Assembly: GCA_025602915.1 (NCBI GenBank)
Contig: JAHLJZ010000038.1
Coordinates: 147,752 to 211,751, forward strand
Direction of reading: 5' to 3'
Origin: Paraphysoderma sedebokerense
Lineage: Eukaryota; Blastocladiomycota; Physodermatomycetes; Physodermatales; Physodermataceae
DNA: 64,000 nt
Positions 1-64,000 of this stretch are shown here, piece after piece (within the stretch, counting starts at the first letter, position 1; every line of letters begins with the position of its first letter). Position numbers and translations under genes: made by a program. Below the pieces are notes generated by a model. The model saw nothing but the letters and a program-made list of their open reading frames with translations. It was not told where the DNA came from and did not search any database.

Positions 1-1
1 A

Positions 2-1123
2 ATTGATAAGTATAACCTCGAATCTGTCGCATTCCGGCCATCAATCACTATTGCCCAAGAATCGGTTGTCCAAGCGCCTTCAAATCAGTCAGCCCCAGTT
101 TCAACAGAAGATCCTGGTCAGTCCGAGCTACACCTTCTTCCACCCGTCCCACTTGAATCTCCAACTAAAAAATCACCCACGACATCTCATAAACCGATTC
201 CCGCACCCATCATTATCCCCGCTACTCCGCCTAAATCTCAAGTCACTGATGACTCTCTCACGTCGTCTCCCGAGTCGACGTCACTTCCGCCTCTTCCTCA
301 ATCCAGTGCTTTGGCTCCGCAAAGCCCAACACATAAGCACTCCAACAGTGCTCCGGCCCAATCATACATGCGCCCGCCATTATCAGCGCAATCTCCTATT
401 GTAAACCGCCTCTTACATCGAACTCATCTTCGTTCTTTGTCATCTGACTACCGGCCCCGACCGAATGCATCTGCTGAGCCTAAATCACCCGGCCACATTA
501 CTAATATGAAAACGCTAACAATGTTACGAAACCGTGGGTACAGTTTTTCACAAGACGAGTCGGGCGGTATGCGATCAATTCTTATGTGCGAATCATACGA
601 GAAATATATCGCGGCGAGGGCAACAAAGAAGAGGGATAGGAAGGCTTCTGCGTCTGAAGGTGATCTGCTACGAAGTAAAACTTTACCGACCGGTTTAATT
701 AGAACATTGTCAAATAATCAAATTGCAAAAAGCACATTGAAATCAGGAATTGCGAATGTTAATACGACTGTGCCCCGCAGCCCGGGTTCACCCACATCAT
801 CTATCGATCCGATGAATGAATCACAAAATTCATCATTGCCGCCTTTGACGGAAAGTCTCAATAGCAGCGGAAGATATTCATCTCGAGATGAGCTAACCGT
901 CCCTGACTCAATGGAAAAAAGGTATAAAAAGAGATCTGTTACTGTTTCCGGTGTACCTCAATCTTTGTTGCACAGTCATCAGGAAGATAAAGCAGAAGAG
1001 TCGAAAGAGGGAGCCTATGCGATGTTGCCCCTAAAGCCTCCGAGGAAATCAGACAAGTTGATGGAAGTGGGAGATGAGGATCGCGATCAAGAGAAAACGG
1101 AAGGTCAACATAGAACGCTGTAA
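2..1123 (+). CDS. C-terminal part of a Ser/Pro/Thr-rich protein, unidentified (5' truncated)
   Basis: The reading frame is open from the left window edge to a TAA ending at 1123, about 373 residues, so this is the 3' end of a longer gene. The protein is low-complexity and rich in Ser, Pro and Thr, with many PxxP and SP motifs (for example LPPLPQSS and PRSPGSPTSS) and basic patches such as KKRDRK. A more ordered-looking stretch around 510-640 reads RGYSFSQDESGGMRSIL followed by YEKYIAARATKKR. I see no known domain. The composition fits a disordered signalling or cytoskeletal tail that would be phosphorylated, but this is only inference. It converges on the DNAJC9-like gene, about 180 nt from that gene's stop. 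Function unknown. Confidence 0.7.
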   Translation: MDKYNLESVAFRPSITIAQESVVQAPSNQSAPVSTEDPGQSELHLLPPVPLESPTKKSPTTSHKPIPAPIIIPATPPKSQVTDDSLTSSPESTSLPPLPQSSALAPQSPTHKHSNSAPAQSYMRPPLSAQSPIVNRLLHRTHLRSLSSDYRPRPNASAEPKSPGHITNMKTLTMLRNRGYSFSQDESGGMRSILMCESYEKYIAARATKKRDRKASASEGDLLRSKTLPTGLIRTLSNNQIAKSTLKSGIANVNTTVPRSPGSPTSSIDPMNESQNSSLPPLTESLNSSGRYSSRDELTVPDSMEKRYKKRSVTVSGVPQSLLHSHQEDKAEESKEGAYAMLPLKPPRKSDKLMEVGDEDRDQEKTEGQHRTL

Positions 1124-1303
1124 CTTGATCTTGCTTGCGTGTGCTTAGTCGTTATATCATGTCATAGATACTGGATAGGGATGCCCCTCTTTGTTGATTT
1201 ATGTATACTACAGTACACCCTTCCGTTCAATGTAAAGACAACCACTTTGTATAAAAGTTTGCTTTTATAAAATGTTTTAGGTTACTGAGTTTTCTAGAAA
1301 CAT

Positions 1304-2563
1304 TCAATTTCCTTTTCTCTGCCCTTTGCCTTTGCTACCAGCTAGACGGTCCTGGATTGCCTGAAACTCTTCTTCTGTTGGGAGTTGATTTGTAGTCTCT
1401 TTAGTTTTTCGTCTGTTTGTCTTCTTGGTATTGGGCTTATTAGCGTACTAGGTAACGAAGGATCGCAGCGTCAGGTAACATTCAATCATATTTGCGCTAT
1501 CAGAGATAAAACCTTTTCCTCCAGCTGATCGAGGAAATTGTCCATCTTTCTCTTTCGAGCAGCATCACGTTGTTTAAATAACGCAACCAAACTCATCTCA
1601 TTGTTCTCGTTCTCGTCACTACCTTTCGTGCTAAGTCCCAATTCTTCCGCCATCTGCTCTGCTTCTTCGGCTTCGGCCTCCGCATCTTTTTGTCTACGTA
1701 TTCTTTCATTATCATCTATCACAGTGAACCTCTTGTAAAGTTTTACTTCTTTTTTGTCGATGGCGGACTGTAAGATTGTGCGAAACCGATCTTCATCGTC
1801 GATAGTTGAACATGGAATTTCTGTATTGCATAGATAAAAGGGTCATTGTTGTTGTCGCTTTCACGAAAGCCTAAAACTATTGACAGCCTACCATTCAAGA
1901 TGAGCTCAATGTCACCTTTATGCTTCTTGTAGGCTTTAATCAAGTCTTCCCGTTCTTCGTCCGAATCTACGATCCAACATATTGAACATTAGTTAAACTA
2001 AAATCACTAAGGAATAAAAAAACCTCCCACTTTGATAGGATTTCTTGAAATTCTCTAACATCTCTACAGTTACCCTCGTGAACAAATCATCGAAGTAACC
2101 ATCCAAGTCCTCGGCTGCGAACAGGTCAGAGTCACTGAGACTTCCGGTTTTGTCGTACCGAGCCCGCTTTTTCGAATCCGAGAGAATATCATATATGACA
2201 GCTACTTGTTGAAACTACGGAAGAGTTGAGTAATTATTACCAGGATCTTAATGAAACTCGGCATATGTAATGAAATAGGAATGCCCACCTTGCGGGTCAC
2301 TTCCAGTTTGTTTTCATCAGAAGTGTTCGCATGACGATCAGGCTGTTCAAAAAAAATTGTTACTTAGGAAATTGCGAGCCATCATATCAACATAATTCAA
2401 AGCTAACATGATACTTCAGCGCCAACTTCTTGTATTGCTTTTTGATGGTCTCACAGGATGCATCCTTTGGTAGTCCGAAAATGTGGTATATATCAGTATC
2501 GCCATCGTCAAACAGGCCATCAAGTTCAAATTTAGTGGAAATATCGTCGGCAGTTGTGCACAT
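1304..2563 (-). CDS. DNAJC9: DNAJC9-like J-domain protein
   Basis: Six exons joined by eye give a 306-residue frame: 2563-2408, 2342-2289, 2214-2031, 1966-1892, 1820-1513 and 1447-1304. The J domain lies near the N terminus (HIFGLPKDASCETIKKQYKK, then KYH|PDRH across an intron, carrying the HPD motif). It is followed by the DNAJC9-type middle region (SDEEREDLIKAYKKHKGD), an acidic coiled stretch, the near-diagnostic MDNFLDQLEEKY, and a basic tail containing PTEEEFQAIQDRL. In animals DNAJC9 is a histone H3-H4 co-chaperone that recruits HSP70; nuclear function here is inferred from the family. The ATG at 2563 is followed at once by the J-domain region, so no upstream extension is needed. The adjacent WKF-domain gene is on the same strand, about 200 nt upstream. 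Confidence 0.9.
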
Positions 2564-2763
2564 AGTGAGAATCTTGGAACTTCAGGATTATAGTGGGAAT
2601 CAGAGTAGACGCGAACAGGTAAACTTCCGCCCTCCGCTCAGCCTCAAAGTGTGGATGTGGTCATTCGCGGCTCGCAGGATAAGAATTTTGCTTTAGTGAA
2701 GCTCCCATAATAAATTAGAGAATTGTTACAAGGCACCGAAATCAGTGGTATATACAATAAACA

Positions 2764-3537
2764 TCACGACAACACTCTTAATACATCCATGCCTCTCGCT
2801 ATTCTCCACTTTTTCAATGCTCTGTTCTTGATCCTGTTGTCAATCTTCTTCTCCATGTTCTCCTGGGGCTCTACTGCATCAAATTTCTTATCTGTCACTG
2901 ATTCAACTTCAGATGAGGCTCCGCTATCAGACAAATCTTCATCAGACTTGGCTTCAGATTCTGAGGATGACAGATCGGCTTCGGCCAAGTCTTTTGCCCG
3001 AGCGAGGACCCACTATGAGAGAAATATTCAATAAAGCAGCTTCAATGTGACGCCACTAGCTGAACAACCACATACCTGTTTACTATTTCCTTTCAATCCT
3101 TCTAGATAAAGTAGCATCATGCCCCAATAGTCCCCGTCTGGAATCATTCCCTCGGAAAACAGGTGTTTTAACAGCCATGACTGCTTTGACTTGCTAAACT
3201 TCCACGTCGGCACATCAGACGTTATGGAACCGCTTCGGGAAGAATTAAAAGTTGATAGATAGTTCAAGTACGGCAAACAATCTGAAACGGAAGTCAGTTA
3301 TATGTTAGGCTCGCGGATAGAAAAAGTATCCATTGAAGAAAAGCTTACAAACCTTTTTCTTCGCATTCGTGCTTTGTACTTTTTCCACCTGTAGGAGACT
3401 TCTCTGATTTAATGGTAGAACCATCTGTCGATCCGGACGGAACCATGCTGACGGCAGCATTCGATTGCTTATGCCTCTTCGTTGTGTGTGGAAGAGGGGT
3501 CGTATCATTAAGCGCTTTCCGTTTTTGTGATAAAGCC
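2764..3537 (-). CDS. WKF-domain protein (C7orf50-like)
   Basis: Three exons are visible: about 3537-3354, then one ending near 3076, then about 3011-2764. The start is at MALSQKRKAL. After a basic N terminus, the middle exon carries the WKF domain: TWKFSKSKQSWLLKHLFSEG, then IPD and LLYLEGLKGNSKQ. This matches the conserved WKF...QxWLLxH...IPD...LxYLEGLKG pattern of the C7orf50 family. The last exon continues WVLARAKDLAEADL, has an acidic Ser/Asp/Glu block, and ends in a basic RIKNRALKKWRIARG segment. Family members are small nucleolar proteins linked to ribosome assembly; the exact role is not known. The gene is divergent from POL5 with about 236 nt between the starts, so the two may share a promoter. 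Confidence 0.82.
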
Positions 3538-3773
3538 ATTTGAATCGAATGTAAGGAAATGCAAAACTGATTCAACGAACAAATGCATAATCCTTAGAAG
3601 TCGGTACGGAAGTGGAACTTTGTTTAGAAATCGGTCACGCGTCAGTCTCGTGGAGGGACGTGTTGAATTGACAACCACCACGGGTCCATGTAAACAAAGA
3701 TGTGATCGACATTGAAGTCTTTCATTTCTTGTCTATCCAACGTAGTTTTTGGTTCTCACTTCTATAGGTTACG
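3538..3773. promoter_or_regulatory. bidirectional promoter region, WKF-domain gene / POL5
   Basis: This 236-nt gap separates the divergent start codons of two nucleolar-type genes. It holds no supported ORF. No TATA-like or other motif stands out, so the promoter role is inferred from gene orientation alone. Confidence 0.45.
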
Positions 3774-6700
3774 ATGTCCAAAATTACTTCCCAACCACAG
3801 AATATTCTATCTTACTTTTGGGAAATTGCCTCGATTGACGTAGGTAATCGGGATTCGGCTGTTTCCTCCCTCCTTAAGTCTCTCGTCTCATTTCAGCAAT
3901 CATACGATTCTCCAATTCCATGGACACCTCCTTCAACGTTCTCAGAGCTCGAACCATTTCTTCATCCCGATGTAGTGTATTCGTTAAAGAGACTGTTGAA
4001 AGGTCTGGCTTCGTCGCGGGAAGCGGCACGCCAGGGATTCACCGTGGCATTAATTGAACTCTTAAGATTCGTCCCTCAAATCACAATAAAGCCAGTGTTA
4101 GAATATGTTGACAAGGTTACTGAAGTCACAGGTTCAATGAAAGGGCAGGATGAAAAGGAAATGTATTTAGGCAAGGTTTTTTCCTTGATCGCGATCACTC
4201 GAAGTGACATGATAAACCGAGATGGTGTCCCAAATGCTGATATTGAAGACATGGTGAAGAGACTTGTCGAGTACGCAAGAAGCAAAGCTTATTTGGAAGA
4301 AATTTGCTATAATGTATTGTGTGAGATCATTAAAGAGGTATTGTTATACAAGCAAAACAAAGCTATTAACTATTTTTGATCTAACTCCTCCCTTTATTGA
4401 ATGAAGAAAAAGGGCGACGAAACTTTCGGGCAATTCCTCTGCGACAACTACCTTCCCGAAGGTGTTCAGACACCGTTACAACTACAAATAGTTCTGGCCG
4501 TCGGATATTATATTCCCTGTCGATCTTCTTCCTCTCTGATTTCAGGCGTTTTTGATGTCAAGCATCTGGCACGCCTCGCCGAAATAATGAAGGAAACCTC
4601 GTCGGCCCATCCTAGAGTGCATTCGGTCTGGGAATATTTAATGGCGCGAGCATTGGGCTTACGTATAGACCGAATTGATTTAAACACAAACACCCATGAG
4701 GAGCTACTCAGATATAGTGAATCTGATAGGGATGACACCTTGATTCCATTGCAGTCATTATGGAGAGAAGTTATCGATAGTGTGTATTCTTTTCACTCAT
4801 AATCTTCAGTCCGTCGTCTTTCTTATTCAAATATTATTTCACAGATGGTCTCTTTACATCAACGCATGAAAGAAAATACCTTGGTTTTAAGTTATTCAAC
4901 AGTGTCGCTAAATTGTTACCGGACACCGAGATTCCGGTTCTCTTTACACCTCATTTCTTACGTTGCTTGACGAACAACTTAATTAAACCAGATAATTATT
5001 TAGCTAAAGTATCGAGAGTTACTGTATGTATCATTATTGCTCGCGAACTGCCTATCGAGTGTCCACTCAAACCTTCTCTAAATAGCTTTCTACGGTGACC
5101 GAGCTTTGCAACCAGCACCCAAAGATTTCAATTCACATTGTAACGCAATTAATCGGTCCTCATGGTGCTAAGAATTTTGACAGATTGACGAAAACCAAAA
5201 CGGTCGAATCCATTCTGTCTAATCAAAGTCAAGAAGGATTACAAAGTTATATACGGTATCTAAAATCGATTGTCTTAGATCAGACGGTGACAACAGCAGT
5301 TACCGTTCCGACCGATGGGATGGATATCGTTGAATCGGAGGAAGTATCTGAATACGCTAAACGAATTGACTCCAATCGACAATGGGCAATTGATGCGCTT
5401 TACCATCTTGTGAAGTCATCGACTATCCCCCTTACATCTGATATAGTGAAATCAATCGTCCAATTTTTCTTGACATATTCGTATTTTCTTGTCGAATCTA
5501 CTGATATATCGCACGGCCTTCAAGCCCCGACTCCGTCATTATCTGAATCAACCTATCGACTAGTCCGCTCTAGGCTTATAAGCACTTTGCAGGAACTGTT
5601 GTCTTACAGGGGGCAGAAAATCAGCGCCAAAAAAGATCTCGACAATGCATTGGAATGGTTTCGGATGGTTGTCGACATCATGGACTCTCTAATATCAAGT
5701 GATAATGTACCTTTGTTGCACCCACTTGACTCCAAGTTACTTATTGGTGTTCAAAATGCCTTACGTACTATTTCTGACACCCTGCGAAAAGGATTGAAGA
5801 ACGATGACCAGAAGCAGAAGTACCTCGCTTTCGAACTTTTATTATCAACTTTGTATTTCACCCAGCTGGATTATGAAAGTCGTGACGAGTTTTCTGAGGT
5901 TATAACAGAAGTAAACCGATGTATGGATCTTATGTTTCAGGCGAAAACTACTACTCTTCACAAGAGCAACAAACAGAAGGAGAATCAAGATGATATTGAA
6001 TATTCACCCGAACCTGTCGAAGTGTTGTTGGACATTTTGATTTCATTCTTATCCAAATCAAGCTCGTTGTTGCGTTCTGTTTCCGAAACAGTATTCAAAG
6101 TGTTTGTAGATGACATGACTGAGGGGTGTATAAATTTGATCATAGATGTAAGAACGGATATCTTCAAAACCTGGTCATATAGCGGTTTTCTAACTAAAAG
6201 CTTGTAGATTTTGCAAACTAGGGAAGACGATTCTGGACAATCGGAATTATTTATCACTGAAGCCGATGACGGGGAAGGAGAAATTGATCAAGCTGAAGAA
6301 GATGCCAGTGACGACAGCGACGATGGAGAAGTAAGCGACGACGACTCGGATGCGCAAGACGAGGGAGAAGGCGATGACGAAGAATTGCGACGCAAATTGG
6401 AAGAAGCCTTAGGAAAGACCGAAGAAGACTCTAGCGATGTGGAGTCTGCCGATGATGAGGAAATGATGAAATTTGACGAAAGTATTGCTGCCATATTTAA
6501 AGAAAAAAAGCTGAATAAGAAGGCAAAAAGAGGTATGATAGTAGCTTATGACTAGTACTTCGACATTTCAGAAAATAAGCTAATGTTACGCATAGAAACG
6601 GAACAATCGATGCTTCATTTTAAGCAACGCTTACTTGACTTAGTCTCCTTATATTTAAGCGACATGTCTGTTCCGCGGCCATTTTTACTTAATCTTGTGG

Positions 6701-7869
6701 AACCCCTTGTTACTCTCATGTTCAATGCTGGTGTATCAGAGTCTCACATGCAATTGCGGAATAAGTTGGCTAATGTGCTATCGAAGAAGCTCGTTAAAGC
6801 ACCTGTACCAGTTTTGACCACCCCCGGTGATGTAGCAAATGCTGAAAGAATTGTAGAATTCCTCTTCGGTTCAGTGATGAAGAAGTCGCATAGGTCAATG
6901 AAAGGCAATGGTCCCAAATTGACAGAAATTATTGGCACTTTACTCGTTTATATCCTCAAGTCTGTAAAGTTATCGACCCATGCTTCCGTCCTCGTTGAGA
7001 AATTCAATACGCTTTACAAGTCCGCTTTGTGTCATTTCCTTAAGGAGAAACACTCTCAAATCGACAATTCCTTTTTCGTTCCTTTAGTGAATGTGTTTCC
7101 AACCGTCGCTGGGTTGTTATGCGAGGACATATTGTCATATATAAATGGGAAGGATGAAGTCAGACTGTTTCAGATGAACCAAGCTGTTGCATTACTAAAA
7201 TTGATTTTAGAGAAAAACGTAAGTGTTCTGCAGTTTCAGTCTTTCAACGGTTTAGCTGCTAACGGCGTACATAGAACGACGCGGCGGTGTACGAAGATTT
7301 GATTTCCGTCCTCCAGCCGTTTATGGTTCGTCTACTCGACGCGATAATCTTGGAATGCAGTGATCCGAGCCCTCTTCAAGGCAACAGTAAGGACAACAAA
7401 AAAGAATTGGTCAAATGTTACGCAATTGCTTTGCGCAGGTCGAAAAAATTGTTAAGTCACGAGGTACATTTTTATTATATGTATAATTTTCTGCAGCCTT
7501 GAAATGACAGTTGCCCTCTCAACAATTATTAGGATTTTGTACGCGCTTGGAAGCCCTCCGAAGTGTCTGAACGATTGCACAAGGTGGTCAATCATCCCAA
7601 AATAAATAAAAATTCCGCAATCAGGAATGTTTGTCTTGGATTGGGAAAAGATCTAGGTATCGCAGCACCACAACAGACGTAAGTGGTTAACCGTTATATA
7701 GCCTCTTGATACTTTATTCTGATAGATTTTTCTCAGTCAACTCTCAAAAACGATTCCAACGCCGAAAAGCTCCCCCAAAAAAAGAAAGCACCAGGATGGC
7801 GGTGTGGACAATGCCAGTTCAACCAAAAAGAACAAAACGACCGGAAAGAAGATAGCTGTTAAGGCGTAA
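3774..7869 (+). CDS. POL5: DNA polymerase phi / MYBBP1A family ribosome-biogenesis protein
   Basis: Nine exons give about 1,205 residues in one frame: 3774-4337, 4407-4779, 4845-5023, 5086-6147, 6208-6532, 6572-7218, 7275-7463, 7533-7678 and 7737-7869. The N terminus (ILSYFWEIASIDVGNR) and following HEAT-like helical repeats (FLHPDVVYSLKRLLKGLASS) are typical of POL5/MYBBP1A. A long acidic Asp/Glu/Ser tract near 6240-6470 precedes a charged segment and then MLHFKQRLLDLVSLYL, again as in the family. The tail is Lys-rich (SPKKRKHQDGG). Despite the old name these proteins are not active polymerases; they act in the nucleolus in rDNA transcription and rRNA processing. The acceptor of exon 2 is AAG. 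Acceptor 7736, rather than the closer TAG at 7725, restores the basic tail frame. Confidence 0.92.
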
Positions 7870-8107
7870 TCAAGCATCTGTAGAACCAAACTTTGTTGAA
7901 TAAATTATTGTTTAATGTTGTTTATTCGTTTGAAGAAGAAGGGAGCTGGTGTTTGGAGTATACCACTATTGCATAATCCGTGTGGAGAACTTCTCCGTGA
8001 CGCGCCAGCTCCCTGTCGCCAACCACTCGTGGTGGATCAAAACAAAAACCATGGGCTCTAACCTTGAACTTGATCAAGGCCAAAACCCAACCAAAAATAA
8101 TTCACAA

Positions 8108-10432
<2,325 letters not shown>

Positions 10433-10546
10433 GACACTAGTCTAATATATGCAATTCATATTTCGATTAGACAGAAACAGTAATGCATAATTTGTGTATC
10501 CGCTAACCGAATACAATATAAACCAAAGCATTATGCGCAAAAGACT

Positions 10547-13500
10547 TTAATGAGTTCCGCTGATGATCTTAGAAGGCTCATATTCACTGCCATGAACTGC
10601 CCACCAATCTTCAAATTCCCCCCCTTCTTCTGCCATATCTTTCCAGGTTGACACATCATTACCGGTGCCGGCATTCATTGAATTGTCCGACACTTCCTCG
10701 CTAGTGTTTCGAGTCTCACGGTCAAGCACTTCTACACGAAGCCATTCCTCGTAGTCCCCGTAGAATGCGTCGTCAAACAACCTTTGATTTCCCTCCATTT
10801 GCGAGACATCCGGAAAATCTGCACTTGAAAGAGAAAGCTCTTGTATAAGCCGGTTAATTTCATCTTCCACATCTTCATCTCTATTCCCGATATCTGTAGG
10901 TTTTTGGTCATTAGTGGATTGACCAAAGACTTCCGGATAGTTCCTACTATGATAGGACGCAGTCAAGGTACGATAAAGGCTGTCTTGATTCTATCGTGAA
11001 TAGTTCAGTCAGTCATGAGACATCACTAAGGTCTTAAAACAATATACAAACCGACGCCTGATCGGTTTCAGTTTCTGGATCTGAGCTCACCATAAAGTCG
11101 TTCCTCAAATCCGGCCGTAAATTCAAATAGATTGCAGTGATTACTTTCATGTTACCTTAAACTTACGGGTGAGATGACATAATGGGAGCAGTCAAAACAT
11201 CTAACTCACTTTGACGCCATTTACGACCCGCAAAAGGAACCTGCGACTTTATCAGCTTTAAGGCGTAGCGTTGCAAATCCTGGTTCTGAATTTTGATAAT
11301 TCGTTTCAAAATTGCCGAGCTTTTGTGTTGAAGCAGTATGAGAACTCGATTGACTTTTCCCTTCGTCAACTTTTGGAGTACTCGAAGCAAGTTTATGGTA
11401 CTGAAGAAATTTCTCCAACAAGGGACGAGGGGTGTTGGATCTAACTGGACGATTTCTTCAGTGGATTGATCACTCAAAGTGGAATCACTTCCTGATGATC
11501 TTATTTCCTTCGGACCGACTGCTTCCTCCACAGTTTTCTTCGATGGATCGGACGGTTTTTTCTGGAACTTGAAAAAGCTAAGTGAAAACTTATTAGCTCT
11601 TTTAATGGAAATTCCACATTAAACAAAGGTTTTAATACTTCATGTCGTCGACGTCATTCTGTGCAGTAAGAAAATGTGTGAAATCTTGAAAGTTTAAAAC
11701 TTTGAGGATCAGAAGGATGCAGTTTGCATCCACCAGAAGTTGACAAACATATTCAAAAAGAAGTGTGTCTAAATACCAGAGTTAAGGATGAATATTGGGA
11801 GTGGTCACTGAATATAATTCCAACGACATTATTTTTGAATACTCCAAAAGGATACGATAACAATTCAGATGCCTGAGTAATAGAATTAATATCGCCGACA
11901 CACATTTAGTCACGATCTCGCGATGACGATTAACCTCCAGCGTAGCTAGAGCTAATTGCTCGAGAGACATGTTGCCATCATTCGGTATATTCATATCCAA
12001 AGTCGCACGGTTGTCGTCAGCCGAGTCTGATTTGGCGCTTTCGGTAATCACTCCATTTTGATAATTCTTTATAATAGGCGACCCAGCTAGCAACAATTTT
12101 AAAAGTGATACGATAATCTGTGTCATTTGCGGCAGAACAGAGCGCTGTCAGTCAGTGTTAAGGAACGAATAGTCATCACACGGAACTTAATGGAGAGTGC
12201 AGTTAAAAGGATACATAAATTTCCTCAATCCTTCCTCGAAACTCTTCCTCTTCTAGTGTCAAAGATGATTTGCTTCCGCGCATACTTCTCACTTTTTGTG
12301 CCCATGCATGAGACGAATCGATTAATGATCCGTATGCATGAGAAGATTCGAATTTACTCATTTTGCTAATCTCGTCCGCAGATCGGAAGTCGTAGCGTTT
12401 ATTGGCTTTACATTTCTCCAGTAACTTCTTCTCTCGTTCGATTTGCAATGGACTAACGGTGACGTGCATCCACTTAAAATAAGCATCAACCGCTTCGTGG
12501 ATAGGTTTCGGAATCTCAACGCTGTCCGTAACGCCGCCGGTAGAGTAGCGGTTGTTGCCAATTTTTTCGCTAATTCCGGATAGGGATTCCGAACCGGCCG
12601 AAGTGAAGGGAAGTATCAATGGCTCCGATGCCGAACTCAGGAGTTGAGACCGGCGTCGTGTTGAAAAGGATCGACGCTGCATGGTACTAGAACAGTCTGA
12701 CGAAAATGGTGGCGGAGGCGAGGGAACGGGAATACTGGGGTACTTCAGAGATACTTCGTTGTAAAAAAGGAAATAGTCTTGTGGAGTTGCTTTTGTATGC
12801 GGACCGTCTTAAATCTCAAAGGTGAACATGCAGTATAGAGGTAAGTAGCAGAGAGGGCTTACGTACCAAGTCTTTCGTATGGAATTGGGTCCAGCCCTTC
12901 AGCTTTGCGAGCCAGCGCTTTCAAAAAGAAAATATCGCTGGAGCCGCCTAGTGTTATGAGCAGGACTTTCCAAAGGAGCAAGAGCAGCTAGAGGGAGATG
13001 TCAGTGTTGAAAATTTCACGTTCGCGGGTATTCAAACGATACCTTTTTTACGGGAAAGCCTTTTCTCTGTCCATCGCTCATCTGGGTTATCTGCTGAAAG
13101 AGATAAACAGAGAGCATCGGTTCAAGTGAGTCTAAACAATTTGAATGTCACTAGATTAGAATCGTATAAGAGTGATATAATAAAAGAAATTGTAGAACAC
13201 ACGAATTTCGGTGGCAAATTTCTCCTTCGCGCCTGATGCTTCTAAACACTGCCGCCAATTGACCTCAATCATCATGTACATTAGGTTCAGATAAATTGCG
13301 ATTTCTAAGTTTGCTCTCTCGATGGCGTGCTGGCGCTGTGAATTATTTTTGGAGGATTCTTCATGCTGAGATGGAGATGCTTTGATAACTATATCAAGAT
13401 TCGAACAAGCGACTCTAAAGGCACTGTAGACGGCCTCAATGGCACCCGCGGCCCGAAGTTGTGTGTTGTTTTGGATGATACATTCTATTTGTGTAGAGTG

Positions 13501-14086
13501 ATCTTGAGCTTCGGCAATTATTCCTAAGATATATATTAGTCTTCAAATTCGATACTGATTACTATTAAGAAAGGGCGAAACCTTGAGAAATGTACACCAA
13601 TATATTGGCTGCTTCCAAACGTTTATCTGGTTGTCTGAACTCCAATAACTCTAGAAGCAGCACTACGAAATCATATCGGGCATCATAAGAGCTGGTTTTC
13701 CAATCTAATAGTTCCGAAAAATTAGTCTTGTAGGCCCACGTTATCAATAGAGAGAATTGAGCCCTCACCTCGATTAAAGGTATTCTCAAATAGCTTGCGA
13801 CCTTCCTCAAAAATTAAACTTTCATTATAACTATACAATTCATTGATTTCCTGCTCTAAGCAGTCGACGTCAGAGTATTCAAAATCGAGGTATTTTTCCT
13901 AAATAAATCAATATATTAGTGAGGTCAATCAACCTTTGTTGAGGCTGAAGCAGTTCTGACCTGCTTCGACTTCTTCGGCAAATCCTTGACTAAACTCTTT
14001 AGCTGGTTTAAGGTGATGGAATCCGTCGCTGCTGGTTCAGATTCTTTTAGCTTCGAGTTCCATATATTTTCCACAGTAACTGACAT
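10547..14086 (-). CDS. FAR11: STRIPAK complex subunit STRIP1/2 (FAR11, HAM-2, PRO22 type)
   Basis: A long multi-exon gene starting at MSVTVENIWNSKLKES and ending EPSKIISGTH. The N-terminal N1221-type domain is visible as FEYSDVDCLEQEI and then RYDFVVLLLELLEF with RLEAANILVYISQGFA. The C-terminal DUF3402 domain is visible as PIHEAVDAYFKWMHVTVSPL, EVNRHREIVTKCVSAILILL and INLLRVLQKLTKGK with KIQNQDLQRYALKLIKSQVP. These blocks match STRIP1/FAR11. The protein is the scaffold linking striatin and PP2A to GCK kinases, and in fungi controls cell fusion, septation and fruiting. The last segment is acidic (EEGGEFEDWWAVHGSEYEP). Introns are short and many; internal boundaries were not all resolved, and 11600-11780 and 12700-13540 are the least certain parts. 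Confidence 0.88.
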
Positions 14087-14251
14087 GTTGCTAGCGAAAG
14101 TGCAGGTCTAGTAGAAGCGCGATCAACTTTGGCACCTTGAGCTTACAACCGAGTCTGACAGTCCGCTCACATTTGGTTGATAGATATTAGGCTTACAATC
14201 ATCAATTTTATTGCAGTAAGCCCGCTAAACAATTTATATAAGTCATTTCTC

Positions 14252-17200
14252 TTAGTGCGCAGCATCTAACACATCGCCTCTCACATCCGTTTCTGGTCCT
14301 GCTGACAACACCATCTCTATTCTTCGCATATCTATTCTATCCTCTTGTTCTGTTTTCGGAATATCTAAATTGGTCTCCAGTGACATTAATTCATCGCGAA
14401 TTTGAAATAATAGAAGGGGTTTGATGGGTGTTGTTTGAGCAAGAGGTGATTCCTCTATCACCGGTGCGTTAGGCATATTCCACCCAGAGTCGCATAGATG
14501 GTGAATAAATAAATAAGCGAAGATTTGTGCTACGCGGTGGATGGAGACTTTATTTGGGCCGTAATCGAGCTCTGCAAGTTGGTATCGCTTGATCGAATAA
14601 TCTTTAGAAATACCGGGAAGAACCAATGGAATGACGTCAAGAAATTGGTCCAGCGTCAATGACTCGCAATGCCTGTAATCATACTTTTTGATGATGGTAT
14701 AGAACTGCCCCGACAACTGTCTGTTAGCTCATCTTCTACGTATAGAATATGATTGATATATGTCTTTCTTACAGCATAGAAATTTGGTTCAATCCGATGT
14801 TTCAACATTAGCTTCATTCGCTCTTCGAGAGTTTCGGCACTGAATTTTCCGTTTGAAAATTTCAACTGCGCTAACTCCAGGGTTTCGTAAAACTTATCCT
14901 GAAAAGAATCTCAGAGCTAATTAGAAAAAAACCCAGAAAACTGAGACATACACTTCGATGCGGATACAGAATCTTCACTATCTTTCGGTAATGCTGCAGG
15001 TCCATCGGATCAACAACTCTGAACAAACGTCGACATATCATAACGTATTTCCAAGCACAATCATCTGATCCAGAGAGATGACGAAGAAATAAAATCACCG
15101 TCTGGTTAATGAAAGTGGTCAGAAAGAACAGAAAATTCTCTCAATTCAAATAAGGAATCCGACACTCTCACTGGACTAGCTTCCTGGTATTGCTCACACG
15201 CCAAGAGCAACTCATAAGCGATACGCAGAGAAACTTCCGGTATCTTGTATTTTCCTTCAAGAAACAAGTAAAAAAAGTCCTTGAGGGGCGCAAGCAAATA
15301 TGTAAGTTAGTTCGTTCGGTTGACGAGATCAAACAATATACCCCACCAAGAACTTGGTTAATCTGACGGTTTCTGAATCTTCAAAGGCCCAAAGTCCATC
15401 GTAAATATCGGATATCAATTTTAATGATTTTTCGAGGGACAATAGCCTTGGTTTTATTGGTGGCTCTTGTTGCCGGTTAATGAAGTAGTCGCGCAACAAC
15501 ACTCTCATGTGTCTTGATGAACTTTTAGGCTTATCGTCAGATATATTACCGAACTTTGTATGGCTCATTGTGTTCTCCTTCAGTGCAGCATTCTGCGTTT
15601 GATGAATTAGAGAGGGCCGACAAAACTTTATATGAGTGGTTCCGACAGGAATCGCGAATGGCCTGTCTACGCTGTACTGATGAGGGCATATGATCGTCTA
15701 GATGTTAAAGCAAATTAATTGGAATCTTCTTTTGGCTCTACTTTCACAAATGTGAGACCTTGTCACCGCATCTATAGCACATATCAGCACCTTTCACTGG
15801 GTAGTAAGTCGCGCCGTCAACAGAACACCAGAGCTTAGAATGTGTTAGTCGACAATAATAATTGTCACAAGCACGGTGGTATGAGTACGGCTTACAGTTG
15901 CTGCATACTTCCGCATTACTTCATCTGAGTACTTCCTGTATTCGACGTATTCTTTTGTCTCTTTATGTTTCATCAAAGACGACTTCAATACTTGAATGTG
16001 GTCTTGCAACATATTATACTCTTGTTGGATGTCATCAATGTTGTTTTGAAAGTTGAACATGATTTCGTCATACTCGTTGTAGTCGCCTATTTCCATCGCT
16101 GATGAAGCCATATCCCCGAGCATTTGTCGTTTCTTATCCTTTTGCGCAAACCCGTTTTCATAATCGTCGATATGAGCATTCATGGCATCGTATAATTGAA
16201 TCTGTAAATTTTCGGCGTCCCGGATTGATTTCTCTGTTTGTAACTATGACCCAATTAATCAAAGCAGGGGGAATGTCGTGAAATCAAGGAATGTGAGGGA
16301 TTTACTAGGGGATCCAGAAGTTGAACTTGATTTTTCTCGTTAATCCAGCTTCCACCAATTAAGCCTAATCAAACTAAAATTAGGTTTCAGTGAATTGGTT
16401 TGCAAAATTTTGAAATCCTGACCATTTTCCCTAGATGAGTTGAATAACGAAAGCTTTTCTATCATTTGGTTTGCACTATGGAGGGAATTCTGCAAATGAT
16501 GGGTTAACTCCGAATTGATCACATTGTGTATTCACACATACATTTAAGTCGTTCTTCTCTTTCTGCAATCGGTCTATCTTCCCCTGTAGCGTTCGCCGTA
16601 AATTATCTCGATCATGTTCTGCTTGCCGAACAAGTCCTTCAAGATTTTTGATTTGATCGTTGAGGTTATCGACGTCGTCCTGACGACCTTGCGCATCTTG
16701 CCTATGTGGTGAAATGACATTAGAGCCAAATGCATTTGTTGTGGAGTTGAAAGCATCAAGTCAGAAATACAGACTTTACGTGGATAACTCTCTTATTCAA
16801 AAGTGCTATCTCTCTCTCTCTCAATTTCAATTTCTGTTGTAAATCATTGACCAGGTCGTCCTTGTCTGTACTTTCTTTTACTCTGACACCATGGTGAAAT
16901 GCAGATTAATTCATGACGCCAGAAACCAATTGTGATCAGAATTGTGTGTTGTCACCTCAGTTCTTGAAGTCTATTCGCCAAAACAAACCAAGGGATTCTT
17001 GCAATTGTATTGGCAACTTTCGACTGAGTTCCGGTGCTCGATGCTGTACTGTATTCAGTAGTAGGTGTGATTGTCAAATCTTGTGAATATATCGCATGAA
17101 CAAACTCGGTATGAAGAATACGAAGAACGGGAGCAAAATGAGGCACATGAGAAATCAGAAGTCCTGAAAGGAAGTTAATCACTGAGCCTATTCCGAAGAC

Positions 17201-17402
17201 ATGAAAAGAACTGACCGAAAAGATTGAGGAACGAAGATATCCTCTCGGGGGCATGCTGATCTGGCCATGTACTTGCTATTTCTTTACATTCAATTTCCAA
17301 GTTCAGGACTGTGATTGAATCAGTAGAAGATCTTTCTCTCGTAAGTATCGTAGGATAATTCACGCTACCTGATGGTTTTCCCTGACTTTTGGCGGTTGGC
17401 AT
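14252..17402 (-). CDS. large coiled-coil protein, probably TSNAXIP1-like (ciliary/axonemal)
   Basis: What looked like two genes joins into one by in-frame splices: ...RKYAAT | LWCSVDGATYYPVKGADMC, then CYRCGDK | TIICPHQYSVDRPFAIPV, leading into MSHTKFGNISDD. The start MPTAKSQGKPSG at 17402 is preferred, since an earlier ATG (17552) would overlap the F-box gene. An N-terminal helical domain (ERISSFLNLFG | LLISHVPHFAPVLRILHTEF) resembles the TSNAXIP1 N domain, which has a similar FxPxLxxIxxEF core. A long coiled coil follows, then a Cys/His cluster (CYRCGDK...ICPH) that looks like a zinc knuckle. About 430 helical residues follow, of unknown fold, ending DVRGDVLDAAH. The family is associated with cilia and sperm flagella. 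Family assignment is moderate; the single-gene model is better supported. Confidence 0.55.
17178..17240. repeat. 63-bp duplicated segment, copy 1 (exon/intron junction of the TSNAXIP1-like gene)
   Basis: This segment spans the end of the first coding exon and the start of its intron. It matches 25742-25804 with 8 differences in 63 positions by eye, without gaps. The donor region is preserved in both copies. Confidence 0.75.
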
Positions 17403-17538
17403 CTTTGTAAGCTGAGAATTGATGAGGTCGATGGGTCGTTCTGGCAAACCGACGTGCAGAGGATTGTTCGCATTTGTCAATTTGAGACTGTAACATGCGT
17501 AGGACGAGCACGTAATATATATATTTGTGGCATCACTT

Positions 17539-19068
17539 CTATTCATCTTCAAAAAACTCTTCCAACTTAATGGAATATGCGATTACAGGATCTTTTCTGC
17601 GATATTCTTGAATTTCCTCAACAACGCGGTCTGAATACAACCGAAAGCTCGTGAACTTAACTACAATCCTTGGAAGCCGCTTATCAACGTTTCTTTTCAA
17701 TCGCCCTCGGATATAATGACAAACAGCAATCAAAGAGCCCTCAGGATTTGTGATTTCAATTAACTCAAGTCTCGGATTGACCTTCAATAGCGCAACTATT
17801 TGATCTGCCTGGATCGACAACTCAATCAATACGATGCGACGAAGAAAAACCGCATTCATGAAAAATGAGGTCAGTGCCGAATCTGGTATATAAAAGTATC
17901 CAAAATTAACTGTGGAGAGTGTTCTTATTCCCGTTATTCCATTTAATATCTTATCGGGTAAAGCCGACAATGACCATCGAAATTCTTCTAATTTCTGTTG
18001 TCGTTGCGGTGTGTTGAATAGATGCTGGAAAATGTGATCAATATTCTTTAACTCACACGAGTTCAGATTAAGATATTTCAACTTTGTGATAACTGTCGTG
18101 ATTGCTGGGTAACTACCGCAGACTCTGACCATTGTTAGAGCCGACAGATTCGGCAAGGTTCCAAACATACATTGCATCTGATCGTTACTTACAGTCATTT
18201 GATCGATTGTGAGTGATCGAATACTTGCAGATTGAAATGTCAATAGGGTACTCGGAATCCAGTCGGCTGAAATTCGAAGTTGGTGTAGTTCAACAGTCTT
18301 CAGTGTGGGTATCGACAGTAGTTGTATCCATGCAGAATGACTGAGCATACACCAAAATTCGTTGTAAAATTTAGTTTTGATTGAATCTCTGAGATCAAGA
18401 AGTAATCGTTCTAATCGCGGAAATATCAATCTTAGACCGTGCGCAGTCAATGCCTCGAAGTTCGGGTTAACAAGTTCAACTATACAAGCCGTTGATATCT
18501 CGAAATCGCTAGCCTCTAACGACTTTAATTGTAAATTATCGAGTTCATAATTCTCAATGTCACAAAATCTTAAATCTTTCAGTTTCGGCAGAACTTCCAC
18601 CATGAAAGATGTAAGCAACTTTGTAGAAACAGTTGACTCTGAGCAGTGGATTTCAAGACTCAAATGCCTTAAATTCCCGAATGACCCAACAACATTCTTT
18701 AAAAAGAAGTCTATAAGTTCATGCTGTTCCGAATTCCGGGACCGAAGGTGAATTAACAATGATTTCACACAATTTTTGTACGCACGAGAAGGATGTTGGT
18801 TTTGGAATGTCTTCGTTAGCTTGGTGAGTCTTTCGACATCGCTAATATACACGAATTGATACAAGGAAGGAACTAAAACGTAGAAAAATCTCTTTGATAG
18901 CTTCCGGTAGAGTGTCTTAATAATAGAGTTGTCAAGGTAGCGGAATATCTCCAGGATGAGTTCATCTGGCAAATCTGCGAATTGACGTGGCTTTGGTGGT
19001 CCCAATTGGTTATACGGGGTTAGTTGCGAGCTCCCGTTTTGTACACTCCTATCAGTCCAATTGCGCAT
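17539..19068 (-). CDS. F-box / leucine-rich-repeat-like protein
   Basis: A single uninterrupted frame of 509 residues. The F-box lies at about residues 29-75 (FADLPDELILEIFRYLDNSI, then LSKRFFYVLVPSLYQFVYIS), the standard LPxELLxxIFxYL pattern. The rest is a series of about 25-residue leucine-rich units (FGNLRHLSLEIHC, LPKLKDLRFCDIE, LPNLSALTMVRVC, TKLKYLNLNSCELKN), as in FBXL-type substrate receptors. Such proteins bind SKP1 through the F-box and present substrates to an SCF ubiquitin ligase; the substrate here is unknown. It is one of few intronless genes in a window full of introns, which is common in expanded F-box families. Confidence 0.85.
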   Translation of the reverse strand: MRNWTDRSVQNGSSQLTPYNQLGPPKPRQFADLPDELILEIFRYLDNSIIKTLYRKLSKRFFYVLVPSLYQFVYISDVERLTKLTKTFQNQHPSRAYKNCVKSLLIHLRSRNSEQHELIDFFLKNVVGSFGNLRHLSLEIHCSESTVSTKLLTSFMVEVLPKLKDLRFCDIENYELDNLQLKSLEASDFEISTACIVELVNPNFEALTAHGLRLIFPRLERLLLDLRDSIKTKFYNEFWCMLSHSAWIQLLSIPTLKTVELHQLRISADWIPSTLLTFQSASIRSLTIDQMTVSNDQMQCMFGTLPNLSALTMVRVCGSYPAITTVITKLKYLNLNSCELKNIDHIFQHLFNTPQRQQKLEEFRWSLSALPDKILNGITGIRTLSTVNFGYFYIPDSALTSFFMNAVFLRRIVLIELSIQADQIVALLKVNPRLELIEITNPEGSLIAVCHYIRGRLKRNVDKRLPRIVVKFTSFRLYSDRVVEEIQEYRRKDPVIAYSIKLEEFFEDE

Positions 19069-19373
19069 GAGTTAAATATGCGAATACCTCAAGGGAGGAG
19101 AGCTTACGCACGATGAGTTATGAGTAATTTTCGAAAACGGCCATTTCCACTTGCTTAATGCCTTCGTTAGATTTTTGACCCGCATAAACGAAGTACTCTC
19201 TATCAAGGACTTTAATTTCAGAAAGATAATATGACGAGTATAGCCAAAAAAACCGCAACTTGGTTGTCACCTGGCATTAGAGAGAGGACAGCGAGATGTA
19301 GATGGCTGGGAATTGTCCTTCGCTACCAGACGCGTCCCAGTATTCCACTAGCCAGTTGGGTGTACAAAATGGT
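19069..19373. other. intergenic, F-box gene promoter / DNA ligase 3' side
   Basis: No supported gene. The plus-strand frames here run antisense into the ligase coding sequence. The stretch must hold the F-box promoter and the ligase 3' UTR, but no clear motif is seen. Confidence 0.5.
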
Positions 19374-22237
19374 TTATTCCCCTTCGCTATCATCACCTTC
19401 CTCCATCCTATCATCACCTTCGACTTTCCTCCCTTGCTTCAAGAACATTTCAACGACATCGTCCGTCGTATTTACACCTTCTATCCCGTCCCATCCCTCC
19501 GCAAATTTATCCTCTCGAACTCTGATAAACCGTGGAAATCGCAGACTCAAGCCCTTCCCGTTATCTCCTCCAACTCTTATCTCTTCTCGACCACAAGTAT
19601 GCATACTGCTAATAGTGAATTCTGATCCCTTGATTTCCCATATTTCAGATGGTTTAAACCACACATCGGGTATCAAACTCGAGGAAACGTTGTATGAATT
19701 CAAAGGACCAGGTATAAGTCGGTTTGAATCGGCAGAATAAAATTCTAGCTTCTCTTTATAAAAGCTATCAGAGAAACCGGAGAGAACTTTTGTGAGAGTT
19801 TCGTAAGATTCTGTTTGCGGGTTGTAAACAGCGAGCAGGAACGGGCTGTACCATCCTGCTTTGCGGCCGTTTCCGTACCTAATGCCACGTTGAAGAATGT
19901 AAATAGATCTAAATTGAGAAGTAAATCGAAGAATGTAAATAGAAACATACCAAGCTCCAATTGGTACGGCGTCTATTGAATCGACTATACCGTCCAAATA
20001 ATCCTTCTTGACCTTGAGCCAGCTTTCCGTTCGCTTATCAGGCTCGTATGTACACAATATGCCAGATCTACTATTTCCTTCACTGTCTCCAGGCTTATTT
20101 TCTTGTTCCCACACTTTGATCATTAAGCCTTCACTTCCACCGTCAATCGCCTTTTTGAGGAATTCTTGTACAGTGCTCTCTCTTTCCTCTTCAGTCATGC
20201 CATTCGCTACCATTGCGTCAACAACTAAGGTTTCCACAAACTCAACGCTACCAGGATTCACATTGATGGCTTCTTTCAACACTTCCCGTCTTTTCTTTAA
20301 CGGCAACTGTAATAAGCTAATACCATTGTGATACATAATATCAAAAATCAAAACTTTGACAGGAACCTTGATATTCTCTAATGTTACATTTTTGCGCCCT
20401 CGGGATGCCAGTGTCTGGAATGTCTGAATGTCACCGTTAATTGGAGAGATAGCAACGATTTCCGCGTCGAGTATCAGAGAAGATGTGTTCAATGAGAGCG
20501 ATTGGAGAATCGCCGCACTGACGTCCGGATACGCAGAAGTAATATTCTTTCATCATGTTAGGCAAAGGTGAGATCCGCCCAGATCCAAAGTTTAAGCGTA
20601 CCTCCAAATGACGACTAAATAAAGCAACTTTTCCGTTTTCCAATTTGTGTATTTGTGACCTCATCCCATCATATTTCACATCACAAACAAAGGAGCGGTC
20701 TTTAAGCTTACTGAAAACCTCCTGCGCGCAAATGTAAGTTCACGAGCTTCCGTTTTCCACAACAGTTAAAATGACATTAGAGACAACACCTCAAGATTCC
20801 TGGTGATTTTACCCAACATCGGCTTGATGGGAGTTCCTGGGGTTACCGAGCAATATTGGAGCAAGTGTTCAACTCCAATGTTTGGTTGAAGAAGGTAGGG
20901 CACGATGATATTATAATCAGGAACCTAAATGAAAAGGATGAGTGAATAGAATTATGGTAGATGCTTAAAATCGACGAAACATTACTTGGGCGTAACATTG
21001 TTTCAAAATTCCTTCGGCCGTCTTCAATTTTTCCTTTACACTGTCCTTTTCCTTTTGCTTCCACGGCAGCTTTGGCTGTACTAGAATGTGCTTCCCTGGT
21101 TGGGTCATCATTGCGGCTCGACTGAGGGCAATCAGCATGGAAGTTTTTACAGCGCCAATACGTAGGTTTGATATCAGTGTTCTGGTTAGATAGCGGATTT
21201 CGTCTGGTCGGCAAGAAACGAGAAGCTTCTGCACCAAGTCTTGCTTAATGGAACTCGAACCGGAGCCCTTCGCGCCGGCAATTTGGTGCAGAGTTTTGAA
21301 CACCTAAGTCAACATTATTAGTCCCGAATGAAGTATCATCAGTGGTAAATATTTCGAGACATACACCTTCTAGCGTGAGCTTTTTTAGAGGTTGGAACAA
21401 TGTCCGGACCTTGGATTTCGACTCAAAGGCAACATCACCCAAGTCTCCTAATCGCTCGTAATCTGCCCTTAAAGCGGCAGCGGTTCTTCCAGTCACATTG
21501 ACGATAGCTTTCGTCATGATTGAGCCTCCAATACCCATCTCGATCCCTTCATGTTGAGGCGCGATACTATTCGAAGAAAGCCATAGAGCAGGCAAAAGAT
21601 CGTCCGGAGAGTGGTAAATGATCGTGCGGAACATATTGGTCAAAGTGTCAACTATGCTGTTTCTACTCTTCGTAGAATCCACTACTTTGAACGCAGAAAC
21701 TAGAAACGAATATGGGATCTTGCCGTTTTCAAACTCCGGCGGGAGAATGGAGGGATCGTGAGTGAATATGTCGACGAATGACTGCTGATATTGCGCAAAA
21801 TCGCTCGATGTGCCCTTATTCGTCGATAATGACATACTTTGTGTCCCTACCATCGGCTGCTGAGGAGAGCTGTCTTCGATTTTTAGTACACTGGCACAAT
21901 TCGTTGGGGCGGAGCTTCCCGAATTCATGAAGGATGGATGAGCTTTAGTCAGTTGATCCCACAATTCCTTCTGCTCTTCCATGTTTATATCCTTGATATT
22001 GACCTCCATGCCACACTCAACAATCACTTCCTCTGGTCCAACGGCTTCCGCCTCACTTTTCGAACTCAACCCGCCATTTACGTCTTCCGCGTTGAAACTA
22101 CCATTGATTGCCTTCTCCTTCTGTCTTTGAAAGAAATAAGCTATTCCCTTCTGAGGAGTTGTGTCTGCGACTTTTCTCTGCTTCGGAGATGGTGTGGATG
22201 GAGATGAAGGTGGCCTCTTCCGTTTTGACGAGGACAT
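19374..22237 (-). CDS. CDC9: ATP-dependent DNA ligase I
   Basis: Six exons give 848 residues: 22237-21365, 21303-20986, 20924-20790, 20721-20602, 20546-19951 and 19878-19374. The N terminus is disordered, with a PCNA-binding PIP box (QKGIAYFF, near residues 29-36) and nuclear-localisation-like basic runs. It is followed by the DNA-binding domain (GVFKTLHQIAGAKGSGSSS, IRYLTRTLISNLRIGA). The nucleotidyltransferase motif I is CDVKYDGMRSQ, whose Lys is adenylated. Later motifs include LILDAEIVAI, EGLMIKVWE and SWLKVKKDYLDG; the OB domain starts GAWYGNGRKAGWYSPF. It seals Okazaki fragments and repair nicks. Exon 5 begins after an AAG acceptor, and the last intron (19950-19879) is 72 nt, in frame and stop-free. 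It shares a short promoter region with PHF5A. Confidence 0.94.
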
Positions 22238-22376
22238 TGGTTAATTAGAGCAGTGAATCGGTATTCGTACATCATCCTCACGTGATGTGCAATCCGAAGC
22301 GCTTTTCTAATTCCTTGGCCCGGCCTTCAGATTCTTTTCGCTCATCCCCAATCCATATGGTTTCAATCTCTACATC
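22238..22376. promoter_or_regulatory. bidirectional promoter region, DNA ligase I / PHF5A
   Basis: About 139 nt separate the ligase start codon from the PHF5A start codon on opposite strands. No gene or clear motif is seen; the promoter role is inferred from orientation. Confidence 0.45.
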
Positions 22377-23148
22377 ATGGCAAAGGTATTTTCCAAGTGC
22401 TATTCGGCTTGCGCTGTTCTCTTTTCGCAGGCATTCGTCCGCTTTGACTGTCACTGACTCAAATCTCTTCGTTCTTGGCTTCATTCGCTGACAACAGCAT
22501 CAACCTGATTTGATTATGTGTCGAAAACAGCCTGGCATTGGTATGTCTATTCGCTTTCATTCCGTCCCTTCATGTTTACTCATCCATCCACTTGTTTTCT
22601 GATCTTAAATCCATTGATCCAACTCTATGTTTGCATGCAATCGACGGCTGATAACATTTTGCTTCCGCGGGCCTTTACTGAACATTTTGAACTTATGTAT
22701 CTCATAACAGCCATCGGCCGGTTGTGTGAAAAGTGTAAGTTGTCCTCATTCATTTTGAATCTTTGCACTTGTCAATCATGATCGGCTCATCTTTTATCTG
22801 ATGATTATTAGGCGATGGCAAATGTGTTATCTGCGATTCATATGTTAAACCTTCGACACTTGTTCGTATATGTGACGAATGTAACTACGGATCCTTTCAA
22901 GGCCGTTGTGTGATCTGCGGTAACCCCGGAATCAGCGATGCATATTACTGTAAAGAATGCGTGATACAGGAGAAAGACGTACGTATTTTTATTCCCGCCC
23001 ATCAATGATGATCTGTCGGACGTCTAACAATTGATTTTGTTGTACTTTGTTATACTAGCGTGATGGGTGTCCAAAGATCGTTAATCTGGGTTCATCAAAG
23101 ACGGATCTGTTCTACGAGCGGAAAAAGTATGGGTTTAAACCGAAATAG
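22377..23148 (+). CDS. PHF5A: SF3b splicing factor subunit PHF5A / RDS3
   Basis: Five exons give exactly 110 residues, the normal family length: 22377-22385, 22498-22540, 22711-22734, 22812-22978 and 23059-23148. The first exon encodes only Met-Ala-Lys, which restores the [18 protein letters not shown] start. Cys pairs follow as in PHF5A ([51 protein letters not shown]), forming the zinc-knotted fold. The end is [20 protein letters not shown] and KKYGFKPK. The protein sits in U2 snRNP SF3b next to the branch-site adenosine pocket. No breaks or missing cysteines. The nine-base start exon would be missed by most gene finders. Confidence 0.95.
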
Positions 23149-23371
23149 TACCTCATTTCCATTTAAACCGGGAAAAATGAGCCCGGGCCCCTGGAAATGA
23201 GGTCACTGAGGGGATAGAAACCAATAACGGATGGTTCATGCGATTTTGGATAGTCCATGTAGAATCAGTTGTTGTACATACTACTCATGATTTAAAATAA
23301 CAATAATTCTTTGCCAACTTTTACTATTGACGGATGCTTATGTGCTAGTAGTTATGGTCGATTTATAATGT

Positions 23372-25383
23372 TTATATTGTAGATCGAATAATTTTATAAC
23401 AATCCAAACTACATACAACTACGGATTGCCCTTTTGCTGGCATCTTGTATTGCTTGTCTATACACGTTCGGGCACATGAACTGCATTTCTCCACCTTTGC
23501 TTCAGGATATCTGAAAGCCCAACATGAAGCGTTCTGTTAGTTTCAAATTACGGGTTGTGCGAATCACAAGAAACTTACTCCACAGTCTTCCCCCAGTTCA
23601 CGAGTTGATTTATATTAACAGTGGTCGGAAATGATACTGTACATTTCATAAACTTAGATTCAGGATGCATCTTGGACGTACCAAGTGAACAAGAGTATCT
23701 TATCGTCGTAGGAGTTTGTATCGTCATTTGTGTGAGTGCAGCCTCCTACCAAAGTCAGAATATATTGTAGTTGTTAAATGACTTTCATCGTTGTGGTTGG
23801 TTTGAGCAAAGACAATGCAATAGGAAGAAAAAATGTACCTCTTGAGCTTCCCGTCTGGACTTTTTTCCTGCCTGCTTTTTAAGCAATTTCTGTATCGTCG
23901 CGGTCTAGAGTGCGATTGTTTTCAAATCGAGTCAATTAAAATGTCAATGAACGAGGATAATGAATTCGATGGAGAAATCAAACCTTTTCCTCTTCGGCCT
24001 TCTGTTGACTTTGATATTTCCGCCTCCTTGTTTTTTCAGATTGCCGCAATACTTCTTCTTCGGCAGTCAATTTGCGTGCTTTTTTGGCGCGACCTGTTAG
24101 TTCTGTCGAGTGTGCAGAATTTAACAGAAGTTAATTAACGAATATGAACAAACAAATTCAAAGATGTTTTAGCATCAATGTTGAATTACAGAGAGTGATA
24201 CGAACCCGTCGGGATATCCAATAAATCCATTTCCATGCGAACCAAGTCTTCCGAACCTTCGCCATCTTCTTTGGCCATCATAGCCCTTTGTCTCGCGGTC
24301 AATGCTTTCTGCGGTTTTCGTTTGGTCGTGTACATATCAGAATCGGCCAGACTGCCAGATTCAATTGTATCGTCGTCTTCGTCATTTATTTCGTTCTGAA
24401 GGGTAGCGAGGAATTCATCGTCTGACATATCCGAGTCTGATAAGGCGGATTTCGGCTTGGAGAGAGCTACATAGAAATAATGAGAATGATCAATAAACAT
24501 TAACCGCTATTTCGAATACCAGCACTGTTAACGAACCAGTTTCTTCCTTCTCTTCCATTCCTTTCTTCGATTTTTTCAATCTCTTTTGTGCCCTCTTATC
24601 CAACACATCAACCCTTAAATCCCCTTTCTTACTTCGCTTCCCTTTCCCTATCGACTCACTCTCACTGACCACACTTTCTTCGTCAACACTTTCAATCCCT
24701 TCCGATACTTCACTTTCCAAATCTTCATCTCTTTCTTCGTCTTCTCCGTAGTCAGACACTTCAGATACAGTGTCCTGTTTCTCATTCACAACAGAATCTT
24801 TCTCGAATCCCCAATCTTCTTCTGTGTCCATCCAATCGGGGCTCTCTTTATCCCGTTCTTCAACATTCAAGTCATTATCATCCTCTAAACTTTCACTTTC
24901 ATTTTCAACATCAATTTCTTCATCTTCTTCCTCTTCCTCCTCCTCTTCCTCTTCTTCTTCTTCTTGATCTTCTTCCTCTTCCTCTTCTTCTTCTTCCCCT
25001 TCTTCCTCGTCTACTTCTTCTTCTTCGTCTTCTCCATTATCAGAATCACTCAAATCACTCCCCGAATTCACATCACTCAATTCATCAGACTCTTCACTAT
25101 CCTTCACATTCTCAGTTTTATCATCCCCAATCTTACCCACATCAACGCCAGACGGTGACCCAATCGACTCGACCGAAGCAGAACCCGATGCGGACTCTGA
25201 CTCTGAATCCGAATCATTTTCATCCTCGTCTTCATCGTCGTCGTTGTCGTTTTCGTCACTGGAGGGACCACTAGATTCCAGTTCGTCTATTTCTTCGCTA
25301 CTGGTGTAAGTGATGTCGGAACCAATGGAACCGGTGGTACCGGATTGATTGGACGTTGGTTTATCTTTCGATTTTGGTGGCAT
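23372..25383 (-). CDS. IES2: INO80 chromatin-remodelling complex subunit, PAPA-1 type (INO80B/IES2)
   Basis: Begins MPPKSKDKPTSNQSG. The first 250 or so residues are highly acidic, including a near-pure Glu tract encoded at about 24920-25030. After an intron comes ALSKPKSALSDSDMSDDEF, then KALTARQRAMMAKEDGEGS, which opens the PAPA-1 domain. It continues across introns as RAKKARKLTAEEEVLRQSEK, KYQSQQKAEEEK and IQKLLKKQAGKKSRREAQE. The C terminus is an HIT-type zinc finger: VEYPEAKVEKCSSCARTCID, then VVVCSLDCYKIIRSTI and stop at 23372. This is the order of INO80B/IES2, which binds the INO80 ATPase and actin-related module. All exons join in frame. Confidence 0.87.
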
Positions 25384-26367
25384 TTTTGAATCTTAGTTTA
25401 TCATGGAATAAATATATTCATGAATTGAAGATAGAGGGTGGCAGTGTATTTGATTGATGGTAAAGTTGAGGTAAAGTGCGAGCTTGTAAATTGAGTGGTA
25501 CCAGCTGACAAGGCCCAAGGTCGAAGGCGGAAATTTGCCTGGTTTCGCGACGCCTGACGAGTGCCATCACAACGGAACCGCGCTTGGATTCTATTCTTGA
25601 GCTGATATCTATAAACAACTTTTTGCGGATAAATATTCAATCATATTTTAGGACAAACTAATTACATTTTTTCTGACAAAACCGGAATTCTCACTCGAAA
25701 TGTCATGGAGTATCGGAAGTGCTCAAAAAATGGAAAAGTGTATCACTGAGCCTATTCCAAGGACATAAAACGAACTGACCGAAGAGATTGAGGAATGAGA
25801 ATATTGTTGGATTGTCCTGATGGTATTATGGACACATAAATTGATATTAAACCCCTGAACTAGTGCACACATAAAAAACGTGGTCTTTAAGAAATTTTTG
25901 TAACTGTGTGAGTGCAAATATCGGAAATAGTTATCAGACGATTATAAAATTCAAGTTAAATCAGACATCTCTTTTCATCAAATTTCTTTATAGTTAAATT
26001 GTTATTAAGCGGGGGTCTTCAAGCTAGTTAAGTCTCGGAAACAACTCACGCGCACGCTAAAGAACCGAATCTCAAAGCCAAGGAATATCGGTTATATGCG
26101 AAACATCAAGAATCAATAGTTTCTCCACAAAATACGATGGGTATAATTGTTTAATTCTCATAGGAGCGATACAATACAATCGCAATATGACAAAAGAAAT
26201 GAAATCAAACATAATGAATAGTCAAGAAAAACTAAAACAGACATAACGAATACTTAAACGAAAGAGTAAACTGTAGCATGATTAGCATCGCATTGAAATA
26301 TCTCTGTGACTGAAAACCACCGATGTAAGAACTGACACATACCTAGAGTTGAGTGTTTACGCATAAT
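25384..26367. other. intergenic region with a duplicated fragment
   Basis: About 1 kb, AT-rich, with no supported gene. Short frames on the minus strand have no homology I recognise. The only structured item is the 63-bp copy at 25742-25804. Confidence 0.5.
25742..25804. repeat. 63-bp duplicated segment, copy 2
   Basis: Copy of 17178-17240 at about 87% identity by eye, lying in non-coding DNA. Read on the minus strand it still shows the exon end and GT donor, but is not part of a gene here. Confidence 0.75.
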
Positions 26368-27444
26368 TCAAGAAGAGGAGTTAATAGCCTTTCCACTAGA
26401 ATTTGACTTGGTTTTTGGCCGTGCGTCGCCCTCCTCGTTGGTTTGAGCCAAGATGTAGATGTAGAGATAGAGAAGAGTTGGTTTGGCGATCTTAATCAAA
26501 TAAAAAGAAGAAGCACAGAAAAGTTAGCAATACCATCGACGTCAATAGGAGTTCCCGAAATAGGGAAAATAATGAAGTACCTGAGGAACTCTTTCCAGTT
26601 TCAGTGGAGCCAACACTACAATTAACGATACGCAGATCATATCCAACACACTAATGAACAACATTTGCTGAATTCGATAAATCAACCCATTATATTGTTG
26701 CTGGTTGCTTCCACTTTGATTCTTAAACCTATTACCAACTTTGAGGAACCAAAGGGAGTAGCAAAGGACGCAAAAGATGAGGAAAGAATCAAAAATGTCG
26801 TAATAGTGAAGTATGTTGATCGTATAATTAATTGCAATTTCAGAGAATAGACAGACAAAAGAACCAAGAGTGATCAAGTTGCGACCCCATGCTAGACATT
26901 TACTCACAGTAGGATGAGGACTAGGTAGTCGAACGAAAACATAACCAATTAATAGACGGAAAACACTGTTCATGAATTCATAACTTTTGTGGAAAACCTG
27001 TACGTTAGAATTCAAAAATAAATCATTAGTCAATCTTCCTAAATTGTTAAATTGCGCAACGAAAATATTAAGCAAAGACCATACCTGTTGCGCGTCAGAA
27101 GGAGCGAACTTGGTTAGCCACAAAGTGCAGTCCAAAATAAGCATGGTAGAATGCAGAAGCACCGCAAAGAAAATGAAAAGCATGTAGTAGTTTTTTGTTT
27201 TAGACTTCCTCATGGCGAGGACTTTTGGGAGTAATTGAAAAGTGACTAAAAAACCAAATACTACGGCATTGGATAAACTTGCTCCCTGAGGGGCACAGAT
27301 ACGTGGAAGGAAAATTCAAGAGAAAACAGTGACATGAGTTAAGACTCAATTCCAGATATTTAACTTTTAAGCTGCAACTTGAAATATATTCACCTTTCGA
27401 ACATATTGGCCCATGTCGAAGGTTTTTGGAGGAAACGTAGACAT
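26368..27444 (-). CDS. multi-pass membrane protein, unidentified (7TM-like)
   Basis: Starts MSTFPPKTFDMGQYVRK, splices to GASLSNAVVFGFLVTFQLLP, and runs through six or seven hydrophobic segments (for example YYMLFIFFAVLLHSTMLIL, LITLGSFVCLFSEIAINYTI, FLIFCVLCYSLWFL). A last exon at 26500-26368 is reached through an AAG acceptor and ends ARPKTKSNSSGKAINSSS, a polar, probably cytosolic tail. An in-frame, stop-free 87-nt segment starting with GTATGG and ending CAG, containing a TGACTAAT branch-like site, is probably an intron; removing it gives SDAQQ-VFHKSYEF. Charged loops between helices suggest a receptor or transporter topology. I do not recognise the family. Confidence 0.6.
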
Positions 27445-27754
27445 ATTTTGTAGGCTACTCGACTAGTGTGTGCTTTTGTTAGTAGGTGGGTATAATTTAT
27501 GGTGGTAGACGCAGAGATTTATCAGAGATTTATCCTTGAAAAATCAATCCGATGAATCTAGCCCAGCTTTGGCTGACTTGTAAATGATATATCTCCGCAT
27601 GACCGCATCGGCCCTAATTGGCTCCGCTCCGGTCGTTTTCTACTGAGAGCCTTGACTGATCACGGAGCGAGGCCCTTCTCGACTCTCTCCAGACGCGCGT
27701 GTTGTTAAATCACCCGATCCACCACCAGTAGTCCACCAGTCCACCACCCTACAT
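27445..27754. other. intergenic region upstream of the membrane-protein gene
   Basis: No supported gene. It contains a locally GC-rich stretch (27590-27715) and short direct repeats of a CCACCAGT-like unit next to the transposon-like element. It should include the promoter of the membrane-protein gene. Confidence 0.4.
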
Positions 27755-27854
27755 GGGGTTTCACACATTCAAGAGCCGACGAATTGCATCCGTGTGCGTG
27801 ACTGAGAACCGCTCGCGAACACGATTCCTTACACGATTCGCACATCCCCAGGTC

Positions 27855-27896
27855 AGTACCCTAGCGGGTAAACAAATTTTTCGTTCACACGTTCAC
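27855..27896 (+). repeat. perfect 42-bp inverted repeat, left arm
   Basis: Contains ACCCTAGCGGGTAAACAAAT and is identical to the reverse complement of 28640-28681. Confidence 0.9.
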
Positions 27897-28147
27897 ACGG
27901 CTTTAGTGAACGGGTGGGAGATGTGGGAAAATTCGCGGCCCAAAAGAATGCTTTCTACACTCTTTCTACACTCATCCTCAATTCCCAAAACAGCATCCTC
28001 CATGACAGAATGCACGACCTGGTGTTGCAATAGTTGTTTCTCTGATGTTTTAGAAGAGCTTGGAATCTTGGTGTGAGCACAAACTCTACAACCGATGTGC
28101 TCGTTGTCGGAAAGCGGAACCATTTCCCGGCCATATCTTCGACACAA
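27893..28147 (-). pseudogene. possible zinc-finger remnant inside the inverted-repeat element
   Basis: An 84-residue frame with CRVCAHTKIPSSSKTSEKQ followed by LLQHQVVH, giving a C-x2-C...H-x3-H spacing like a BED or C2H2 finger. It runs into the left inverted repeat at its 3' end. With no flanking transposase domain it is best treated as a remnant. It could also be chance. Confidence 0.3.
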
Positions 28148-28198
28148 AGGACGAGTTAAATGAATTTTTGAATACTAAATCAGAGAGGCCACTTTCAG

Positions 28199-28528
28199 CG
28201 GTTATCTAGACGAGGAACAAGATAAATCTGAAAATGATGAAACCAAAGATGAATCATACAAGAATTTGGAAAAGTTTGATCGCCTCGTCTACAAGGTAGA
28301 TATGTATGTGTGCTATCCGCCGATTACAAGTAGTCACTCACCAGATTTTTGTTTAAGGACGTGCCGCAACAGATTGATAATTACAACTGTGGGGTTTTCG
28401 TTATAGAATACATACGACGGATGATATTAGGAGCGGATATGACATCGCCAATTGATGGGGATGTGTTAAGATTGAAGATATTAGAAGCCTTGCAAAAGGT
28501 TTCCATAGAGCCCCTCAGTCGGACTTGA
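28199..28528 (+). pseudogene. Ulp1-like (C48) cysteine peptidase fragment inside the element
   Basis: Two short exons (28199-28295 and 28358-28528, AAG acceptor) join in frame as ...RLVYK | DVPQQIDNYNCGVFVIEYIR RMILGADMTS and end at a TGA. The Q-x-D-x-x-x-C-G-V-F block is the oxyanion-Gln and catalytic-Cys region of Ulp1/SENP peptidases. The preceding catalytic His and Asp blocks are not seen, so this is a fragment or the upstream exons are lost. Its location between inverted repeats marks it as transposon cargo. Confidence 0.6.
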
Positions 28529-28639
28529 TACATTGATCTATATATAGTATAATGACTTAAATAAATGCTTTCCGTCAATTATGCTTTCAAGCATATACTC
28601 TACTGGATCCTTCCTTCTGTAAAATTTTTCCAAGTCCCA

Positions 28640-28681
28640 GTGAACGTGTGAACGAAAAATTTGTTTACCCGCTAGGGTACT
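28640..28681 (-). repeat. perfect 42-bp inverted repeat, right arm
   Basis: Reverse complement of 27855-27896 with no mismatch. Further partial symmetry extends outward to 28752. Confidence 0.9.
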
Positions 28682-28752
28682 CATCCCCAGGTCCCCCAGT
28701 CACGCATTCGGATGCGATTCGTCGGGCGCGTTCGTGAATGTTGGAAACCCCC

Positions 28753-29070
28753 TATATATATTCGATGCGCAAGTGACAAGTTCCACTGTGTGACTGTTCT
28801 GACTGACGAATTGGTTGTTTGACAGCGTAAGTAGTGGTCAGAACAGGATGTGCTCGGGGTAAATCTACAAGTGTAGATTCACACCTAACTATCAAATTTC
28901 TGAAAAAGAAGTTCCAATTGATTGCTCCGTCATACCACCCCCGTTATGTGCGCCCAGACCCTTCTCAGAGCTATATACTTAAATGTCATCGAAGAATCTG
29001 CTTAATAAGTTGATATATTAATCAAGTCCTCGTGGGATATTCTACAGTGGGCAAATTAAAAAATTATTCT
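28753..29070. other. intergenic region
   Basis: No supported gene. A short perfect hairpin (AATCTACA-AG-TGTAGATT) lies near 28864; its meaning is unknown. Confidence 0.4.
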
Positions 29071-30987
29071 TTAAATATCTACAACGCCATACACCAAACA
29101 CCTCGGACCGCCGACTCTACTCTCCACCACTTCCACCAACTCCAACCTACAACCCCCACCCATAACCTCTTTATTCAATCGTTCCACCAACTTTGTCACC
29201 TCCAAAAACTGTCCCAACCCAGCTTCAAATAAAACGTGTCCCCCAATTTTAATCAACTTCGGTCCCATCGTCAAGATACTTTGAACGATTGTTTCGTAGG
29301 ATTCTAAACCTGATGTACCAGAGAACAACGCGATAGATGGTTCGTGAGTGATCATTTGACTTTGTTGTTGTACGGTGTGGTTGGATGTCGAAGTCAGGGA
29401 GGGGAGGTAAGGTGGGTTGGAAACTATCATGTCAAATGGAGGTTTAAAGTTATGGTGAGTCTGTGTAAGGGAACCGGGAAAACAGTCGACTTGGTTTGGA
29501 AGATTGTTTAATTTTGAAAAGTCGAGGTTTATAAATTTTGCCCGGTCAGTCAAGTTGTGTCGTATGGCGTTTTGGCGGGCAATACAGAGCGCATCATCCG
29601 ACACATCTAGACCGATACCAACGGCATTTTTGACGTGATGTAGAATCGATAATAAAATACAGCCGCTTCCTGTACCGAGATCTAATATTTTGGGTGAATT
29701 AGAATTAGAAAGTAACGGGATTGCTTTGGAAATGAGCGTTTCAGTAGATGGTCTTGGAATCATGACTGCCGGGGAAACAGTAAATGTCAAGCCAAAGAAT
29801 TCCTAGGCACAGAGGGTTAATTGAATCAACCGAAATACGATGTACAAATCATGCTGTACCTTGTGGCCCGCAATATACGCCACTGGTTTCCCTTTCTGAA
29901 GATCCATTTCTTCAGCATCCACATGTACATCCACCCCCGCCTTTTCCAACTCTTCCAACATTCTTTTCTGCTTCGCTTCCCAAAACTTCATTTCTCTATT
30001 CCTCAACGCCTCAAATTTCGGGTTCTCTGCCACTTCAAATTCCATCGTCTCCCCCGTCACAGGATGCCGAAACTTCATAAACCGTAACATCAAAAACATT
30101 CCCTTTTGTCTACTATTTTGGAGTTGTCTTGTATCCCCTGAATTCCCGATGACCGGTATCCCAGCGTTTAAACAATGTATTTGGATTTGATGGCCAACGA
30201 AACCGGAAATAGGTTCAGCGTCTACGCTTGAGATATAATCTGATGCTGTACATTTCGTTTCTTGAATGAGGGTTAACCTTGTAGACGCCGGTTTCGATTC
30301 GATTGGATCTGTGATAATAATTTCTGACGGGGACTTAAAATCAATGTGTGGTTGTGACGAGGGTTGAATTTTATTCGAGGATTCGGTGGATAAACTGTTG
30401 GACGATCGTGAATTGGCGGTCGGAAATGAACCAATCACTAAAGCTCTATATCTTGTCTGTATCATATTATTCTTCCATAATTTAATCAACTGTTTCCGAA
30501 CTTGAACCGTTTTGGCGACCAATACTAACCCAGTCAATGATTTTCCGAGTTGATTGATACATTGCGGTCTTTCCAGATACTCGTCACTCGACGGACCATC
30601 TTGTTCGGTTCTCTCAGGAAAAGACAACAAAAATTTCAACACATGTTCTACATTTTTTTCTGGTGCGGTTTGGCAAGTTAAATTAGACGGTTTATGTACT
30701 ACAGCTAGGTACCGATCTTCGTATACAATCGGGATATCAATGTTATTTCGGGATCGTTCAAACTGGACGGTATCGTGAATCAAAGTGATACGGTCGTCGG
30801 TGTGTACGACTCTTGAATCTTCGGCTGGGATATCGTTGACGAGGATTTGACGAGATTTTAGGAATGAGTGTGCGATGCTTCGGCTTGTGAGGACACTGGG
30901 GAAGGCATGACGAACGAGTTTGGATAGCCGTTGGCCGTCTTCGGAAGGAGTGACTGTGTGGTTTAGACGAGTGGGAGAAGACTTCAT
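29071..30987 (-). CDS. fusion: S4 domain + degenerate RluA-type pseudouridine synthase + PrmC/HemK methyltransferase
   Basis: Two exons (30987-29860, 29802-29071) give 619 residues. Residues about 15-70 form an S4 RNA-binding domain (DGQRLSKLVRHAFPSVL...SRQILVNDIP). Residues about 85-330 follow the RluA fold (VYEDRYLAVVHKPSNLTCQ, TRYRALVIGSF, GHQIQIHCLNAGIPVIGN, KFRHPVTGETMEFEV). The catalytic HRLD box is replaced by NQLG at about 145-148, so the aspartate is missing. From about 345 on comes HemK: GKPVAYIAGHK | EFFGLTFTV, MIPRPSTETL, ILDLGTGSGCILLSIL and FDMIVSNPPYLPSL with the NPPY catalytic motif. HemK enzymes methylate the Gln of the GGQ motif in release factors. The splice joining the parts is exact. 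A mitochondrial role is likely but inferred. Confidence 0.88.
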
Positions 30988-31389
30988 TTATTGTTTCAGC
31001 ATTATTAGGTCAGTACTTCAGGGAAAATTGCTTTTGGTTTTTGGTTTGTGGAGGAGGGGGATTTAGGGATAGTTTGAATGGACGATTGACGATTCTCAAT
31101 TCCTCCATTTTTTTTTGTACATTCAGACAATGGACTCCGCATTCCGCGCCCCTGGTCAGCGACCGCGGATTCATTGGCAAACTGAATAAAATTTACATAG
31201 AACGCATTCTTTCAGTATATGAGCTGTTGTCAGGGTATATTTATCTTATATAAAGCATCATTGTCATGACATCGATCATTTGCCGATACAGCTTCAACGA
31301 AGTTCTCCTTAACATCTTTCTGGACAAATCTCGTCTTCGTTCATCTAAGAATATATTGGGTTAATTCAATTTTCAGCACTGTTGCGCAC
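30988..31389. other. intergenic region
   Basis: About 400 nt between two minus-strand genes, expected to hold the promoter of the S4/PrmC fusion gene and the 3' UTR of the upstream gene. No gene is seen. Confidence 0.4.
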
Positions 31390-32484
31390 TCATTTGATCT
31401 CGTATTCACCATCCACAACGCCTCCGCTACCTCCTCGACCATCTACATCTACATTGACTTTCCTGCCATCCGCATCTACCACACTCAGTCGTCTCAGAAA
31501 CACTCGTCCAGAGTCTTGCTCAACTTCGCCTACTGCCTCAACTTCGATACCATCTCCCATCTCATATCTACTTTTAGAGGCTACGCCAAACACAATGGTC
31601 AATTTGTTCTCTCTCTTATTCCGTCCTAAGCCACCGCTGCTCATTGACCTTGAATCAATCATGAACGGACGAGTAAAGTTCAAATCGTCAAGATTGGTGT
31701 ATCTAAATATTTTGGACAAAGCGTCCGATTGAGAAGTCTGAAATTGCAATTTTTGGACAAGTGTATCCGTGGCGAGACGATGTAACTGAGTGACGGCGTG
31801 GGAAGAAGGGTACATCAACGGCACTCGAAAATCTCGAGCCAATTGTTCTATCATTTTACTCAGTCCAGCAAAGGGCGGATACACATTGGATCCCGCGGAA
31901 GCGGAAGTGCGACCGAATAAATCATTTCGGTCTTTTTGGTTCTTACGGTTCATCATCCATGGATCAAAATCGCTGTAAGGTGAGACTCCGAAATAAGATC
32001 TTGCAAATCTATACACTCCATATCCGACGGCTAACCCCACTATGGGTGTGAGTAAACCGAGGATGGGTTGCACAAAGAGGAACGTCAAGAAACCAGCTCC
32101 CACCGAGATTCCAATTTTCGCAGGGCGGGAAAGTTGAGAAAATGGGTCATCCGAACGACTTGAATAGTAACGGCGGAGGCAGCTCGACCGAAGTGAAGGT
32201 AGAGATCTGACGGAAAGTATCAAGTTGAATGGAGATGAATGACATAGTTTTCGGACGAAGTAAGCTGAGGAAGTCGATAAACTTCGATGGGAAAACGGGG
32301 AAATAAGTTGTGTTTGACGAAACACAAATAATGGTTGAGAACTGTTCATTAAGTCGTTTCCGAGTTTATGAACGAATCGTCGATAGCTCGGTGTGACAAA
32401 ACGACAATTGTGTGAATGTGCGAGGCGGCTGATAAATCCAAAATTCATCGACAGTGGTAAAGACTTTGATTTCAAGAGATGCAT
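31390..32484 (-). CDS. mitochondrial-looking membrane protein, unidentified
   Basis: A single frame of 364 residues. The first 110 or so residues are rich in Arg, Ser and His with almost no acidic residues (FISRLAHSHNCRFVTPSYRR, LRRYYSSRSDD), like a long mitochondrial presequence. One or two hydrophobic segments follow (IGISVGAGFLTFLFVQPIL, LLTPIVGLAVGYGVYRF). The C-terminal half is soluble, with a beta-rich end (KLTIVFGVASKSRYEMGDG, GEVEQDSGRVFLRRLSVVD) and a Gly-rich tail. The layout fits an inner-membrane protein with a matrix or intermembrane domain. I do not recognise the family. Confidence 0.65.
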   Translation of the reverse strand: MHLLKSKSLPLSMNFGFISRLAHSHNCRFVTPSYRRFVHKLGNDLMNSSQPLFVFRQTQLISPFSHRSLSTSSAYFVRKLCHSSPFNLILSVRSLPSLRSSCLRRYYSSRSDDPFSQLSRPAKIGISVGAGFLTFLFVQPILGLLTPIVGLAVGYGVYRFARSYFGVSPYSDFDPWMMNRKNQKDRNDLFGRTSASAGSNVYPPFAGLSKMIEQLARDFRVPLMYPSSHAVTQLHRLATDTLVQKLQFQTSQSDALSKIFRYTNLDDLNFTRPFMIDSRSMSSGGLGRNKRENKLTIVFGVASKSRYEMGDGIEVEAVGEVEQDSGRVFLRRLSVVDADGRKVNVDVDGRGGSGGVVDGEYEIK

Positions 32485-33693
32485 GGCCCCTATAATAGTT
32501 TTATCTATTGAGTTCTAGTAAGTCTAGAATCTAGATGTTCGATGATAGGGGATAGGAGCGGAACAGAGAAAAGACGAGGCGGGCGGCGGCAAGCAAATCC
32601 GCAATCAGTTGGAAATTGGACGGCCCCGCTCTCCCACCTCTTCCGAGTCTTGACAACTGTCTTGACCTCTGGTGACAAGACCACTGCCGATCCATTGACG
32701 AAGGTGGCCACATATGATGCAATTTGAGTGTGAAAGTGATGCGAGTATATATTTTACCCAGGTGAATTGACGATCGATGTGTTGATAAAAGTTTTGCTCT
32801 AATTGGGATGATAGAACCCTAGATGGCGCTGGCGAGAGCGGCAGAATAGATTCAGCACTCCCTCAGTTGGCTCAACGAGCATTTAGAGATCACCTTGCGA
32901 GAAAAAGAGAGCCTACTCATGTGCATTTATTTTGTATATGCTTTCAATAATGGAAAATATGAAGATTGTGACAAGGTGCAGCTGGATTAATGTATTTTTA
33001 TTTATTTTGGGTGGATCTAAGGGGAGCTGCGGATTGGGTTATTGGTCATTAGGTGTGTGCTTTGGATCCAAAGCAGTAATTTCAGGACCAGTGACATCAG
33101 ACGTGAAGTGTAGTAATTTTCAAAGGGTCCAAAAATCCGCTCCGTCGGTGTAAATTAGCAGGTCATTTAGAGGTGGCTTGATAGCCGAGAGTTTATTGTG
33201 CGATTGCGACTGAGCAGAAGAGCGGGAGGGGGTGGTCGTGATATGGGAGCTTTGAATGAGAGCAGTGCTGAGTGGCAGTGGGGAGCCAAGCGGGGAGGAT
33301 AAGCCGAGAGGGAATTGAAGAGGGAATGGGGAATTGGGAATGGGGAGGAATGGGGAATGGAATGAACAGTGACGCGTTGGGCAGTCTGAGTGAACAGATG
33401 AACGGGGACAGCGTGAGGGTGTGACTGTGTTGCTCAACCGCCGGCCTGGCCCTCTCTGCTGATAATTGGAAATGGCCTGGGCAGAGTGGCACACATTATT
33501 TCATTTCCCAGATTCCCTCTCATTCCCTCCCATCCCTCATCCCCCACATCTCTCATCTCACAACAGAAAAAAAGGTACAAAGCCCCCGTGCTAAGGGAAC
33601 ACACTCTCACTCTCTCCCCTGTATATATATATACTCCCTCCCTCTTCCCTCTCCCTTGATCGATCCCCCTATCCTCATTCCAACCCAAGCACT
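32485..33693. other. intergenic region upstream of the kinase gene
   Basis: About 1.2 kb with no supported gene. It includes a purine-rich minisatellite-like tract (33308-33361) and a CT-rich stretch ending just before the kinase start. It is probably an extended promoter and 5' UTR. Confidence 0.5.
33308..33361 (+). repeat. GGGAAT-type purine-rich imperfect tandem repeat
   Basis: Repeated units of the kind GGGAAT, GGGGAAT and GGGAATT follow each other over about 54 nt, about 330 nt upstream of the kinase start codon. Purine asymmetry and G-runs could allow triplex or quadruplex structures. Confidence 0.6.
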
Positions 33694-35764
<2,071 letters not shown>

Positions 35765-36634
35765 ATCCGCGTTTTGACTCTTCTTTCCGCATCGCCGATT
35801 GTACTCTATCCTTCAATAATTCTTGTCCTGCTTCCTCTCCTCTACGCAATCATCTCCTTTCTTGGCTCTGAAATCACAGCGACCTTTCTTTATTTCGCAT
35901 CTTGATCTCTGTTACTTCGGGCTGTTGATCAATTCACTTCTCTATTAAACCGCTAATCTTGAATCTCTCGTTCTCAATTACGAATGACTGTACAAATCAC
36001 ACTCTTCGCCTAACACCTCAGTAATGTTTCTACAATCTCAATCTCTCGTGGCCCAGCATCGACTTTCAATCGATCACTACGTCTGTACATCTGTGTATAA
36101 TTCTATATTCTTAACCCCTCTTTGCGATACCCCAAAACATAATTCTCTCGTCTATTCGAAGTTTGAAGGCGAGACAATACCAATCATGTGTATATATTTT
36201 CAATTCTATGTCGTCATCACATGTGTGATTGCCGTGTGCGGTGGAAAGGTTGAATTCTAGAACGATGGGCCTAACTTTAGCTTTTTAGCGTGTCTGAAAG
36301 TAGTCAACTGAAACTTTACTGGCACGATATTTTGTATATAGCGAATCAAATGGTGAGGACTGAGAAAATGGAGGATAAGGAATGTATAAAAGTTTGTCAT
36401 TGTACGCGAGAATAAAACCTGCTCATTCAAAAAAATGAATTCCTTTTGGCATGTTGGTTCCCAATTAACTAAAAAAGCATCCTCTGCTAGGCGCCTGCAT
36501 CATGATGAGCTCTTTCTTTCTTATTATCATTGACATAGAAGCTTTCAATGTGACCGACAACATCACTCCACTTCCGAATCGACGAATACTCTAGTCCCAA
36601 GTTCCTAACCGATCCGCCTCCTTTCAATCATCCA
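35765..36634. other. intergenic region between kinase and EVE gene 3' ends
   Basis: About 870 nt of pyrimidine-rich, AT-rich sequence between convergent genes. No supported gene; probably 3' UTRs. Confidence 0.5.
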
Positions 36635-37306
36635 CTATTCCACCAATTCAGCCCACCCCTTCACAATCGTATCAAAATCGTCTTTTCCAATCTCCACTAA
36701 ACTACGTCTAAACACCAACCCCCAGTTTCTTTTCCAATTTTTACCATCTCCTCCATCTCCTCCTTCTTTCCCTTCTTTTCCAGCGTTTCCATCGTTTCCT
36801 TTTTGTCCCCGGTTACCATGAACAGAACCAAATTTACCACCGTTACCAGTGACAACTTTCAATTCCGATAAAATAGGTTGAATAGATTTGTTCCCTTTTG
36901 TTTCGTAATATTTTATGTTTCTTCGCCATGGGTGAAGTTTACAATCCATTTTCTTGAATTTTCCGACTTTTGCAGGAGTTTTGTTTGTTTTTTGAATTGC
37001 ATCAGGTACGCTATTACTTCCACCCATTTCAACAGATTCAGAGCGTCTAGAGGATCTAGAGGATTCAGAGGGTTCAACGTTCACTTGGTACATTTCACTC
37101 ATCACTTTACCCACCGCCGTGAACGATTGTATCTTTTGGGATTTAGGATTCAATGATTGTCGCGGGGAATAATAGATTAAGTAGTCGTTTATACTTAATT
37201 TAGACAATTCATTGGGTCGACCGTGACCGAGTTGAGCGGTGTTCGTGGAAACACCGAGACGGACGTGGTCTTGGGTTGCGATGCCGATGAAGTAGCGGGG
37301 TGGCAT
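36635..37306 (-). CDS. EVE-domain (UPF0310-type) protein with collagen-like insert
   Basis: A single frame of 223 residues, starting MPPRYFIGIATQDHVRLGVS. The EVE fold is shown by FIGIATQDHV, the hydrophilic AQLGHGRPNELSKLSINDYL segment, IYYSPRQSL, IQSFTAVGKVM and the later LHPWRRNIKYYE. The domain closes with NWGLVFRRSLVEIGKDDFDT. EVE domains bind modified bases or serve as RNA-associated modules, and UPF0310 proteins are mainly bacterial. Between about residues 158 and 190 lies an uninterrupted run of Gly-X-Y triplets, which a bacterial relative would not need. There are no introns. Horizontal origin is possible but not shown. Confidence 0.8.
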   Translation of the reverse strand: MPPRYFIGIATQDHVRLGVSTNTAQLGHGRPNELSKLSINDYLIYYSPRQSLNPKSQKIQSFTAVGKVMSEMYQVNVEPSESSRSSRRSESVEMGGSNSVPDAIQKTNKTPAKVGKFKKMDCKLHPWRRNIKYYETKGNKSIQPILSELKVVTGNGGKFGSVHGNRGQKGNDGNAGKEGKEGGDGGDGKNWKRNWGLVFRRSLVEIGKDDFDTIVKGWAELVE

Positions 37307-37566
37307 TTTTTTGGGGGGTGTCGGGATTCGGAATTTGGGGAATAAGAGTGGTGGTTACATGAAGGATTTTGGTGGTAGCGTTTTTGTGGGTTATGGTGAT
37401 GCTGCGGTTTTTCCGGGTTCGGTGGGTTGGAACAGAATGTTCAATGTACCGACGTACCAACGTGTCGGGTGCGGGTCCACTCGAATTCATCAAAGTCGAA
37501 GCCTTTCTGAAACTTCAACCTCTGGACTTGACGATACATTTGGACCGTAAATCCGGTCACAAAAAC

Positions 37567-40500
37567 TCATTTATTACTTTTTATCTTTATCGCCGTATTA
37601 TTCGTAACTTGTTCTTTAATACAATTTTTACAATACAACACCGTATCCATTGTCTCTTTAATTTTTTCTTCGTACGAAGCCCATTCTAACAGTCTATTCG
37701 GATCCGTAAGTTGCACCATCGCCCCCCGCAGAAAATTCAAATGGATTTTCGTACGCGAATCTAAATCTGTAGATGAAAATATTAGCCAAAAAAATCGTGG
37801 ACTAAATTCTCCGGATTTGGACTTGACATAGGAAAGTAGATGTGGTACCTTCTAGTAACGACGTGAATTCATTTTCTATTGACGGGAACGCTTTACATAG
37901 ATCAATCGTAGCGGGTAACGCCGCCAAGAGATACGGTAAACGCTCGTAATTTATACCCTGCGGTGGTCGGTTTTCTGGAATCGGTGGTACAATTTGTTTA
38001 CCAAAATCAGTCAAGCTGGGTAGTAGACATTTGCGAGTTAAATCTAGACTGTGGTATTTGGTGTTCAAGAAAATTAGGACTAGAATTAGATCATCCGATA
38101 AACAACCAGTTCGGATTCATCCGACTTACGTGTGTGGCATCGGAAACTCCTGAAGCAATTTTCCGGCGACTAGGTACACGAAGGCACGTTGTGGTGGGGG
38201 AGATACACTAGCGAGTTCGGGGATGTGATCCAAAAACGTGTCTGTCAATTATCAGTTCATGTTAAGAAACGTGATACTTGAAAATATCGTGGAAATCGAG
38301 CCTCTGAGAAAGGTTGCAAAATCATGATAGTAGAGGTAAAAGGATACGGAATGTGGGGATTTTAACTGTAAAAGGAATCAATTCTTGATCGTATGTTTGA
38401 AAATTGACTAATTTGACCAGCGATATACGATCAAGAAAGGCTTGATGCAGGAATAATGTAGCATCAGTTCTAATTTGTTGGAAATCACCTAGAAAATCAC
38501 TCCGATTAATACACCAACGACAAAGTCACTATGGTGATCCATGATAGTTTCCAGAATGCATACTGTAATTTGATAAATCACTCGGTCGTTCTTTACATAT
38601 ATCCAACAATATTTGCAACGCAGCAGAATCTTGAGAATATTGTAATGCTTTTACATTGAGTGGCTGTAATTTGGGAGCATTGGTTCCCATTGCGACCTAA
38701 TGAATACAGTAACACACTTTTTAGAGAAATGATAGTTTGAATGGAGCTAACAAACAAATGAACAAACCTGGTTTAAACTTGATTTGGCGTAGGTAAGCGG
38801 AAACATCATATCTTCAAATTGTCTTGAAACGACGAGAACGGACCGTAAGAGCTACAGTTGAGGGTATTAGACTCGAATTAAAAGCAGTCCAAAACGAATC
38901 AAGAAGCGTCAAAGGTACCTGTAAGAAAATGCGGAAGATAGGTGGACAACGAAATACGTTGTCGTGACATCGAAACAGCAACAGAGGATTTGTGATAATG
39001 TCAAGAAAGGTGTAGTTGCTAGAAAAATTATATTAGCGTGATCGAAAGATTTGCCTTTCGTGATTCAATTTCTGTCATACCCAGCCACGTCAGTCGCTTT
39101 CGGCACGATTCGATTCACTGTCGCCACCCATAGTTCATGCGGGACTGTTAAGTTTAGCTTGTACCATATTTTTTCAATAGAATTTAAACAATCGTCATGA
39201 ACCCTATTGTCGATACACAAAACGTATAAGTACCGAAAATCTGGTTCAAAGCATCGACAACGGTATTTTTTTTTTCCTACGTACCGGTTCTCGTAACAAC
39301 GAGGGAACACAGCACCAACAATGTTCCAAACATAAGGAGACAAGAGAGATAAATCTAATGAATAAAGCCAATGCAGTGCTGAGGAAATTCAAGAAAGTCG
39401 TTTAGAATTGTTTCAAATATGTAACCACTAAATCCAAAGGGGAAAAGTGGTCACCTGATTGCGCTCGTATAGGACTTCTATGGATTTGCTCAATCGACTT
39501 GATAGCATACGCAACCCGATGATTGAAACTTCGAGAAGCGAGGCGGGCCGGCAGAAAGGACGCCGACTGGTCTACCGCGCGTTTGATGAAATACGATTCT
39601 AAAATTGGTTTGGTTGTGCTAGTTGTACGATGTTGTAAGTGACTAAGCTGTATTGGATTGCACGCCAAAAAGGAGCTCATACCGTGAATCTTCATCCAGT
39701 ATCAAGAATTTAGAGACATCGAGGAGATGTTTTATGGTACCTTCTATTAACCCTACCAATTTGGGGTAAACAAATCGATAATCATCCTCTTTTTCAATCC
39801 ACCTCAATATCTTGGCAACAGGAAGAGTATAAAGGAAATGATTCGAGTAAGGAATCAACCTCAAAGCTGATTCTGCTCGGGACAACAATCGATTAGTGTA
39901 AGCGAGAATGTAAAACAACAGAAGCACGTGATAAGGTTGGAATGTGACTGGATGTCCGTAGAAATGAGGCGTCAGCAAGGCTTCTGGGATATGTGTTATG
40001 TATGCTGAATCGAAAATTCTAGACACATCTGTTAATTTTTCGAATTCTGAGAATATGCTTAGATTTTGATAAGTAAGAGTGCAACATACGCGGAAACATA
40101 TTCATCAATTAAATCCAAAAGAACGGATTCGATTGGAGCCGAACTATGCAACATCTTTTCGTAAACCCACTCTTGAATGTCTATGCAAGCGGTTTGAAAG
40201 ATATTTCCCTTCAGAAATTGATGAAAGCAGACGATTGGGAATGTCGAAGAGTCCTCGTCGCCGGAACTATAATGTAAAGACTAATTCGTTTGAAAAAAGT
40301 AAACAGAAGTAAGAAGAATAATAGGAAATACTAAGATTTTACCTACCGGGGAATAATCCGAAGTCGGTAGCTGGAGAGCACGATTCGCTAGAACCGTCGT
40401 GGAGAACTCGGCTCTCAGAATCGTCTGCATCTCTATCGAAGCCGTATTATCTAACACAACAATATTATTACATTATTATCCGTGCAAAATGAAATAAGCT

Positions 40501-42553
40501 CACTGTACGCACCGATTTTGACACGAACACCAAGAAGTTTACTAACCAGCTCTTCCAATTTTCGCGATTGACTGGTGTATGAATAAACAGCAAGCAATAG
40601 TGGTAGCTCGGAGTGTGGTGACGATTCGATAAGATTTTTCAGGCATTGTCGCAACTGAGTCTAATATGGAGTGGGTCAACATGAGTCCAAGTATTCTTGT
40701 AATCTTCATCAGTACGTCAAATACCTTAGAATGGCGTGCAAGATGATGACATTGAGTGATGAGAAATGAGAGCCCGAGCTGGACTAACCTGCAGTTAGAA
40801 ACAAAAACCCATGTTAATCCGCATAGTTACTCTAAAAGAAATGGTAATAATTTCAACCTCTCCGACGTGGCAACTGCGATGATTTTGTACGCAACTTCGT
40901 AAAGCTCCGAATTCGGCAGTTTCTGGTCATCTTGCGTCTCTGTTTTCGAGTTTCGGCGACGGGACTCCGATACGTCAGCTGGGAACAATGCCAGTAAAGC
41001 ACACAGCGCTCGAAAAGATTTTGCTAATCGTATTTGAATTATACTGCCTGAACTCTGAAAGCCAGGTTAGACGCTAACTCAACTTGCGTTATTAGAGTGC
41101 ATGGTCAACAAACAATCATAGTTGAAAGCTGATGTATTAAATTCTGTTGAAGCTTTGCAACGAGTCCCGGGAAATTCTGCATATCCACGACCAACGCCAA
41201 CGCATTTCCCTTTAGAAGAATGTTCAAAATATCCGGCTAAAGGCGGACGTCAGTTCAATATAAATATAATTTAAAATGAATGTCACTAGCCGCCGCAGTG
41301 CAAACGTACCTCGTCGTGAACGAAATCCACTGTGATTGAAAGAATGAGGTCGGGCATTACTTGCTTTCTCAAGAGTAAGGACCGAATGCTAATTGCATGA
41401 TGTGGTGCTAACTTTACAATTTCGTATATAGTTGAACTAAGACACCATTAGTAATACAGTGATATTTGAACTTTACGAATCATAGTCTTAACTTACCTAG
41501 CGGCACTGCGAACCAAACTTTTCCCCTTCAAATAAGCGGATACAATGCTCTCGATAATCTATCAGAGGATGCGGTTACCAATCTGGTGATTTTACGGGCG
41601 AACTCGAAAAGTACCGGGCGTACCTCAAGTAACCGATTGGGAAACGAATAAACTATAACTCTTATGAGCTCAATCCTGAGATCACTAATCAAAAATCCCA
41701 GCAACATGTCATCTAGCGATAATTGCTCCGAAGTGTGGAGTAGAATCAAAGGCAGCAGTATTTTGATATCGGCGAATAACTGCTGATTCAGGGCAACACG
41801 AGAGATATATACAGGTGATGATAGAGAGGAAGTATTTTCAATATAAAATCCCACCGCTTGAATGTAGTTTAGGAGATCGCTCATTAGGATACTGGTTCGT
41901 CGAGTTACGTGCCAAGAAATACAGTTAAGGCCTGGTCGCAACATTATAGGCAATCTTTGAGTTAATCTTACCGAATTTTGCCTTGCTTAGAAGCATTCTG
42001 AAATTCTGTGACGACATTGTCAGAGCCGTATGATGAAACTAATGTATTGGGTATTGGAAATGTCACGCCCTATATCCATTGAGTTCGGTTACTTTAACGA
42101 GAATTCATTACTATGATTAAACATTATGTGCGATATAACCTGATGACTGCTTTGACATATTTCGAGTTCAGACATGAAAAATTCTTCGATTTGATCCCAA
42201 TCCTCGTCCAGATACGATATGAGTTGAAGCGCCTAGAATTTGGCGAACGGTTGACGGCTCAAATCAGATTGTCATCGGCTATATCACTAGATCGTATTAA
42301 TACTTACATTTGGATCATTCAGAATAGAAGGCGGCGCTAATGATCGCGCATGGAATATAATGTAAGGCAAACAGTCCACTAATTCGGGGATATTCTGAAT
42401 TCAAATTCGACGTGGGTAGAGGTTAATCAATGAAAGTCGTGGTGAATGATGAACGGATTGTCTACATCGTACCAGTTCCCCTATATTATACAACAGGAAT
42501 GAAAAGTCACCGGACTCTAATAGTCGAAATACATTCATAACCCCTTCTGTCAT
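37567..42553 (-). CDS. INTS2: Integrator complex subunit 2 (INTS2)
   Basis: A very intron-rich gene starting MTEGVMNVFRLLESGDFSFL and ending NTAIKIKSNK at 37567. Recognisable blocks in order: LPLLLAVYSYTSQSRKLEEL with VSKLLGVRVKIG, then FQPYHVLLLFYILAYTNRLL, then KIWYKLNLTVPHELWVATVN, then TFLDHIPELASVSPPQRAFV with LAGKLLQEFPMPHT, then RKCLLPSLTDFGKQ and ATIDLCKAFPSIENEFTSLL. These correspond in order to conserved stretches of animal INTS2, including the closing IPEL...FCxAFP region. INTS2 is a helical-repeat scaffold in the Integrator endonuclease module that trims snRNAs and attenuates transcription. Exon joins through the middle (38230-39060, 40660-41450) were not fully resolved. Confidence 0.78.
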
Positions 42554-42718
42554 CTGCGCTCATCCTCGAGTTTACAGTACACCCCAACCATACGAGGTGG
42601 TTCGGCGGGGTATCGCTGAGACAACCAGCACGTGTTTGTAAGCAAAATCCGACTTTCGCGACATTCGAACTCGCAAATTAGGATTACATTAAGTACAGTA
42701 TATATATCATAAGTGAAA
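42554..42718. promoter_or_regulatory. bidirectional promoter region, INTS2 / PINX1
   Basis: About 165 nt between divergent start codons. A TATATATAT-like stretch lies just upstream of the PINX1 start. No other motif is obvious. Confidence 0.45.
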
Positions 42719-44133
42719 ATGGGTTTGGCCGGCCCACGAAACAAGCAGAGAATCAGTGCAGATCCTCAGAATAAGGCATGGAGCAATGGTAATTTGAGCT
42801 AATTTTATCCTCCGTTGAACGTTCAGCCTTTTCTTAACCCGAAATTCATGCTGCCAATTTTCATTGTAGACACTGGAAAATTTGGTTTTAAAATGCTTCA
42901 AAAGATGGGCTGGACCCCAGGTAAAGGACTGGGTGTTGATCAACAGGGATCGACTTCTCATGTCTCGGTTGTTAGGAAAGAAGATAACCTTGGTGTAGGT
43001 GCTAATGTGAATACGATGGACAATTGGTTGAGTAATACCGATGCGTTTAGTAAATTGTTGAAAGATTTGAATGAGAGGATAGAAAACGAGACTGAAAAAT
43101 TTAGCGACGCAGAGGACGTTGAGAATGAAGGGGAAGCTAAATCTGAGAAGGAAGTCGATGATGAATCTTCTCTCAAGAAACAAGACAAAAAGGATAAAAA
43201 GAAAAAGAAGAAAGAAAAGAAAGAAAAGAAAGAAAAGAAAGAAAAGAAAAAGAAAACCAAAGAAGACAGCAACTCTGCCCTTTCAAGCCCACCCTCACCA
43301 CCGCCATCCAATCCTCCAACCGACACTGAATCCACCACCACCACTACCACCACTGAGACCTCCTCTCTAACGACCACACTCTCTCACGCCCGATACGCTC
43401 ATCGAGCCAAATTCCTTCGCAACAAACGGGTAAACAATTACGACAGCGAATCACTCGAAGCAATTCTTGGCGTCAAAAAAGCCGAAGTAGCAGTTCAAGA
43501 GCGAATTGAGCGAGGAATTGAGAAATCTGAAATTCAAGTTCGTCTAGTTTTCTCTTCAACCCACTCCCTATTCACTTTTTACCCTCAAATTAACTCATTT
43601 TCATTACCCAGGAATCAACTCAAATCAAAACCATGACCATCCGTTCCGATGTTGACGAGTATAAACCTTCTTTCTCGTATTCTGAAACCACCAAGACAGC
43701 GACAACGGATTATATTTATGGATCTACCAGGTCATTCTCGTCAGATACAGTTGCTGAAAATAATGATAAGAGACAGAATATTGTGAATTCTATTTCAAAG
43801 AGTTTGGGTTTTAGTTTTGTAAAAGGGGAGGTGTTGAATGGTAACGATGACGAGAGCGATGAGAATGATGGGGAGGAAGCGGAAAGTGACAGCCTGGAAA
43901 AGAAAAGCAAGAACAAAAAAGAGAAGACTGAAGAAAAGAAAAAGAAGAAGACGAAAGACAAGAAACGAAAACGAGAAGCACTAGAATCGGAGGAAAAGAA
44001 TGAGGAGGAGAGTGAAGGCAAGAAGAAGAAACGGAAATCCAAAAGCAAGGAGGAAGACGTAGTTCGAACGGAAAAAGATGAAAAGAGTAGGAAGAAGCAA
44101 GAAAAGAAGAAAAGCAAGAAAGTGAAAAAGTAA
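42719..44133 (+). CDS. PXR1: G-patch nucleolar protein PINX1 / PXR1
   Basis: Three exons (42719-42788, 42870-43537, 43612-44133) give 419 residues. It starts MGLAGPRNKQRISADPQNKA, the typical PXR1 N terminus, and the G-patch follows: TGKFGFKMLQKMGWTPGKGL with GVDQQGSTSHVSVV. After an acidic part there are two large Lys-rich blocks (runs of KKEKK units near 43190-43260 and 43910-44130), as in yeast Pxr1. A middle segment (RAKFLRNKRVNNYDSESLEA) is also typical of the family. In yeast it activates the helicase Prp43 in rRNA and snoRNA processing, and homologs inhibit telomerase. The coding repeats are built from an AAAGAAAAGA-like unit. Confidence 0.92.
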
Positions 44134-44238
44134 ACAGGATAGTCTTCAAATGGAGATAGATGTAGAATAATACGAATTGTCCAAATAATGATTGATTTTG
44201 AGTCTGTGATTCTATATGACTAATACAGTTTATTATAT

Positions 44239-46102
44239 CTACAATCCTTGAAAAAAATTCGCCAACTTTTTCTTTTTCACTTTTTCCTCCTTCTGAGACA
44301 TCACGGTCTTTGCTTTCTTTCGTTTCTTTTTATCTCGTTTTTTCCTTTCTTCATCGTCGGAATCACTTCCCCAGTCACTCCCTGACTGACTGGCACCTCG
44401 CTTTTCGGCTCCAGTTGTGTCAATTTCGGCTTTTGAAGAACCTACATCTACTGAATTCTTTCCACGGTTTATCCCAGTATCACTATCTTCGGAATCTACA
44501 TCTTCCCACCCATCATCGTCCACGCTTTCCCCATCTTTTGTCAACTCATTCACATTTTCAACCTCGTCGTCTTCTTCCTTGTCTTCCTCGTATAATTCAC
44601 GGATATTCCAAAACCTTACCACTTGGTCGTGCGAGCTTGAAGCTAAGTATTCTTTGTCGAATGATACTGCGAGATTCTCAACAGGGAATAAATCATCTTC
44701 GTTGGTTGATTGATCCGCATTCAATATTCCGAGGAGATTGTTAGGATGAACTGTTAAAACTCTATTGCATAGACAAAAAATTTCATTCGTGAGTTAAACG
44801 TATTCTGGAATATCCAGTTTAAACGGGTCGCTTTCGAATAAACAAAAATCTTACCTTATTAAACCGTCGCTGCTTCCAGTTACGATGATATCTTCGTTGA
44901 TTTTGGTCATACAATCAACACTTGCTGGATGACCCGGAAACCTGTCTTTCATGTCGCCCCACCAACCCCATGAAAATATGTTGAGAGTTCCTTCTTGAGT
45001 CCCGACGACTACCTTCTTATTATTCTATGTAAACCCAAATCGAGATCAAAAAGAATATATATGATAAGATTTAATGAATATGAGGGAAGTTACGGATTGA
45101 ATGACCTAAATGTTTACCTTGACGGTCACGATAGACAGCAACTCATCTTCCTGATTGTCCGATCTGGCAATAATTTCTTCCTTTCGGAAATCAAAAACCG
45201 AGAGAAATCCATCTCCACTGCGAAATACCATTCTCTTTAGCTTCTCTTGTCTTCTACGATTTAAATGATTCAGAACCAAAACTAGTACAAACCCAGCGAC
45301 CAAAAGTTTTTTCTTTTCCGGGACGTAAACCATGTCTGCGATGAAATCTTCATTATCATGATATTCCTTCACCAAATTCTTTTGCCTTATATCCCATATC
45401 TTGACGACACCATCTTCATCACCGGTAGCCAACAGTTTCTCGTCCATATTAATGATCTTGTTAATTGGATTGCTATTATACATGCCACAATAATTGTACC
45501 ATCTTGTTATTCGCGGAAACGGGAAATAGAATAGTAATATTATCTTACTCGTGTGCTGATCCTTTTTTCAAAACGACTTTGTACGTTGCCATATCCAACA
45601 TTTGAATAGATTTGTCCTTTGATGCCGTGAATAAGTGATTTCCGTCATGACTGAATGCGACCGATCGACATGATTTTTTGTGATGTTTGGAAGCGAATAA
45701 CCGGGTGTTCTTTTCTATAGAGTAATTATAACTATAAATAAAATAGACAGCGACACACATTATTAAAAAAATAAGTTAAATTTGAATTCTTTGAATCGAG
45801 GCCGGCATAAAGTGTAGGCCCCGGCACGAAAGTGGGACTCGGGGTTGAATACAGGCGGATGCTAACGGTAATATGAGGAACAGAAATATTACCAATGCAC
45901 GTCACCAGATAACAGACCACACGCTATGATATTCTGGGAAGGATGATAGGCAACATCAAAGACTTGAGATTGGAAGGAGATTTCGGACGGAGCCTTCTGC
46001 ATTCCATCGGAATCCTAAATGATCACAATTTAAGCGAAATGAGTCATTTGATTACTCTTCATCGTTACATATCTGCAGAGAATACATTATCAGACTTACC
46101 AT
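44239..46102 (-). CDS. JIP5: WD-repeat ribosome-biogenesis protein JIP5 / WDR55
   Basis: Seven-blade-type WD repeats are split over several exons: SEISFQSQVFDVAYHPSQNI, KKSCRSVAFSHDGNHLFTAS, INMDEKLLATGDEDGVVKIW, FIADMVYVPEKKKLLVAG, VGTQEGTLNIFSWGWWGDMK and EYLASSSHDQVVRFWNI. An acidic linker and a Lys-rich tail ending KKKLANFFQGL match JIP5. In yeast JIP5 acts in 60S ribosome production. The frame upstream of MQKAPSEIS is open to an acceptor at 46015 (TTAG), which pairs with a donor directly after an ATG at 46102-46100, giving M|DSDGMQKAPS. If real, the first coding exon is only the start codon; otherwise translation begins at 46002. Confidence 0.87.
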
Positions 46103-46309
46103 TATAATAAATATAGCAATTCGTTGGATCAAGAATGAAAGGGGTAGACGGTAGAGATGGACGCTGTGGCTGAATTTCAAGTTTTCTGTACCAAAATCCA
46201 TTCTGCAGATCTCACGTGGATCACAACAAAAATTTTTAAGTGACTCTTCACTTCTTGCAACCGTCGTCGGACTATATTTTTAGAATCGTTTAGTACCGAA
46301 TACGAAACA

Positions 46310-47692
46310 ATGACGCAATCTATGCAATTATATGAAGAGAAAATTGACAGAGACAATGATCTCTCGGATCCTAATGTCATGACGAAGTATCGAATGGCTT
46401 CTGACATTTGTAACGAAGTCTTGACTACCGTTTTGAAGGAAGTGAATGCCGGTGTCAATGTCAGTCAATTATGCCAGTATGGGGATTTCTTGATAATGGA
46501 AAAGGTAAGACGGTACTCTCGTGAAATCCATATGCAGCATTCAGATGACTTACATTGCCAGTGATGATTGATTTTAGACGTCGAAACTCTTCAATAAGAA
46601 GAAAGTCGAGAAAGGAATTGCATATCCGACGAGTATCAATGTCAACAGCTGTGCCAGTGGTTATTCTCCAGCTGCAGAAAAATCTATTGTCTTACAACCA
46701 GGCGATCTTGTCAAATTGTGGGTATTCGTTTAATCCTATACCAATTTAATGTCGCACCATAACTGATTCGATTTTTTGTCTCCGATTTTGCAGAGAATTA
46801 GGAGTACATATTGATGGATATATTGCCACTGCAGCTCACAGTACGGTTATTCCCCTCGAACCATCCCAACCCGTCACTGGCGATCGCGCCGATGCTTTAT
46901 GCGCAGGGTATTATGCTATGGAGGCAGCTTGGAGGATGATCAAACCCGGAACAAAAGCTTCAGATGTCACTCTAGTGATCAACAAGATTGCAGAATCTTT
47001 TGGTTGCGTTCCAGTTGAAAACTATTTCACCTGTCCGACGAAACGATTTCTCCCTCATGTACAACCTAAAATTTTCCACTCTCTGTCACAACAAGATGCA
47101 AATGAAGAGGAAGACTACGAGTTTGAGCACAACACAGTTTATACAGTCAACATTGCCATGGCAAAAGGGTCTGTGCCTACGACAAAAGAAACGGACATTT
47201 TGCCTTGTATAATGCAAAGGGATGTAAATGTGAACTATAATCTTAAACTGAAGAGTAGTAGAGCAGTATTCAATGAGATCAATGAGAAATTTGGCGTCTT
47301 CCCCTTTTCAATCAGGTATGTATTCTTCCAAGCCCCAAACCCCTCTCGTCTCTGCGTATGATTGACATTTCTTTGTTCTTCTCAGTTCCGTTCCCTCTGC
47401 CCGTTCTAAACTCGGTTTAAACGAGCTTCTTAACCACGGTATCCTAACGTTACAACCCGTGTTATTCTCATCAACGAATTCACCTGTCGCGCAATTCAAA
47501 TTCACGATAGCATGTTTACCAAATTGCACGACACTTCGGTTAACTATTCCGCAGGAAGCCCCATACGTCCACTCAGAATTCAGTCTTGATTCTGAACTGG
47601 TTAAAATCGTAGAAAGCGAGAGGCCAAGATTGGTGGGTGAGAAAACAGGGAAGAAGAGTGGCTCAGGAGCCGAGAGTATGAATATTGATTAG
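46310..47692 (+). CDS. PA2G4: PA2G4 / EBP1 family (methionine-aminopeptidase-like, inactive)
   Basis: Four exons (46310-46504, 46578-46717, 46794-47315, 47386-47692) give 387 residues, close to the family norm. The pita-bread fold is seen in KYRMASDICNEVLTTVLKEV, SINVNSCASGYSPA, LGVHIDGYIATAAHSTVIP, DALCAGYYAMEAAWRMIKPG and EFEHNTVYTVNIAMAKGS. The C terminus, LLNHGILTLQPVLF, is family-typical and the tail is basic. EBP1/ARX1-type proteins sit at the ribosomal exit tunnel or ride pre-60S particles, and the family lacks the metal-binding residues needed for peptidase activity. Here GYIATAAHST replaces the metal ligands, which fits. It is divergent from JIP5 by about 200 nt. Confidence 0.88.
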
Positions 47693-48765
47693 ATCAAACA
47701 TTTTGTTGGCGAGAACTTTGTTGCAATAAAAATTATGTAATGGATATGTTGATCATTTGGCGCGAGGAGGCGCGGCGGCCTGGCAGACTCTCTAATTGCA
47801 TTCAATAGTGTTGGCCCATCGAACTTGATTTTAACATCTTACAAATTTTCTGAGAAATTGTCCTTACGAGAGCAAACTAAAGAGATCCGTTTCGTGGGAT
47901 CCGTGTAATGTCTGATTATGTCCCTAATTCAACATGGCGGACAGAAGAGCGGAATGGTGCTTGCACCACTTCACACAAAGACTATGCAGAGAATCAGTAC
48001 TCAATTGGTGTTATGTGGCATTAGTTTTGTGGTCAAGATTCCAATTTACAAGACGAAGTTACCGCTGGCTCATGAATGAAAAAAATAGCCGAGGAAATGT
48101 GATTGGGGCACGTGCAGTGAATATGCATGGAGGAATAAGCTCTGGAGAGTCGCACAAAGAGTGGATGAAATTTAAGCGTCGATTAGAGACCAACCGAGTG
48201 GGTGAGGTCATGAGTTTGAGTCATGGGTATTGAGTTAGTGGCAATGGATCCTGTGAGTTGGTCGGAGAGTGTGTTTGGACGAGCGGGTGGGGATGGGGAC
48301 GGAGATGGGGATGAGTCTGAGGGGTGCATGAGGTGAATTGAAGGGGATAACGTCGATGTAGCGTATTGGCAACGAGTGTGCTAGTGGGACTAAGTGGGGA
48401 TGATTATGGAAGCAGAGAGCGATCGATTTATCATCGGATGACGTCAGCCAGCTGGGGAGTGGGTGAACTCAGTTGCCGGAACAGGGGGCACTTGGTGACT
48501 TGCCCATGCGGTTCACCGGGTGTTGCTGGGTGGTTCACTGGTTCACCCCTATTGCGTATGTACATAAAGGCAGCTCCTTAACGTTTCTTCGCCATCCCTT
48601 AGTCTCCAAATTCGCAGCGTCTTCGCAACGTTTCCGATCCCCGACAATCCACCTCCCTTCACCCAACTCCCCCTGGCTGCCTTATCTATACCGCTATATT
48701 AGTCCCAACAATCCTCACCCCATCATCACCACACTTTGGCGTCATTTCCCTGTTCCTCAACTCTC
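47693..48765. other. intergenic region
   Basis: About 1.07 kb with no supported gene. It includes a G-rich patch near 48255-48340 (runs such as GGGGATGGGGACGGAGATGG) and a C-rich leader before the next start codon. Short plus-strand frames lack coding character. Confidence 0.5.
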
Positions 48766-50755
48766 ATGCCCTCCTCCTCTCGCTCCCAATACAGACGCTC
48801 CCGCTCCCTACCCTCAACCACCCCAAAACCCTCTCTTCCTCGCACCGCATCAAGGAATGCCCCCACCTCTCACCAACAATACGTGTCTGAATTGATTAGA
48901 AATCCCGTTTACCTATCAAACATGGTCCGTACTATCGCCCTCAAAAATCAGCTAAACATCGTCAAAAAGTCCCTCGAAGATTCCCCTCCGGTTTCTTCGT
49001 CCCTCAGAACAGCCTCAAACGTCGCGGGCGCAGTACAAAATGTCAATGAAATTAAGTACATTGGAAAGTTGAAGCTGGTGCAGGCCATTGAAGGAGTACG
49101 TACAGTTTACCTCAAATGACAAAGCGTTGGCCTTTGAACTGGTCTTTCGCAATTTCATCTTATTTTTGTGTCGGGTTTGCCTTGGTTCCGCGAGTTTCTA
49201 ATCATTTCTGGTGTCGTTGGGGGCGTTCTTAGGAACTAGATCGAATTCATAAATTTTGCAAGTCTCGGCAGGAAATTTTGCTTCAAGACGTCGAAAACCT
49301 AGGAAGTACACTACTGCAACTGGTATCTACTTACTTTGACTATTGAATTATAAGTTATGTTACTCACTTCGTAACTGTGGCAATGTCACCTCCTAGACTA
49401 CTCCGCTTCATGAGTCAAAAAAATCACTAAGAGTTATCCGAGATTTCATCCAACTCCACACCGACCATGTTACTGTTATCAAAGAACTCTTGCCGTTCCT
49501 ACTTCCACGAGGCTATTCTACCCAATTTCCGGGATTTAGGGTAACTAATAACGACGCTCTCAACAGCCCGCTCCCCATGCATCGAACAAGCACATCAAGT
49601 TCTGTTTCCTCGCAGCCGTTGAAGCAAGAAAAGAAATCAAAGTATCTCTCGTTACCTATCCCGATGCCGCGGACCCTTTCTTCCTCATCTACATCATCCG
49701 CTTCATCTTCATTATCGTTTTCTTCTGCATCATCATCTGGAAGATCTGTGAATATGGATTTGGAGAACGTCGATGCCGAAGTTCGTTTTCAACGGCGTCA
49801 TGACAAGCTCACCAAGCGTACTGTCAAGTTATCCAAGAGAGTCGATGACAAAGACTTGAAGGCAAAATTTGTGAGCGTATCTTGGCTTTGTAAAGATATT
49901 TTCTTGCTGGGACAGTTTATGGAGAAGAGTTTAGGGGAGTTGAAAGCCTTCATTGAAGAGGGCAAACAAGTTGCAGAAGAGGATGGGTCGGACGAGTTTA
50001 AGCCTCTCTTAACATCTTATAATGGTGTCGAAAGCAACTGCCGAGAGCTCGTAAATAAGCTTTTGTCAGCTATGACTGTATGTTTACTAGGTGGAAACTG
50101 TCTGTCGTTTCAATTGAATACTGACTTTAAAAATCGCTCTCTAGGATGCCCTTTCCAAACTCTATCCTTCCATTGATGACTTTCTGTGCCCAGTACGTTT
50201 ACCTTTTTTCAGTCCACTTAACAGTTCTTCATGTATTCCCAACGCTTCGACTAACATTCCATCCTCTCTCGACAGATCTGCTTTTCGGTTCTCTTCAATG
50301 CTACAGTGCTTCCATGTAACCATCGCTTCTGCCGCCAATGCCTCAAGCAGTACAACTCTTCTCTTCCTTCTGCCAATACTTACTTTCCGTCCTCCAATAC
50401 CAATTCTTCAAATGAATCCAACCCCCGCGAACTAGTTTATGTTTCGCCGTTCCTCCCCTCCTCTAAGACACCGCCACCAGTTCGTAAACAACCTTGTCCG
50501 GTTTGTCGTAGAATCAATTGGATTTCGAATATGAAGCCTCCAAAAACTGACAACTCTTTGAATGAGTTTGTTCGATTGTATTTCCCGAAAGAAACAAAGA
50601 AAAAGAGAAGAGTCGAAAAAAGCGAAGCGATGAAAGAGGGCATCCAAAAGAGGTGGAGTGGCATGTTGAAGGCCGTCACCGAAACCAGTTTGCTAGGATG
50701 GGGTGGACAACGTAGAGGAAGTGTGGCTATTGGAAATTGGGGAGTAGGTCTTTGA
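48766..50755 (+). CDS. RING-finger E3 ligase with SPX-like helices
   Basis: The start MPSSSRSQYRRSRSLPSTTP is inferred from the first in-frame ATG. The N-terminal half has helical segments resembling an SPX domain (ELDRIHKFCKSRQEILLQDV, and the KSLRVIRDFIQLHTDHVTVI region), but the KEYCE-type SPX start is absent. A Ser-rich loop and basic helices (LTKRTVKLSKRVDDKDLKAK) follow. The RING finger is near the end: FLCPICFSVLFNATVLPCNH with RFCRQCL, a long Ser/Asn loop, then PCPVCRRINWI, a C3HC4 set. The tail is basic. Fungal and plant SPX-RING proteins regulate phosphate-linked transporters; that role here is a guess. Start and first introns are uncertain. Confidence 0.68.
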
Positions 50756-51264
50756 TTGTCATCACCGTTGTTGTTCACTTATTTATCAGCTATATATGGC
50801 TGAAATGTAGTATTAAGTAATTTTGCGAATGTGTGACAGTAGAATCGCAAAATGTTTTTTAGAGTTACGTCATTGACCGCGATGTACAAGTTTGCGGGTC
50901 ACAGTATTTTTACCGAATCATAAACCTTAACCCTTTCTGAAGTATAACAGTTTAGCGTGGAGCGATTGTATATAGTTATCGATCAAAGTATACCGTTTAG
51001 CGCCTAAATCATTGCATGATATTGATGAAGCATAATATAAACTTTTTTGTGTCGATCAAGTTTACAAGAATAGTCGCCTATTTAAGTTTTCAGCGGTCGG
51101 GACAGGTGTGGTGGCGACACCAAAATTCACTTTTCGATCGCCTGTCGGACGCAACCGTCCAGAACCGTCCGTCAACTTCTCCAACCTCTAAATTGTTGTC
51201 TACTGGTTATAACAAAACTTATTGTTTTCTTAAACTGATTAACCGATAGTACCATCATTTGTGC
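50756..51264. other. intergenic region
   Basis: AT-rich, about 500 nt. Contains repeated GTATACCGTTTAGCG- and AACAGTTTAGCG-like short motifs (50945-51002). No gene. Confidence 0.4.
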
Positions 51265-53795
51265 ATGAGGTGTCACTCTTCCATGAACGGAGCCCCGTTA
51301 ACCATCCATCCTTCACCCACTGAAGTGGAGTCGCCAACGCCAATTACGGATACCAATAAGACTACCAATGCTAGCCCCAATGTAAATGATAAAGCTAACA
51401 TTGATGATAGGTAATTATTACATACTCTTCAACTATTCAAATCTTATGGAGATTCATGCGACGTACGATCAAAGTACGAAATTCGGGTTACCCGAGTCAC
51501 CAAATACGTTCCAGCGTCATGAACTATATCACATAATGGATTCTAATAAATTAACATGACGTTTCTTTTCTTTTACGTTCTTTTTGTTATGTGTATATTT
51601 GCAATCATTTGATGGCACGGGTCGTTCTATAAATTTTTGGAAACGATTCCGTCTCGTGCATTGAAACAAAAGTGAAGCGGCGAATGAACATGTTAGACAG
51701 TGGTTACCGTTTTCAATATCCGAAGATGAAATTGGTCAAAGGTAACAGTTTCTGTACAGATATCTGGAAATATATGCATATATGAAAATTTGTGGTTTTT
51801 ATTTGTTTTATTATCTATTCATGTCGGTGAAATGGTCGCTTCAACCACAATTTTGATTTCTGCCACCCTGTCTTCCCTCTTTTCCGGCTCTCGTTTTTCA
51901 TTTCGCTTGTCCCGAAATTAATCCATTGTTGCATTATTCATTCAAAACAGATTCGGAGTCGGAACACAACTTTACTTTATTTTCATCAGATTCGTCGCCG
52001 TGATCAATTTGACTTTATTTCTGGTTTCACTGATTAACTGGGTACCACATCTCAACGAAAAGAAAGCATCGGGTGGAACCATCGTGTTGGATGATTTATT
52101 CACGATTAGTTATTCTACGAATCAAAATACGGTGTGGTATGTCACCTTTCTTTTCGTCGTTTGTTTGAGGGACTATTTATGTCGTTATGGACCAGCCAGG
52201 CGAAACGGAATTCAAAGTGTTGTTAACTCTGACTTTTCTTTGATACCATTACTTTGTGATAATGACAATAGGAAAACATCGGGGATATTACAGATCATAT
52301 TGTGGTTTTTGTTTCCTATTGTTTACTATGGCGTCTTGATCACTTTTAAAAGACTTTCAAAGAATGGTGGCAACATGGATCATGAAAATATGTACAGAGT
52401 CAGAACAGATGATATCATCCCGGTAATATCTCGTTTCCAACTGATAGCGCTTAAAATTTCCCATATCAAACTGATTCAAATCAATGGGTATTAATTTGGC
52501 ATAGGGTAACGAAGCATTTAGTCCCATGAATAAGTTAATTAGACGGGGAATCACGTTTACAATATTCAGTGGGATGGTTGCCGCCTCTTATTTTGTGACT
52601 GCGGCTCTTCAGGTAACTCGTCGATTTCCGAAAAACTAACTGAATTGATCAAAGTGCCTAAATGATGAGATCTCCGAGTAGAACATCGTAGTGAATCAAA
52701 GAAAGAACAGTAACGTGGGTAATACAAATGGTTCATCAAAGGAAGCTACTATGTTGCAAGCCGCAGATTTTGGGGTATCCTGTATGTGTTGTTTTCGTCT
52801 TCTTACCAGTATTGATTATCGTGAACACTTACGTAACCGTGCTTGTTATATTATGCAGTGTTGATCACGATATGGAACGTTTCCGCCGGATTTCTTTCGT
52901 ATACGCTTACGGACTTCGAAAAATGGGCTACCTATTCTTTCTATAGTTTCTTCAATCTGTATGTGTTACTTTATTACTTGGCGCTAATAAAGTATGACCT
53001 CTGACTGACTTGAACTCTTTGCTCGTTTCATGGCGATCCTTCAACGCAATGCTACAATAACCTCAAAATGTCGTGAAAAAGTGTCAAAGTCTTCTTATTC
53101 AAAACGATTAGTGTCGTAGCTTTTTACCAAGCTGTTTATCAAACTGATATCTGTTCTGGTGGTTACAAATTCATGACATTGATGGTAACTGATTTGGTCA
53201 TTGGTAACTTAATAGAATATGGTACGTTCAAATTTTCAAATTATTGATTGTGATGCTCTTTCGAAAAAGAAAATTAAACTATATATCCGTGTCAATTAAG
53301 GTAACCCCCTTTTCTGGTCATTGTATTCAAAACGGTACGGGGGATCGAACGACTTATCTGATGAAAAGAATCGACCCGCATTTGATTTGGCGACAGAATA
53401 TGTCGAAATATTGTACAGACAGTACCTACTTTACCTTGGTTCTGCTTGGTTTCCGATTATCTCCGGATTCGGGTTCTTACTCACTTTAGTTGAATACCCG
53501 TTAGATAAATTGTAAGTTCATCATTTCATCATGTTTTGCACGTTTATCGCACAATCCTCAATTTAACAAAATTTCAACCGAAACAACATACAGCCGTATG
53601 CTTCGAATTTGTCAGAATCCTCCATTCCAAAACAAAACCATGCGAAATTATATTATCTCTGTTCTCTACGTTTGCGCTTTATTCGGGCTAGTCGGATCCG
53701 AATTCGGACCTGCATTCGTCTATTCACGACAAACGTTGCCATTGAGGGATCTTTCTGGCGCGATTTGTTTCGATTCGTTGAGGTCGCAAAGTTAA
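51265..53795 (+). CDS. TMC-like (transmembrane channel-like) multi-pass protein
   Basis: N-terminal MNGAPLTIHPSPTEVESPTP is disordered; helices follow in family order: ETIPSRALKQ, WLPFSISEDEIGQ, RFGVGTQLYFIFIRFVAVIN with LTLFLVSLINWVP, then NQNTVWYVTFLFVVCL. Further on come LINRGITFTIFSGMVAAS-like helices, TDICSGGYKFMTLMVTDLVI and FDLATEYVEILYRQYLLYLG with FPIISGFGFLLTLVEY. The last blocks mirror the TMC domain of animal TMC proteins (mechanosensory channel subunits), where an FDxAxxVLxLIYxQ motif precedes a late helix. The protein ends soon after LRDLSGAICFDSLRSQ. The exon around 51630-51690 has no normal acceptor upstream, so the N-terminal model is incomplete. Channel activity is inferred only. 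Confidence 0.62.
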
Positions 53796-54661
53796 ATTTG
53801 TCATTGAAATATCGATATAGAGGATAGAAAGCGATTTAGCTTATTTATTGTAAATAACCATTATAATTTTGGAACCCAAAGGGTGTATTCATAGTCATAT
53901 CTTCATAAATTCTTGCATCTAGATTCATGTCCAACTGAGGAATTCGTTCTGACTGAGTTTCTCCTCAGATTTGTGTAAGAATTGCGTTTTGTCTTGCAAA
54001 CAGTTGCGCACAAAGGCGTCTGGATTGCCCACCAACAGGACATTAAAAGAGACTTGGGACTTTCCTCTCCATTTTAGAAATGATCGACTCGCGTTGTCTT
54101 ATATGTTCCAGTTGCATTGCCCTTCCCTGAAAAATTCCAATGCATAATTCATACGAAAGCAATCCTCCCCATCTTCGATTCTTTTGCAGGCTTTATTCGA
54201 TTCTGACTGGAGAAATTTCACGGTGTCAGTCTAAATGGTCCGAGTTCACTCTCCGAGTACAACTTATGACTGCCAACGTTCTAACGTTCATCCTTTCAAG
54301 CCTTTATAAGTCATGTAATGCAAGGAAACTGGACGCTTTTGAGCTCCAATTTTCCCAGGAAGGGCAAATCGTTTCGAAACGCATGTTTTGAGTTAAACTG
54401 ATCTCTGAAACAATTTACACCCAATTACACCGTCAGTGAGGCTCACGCCCTCCATTAAAAATTTAAAACTGGCTGGCGCCAAAGATAAGTGGGTCTGGAC
54501 TTGAGGCACTCAATTTTTTCAGTACACAAATTGTTTAATATCTCCGAGTGAGAGTTCCGGAACTTTTACATTCTCTTTTTGAATTTCTTGCTTTCTTTCT
54601 TGGGGGCTTCTACTATATATGTCTTGTTCTCAACCCAAGTCCTGAGTTGATTTAAAGCAAG
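53796..54661. other. intergenic region upstream of Argonaute 1
   Basis: About 865 nt, AT-rich, no supported gene. Presumably holds the TMC-like gene's 3' UTR and the Argonaute promoter. Confidence 0.5.
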
Positions 54662-57600
54662 ATGACCGAAATCGTTCGCCCCGATTATGGCAGGGCTGGC
54701 AAAAGGTAAAACTTGAAATTTAATCCTCCTGCAGTTTTGTCTTTACCGCATTTAGTCTTTGTTTGTGGGTTTTGATACAATATAGCATATCTTTTAGAAT
54801 AAAGGATAGGTTTGGGTGGTCCCGATTATGCCTATTGTACCGATCAATGTTTCCTCCGTCTATTGCCAATATACATAGCCCTAGTTTATTAAAATATTCT
54901 GTTTCGCTAACATAATATGTTTATTTCTCTTGTTATGTGCGTTTACTTTGTTTTACCGTCTGTGGGTTTTCAATGATATGTGATACGTACTCAAAGTATT
55001 ACTGTTACTGCAAATTTTTATGAATTATCGTCAATTCCAACTCGAAACGTGAGTTCTTGTTGTTTAAGGGAGATAGGGTTGATATCTAATGCTCTGACCA
55101 TTCACCATTTTTTATCTACTTCCCTATCAATCAGATTCATCATTACGACGTTGACGTCGCACCTGGTAACTTCATCGTCCAATTCTTCTCGTTGACTTCG
55201 TTGGATTTCTCAGTCCAACGACCTCCGTATTGACGGTTACATTTCCTCTATTACCTCATAGACGTTCCTCGGAACATTAAAAGAAAGATATTCACACAGT
55301 TGGCGGAAGTGTACCGAGATGATATCGGCAGAGAGTATCCTGTTTATGATGGACAGAGATCAATGTACGCTCCGAATGCTTTGCCGTTGAATGGAAATTC
55401 AAGAGTGTTTGATGTTGAGTTACCGGAAGAAGATAAGAGGAGAAAATCACAAGGGCGAAGATTTAAAGTCAAAATTCAAAAAGTATGTTGTTAATGCTTA
55501 CACAATCAGCATCGATGTAAACAGATTAGCTTACCCCGGCATTGGTCCACGTAAATAGGTTGGCGAAATCGTTGTGGAGGAGCTTCATCAATATATTAAT
55601 GGAAAAGCAAAAATGAATGGAAATATACAAGTCGCTATCACGTCTCTTGATGTTTTGTTTCGTCATGTTCCGTCGATGCAGCATCCGATTGTTGGACGAT
55701 CATTCTTTATTCGAGACGACCCAAAATCTCTTGGAGGTGGAGTTGAAATTTGGAGAGGCTTGTTTCAGAGTGTTCGTCCGAGTAAAGGGAAATTACTGCT
55801 TAACGTTGATGTGAGCACCACCTGTGTGTATCCCTCCTTTACCCTTCTCTTCAGGTAATGTCGATGATAACCTTAAACAGCCTTTTATGAGCCTTTACGA
55901 TTGGTCGAATTTGTTGCAGCCGTTCTGGGCAGAAATCCAAATCAACTGCGTCAAGGCCTCGGAAACGATCGTGATTTCATCAAAGTTGAAAAGGCACTGA
56001 AAAATGTTAAAATTATGACCATCCATCGAAAAGACTCCAAAAAGAAGTTTCGTGTAGCTAGGATCTCAAAAGATTCAGCCGAGAGAGTTGTATTTAAACT
56101 TCAAGACGGTTAGAATTTCTTAGGTTGTAGTATCCGTTGAATTCGTGTTTGACTTTAGTGCCCCAAACAGGAAGCAGTAGTACCGTCGGACAATACTTCA
56201 GGCAAACGTATGGGAGGAGTCTCGAATATGGGAATCTACCTTGTGTGCTCGTGGGTGATGTAAAGAAGGGAGTGGTATGTTGAAAACATTCTCGGATTTG
56301 AGAAAAATCCTTTTCGATTTACATTATACTTAATTCACTGACATTTTCCCTTTTTCCAGTACCTTCCGATGGAAGTGTGTCAAGTCGTTGAAGGTCAGCG
56401 ATACATTAAGAAACTAAATGATAAACAAACTGCCACTATGATACGGCAGACTGCCGCGAAACCTGCACTTCGTTTACAGAAGACGTTGGAAGGTTTGTCC
56501 TTGTAGTCTCTTTATCTATACACTTTCATTAGTCTAATGATGATTTGTGTCACCAGGTGTGAAGAGTTTAAAATACTCTCAGAATCCTCATCTCAAAGCA
56601 TTCGGTGTCCAAGTACAACCTACTATGGTCCAAATTGCTGCCCGTCAACTCTCCTCACCTCTCGTTTACTATGGTGATAATTCAGCCGGAGGTGGGGCGA
56701 TGCAAGTCAGAGAGGGCGGCTGGTCACTTAAAGATAAAGTTTTTTATCATGGATCTGTATTAAGATCGTGGGCTGTTATTCCATTTGTGGATGGACGGGC
56801 ACTCGGACAGGACGCCATCCGTCGCTTTATCGGGGTGTTGATGCAAGAATTAGAGATAAAAGGAATCTCCGTGGAGGAGCAGCCGTACATTAAAGAGCCC
56901 GTTGGTGTCAACGGTAATGCAAGACAGTATGTTAGAGCCGTTGTTTCTCTTTAATGTCGTTGTGTAGATTGGTCACTGATGATCTTCTAAATAGGATAAT
57001 TGATGACATCGTGGCGATGTTTAATCAACGGCAGGGAGCTCCCCCAAGTTTAATCTTCTTCATTACCGCATTCAGAGCACCTGTTTATCACGACGTGAAA
57101 GCTTATTGTGAGACTAAACTAGGTATTCCTTGTAAGTATCTTCTTAATTTTATCTAGACCATTGAGTCTTTGTCGTGCCAACATACATTGCCTTTCTATT
57201 TATGTAGCACAAGGAGCTCTATTGCAGCATGTTCAAAGGGCACAAGTGCAGTACTGTTCTAACATGAGTATGAAAATCAATGTTAAGTTAAACGGCGGTA
57301 TGAACTTAATCCTACCCCCGCAAGCACTGTCTTTTATATCGGAAAAACCAACAATTATCTTTGGCGCCGGTTGTATTCTTTAACCTACATCTGTGCTTAT
57401 TTTTTATCGGTATTAACACCGCTTATTTCACCTTCAGACGTCAGTCATCCAAGCCCAAGCGAGAAAGGAAAACCTTCGATTTCGGCTCTTGTTGCTAGCA
57501 TGAATCGTGAAGCATCACTATATAGTCCGGCCATAAGAGTTCAATCGTCACGTTCAGAAATCATCGAAGATTTAGCTGATATGGCCATCGAATTATTGAA

Positions 57601-58330
57601 AAAGTTTTACCGCACTACAAGGGTCCAACCCCAACAAATTCTTGTCTACCGTGACGGTGTAGCCGACGGTAAGCTGTTATTAGATTTTGATGTTCTTATG
57701 CAGCGAAATTGACATTTTTCTGCGCGATATATCTTAGGCCAATTTCAATCAGTTCGGCTATCGGAAATTCCAGCCCTCAAAGCCGCTTGTCACCGGTTGT
57801 CCCCCAACTACAACCCTACCATTACCTTCGTTGTAGTTCAAAAGCGCCATCATGCTCGCTTCTTTGCAGCTGATCCTAGAGATGCCGACCGATCTGGCAA
57901 CTTAAGAAGTGGACTCGTCGTAGATGACACAATCACCCATCCTACCGAGTTCGATTTCTTCTTACAAAGTCATAGTGGTTTAATCGGGACGTGTAGATCG
58001 GCGCATTATCATGTTCTCCACGATGAAAACAAGTTTAATGCAGATTCATTACAGAGTTTAACCTTTAATCTATGTCATTTGTTTCAACGGGCCACTAGAG
58101 TCGTCAGTTATTGTCCTCCGGGTATTTTGTCTTTGCTATTTGTCTCCCCGCTGAATCCAACTCATCCAATTTGTTTTGTTTATGTATTATCGTATTTAGC
58201 TTACTACGCTCATATTGTTGCCTCTCGAGCGAAAAGTTACGTAACCGAAGGCCACGAAGAAACAGATGATGGTTCATTCTATCAGCCGGTTGTTCATCCA
58301 AAATTAGATAACTGTATGTGGTATCTGTAA
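54662..58330 (+). CDS. Argonaute (AGO clade), copy 1, complete and probably slicer-competent
   Basis: Exon 1 is [14 protein letters not shown]; exon 2 (from 54999, AAG acceptor) is [17 protein letters not shown]; then [10 protein letters not shown] | [10 protein letters not shown]. The N domain, linker 1 ([37 protein letters not shown]), PAZ, MID ([20 protein letters not shown]) and PIWI domains follow in order over many short introns. The catalytic tetrad is present: D of GA-DVSHPSP (split by an intron), the glutamate finger in [13 protein letters not shown] of YRDGVADG, and H of [14 protein letters not shown]. It would use small RNAs to cleave targets. It ends DNCMWYL. An in-frame 78-nt intron separates the YCPP region from AYYAH. 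It converges on copy 2, 548 nt away. Confidence 0.93.
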
Positions 58331-58878
58331 TCAATCAACTGATCTCAAGCAGAAATTTGGAAGCTCAAATCCGGGTGGCATAAACTCGGATATTCATTCT
58401 TATATACATATATATTTCTCTGGTTTCCTACATTGGAACCTCTGTATACAATTAGAATCGTTATTGGTATCAATTCACTGTAATAAAATCCTGACTGATG
58501 TCAAGTTCGTAGTTACCATGCATAATCTTGCAAAATGTCGGTATTTATTGGAATCTCGAAAATTATAATCATATGATATACTCAAACATCATTTAAAGGT
58601 CAAGTGATCAAAAGGTAATGATATATTGCATACAATTATTTAAACATGATTTCGAAAATCGAGCGTAAACACAAAATCCATGCACGCAACGAGCGTTAAA
58701 GAAAAATAAGGTCCTATCCTTGGATAAGAAGCCTTCAAGAATCAAGTAAAATTCAGCATTACACAATGCAATCCTGTCGCAACAAAAGCCCGCAGTCATG
58801 CGAACTTGATAAATACAAAACAAACAATTTTGTGTATATATGTTGAAGCGAAAACTGCTTGTTCTGTATATACCAAAT
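58331..58878. other. intergenic region between convergent Argonautes
   Basis: 548 nt, AT-rich, no gene. It lies between the 3' ends of copies 1 and 2; overlapping 3' transcripts could form double-stranded RNA here, but nothing in the sequence shows it. Confidence 0.4.
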
Positions 58879-61800
58879 TCACAAGAACCACATTTTCCCC
58901 TCCAAGTTTGGATGGATTTGAATTGTCCCAGATTCGGACAATTCAGTGGAACGGGCTGCGTCAATGTATGATCTTCCCCGAAACGCGACGATGTGGGCGT
59001 AGTATGCTGGTGCGTAAAAGATACGAGAAAGCAAATGTGGTGAGTATATCGTTTAATGATTCAAAAGCAACTACCGTAAAAAAATTAAACACTTACCGGG
59101 AGTGCAATAACTAACAGTTTTTGTAGCTCTTTGTAGAATATGACACAAATTGAAGGTCAACCGCTGCAACGAGTCCGCGGTAAAATTGTTCTCGTCACAA
59201 AGAACATGGTAATACGCTGGTCTACAAGTTCCGACGATGCCTCTGTGACTTTGCAAGTAAAAACAGAATTGTGTAGGATGGGTAACGATGGAATCTACAA
59301 CAAGCCCGCTTTTAAGGTTACCGGATCTGTCCGTGTCTTGTTGGTTAATTCCATAGAAGCGGGTATGGTGACGCTTTTGGACGACGACAAAAGTGATCTT
59401 GGGATTGTAACCCGGATTTAGACGATGGCACGCTTTCCTAATTGCATTAATTTCGCTTTCCTGAACTGCACGAAATTGACCTGGATATATTGAAAGTCCA
59501 ATGAGCATTGTGTATCATTGCCATATGGATTTCAGCTTACCTTCAGAAACACCGTCCCGGTAGAAAAGAATTTGTCGTGGTTGACATTTCGTTGCGGTAT
59601 AAAAGCGTTTCAACAATGCAATAACCATTTCATCCAAATCTTCAATGATTTCTGTCCTCGATGCTTGTTTCCGAAGTTGAGTAGAGTATCGAGTACCATC
59701 TTGTGACATACTCGCGACCACTGCCGCAATTGAAGGTTTCTCGTTTTCACCAGGTGAGGGATGAGTGACGTCTGCACCAAATATAATGGTTGGAGCAGCA
59801 GACAGAAACGGTAAATCATTCCTGGAGAGGTTCCAGTTGAGTCCTCCCAATTTCGTATTGATTTGCAAGCTCACACTTGCACAATATTGAGCTTGAGCAG
59901 CCTTCACATGTTTCAGCAGCAAAACTTGAGCTTGAGGTGAAAATCAGAAGTAAGCCGTCGATTCACGGTCAATATAAACGTAATAATGAATTGCAAGGAA
60001 TGCCAGGACCACCAGCTAATTCCAGGTATTTCTTGATGTCGTGGTAGATCGGATTGGCAAACGCTACTATAGCAATGATCAATTGAGGAGGTGCCTTCAT
60101 TTTGTTTTGTACTTGCTGAATAACGCTGTCGATCACCCTTAAGGAGTAAGTGATGTCAGCCCAGTAATAAATAGAATAAGGAGAGGTCGAAATCATCAAA
60201 ATACCGCGAAATATCGCAAGTACGGCCGACGGGCTTTTCAACAAACGGATTCGGATTTGCAACATTGACACCACTCTTTTTACATTGTTCAGTCAACTCA
60301 GTGATGAAGCGCTTCACAGTATCAAAGTCGACGTCACGGGGTCCACAAAACGGGATGACCGCCCAGTTATTTAATTTCGCCAAGGAGACGTAACGACGAT
60401 CTCTCAAATCCCATGAACCGTTGTCAACAATAGCCGTATTGCCACCGCGAGATGTTTGATTGCACACAAGTTTCGGCGACGTCAGTCGACGGGCATCCGC
60501 TTGCGACATACTGGAGTTGACCTTTACTCCAAAGGCATCAAGGTAACTGTTCTCTCCGAACTTTAAACGGTCGACACCTGTGAAAGGGGTAGTGAGTATT
60601 TACAATAGATGTGTTCAATTTGGAGTGACATACAGGCGAGAGTGGCATTCAACCTATCCCTGGGTTTCGAAGCAGTTTGCCTAATCATGGCAGCTGTTTG
60701 CTTTTCATCTAGTTTCTTGGAGTAGCGTTGACCTTCCACAATTTTACAAATTTCCATGGGAAGAAACTAAGTAATTTGAGACAGAGCGATTAAAATATTA
60801 GCTTTCCACAGGGTGTTAAAGTCTAACAGATCTACACGTACAATTCCCTTCTTGACGTCACCCACTCCGACACAGGGCAAATTCGGGTAGAACAATGCCT
60901 TTCCATAAGTCGTCTTGAAGTATTCAACAACTGTGATTTTGGTTCCTGAAATCACATGTAAATATGACTGATTAAAAGGTTTCTAGGACCAAAGTAAAAA
61001 GTATCTACCATCTGACTGGGTAAACTGGAGACGGCTTGCAGGGTCTGTAGACACGGTTAAGATTCGATATTTTCGACGTTCTGGCCTATGCGTCGTTTCA
61101 ATTTGAACCATTTTCAACATGCGTTCGACCTTTCTACGGTCTTGATCATTCAGAGGATGTCTTTGCAAATCTTGCGTGGCTCTCCCCAGAACGTCAGCAA
61201 CATAATCAGGGAGCGGCAAAGGTCGCACGAAGGCTATAACAGGAGAATGAGTGCAGAGGGGAAAAGGTGAAGCATAAATGTCAATTATACTATGAATAGC
61301 TCGAATTCAGCATGGAAAATATAAATACCTGATGCAGCAACATCCACGTTCAAAAATAACTTTCCGCTGCCTGGTCTGACACTTTGGAATATTCCTCTCC
61401 ACATTTCGACACCGCCACCCAGAGGTACAGCACCATCCCTCATGAAAAAGGATCTACCAATAACGGGATGACTCATTGCTGGGAAATGATGGAAAAGAAC
61501 GTCAAGAGCCATGATGCTAGTTTGAACGTTCCCAGTAAAGTCTGCTTTTCCTTCAATAAAACGATGTAATTCTTCCATATAAATCTCGGCGACCTTTGAC
61601 AATCAATAGGGTCAAGTCAGTTAACTATGATCATTGATCTACGCGCATCTCTCCTTCTAAATATACTAACAATACTGAAAGTCGAACAGATGAGAAAAGC
61701 GTATCAACAAACCTTCTGAACCTTCACTTTGAAACGTCTTTCGCTTGGACCTTTGGTTCTTCTTGTTTCGGGCAATACTACCTCAAATCTTCCGGAATCT

Positions 61801-62464
61801 CCCTCAATGCCGAGACGATGAGGCGAATACACAGATTTTTGTCCATCGTATACTGGGTGTATTCTGCCAATGACATCACGATGCATTTCTGCAAGACAAG
61901 CGAAAATTTGACGTTTAATGTTGCGAGGTACATCTTAATAGGGAAACACCACGTGAAAAGTAGATACGTTGAAAAACGAAGAGCGCAGTAAGAGTCAGCC
62001 GTGAATGACGGTTGAAGCAGACAGGAGAGAGTTAAGGGACATTATATCAGCATAGTACTCATTTCCATTCAGGAAAAAGAAAAGTCAACAAGACGTGAGC
62101 TGACAGTACCAGGAACTATGTCGATATCATAGTGGTAAATCTATCATCCCCGTAAAAAGTATCAAACTTGTTAATACACTGCAGTCTTGCACAAACTATC
62201 TGAACCACAAAACTTACATTGCCGCTGGGGAAAGCAGACAAAGGAAAATAATTGGCAGCCACTTTTAGTCTGAAATTTGAATTGTTGTGGAATATCGTCA
62301 AAGCACCGAATAAGATGGGAGAATAAGATACAATGAAGACCGAGAGAAGTGACAATCGTTAGCACAACATGTAAACTTTCTTAATCAATTTAAGTATGCC
62401 GTTACCTCTGCCCTGCAGTGCCGTATCCTGGACGGAGGGGAAAGCTGGGTTCTGCTGTTGACAT
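58879..62464 (-). CDS. Argonaute (AGO clade), copy 2, complete and probably slicer-competent
   Basis: Starts [20 protein letters not shown] at 62464 and splices to [17 protein letters not shown]. The domains follow: [19 protein letters not shown], linker 1 ([36 protein letters not shown]), PAZ (YVADVLGR...[13 protein letters not shown]), linker 2 ([20 protein letters not shown]), MID ([18 protein letters not shown]) and PIWI. Catalytic residues are intact: GADVTHPSP (D), [12 protein letters not shown] (E), FYRDGVSEG (D) and [14 protein letters not shown] (H). The final residues are NLEGKMWFL. Several intron positions match copy 1, so the two are paralogs. The penultimate PIWI exon is nearly identical to the partial copy 3, far more so than the last exon. 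Confidence 0.93.
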
Positions 62465-63342
62465 TGTAGCGGAAATTTGAGCGATATCAGACTAAGAGTA
62501 GCGGTGGTACGTCAAGGGCGGGCGGTGCGCTGTTTAAATGTTTCGGCCCGCCAGATGGAATTGGACAAGAAGTGGACAAGTAGCGGACAAGCCACGACAC
62601 AGCCATTTGAACGCACCAGGTCCCGGAGTCTGGTTACACGGCCAACAAGGATTTGCAATACCAAAGGCGAAGGAATATTTGACATCAACCACTAAACAGA
62701 TCTTTAACAATATATCCATGATAAAATAAACAGATTCATAAAGTGCGTTCGCACAGAAATTGAACGCTAACAATTTGGGTCAGGACTGGAACAAGATAAA
62801 CAGAGTGTCCCGGTTGATCTTTCTGTAATCACAGTCTGAACCGTGAAAGTAGTAGGGTATCTTTATTTCGTGAATTTTAGCATTACAACGTATCTTAGCA
62901 TTAAAAAGTATTATCCGTGTATTCAAAAGATAAAGTAAAGAAAAGAAGGCTCTTAAAATAAAGTCACGCCATATACTAACAGAATTGTTCCTTTATATAA
63001 AAAGAAAGATTATCTTTAGTGTAAGAGGTATTATCTTAGTATCAGGAAAAGCTATCATCGCAAAGAAAAAAATAGCCTAATGAAAGAAAGAAACGTTGTA
63101 TCAATAGTTCAGTAAATTGCCTCTAGTTTTTAGAAAAGTAATCATCAGATTAAAAGATTTGGGCTGTACAAAAGTAAAGTAGGCTAAAAGTATATTAAAG
63201 GTCAAGAAAAGTAAAATTTCAGGAGGGAAAAAGAAAAGATGTTCCACAGAAAGATAGAATACAGTGATATAAAGCAGGACTTGGCTATCAAAGAGTGTAT
63301 ATAATTTACAGAATGTCAGAGGAAGAGAGCTGAAAAATAAGT
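62465..63342. other. intergenic region between tandem Argonautes
   Basis: About 880 nt. Next to copy 2 there is a GC-rich promoter-like patch with an inverted GGGCGGGC/GCCCGCC pair (62515-62555). The rest is AT-rich, with A/T runs and repeated GTATTATC-like words near 62905-63050. No gene. Confidence 0.45.
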
Positions 63343-64000
63343 TCACAAGAACCACATTCTTCCTTCCAAATTTGGATGTATTTCGATAATTCCGGTTTCA
63401 GATGCTTTGGTAGCCGTAGATGCGTCGACATAAGACTTTGCCCGGAATGCAACGATATGAGCATAATAAGCTGTATATTAAACCACACAAGAGATTAAGA
63501 GAAAATCATAAGTAAACGAAGTTCAATATGGGACGAGTTAAAGAAATACAGTCATACCAGGCGTACAATAACTAACAGCTTTTGTAGCTCTTTGGAGAAT
63601 ATGACATAAATTGAAAGTCAACCGCTGCAACGAATCCGGGGTAAAATTGTTCTCGTCACAAAGTACATGGTAATACGCTGGTTTACACGTTCCGACGATA
63701 CCTCTTTGACTTTGCAAGTAAAAGCAGAATTGTGTAGGATGGGTAACGACGGAGTCTACAACGAGTCCGCTTTTAAGGTTACCGGATTTGTCCATGTCTT
63801 GTTGATTAATTCCGTAGAATCGAGTATGGTGACGTTTTTGGACGACGACAAAGGTGATTTTGGGGTTGTAACTTGGATGCAAGCGATGGCAGGCTTTTCT
63901 GATTGCGTTAATTTCGCTTTCCTGAACTGCACGAAATTGACCTGAATATATTGAAAGTCCAATGAGCATTGTGTATCATTGCCATATGGATTTCAGCTTA
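63343..64000 (-). CDS. Argonaute copy 3, 3' (C-terminal PIWI) part only, cut by window edge
   Basis: Two exons are in the window. One encodes [20 protein letters not shown] through [37 protein letters not shown] and RATKAVSYCTP; the last encodes [18 protein letters not shown], ending NLEGRMWFL with the stop at 63343-63345. The catalytic histidine is present; the D, E and D residues lie beyond the window edge. Same strand and order as copy 2, so a tandem duplicate. The upstream intron at the window edge matches that of copy 2 almost base for base, whereas the last exon and its preceding intron differ clearly. Confidence 0.93.

Follow-up and report, generated by a model that had tools for sequence, protein, structure and literature searches.

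Structure of the fusion gene

The window analysed here, a stretch of 64,000 nucleotides of Paraphysoderma sedebokerense DNA, carries on its minus strand a two-exon gene whose predicted product joins an RluA-like pseudouridine-synthase module to a PrmC/HemK-type methyltransferase. The coordinates, strand, intron and motifs given for this gene in the original prediction were confirmed in the sequence. The features are listed below with their positions in the window and, where useful, the residues of the fusion protein:

29860-30987 (-): exon 1, 376 codons; S4-like and RluA-fold module, linker helix and first PrmC motif
30778-30975 (-): predicted S4-like RNA-binding fold, residues 5-70; 46 bits with an S4-region HMM
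30172-30708 (-): PseudoU_synth_2 domain, residues 94-272; 41.6 bits with PF00849 (cut-off 26.8)
30544-30555 (-): residues 145-148 read NQLG instead of HRLD/HRID, with Gly at the position of the catalytic Asp
30175-30192 (-): residues 266-271 read HQIQIH instead of HQIRVH, with Gln at the position of the Arg
29941-30021 (-): long helix predicted by AF2, residues 323-349, linking the RluA fold to the PrmC part
29860-29895 (-): PrmC entry motif KGKPVAYIAGHK, in exon 1
29803-29859 (-): 57-bp GT-AG intron, the last three bases of which are an in-frame TAG that ends the unspliced frame
29071-29802 (-): exon 2; PrmC/HemK methyltransferase core (TIGR03534) and stop codon
29740-29760 (-): IPRPSTE motif (IPRPDTE in E. 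coli PrmC)
29659-29682 (-): SAM-binding motif DLGTGSGC
29407-29418 (-): NPPY glutamine-binding motif, preceded by Ser

The ATG of exon 1 sits directly after an in-frame TAA, and the spliced fusion has 619 residues. The protein encoded by exon 2 opens with EFFGLTFTV and carries IPRPSTE, DLGTGSGC and SNPPY. The assembly (27.3 Mb in 195 contigs) contained one match to the fusion. Just downstream of the gene, at 28179-28528 on the plus strand, there is a fragment, DNYNCGVFVIEYIRRM, that is broken over frames and that we take to resemble the end of a Ulp1-type protease. Upstream, on the same strand as the fusion gene, lies a 374-residue open frame (31390-32514, minus strand) with no Pfam family above cut-off.

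The two halves had been described as joined by an exact splice. When GT-AG pairs in the intron region were compared, 24 of 254 were in frame and open, and the 57-nt intron gave the highest score with a PrmC HMM made from 18 bacterial rows, 17 loci plus E. coli (183.4 bits, against 169.8 for the next pair and 163.2 for exon 2 alone). With the NCBIfam model TIGR03534 the spliced protein scored 176.8 bits and exon 2 alone 157.8, and splicing thus raised the PrmC match by 19-20 bits. Release-factor genes of this genome contain two introns of similar length (59 and 63 nt), assigned by eye to GT-AG sites that restore the frame. The splice itself was therefore upheld as the best of the open in-frame pairs, but the joint between the domains lies inside exon 1 rather than at the splice. 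No stop codon or intron separates the RluA module from the PrmC entry motif, and the intron falls inside the PrmC part. The joint is already contained in exon 1, so the fusion would stand without the intron or its splicing. That the locus represents two separate genes or an assembly artefact is extremely improbable, since the entry motif shares an uninterrupted exon with the whole RluA module and a PrmC gene beginning in exon 2 would be left without it.

The same intron could in principle give two products. It is a multiple of three in length and open until its last codon, TAG, so that intron retention would yield a 394-residue RluA-only protein ending at that TAG, and splicing would yield the fusion. 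However, the retained form would finish with 12 residues of PrmC followed by 18 encoded by the intron, and we regard this arrangement as quite improbable.

The methyltransferase half

All of the core motifs of the methyltransferase were present in the fusion. The protein passed the cut-off of the HemK family model TIGR00536 (115.5 bits) both when spliced (146.4 bits) and with exon 2 alone (129.3 bits), and missed the higher equivalog cut-off of TIGR03534 (199.1 bits). The TIGR03534 alignment covered model positions 39-233 of 253, and the PrmC N-terminal domain (PrmC_N, PF17827), which scored 78 bits in E. coli PrmC, had no match in the fusion at E ≤ 1. The original description of a complete HemK/PrmC methyltransferase is therefore borne out for the core motifs but not for the N-terminal domain, which was undetected.

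Profiles placed the fusion with PrmC rather than with PrmB (176.8 vs 103 bits), and pairwise BLAST against the E. coli proteins gave 87.0 bits for PrmC and 80.1 for PrmB. The NPPY motif, described as intact, is indeed present in exon 2 as SNPPY. The residue before NPPY is described as Ser or another small residue in PrmC, HEMK1 and Mtq1 and as different in HEMK2 (PMC8904536), and the fusion has the small residue. At the level of sequence, the back half keeps the SAM and SNPPY sites of a PrmC/HEMK1-type protein glutamine methyltransferase, which is its predicted activity.

The fold of the RluA-like module

The PF00849 score given above was well over its cut-off, and TIGR00005 matched residues 16-327 of the fusion at 105.1 bits, below its cut-off of 192.7. 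The Pfam S4 model had no match in the fusion at E ≤ 1; the S4-region HMM that recognized the N-terminal residues was built from 76 of 80 bacterial RluA rows. An AF2 model of exon 1, for which the 80 bacterial rows served as the alignment, had a mean pLDDT of 83.7 and a pTM of 0.76, with pLDDT of 84-98 per ten-residue block over residues 1-70. Confidence was low in two places, near residues 195-209 and where exon 1 runs into the PrmC part (pLDDT ~50), the latter being modelled without exon 2. The best PDB match of the module in Foldseek was RluD (2ist, E 8.7e-18), and the second was 7bl5, in which RluD sits on a pre-50S particle. Further matches were proteins from assembly intermediates of the trypanosomatid mitoribosome (6yxx, 7aoi and 7am2), and RPUSD4 (5uba) ranked 19th. 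Whole-chain TM-scores to RluD were modest (0.49 and 0.55, rmsd 7.3), which indicates that the placement of the domains differs or is uncertain in the model. On the strength of this model, an S4 plus pseudouridine-synthase fold is confidently predicted for the front half of the fusion.

The hydrophobic pattern of the bacterial proteins was largely kept. Of the 66 columns with at least 90% hydrophobic residues in the bacterial rows, 60 (0.91) were hydrophobic in the fusion, against 8 of the 90 columns with at most 10%. The bacterial rows themselves ranged from 0.88 to 1 with a median of 0.98, which puts the fusion near the bottom of their range. This pattern, read from one sequence, fits a retained pseudoenzyme better than it fits free decay.

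Loss of the pseudouridine-synthase active site

The bacterial relatives used for comparison were the best 80 of 439 candidates, and their identity to the fusion was 20-30%. As had been predicted, the HRLD box reads NQLG: the Asp, which has been established as catalytic in the RluA family (PMC12716993), occupies its column in 80 of 80 bacterial relatives and is replaced by Gly in the fusion (D148G). Likewise, the second box reads GHQIQIH, as first described, with Gln in place of an Arg (R269Q). This Arg, the Arg of the first box (R146Q) and an additional Asp (D282N) were each found in all 80 relatives. In motif III this conservation is selected, because the search for the relatives started from an RTHQ-like pattern of an alignment that contained the fusion; at the catalytic Asp and D282 it is not. 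Among the 24 columns at least 97.5% conserved in the bacteria, 12 were changed in the fusion, including three mild substitutions (V144I, T261S and V270I) and one gap, and the alignment of motif III at residues 263-265 is uncertain by one residue. The 12 columns that were kept include K99, P100, G153, Y180, G262, H266, Q267 and H271. The Asp is retained at all four further RluA loci that the genome search found, in the forms HRID, HRLD, NRLD and HQID.

An alternative exon restoring HRLD had been named as a possible objection and was searched for. None of the 377 in-frame open variants of exon 1, from 1236 GT-AG pairs, gave HRLD. Two variants created NKLE or NKMD, both in the linker, and the best gain in RluA-HMM score was 3.8 bits, also in the linker. 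Translation of exon 1 and the 500 bases ahead of it in all three forward frames gave no match to [HN][RQK][LIMV]D. By both the alignment and the structural model, the front half of the fusion keeps its fold and has lost the residues needed for pseudouridylation.

These changes could be read in two other ways. One is that the RluA half still acts on RNA through an unusual chemistry that does not involve the Asp. Lys99, Tyr180 and the His and Gln of motif III are retained, and a review (PMC6414753) reports that two mt-mRNAs were less pseudouridylated after depletion of human RPUSD3, another protein without the Asp. However, the Asp is universal in the bacterial rows, and a later survey reports no noticeable activity of RPUSD3 on rRNA or tRNA (PMC12716993), and an active RluA half seems very unlikely.

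The other is that the RluA half is a functionless remnant of an accidental fusion, kept only because PrmC follows it in frame. Half of the near-invariant columns are changed and identity to the bacterial relatives is low, as such a passenger would have it. Against this, the 376 codons are open, the hydrophobic core is kept, the S4-like region is still recognized and the fold is predicted with confidence. In addition, the changes cluster in the catalytic motifs, while K99, Y180, G153, H266, Q267 and H271 are unchanged. We consider a functionless remnant unlikely.

Paralogs and possible substrates in the same genome

The genome also contains a stand-alone HEMK1/Mtq1-like gene with SNPPY (L014, on contig C134) and a HEMK2/Mtq2-like piece with FNPPY on C6, names of this kind being based on motifs and profiles and not on a tree. 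The stand-alone gene scored 137 bits with TIGR03534, likewise under the 199.1 cut-off, and showed a partial, sub-threshold trace of PrmC_N (18.1 bits, cut-off 23.4). Because of this gene, the fusion counts as a second HemK protein of the SNPPY type and is not the sole candidate for organellar release-factor methylation.

Genes with an RF-1 domain were found on C29 (twice), C2, C24 and C60, and encode four distinct GGQ proteins. With two SNPPY-type HemK proteins and several GGQ proteins, there are at least two enzymes facing several possible targets. The gene found twice on C29 encodes a class-I release factor with the motif RASGAGGQHVN. Its two loci (L027 and L028, at C29:182101 and C29:194646) are 12.5 kb apart and identical at 3162 of 3162 bases, which points either to a segmental duplication of recent date or to duplication in the assembly. 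A second release-factor-like protein, distinct from that on C29 and with the motif RASGKGGQHVN, is encoded at C2:458329-458622 (L034/L029). One of the two SNPPY-type enzymes may have this protein as a substrate of its own.

The presence of the stand-alone gene also bears on a different reading, in which the fusion is a ribosome assembly factor, the dead RluA part being a scaffold on the precursor of the large subunit and the methyltransferase modifying a ribosomal protein rather than a release factor. PrmB modifies ribosomal protein L3, and in pairwise BLAST E. coli PrmB was nearly as close to the fusion as PrmC was. The structural relatives of the module include proteins of assembly intermediates, RPUSD3 has been proposed to have such a scaffold role, and methylation of the release factors could be left to the stand-alone Mtq1-like enzyme. 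On the other side, the profiles clearly prefer PrmC to PrmB, and we judge an assembly factor to be rather unlikely.

Origin of the two halves

Recent duplication of a host gene was considered as a source of the fusion and was unsupported for either half, as both scored higher with E. coli proteins. In BLAST comparisons the RluA half gave 66.6 bits with E. coli RluD, and 26.2 bits (E 0.034) with the best piece of the four host RluA loci, which are broken by introns that lower their scores. The PrmC half gave 87.0 bits with E. coli PrmC and 64.7 with the stand-alone HemK of the host.

No PrmC-like frame of at least 60 residues was found within 2.5 kb on either side of the 80 bacterial RluA loci, and when the fusion was used as query against 299 genomes of one bacterial phylum (298 matched), none of the matches listed joined both halves. 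This bacterial negative stops short of several phylum matches in long open frames (for example 686, 652 and 577 residues), of two long frames of 743 and 861 residues among weaker matches, and of the 402-residue frame of L129. Each of the matches listed in that phylum covered query residues 318-615, on the PrmC side. Only two PrmC-HMM hits arose near the bacterial RluA loci, and both were weak (32.7 and 25.5 bits); with this HMM the stand-alone HemK gene scored 114.8, and E. coli PrmC, whose sequence is among its rows, 339.3. In a PrmC tree of 21 rows the fusion and the stand-alone gene had long branches, and the tree gave no resolved placement for the origin of the PrmC half; the tree and the 18-row HMM used for the splice omit L123 and L127, two of the 19 loci over the cut-off, because of a frame filter, and the tree also omits L134. 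Seven of the 17 bacterial PrmC genes read (L120, L121 and L128-L132) contained NLPY and no NPPY.

Among the literature matches listed, mostly open papers, no RluA-PrmC fusion was recognized by title. As far as these searches reached, the fusion is a joining of two known families.

A possible role for the fusion

It had been proposed that the inactive RluA part has become an RNA-binding or ribosome-docking module that guides release-factor methylation, perhaps in mitochondria. The structural portion of this proposal stood, in that a predicted folded RluA module without catalytic residues is fused in frame to a PrmC/HEMK1-type core, but the functional portion is weakened by the separate SNPPY HemK gene. 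The reading that we favour, tentatively and short of calling it probable, is that the front half is an RluD-like pseudoenzyme that docks on rRNA of the large subunit or on pre-ribosomes and so brings the attached glutamine methyltransferase to a GGQ protein, perhaps a mitochondrial one. The dead RluA module would bind large-subunit rRNA or the assembling large subunit, as RluD does, and would stand in for the missing N-terminal domain of PrmC in delivering the methyltransferase. The target would be a GGQ-containing release or rescue factor, most likely an organellar one, and the fusion would act as a second HemK enzyme alongside the stand-alone Mtq1-like one. The S4-like region begins at about residue 5 and leaves little room for a presequence, and none was evident.

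Several lines of evidence favour this docking role. Both halves are encoded in one uninterrupted exon, splicing improves the PrmC match, the PrmC profile outscores that of PrmB, and Ser precedes NPPY. The RluA fold is predicted, with matches to RluD and mitoribosome intermediates, and the hydrophobic core is kept while catalytic residues are lost. RPUSD3 provides a precedent, rluD and prmC are linked genetically, and four distinct GGQ proteins are available as possible targets. The separate HEMK1/Mtq1-like gene and the missed TIGR03534 cut-off weaken it, as does the fact that the constraint on the module was read from one sequence. A more specific version, in which the RluD-like module has replaced the PrmC N-terminal domain, GGQ methylation takes place on the large subunit or is gated by it, and the enzyme is dedicated to one GGQ protein, is doubtful.

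Loss of RluD reportedly has minimal effects in wild-type E. coli, to go by the title of one paper cited in PMC5373646, and the link between rluD and prmC may therefore be specific to K-12 and its RF2 variant. The RF2-B variant is described as easing the consequences of inactivating either rluD or prmC in E. coli K-12 (PMC5373646), and loss of RluD was reported to raise stop-codon readthrough (PMC4028186). In the fusion, the folds of two proteins that genetics had already tied in K-12 are joined in one natural protein. If the docking role is true, the fusion would be evidence that a protein methyltransferase can be docked by means of an RluA fold.

Comparison with known systems

The fusion shares the SAM motif, IPRPxTE and SNPPY with the release-factor N5-glutamine methyltransferases PrmC/HemK and HEMK1/Mtq1. 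It differs from PrmC/HemK in having an RluA-fold module where PrmC_N would be expected and in missing the equivalog cut-off. With RluD and the other S4-containing RluA synthases it has in common the predicted S4-like and pseudouridine-synthase folds, the order of the motifs, K99 and Y180, whereas the catalytic Asp is replaced by Gly, the Args of HRLD and HQIR are replaced by Gln, and a methyltransferase has been added. The bifunctional PrmC/TrmB (NF002421) also combines, by the name of the model, PrmC with another translation-related enzyme. Its partner, however, is a tRNA methyltransferase, and the fusion scored 103.6 bits with this model against a cut-off of 567.

The closest parallel to the loss of the active site is human RPUSD3, an RluA-family protein in which the catalytic Asp is also replaced by Gly (PMC12716993), and the RluA fold is retained in the model of the fusion. 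RPUSD3 is described as a close homologue of RPUSD4, and the passages on RPUSD3 in the same source mention no methyltransferase part, which the fusion has (PMC12716993); the likeness to the fusion is drawn from the Asp to Gly change and the fold. Silencing of RPUSD3 is reported to deplete 16S mt-rRNA and the large mitoribosomal subunit (PMC6414753). Two mt-mRNA sites reported to depend on RPUSD3 (PMC6414753) put in dispute whether it is a precedent for an RluA protein that is fully dead. The fusion would provide a case in which to test why some pseudouridine synthases, RPUSD3 among them, persist without the Asp.
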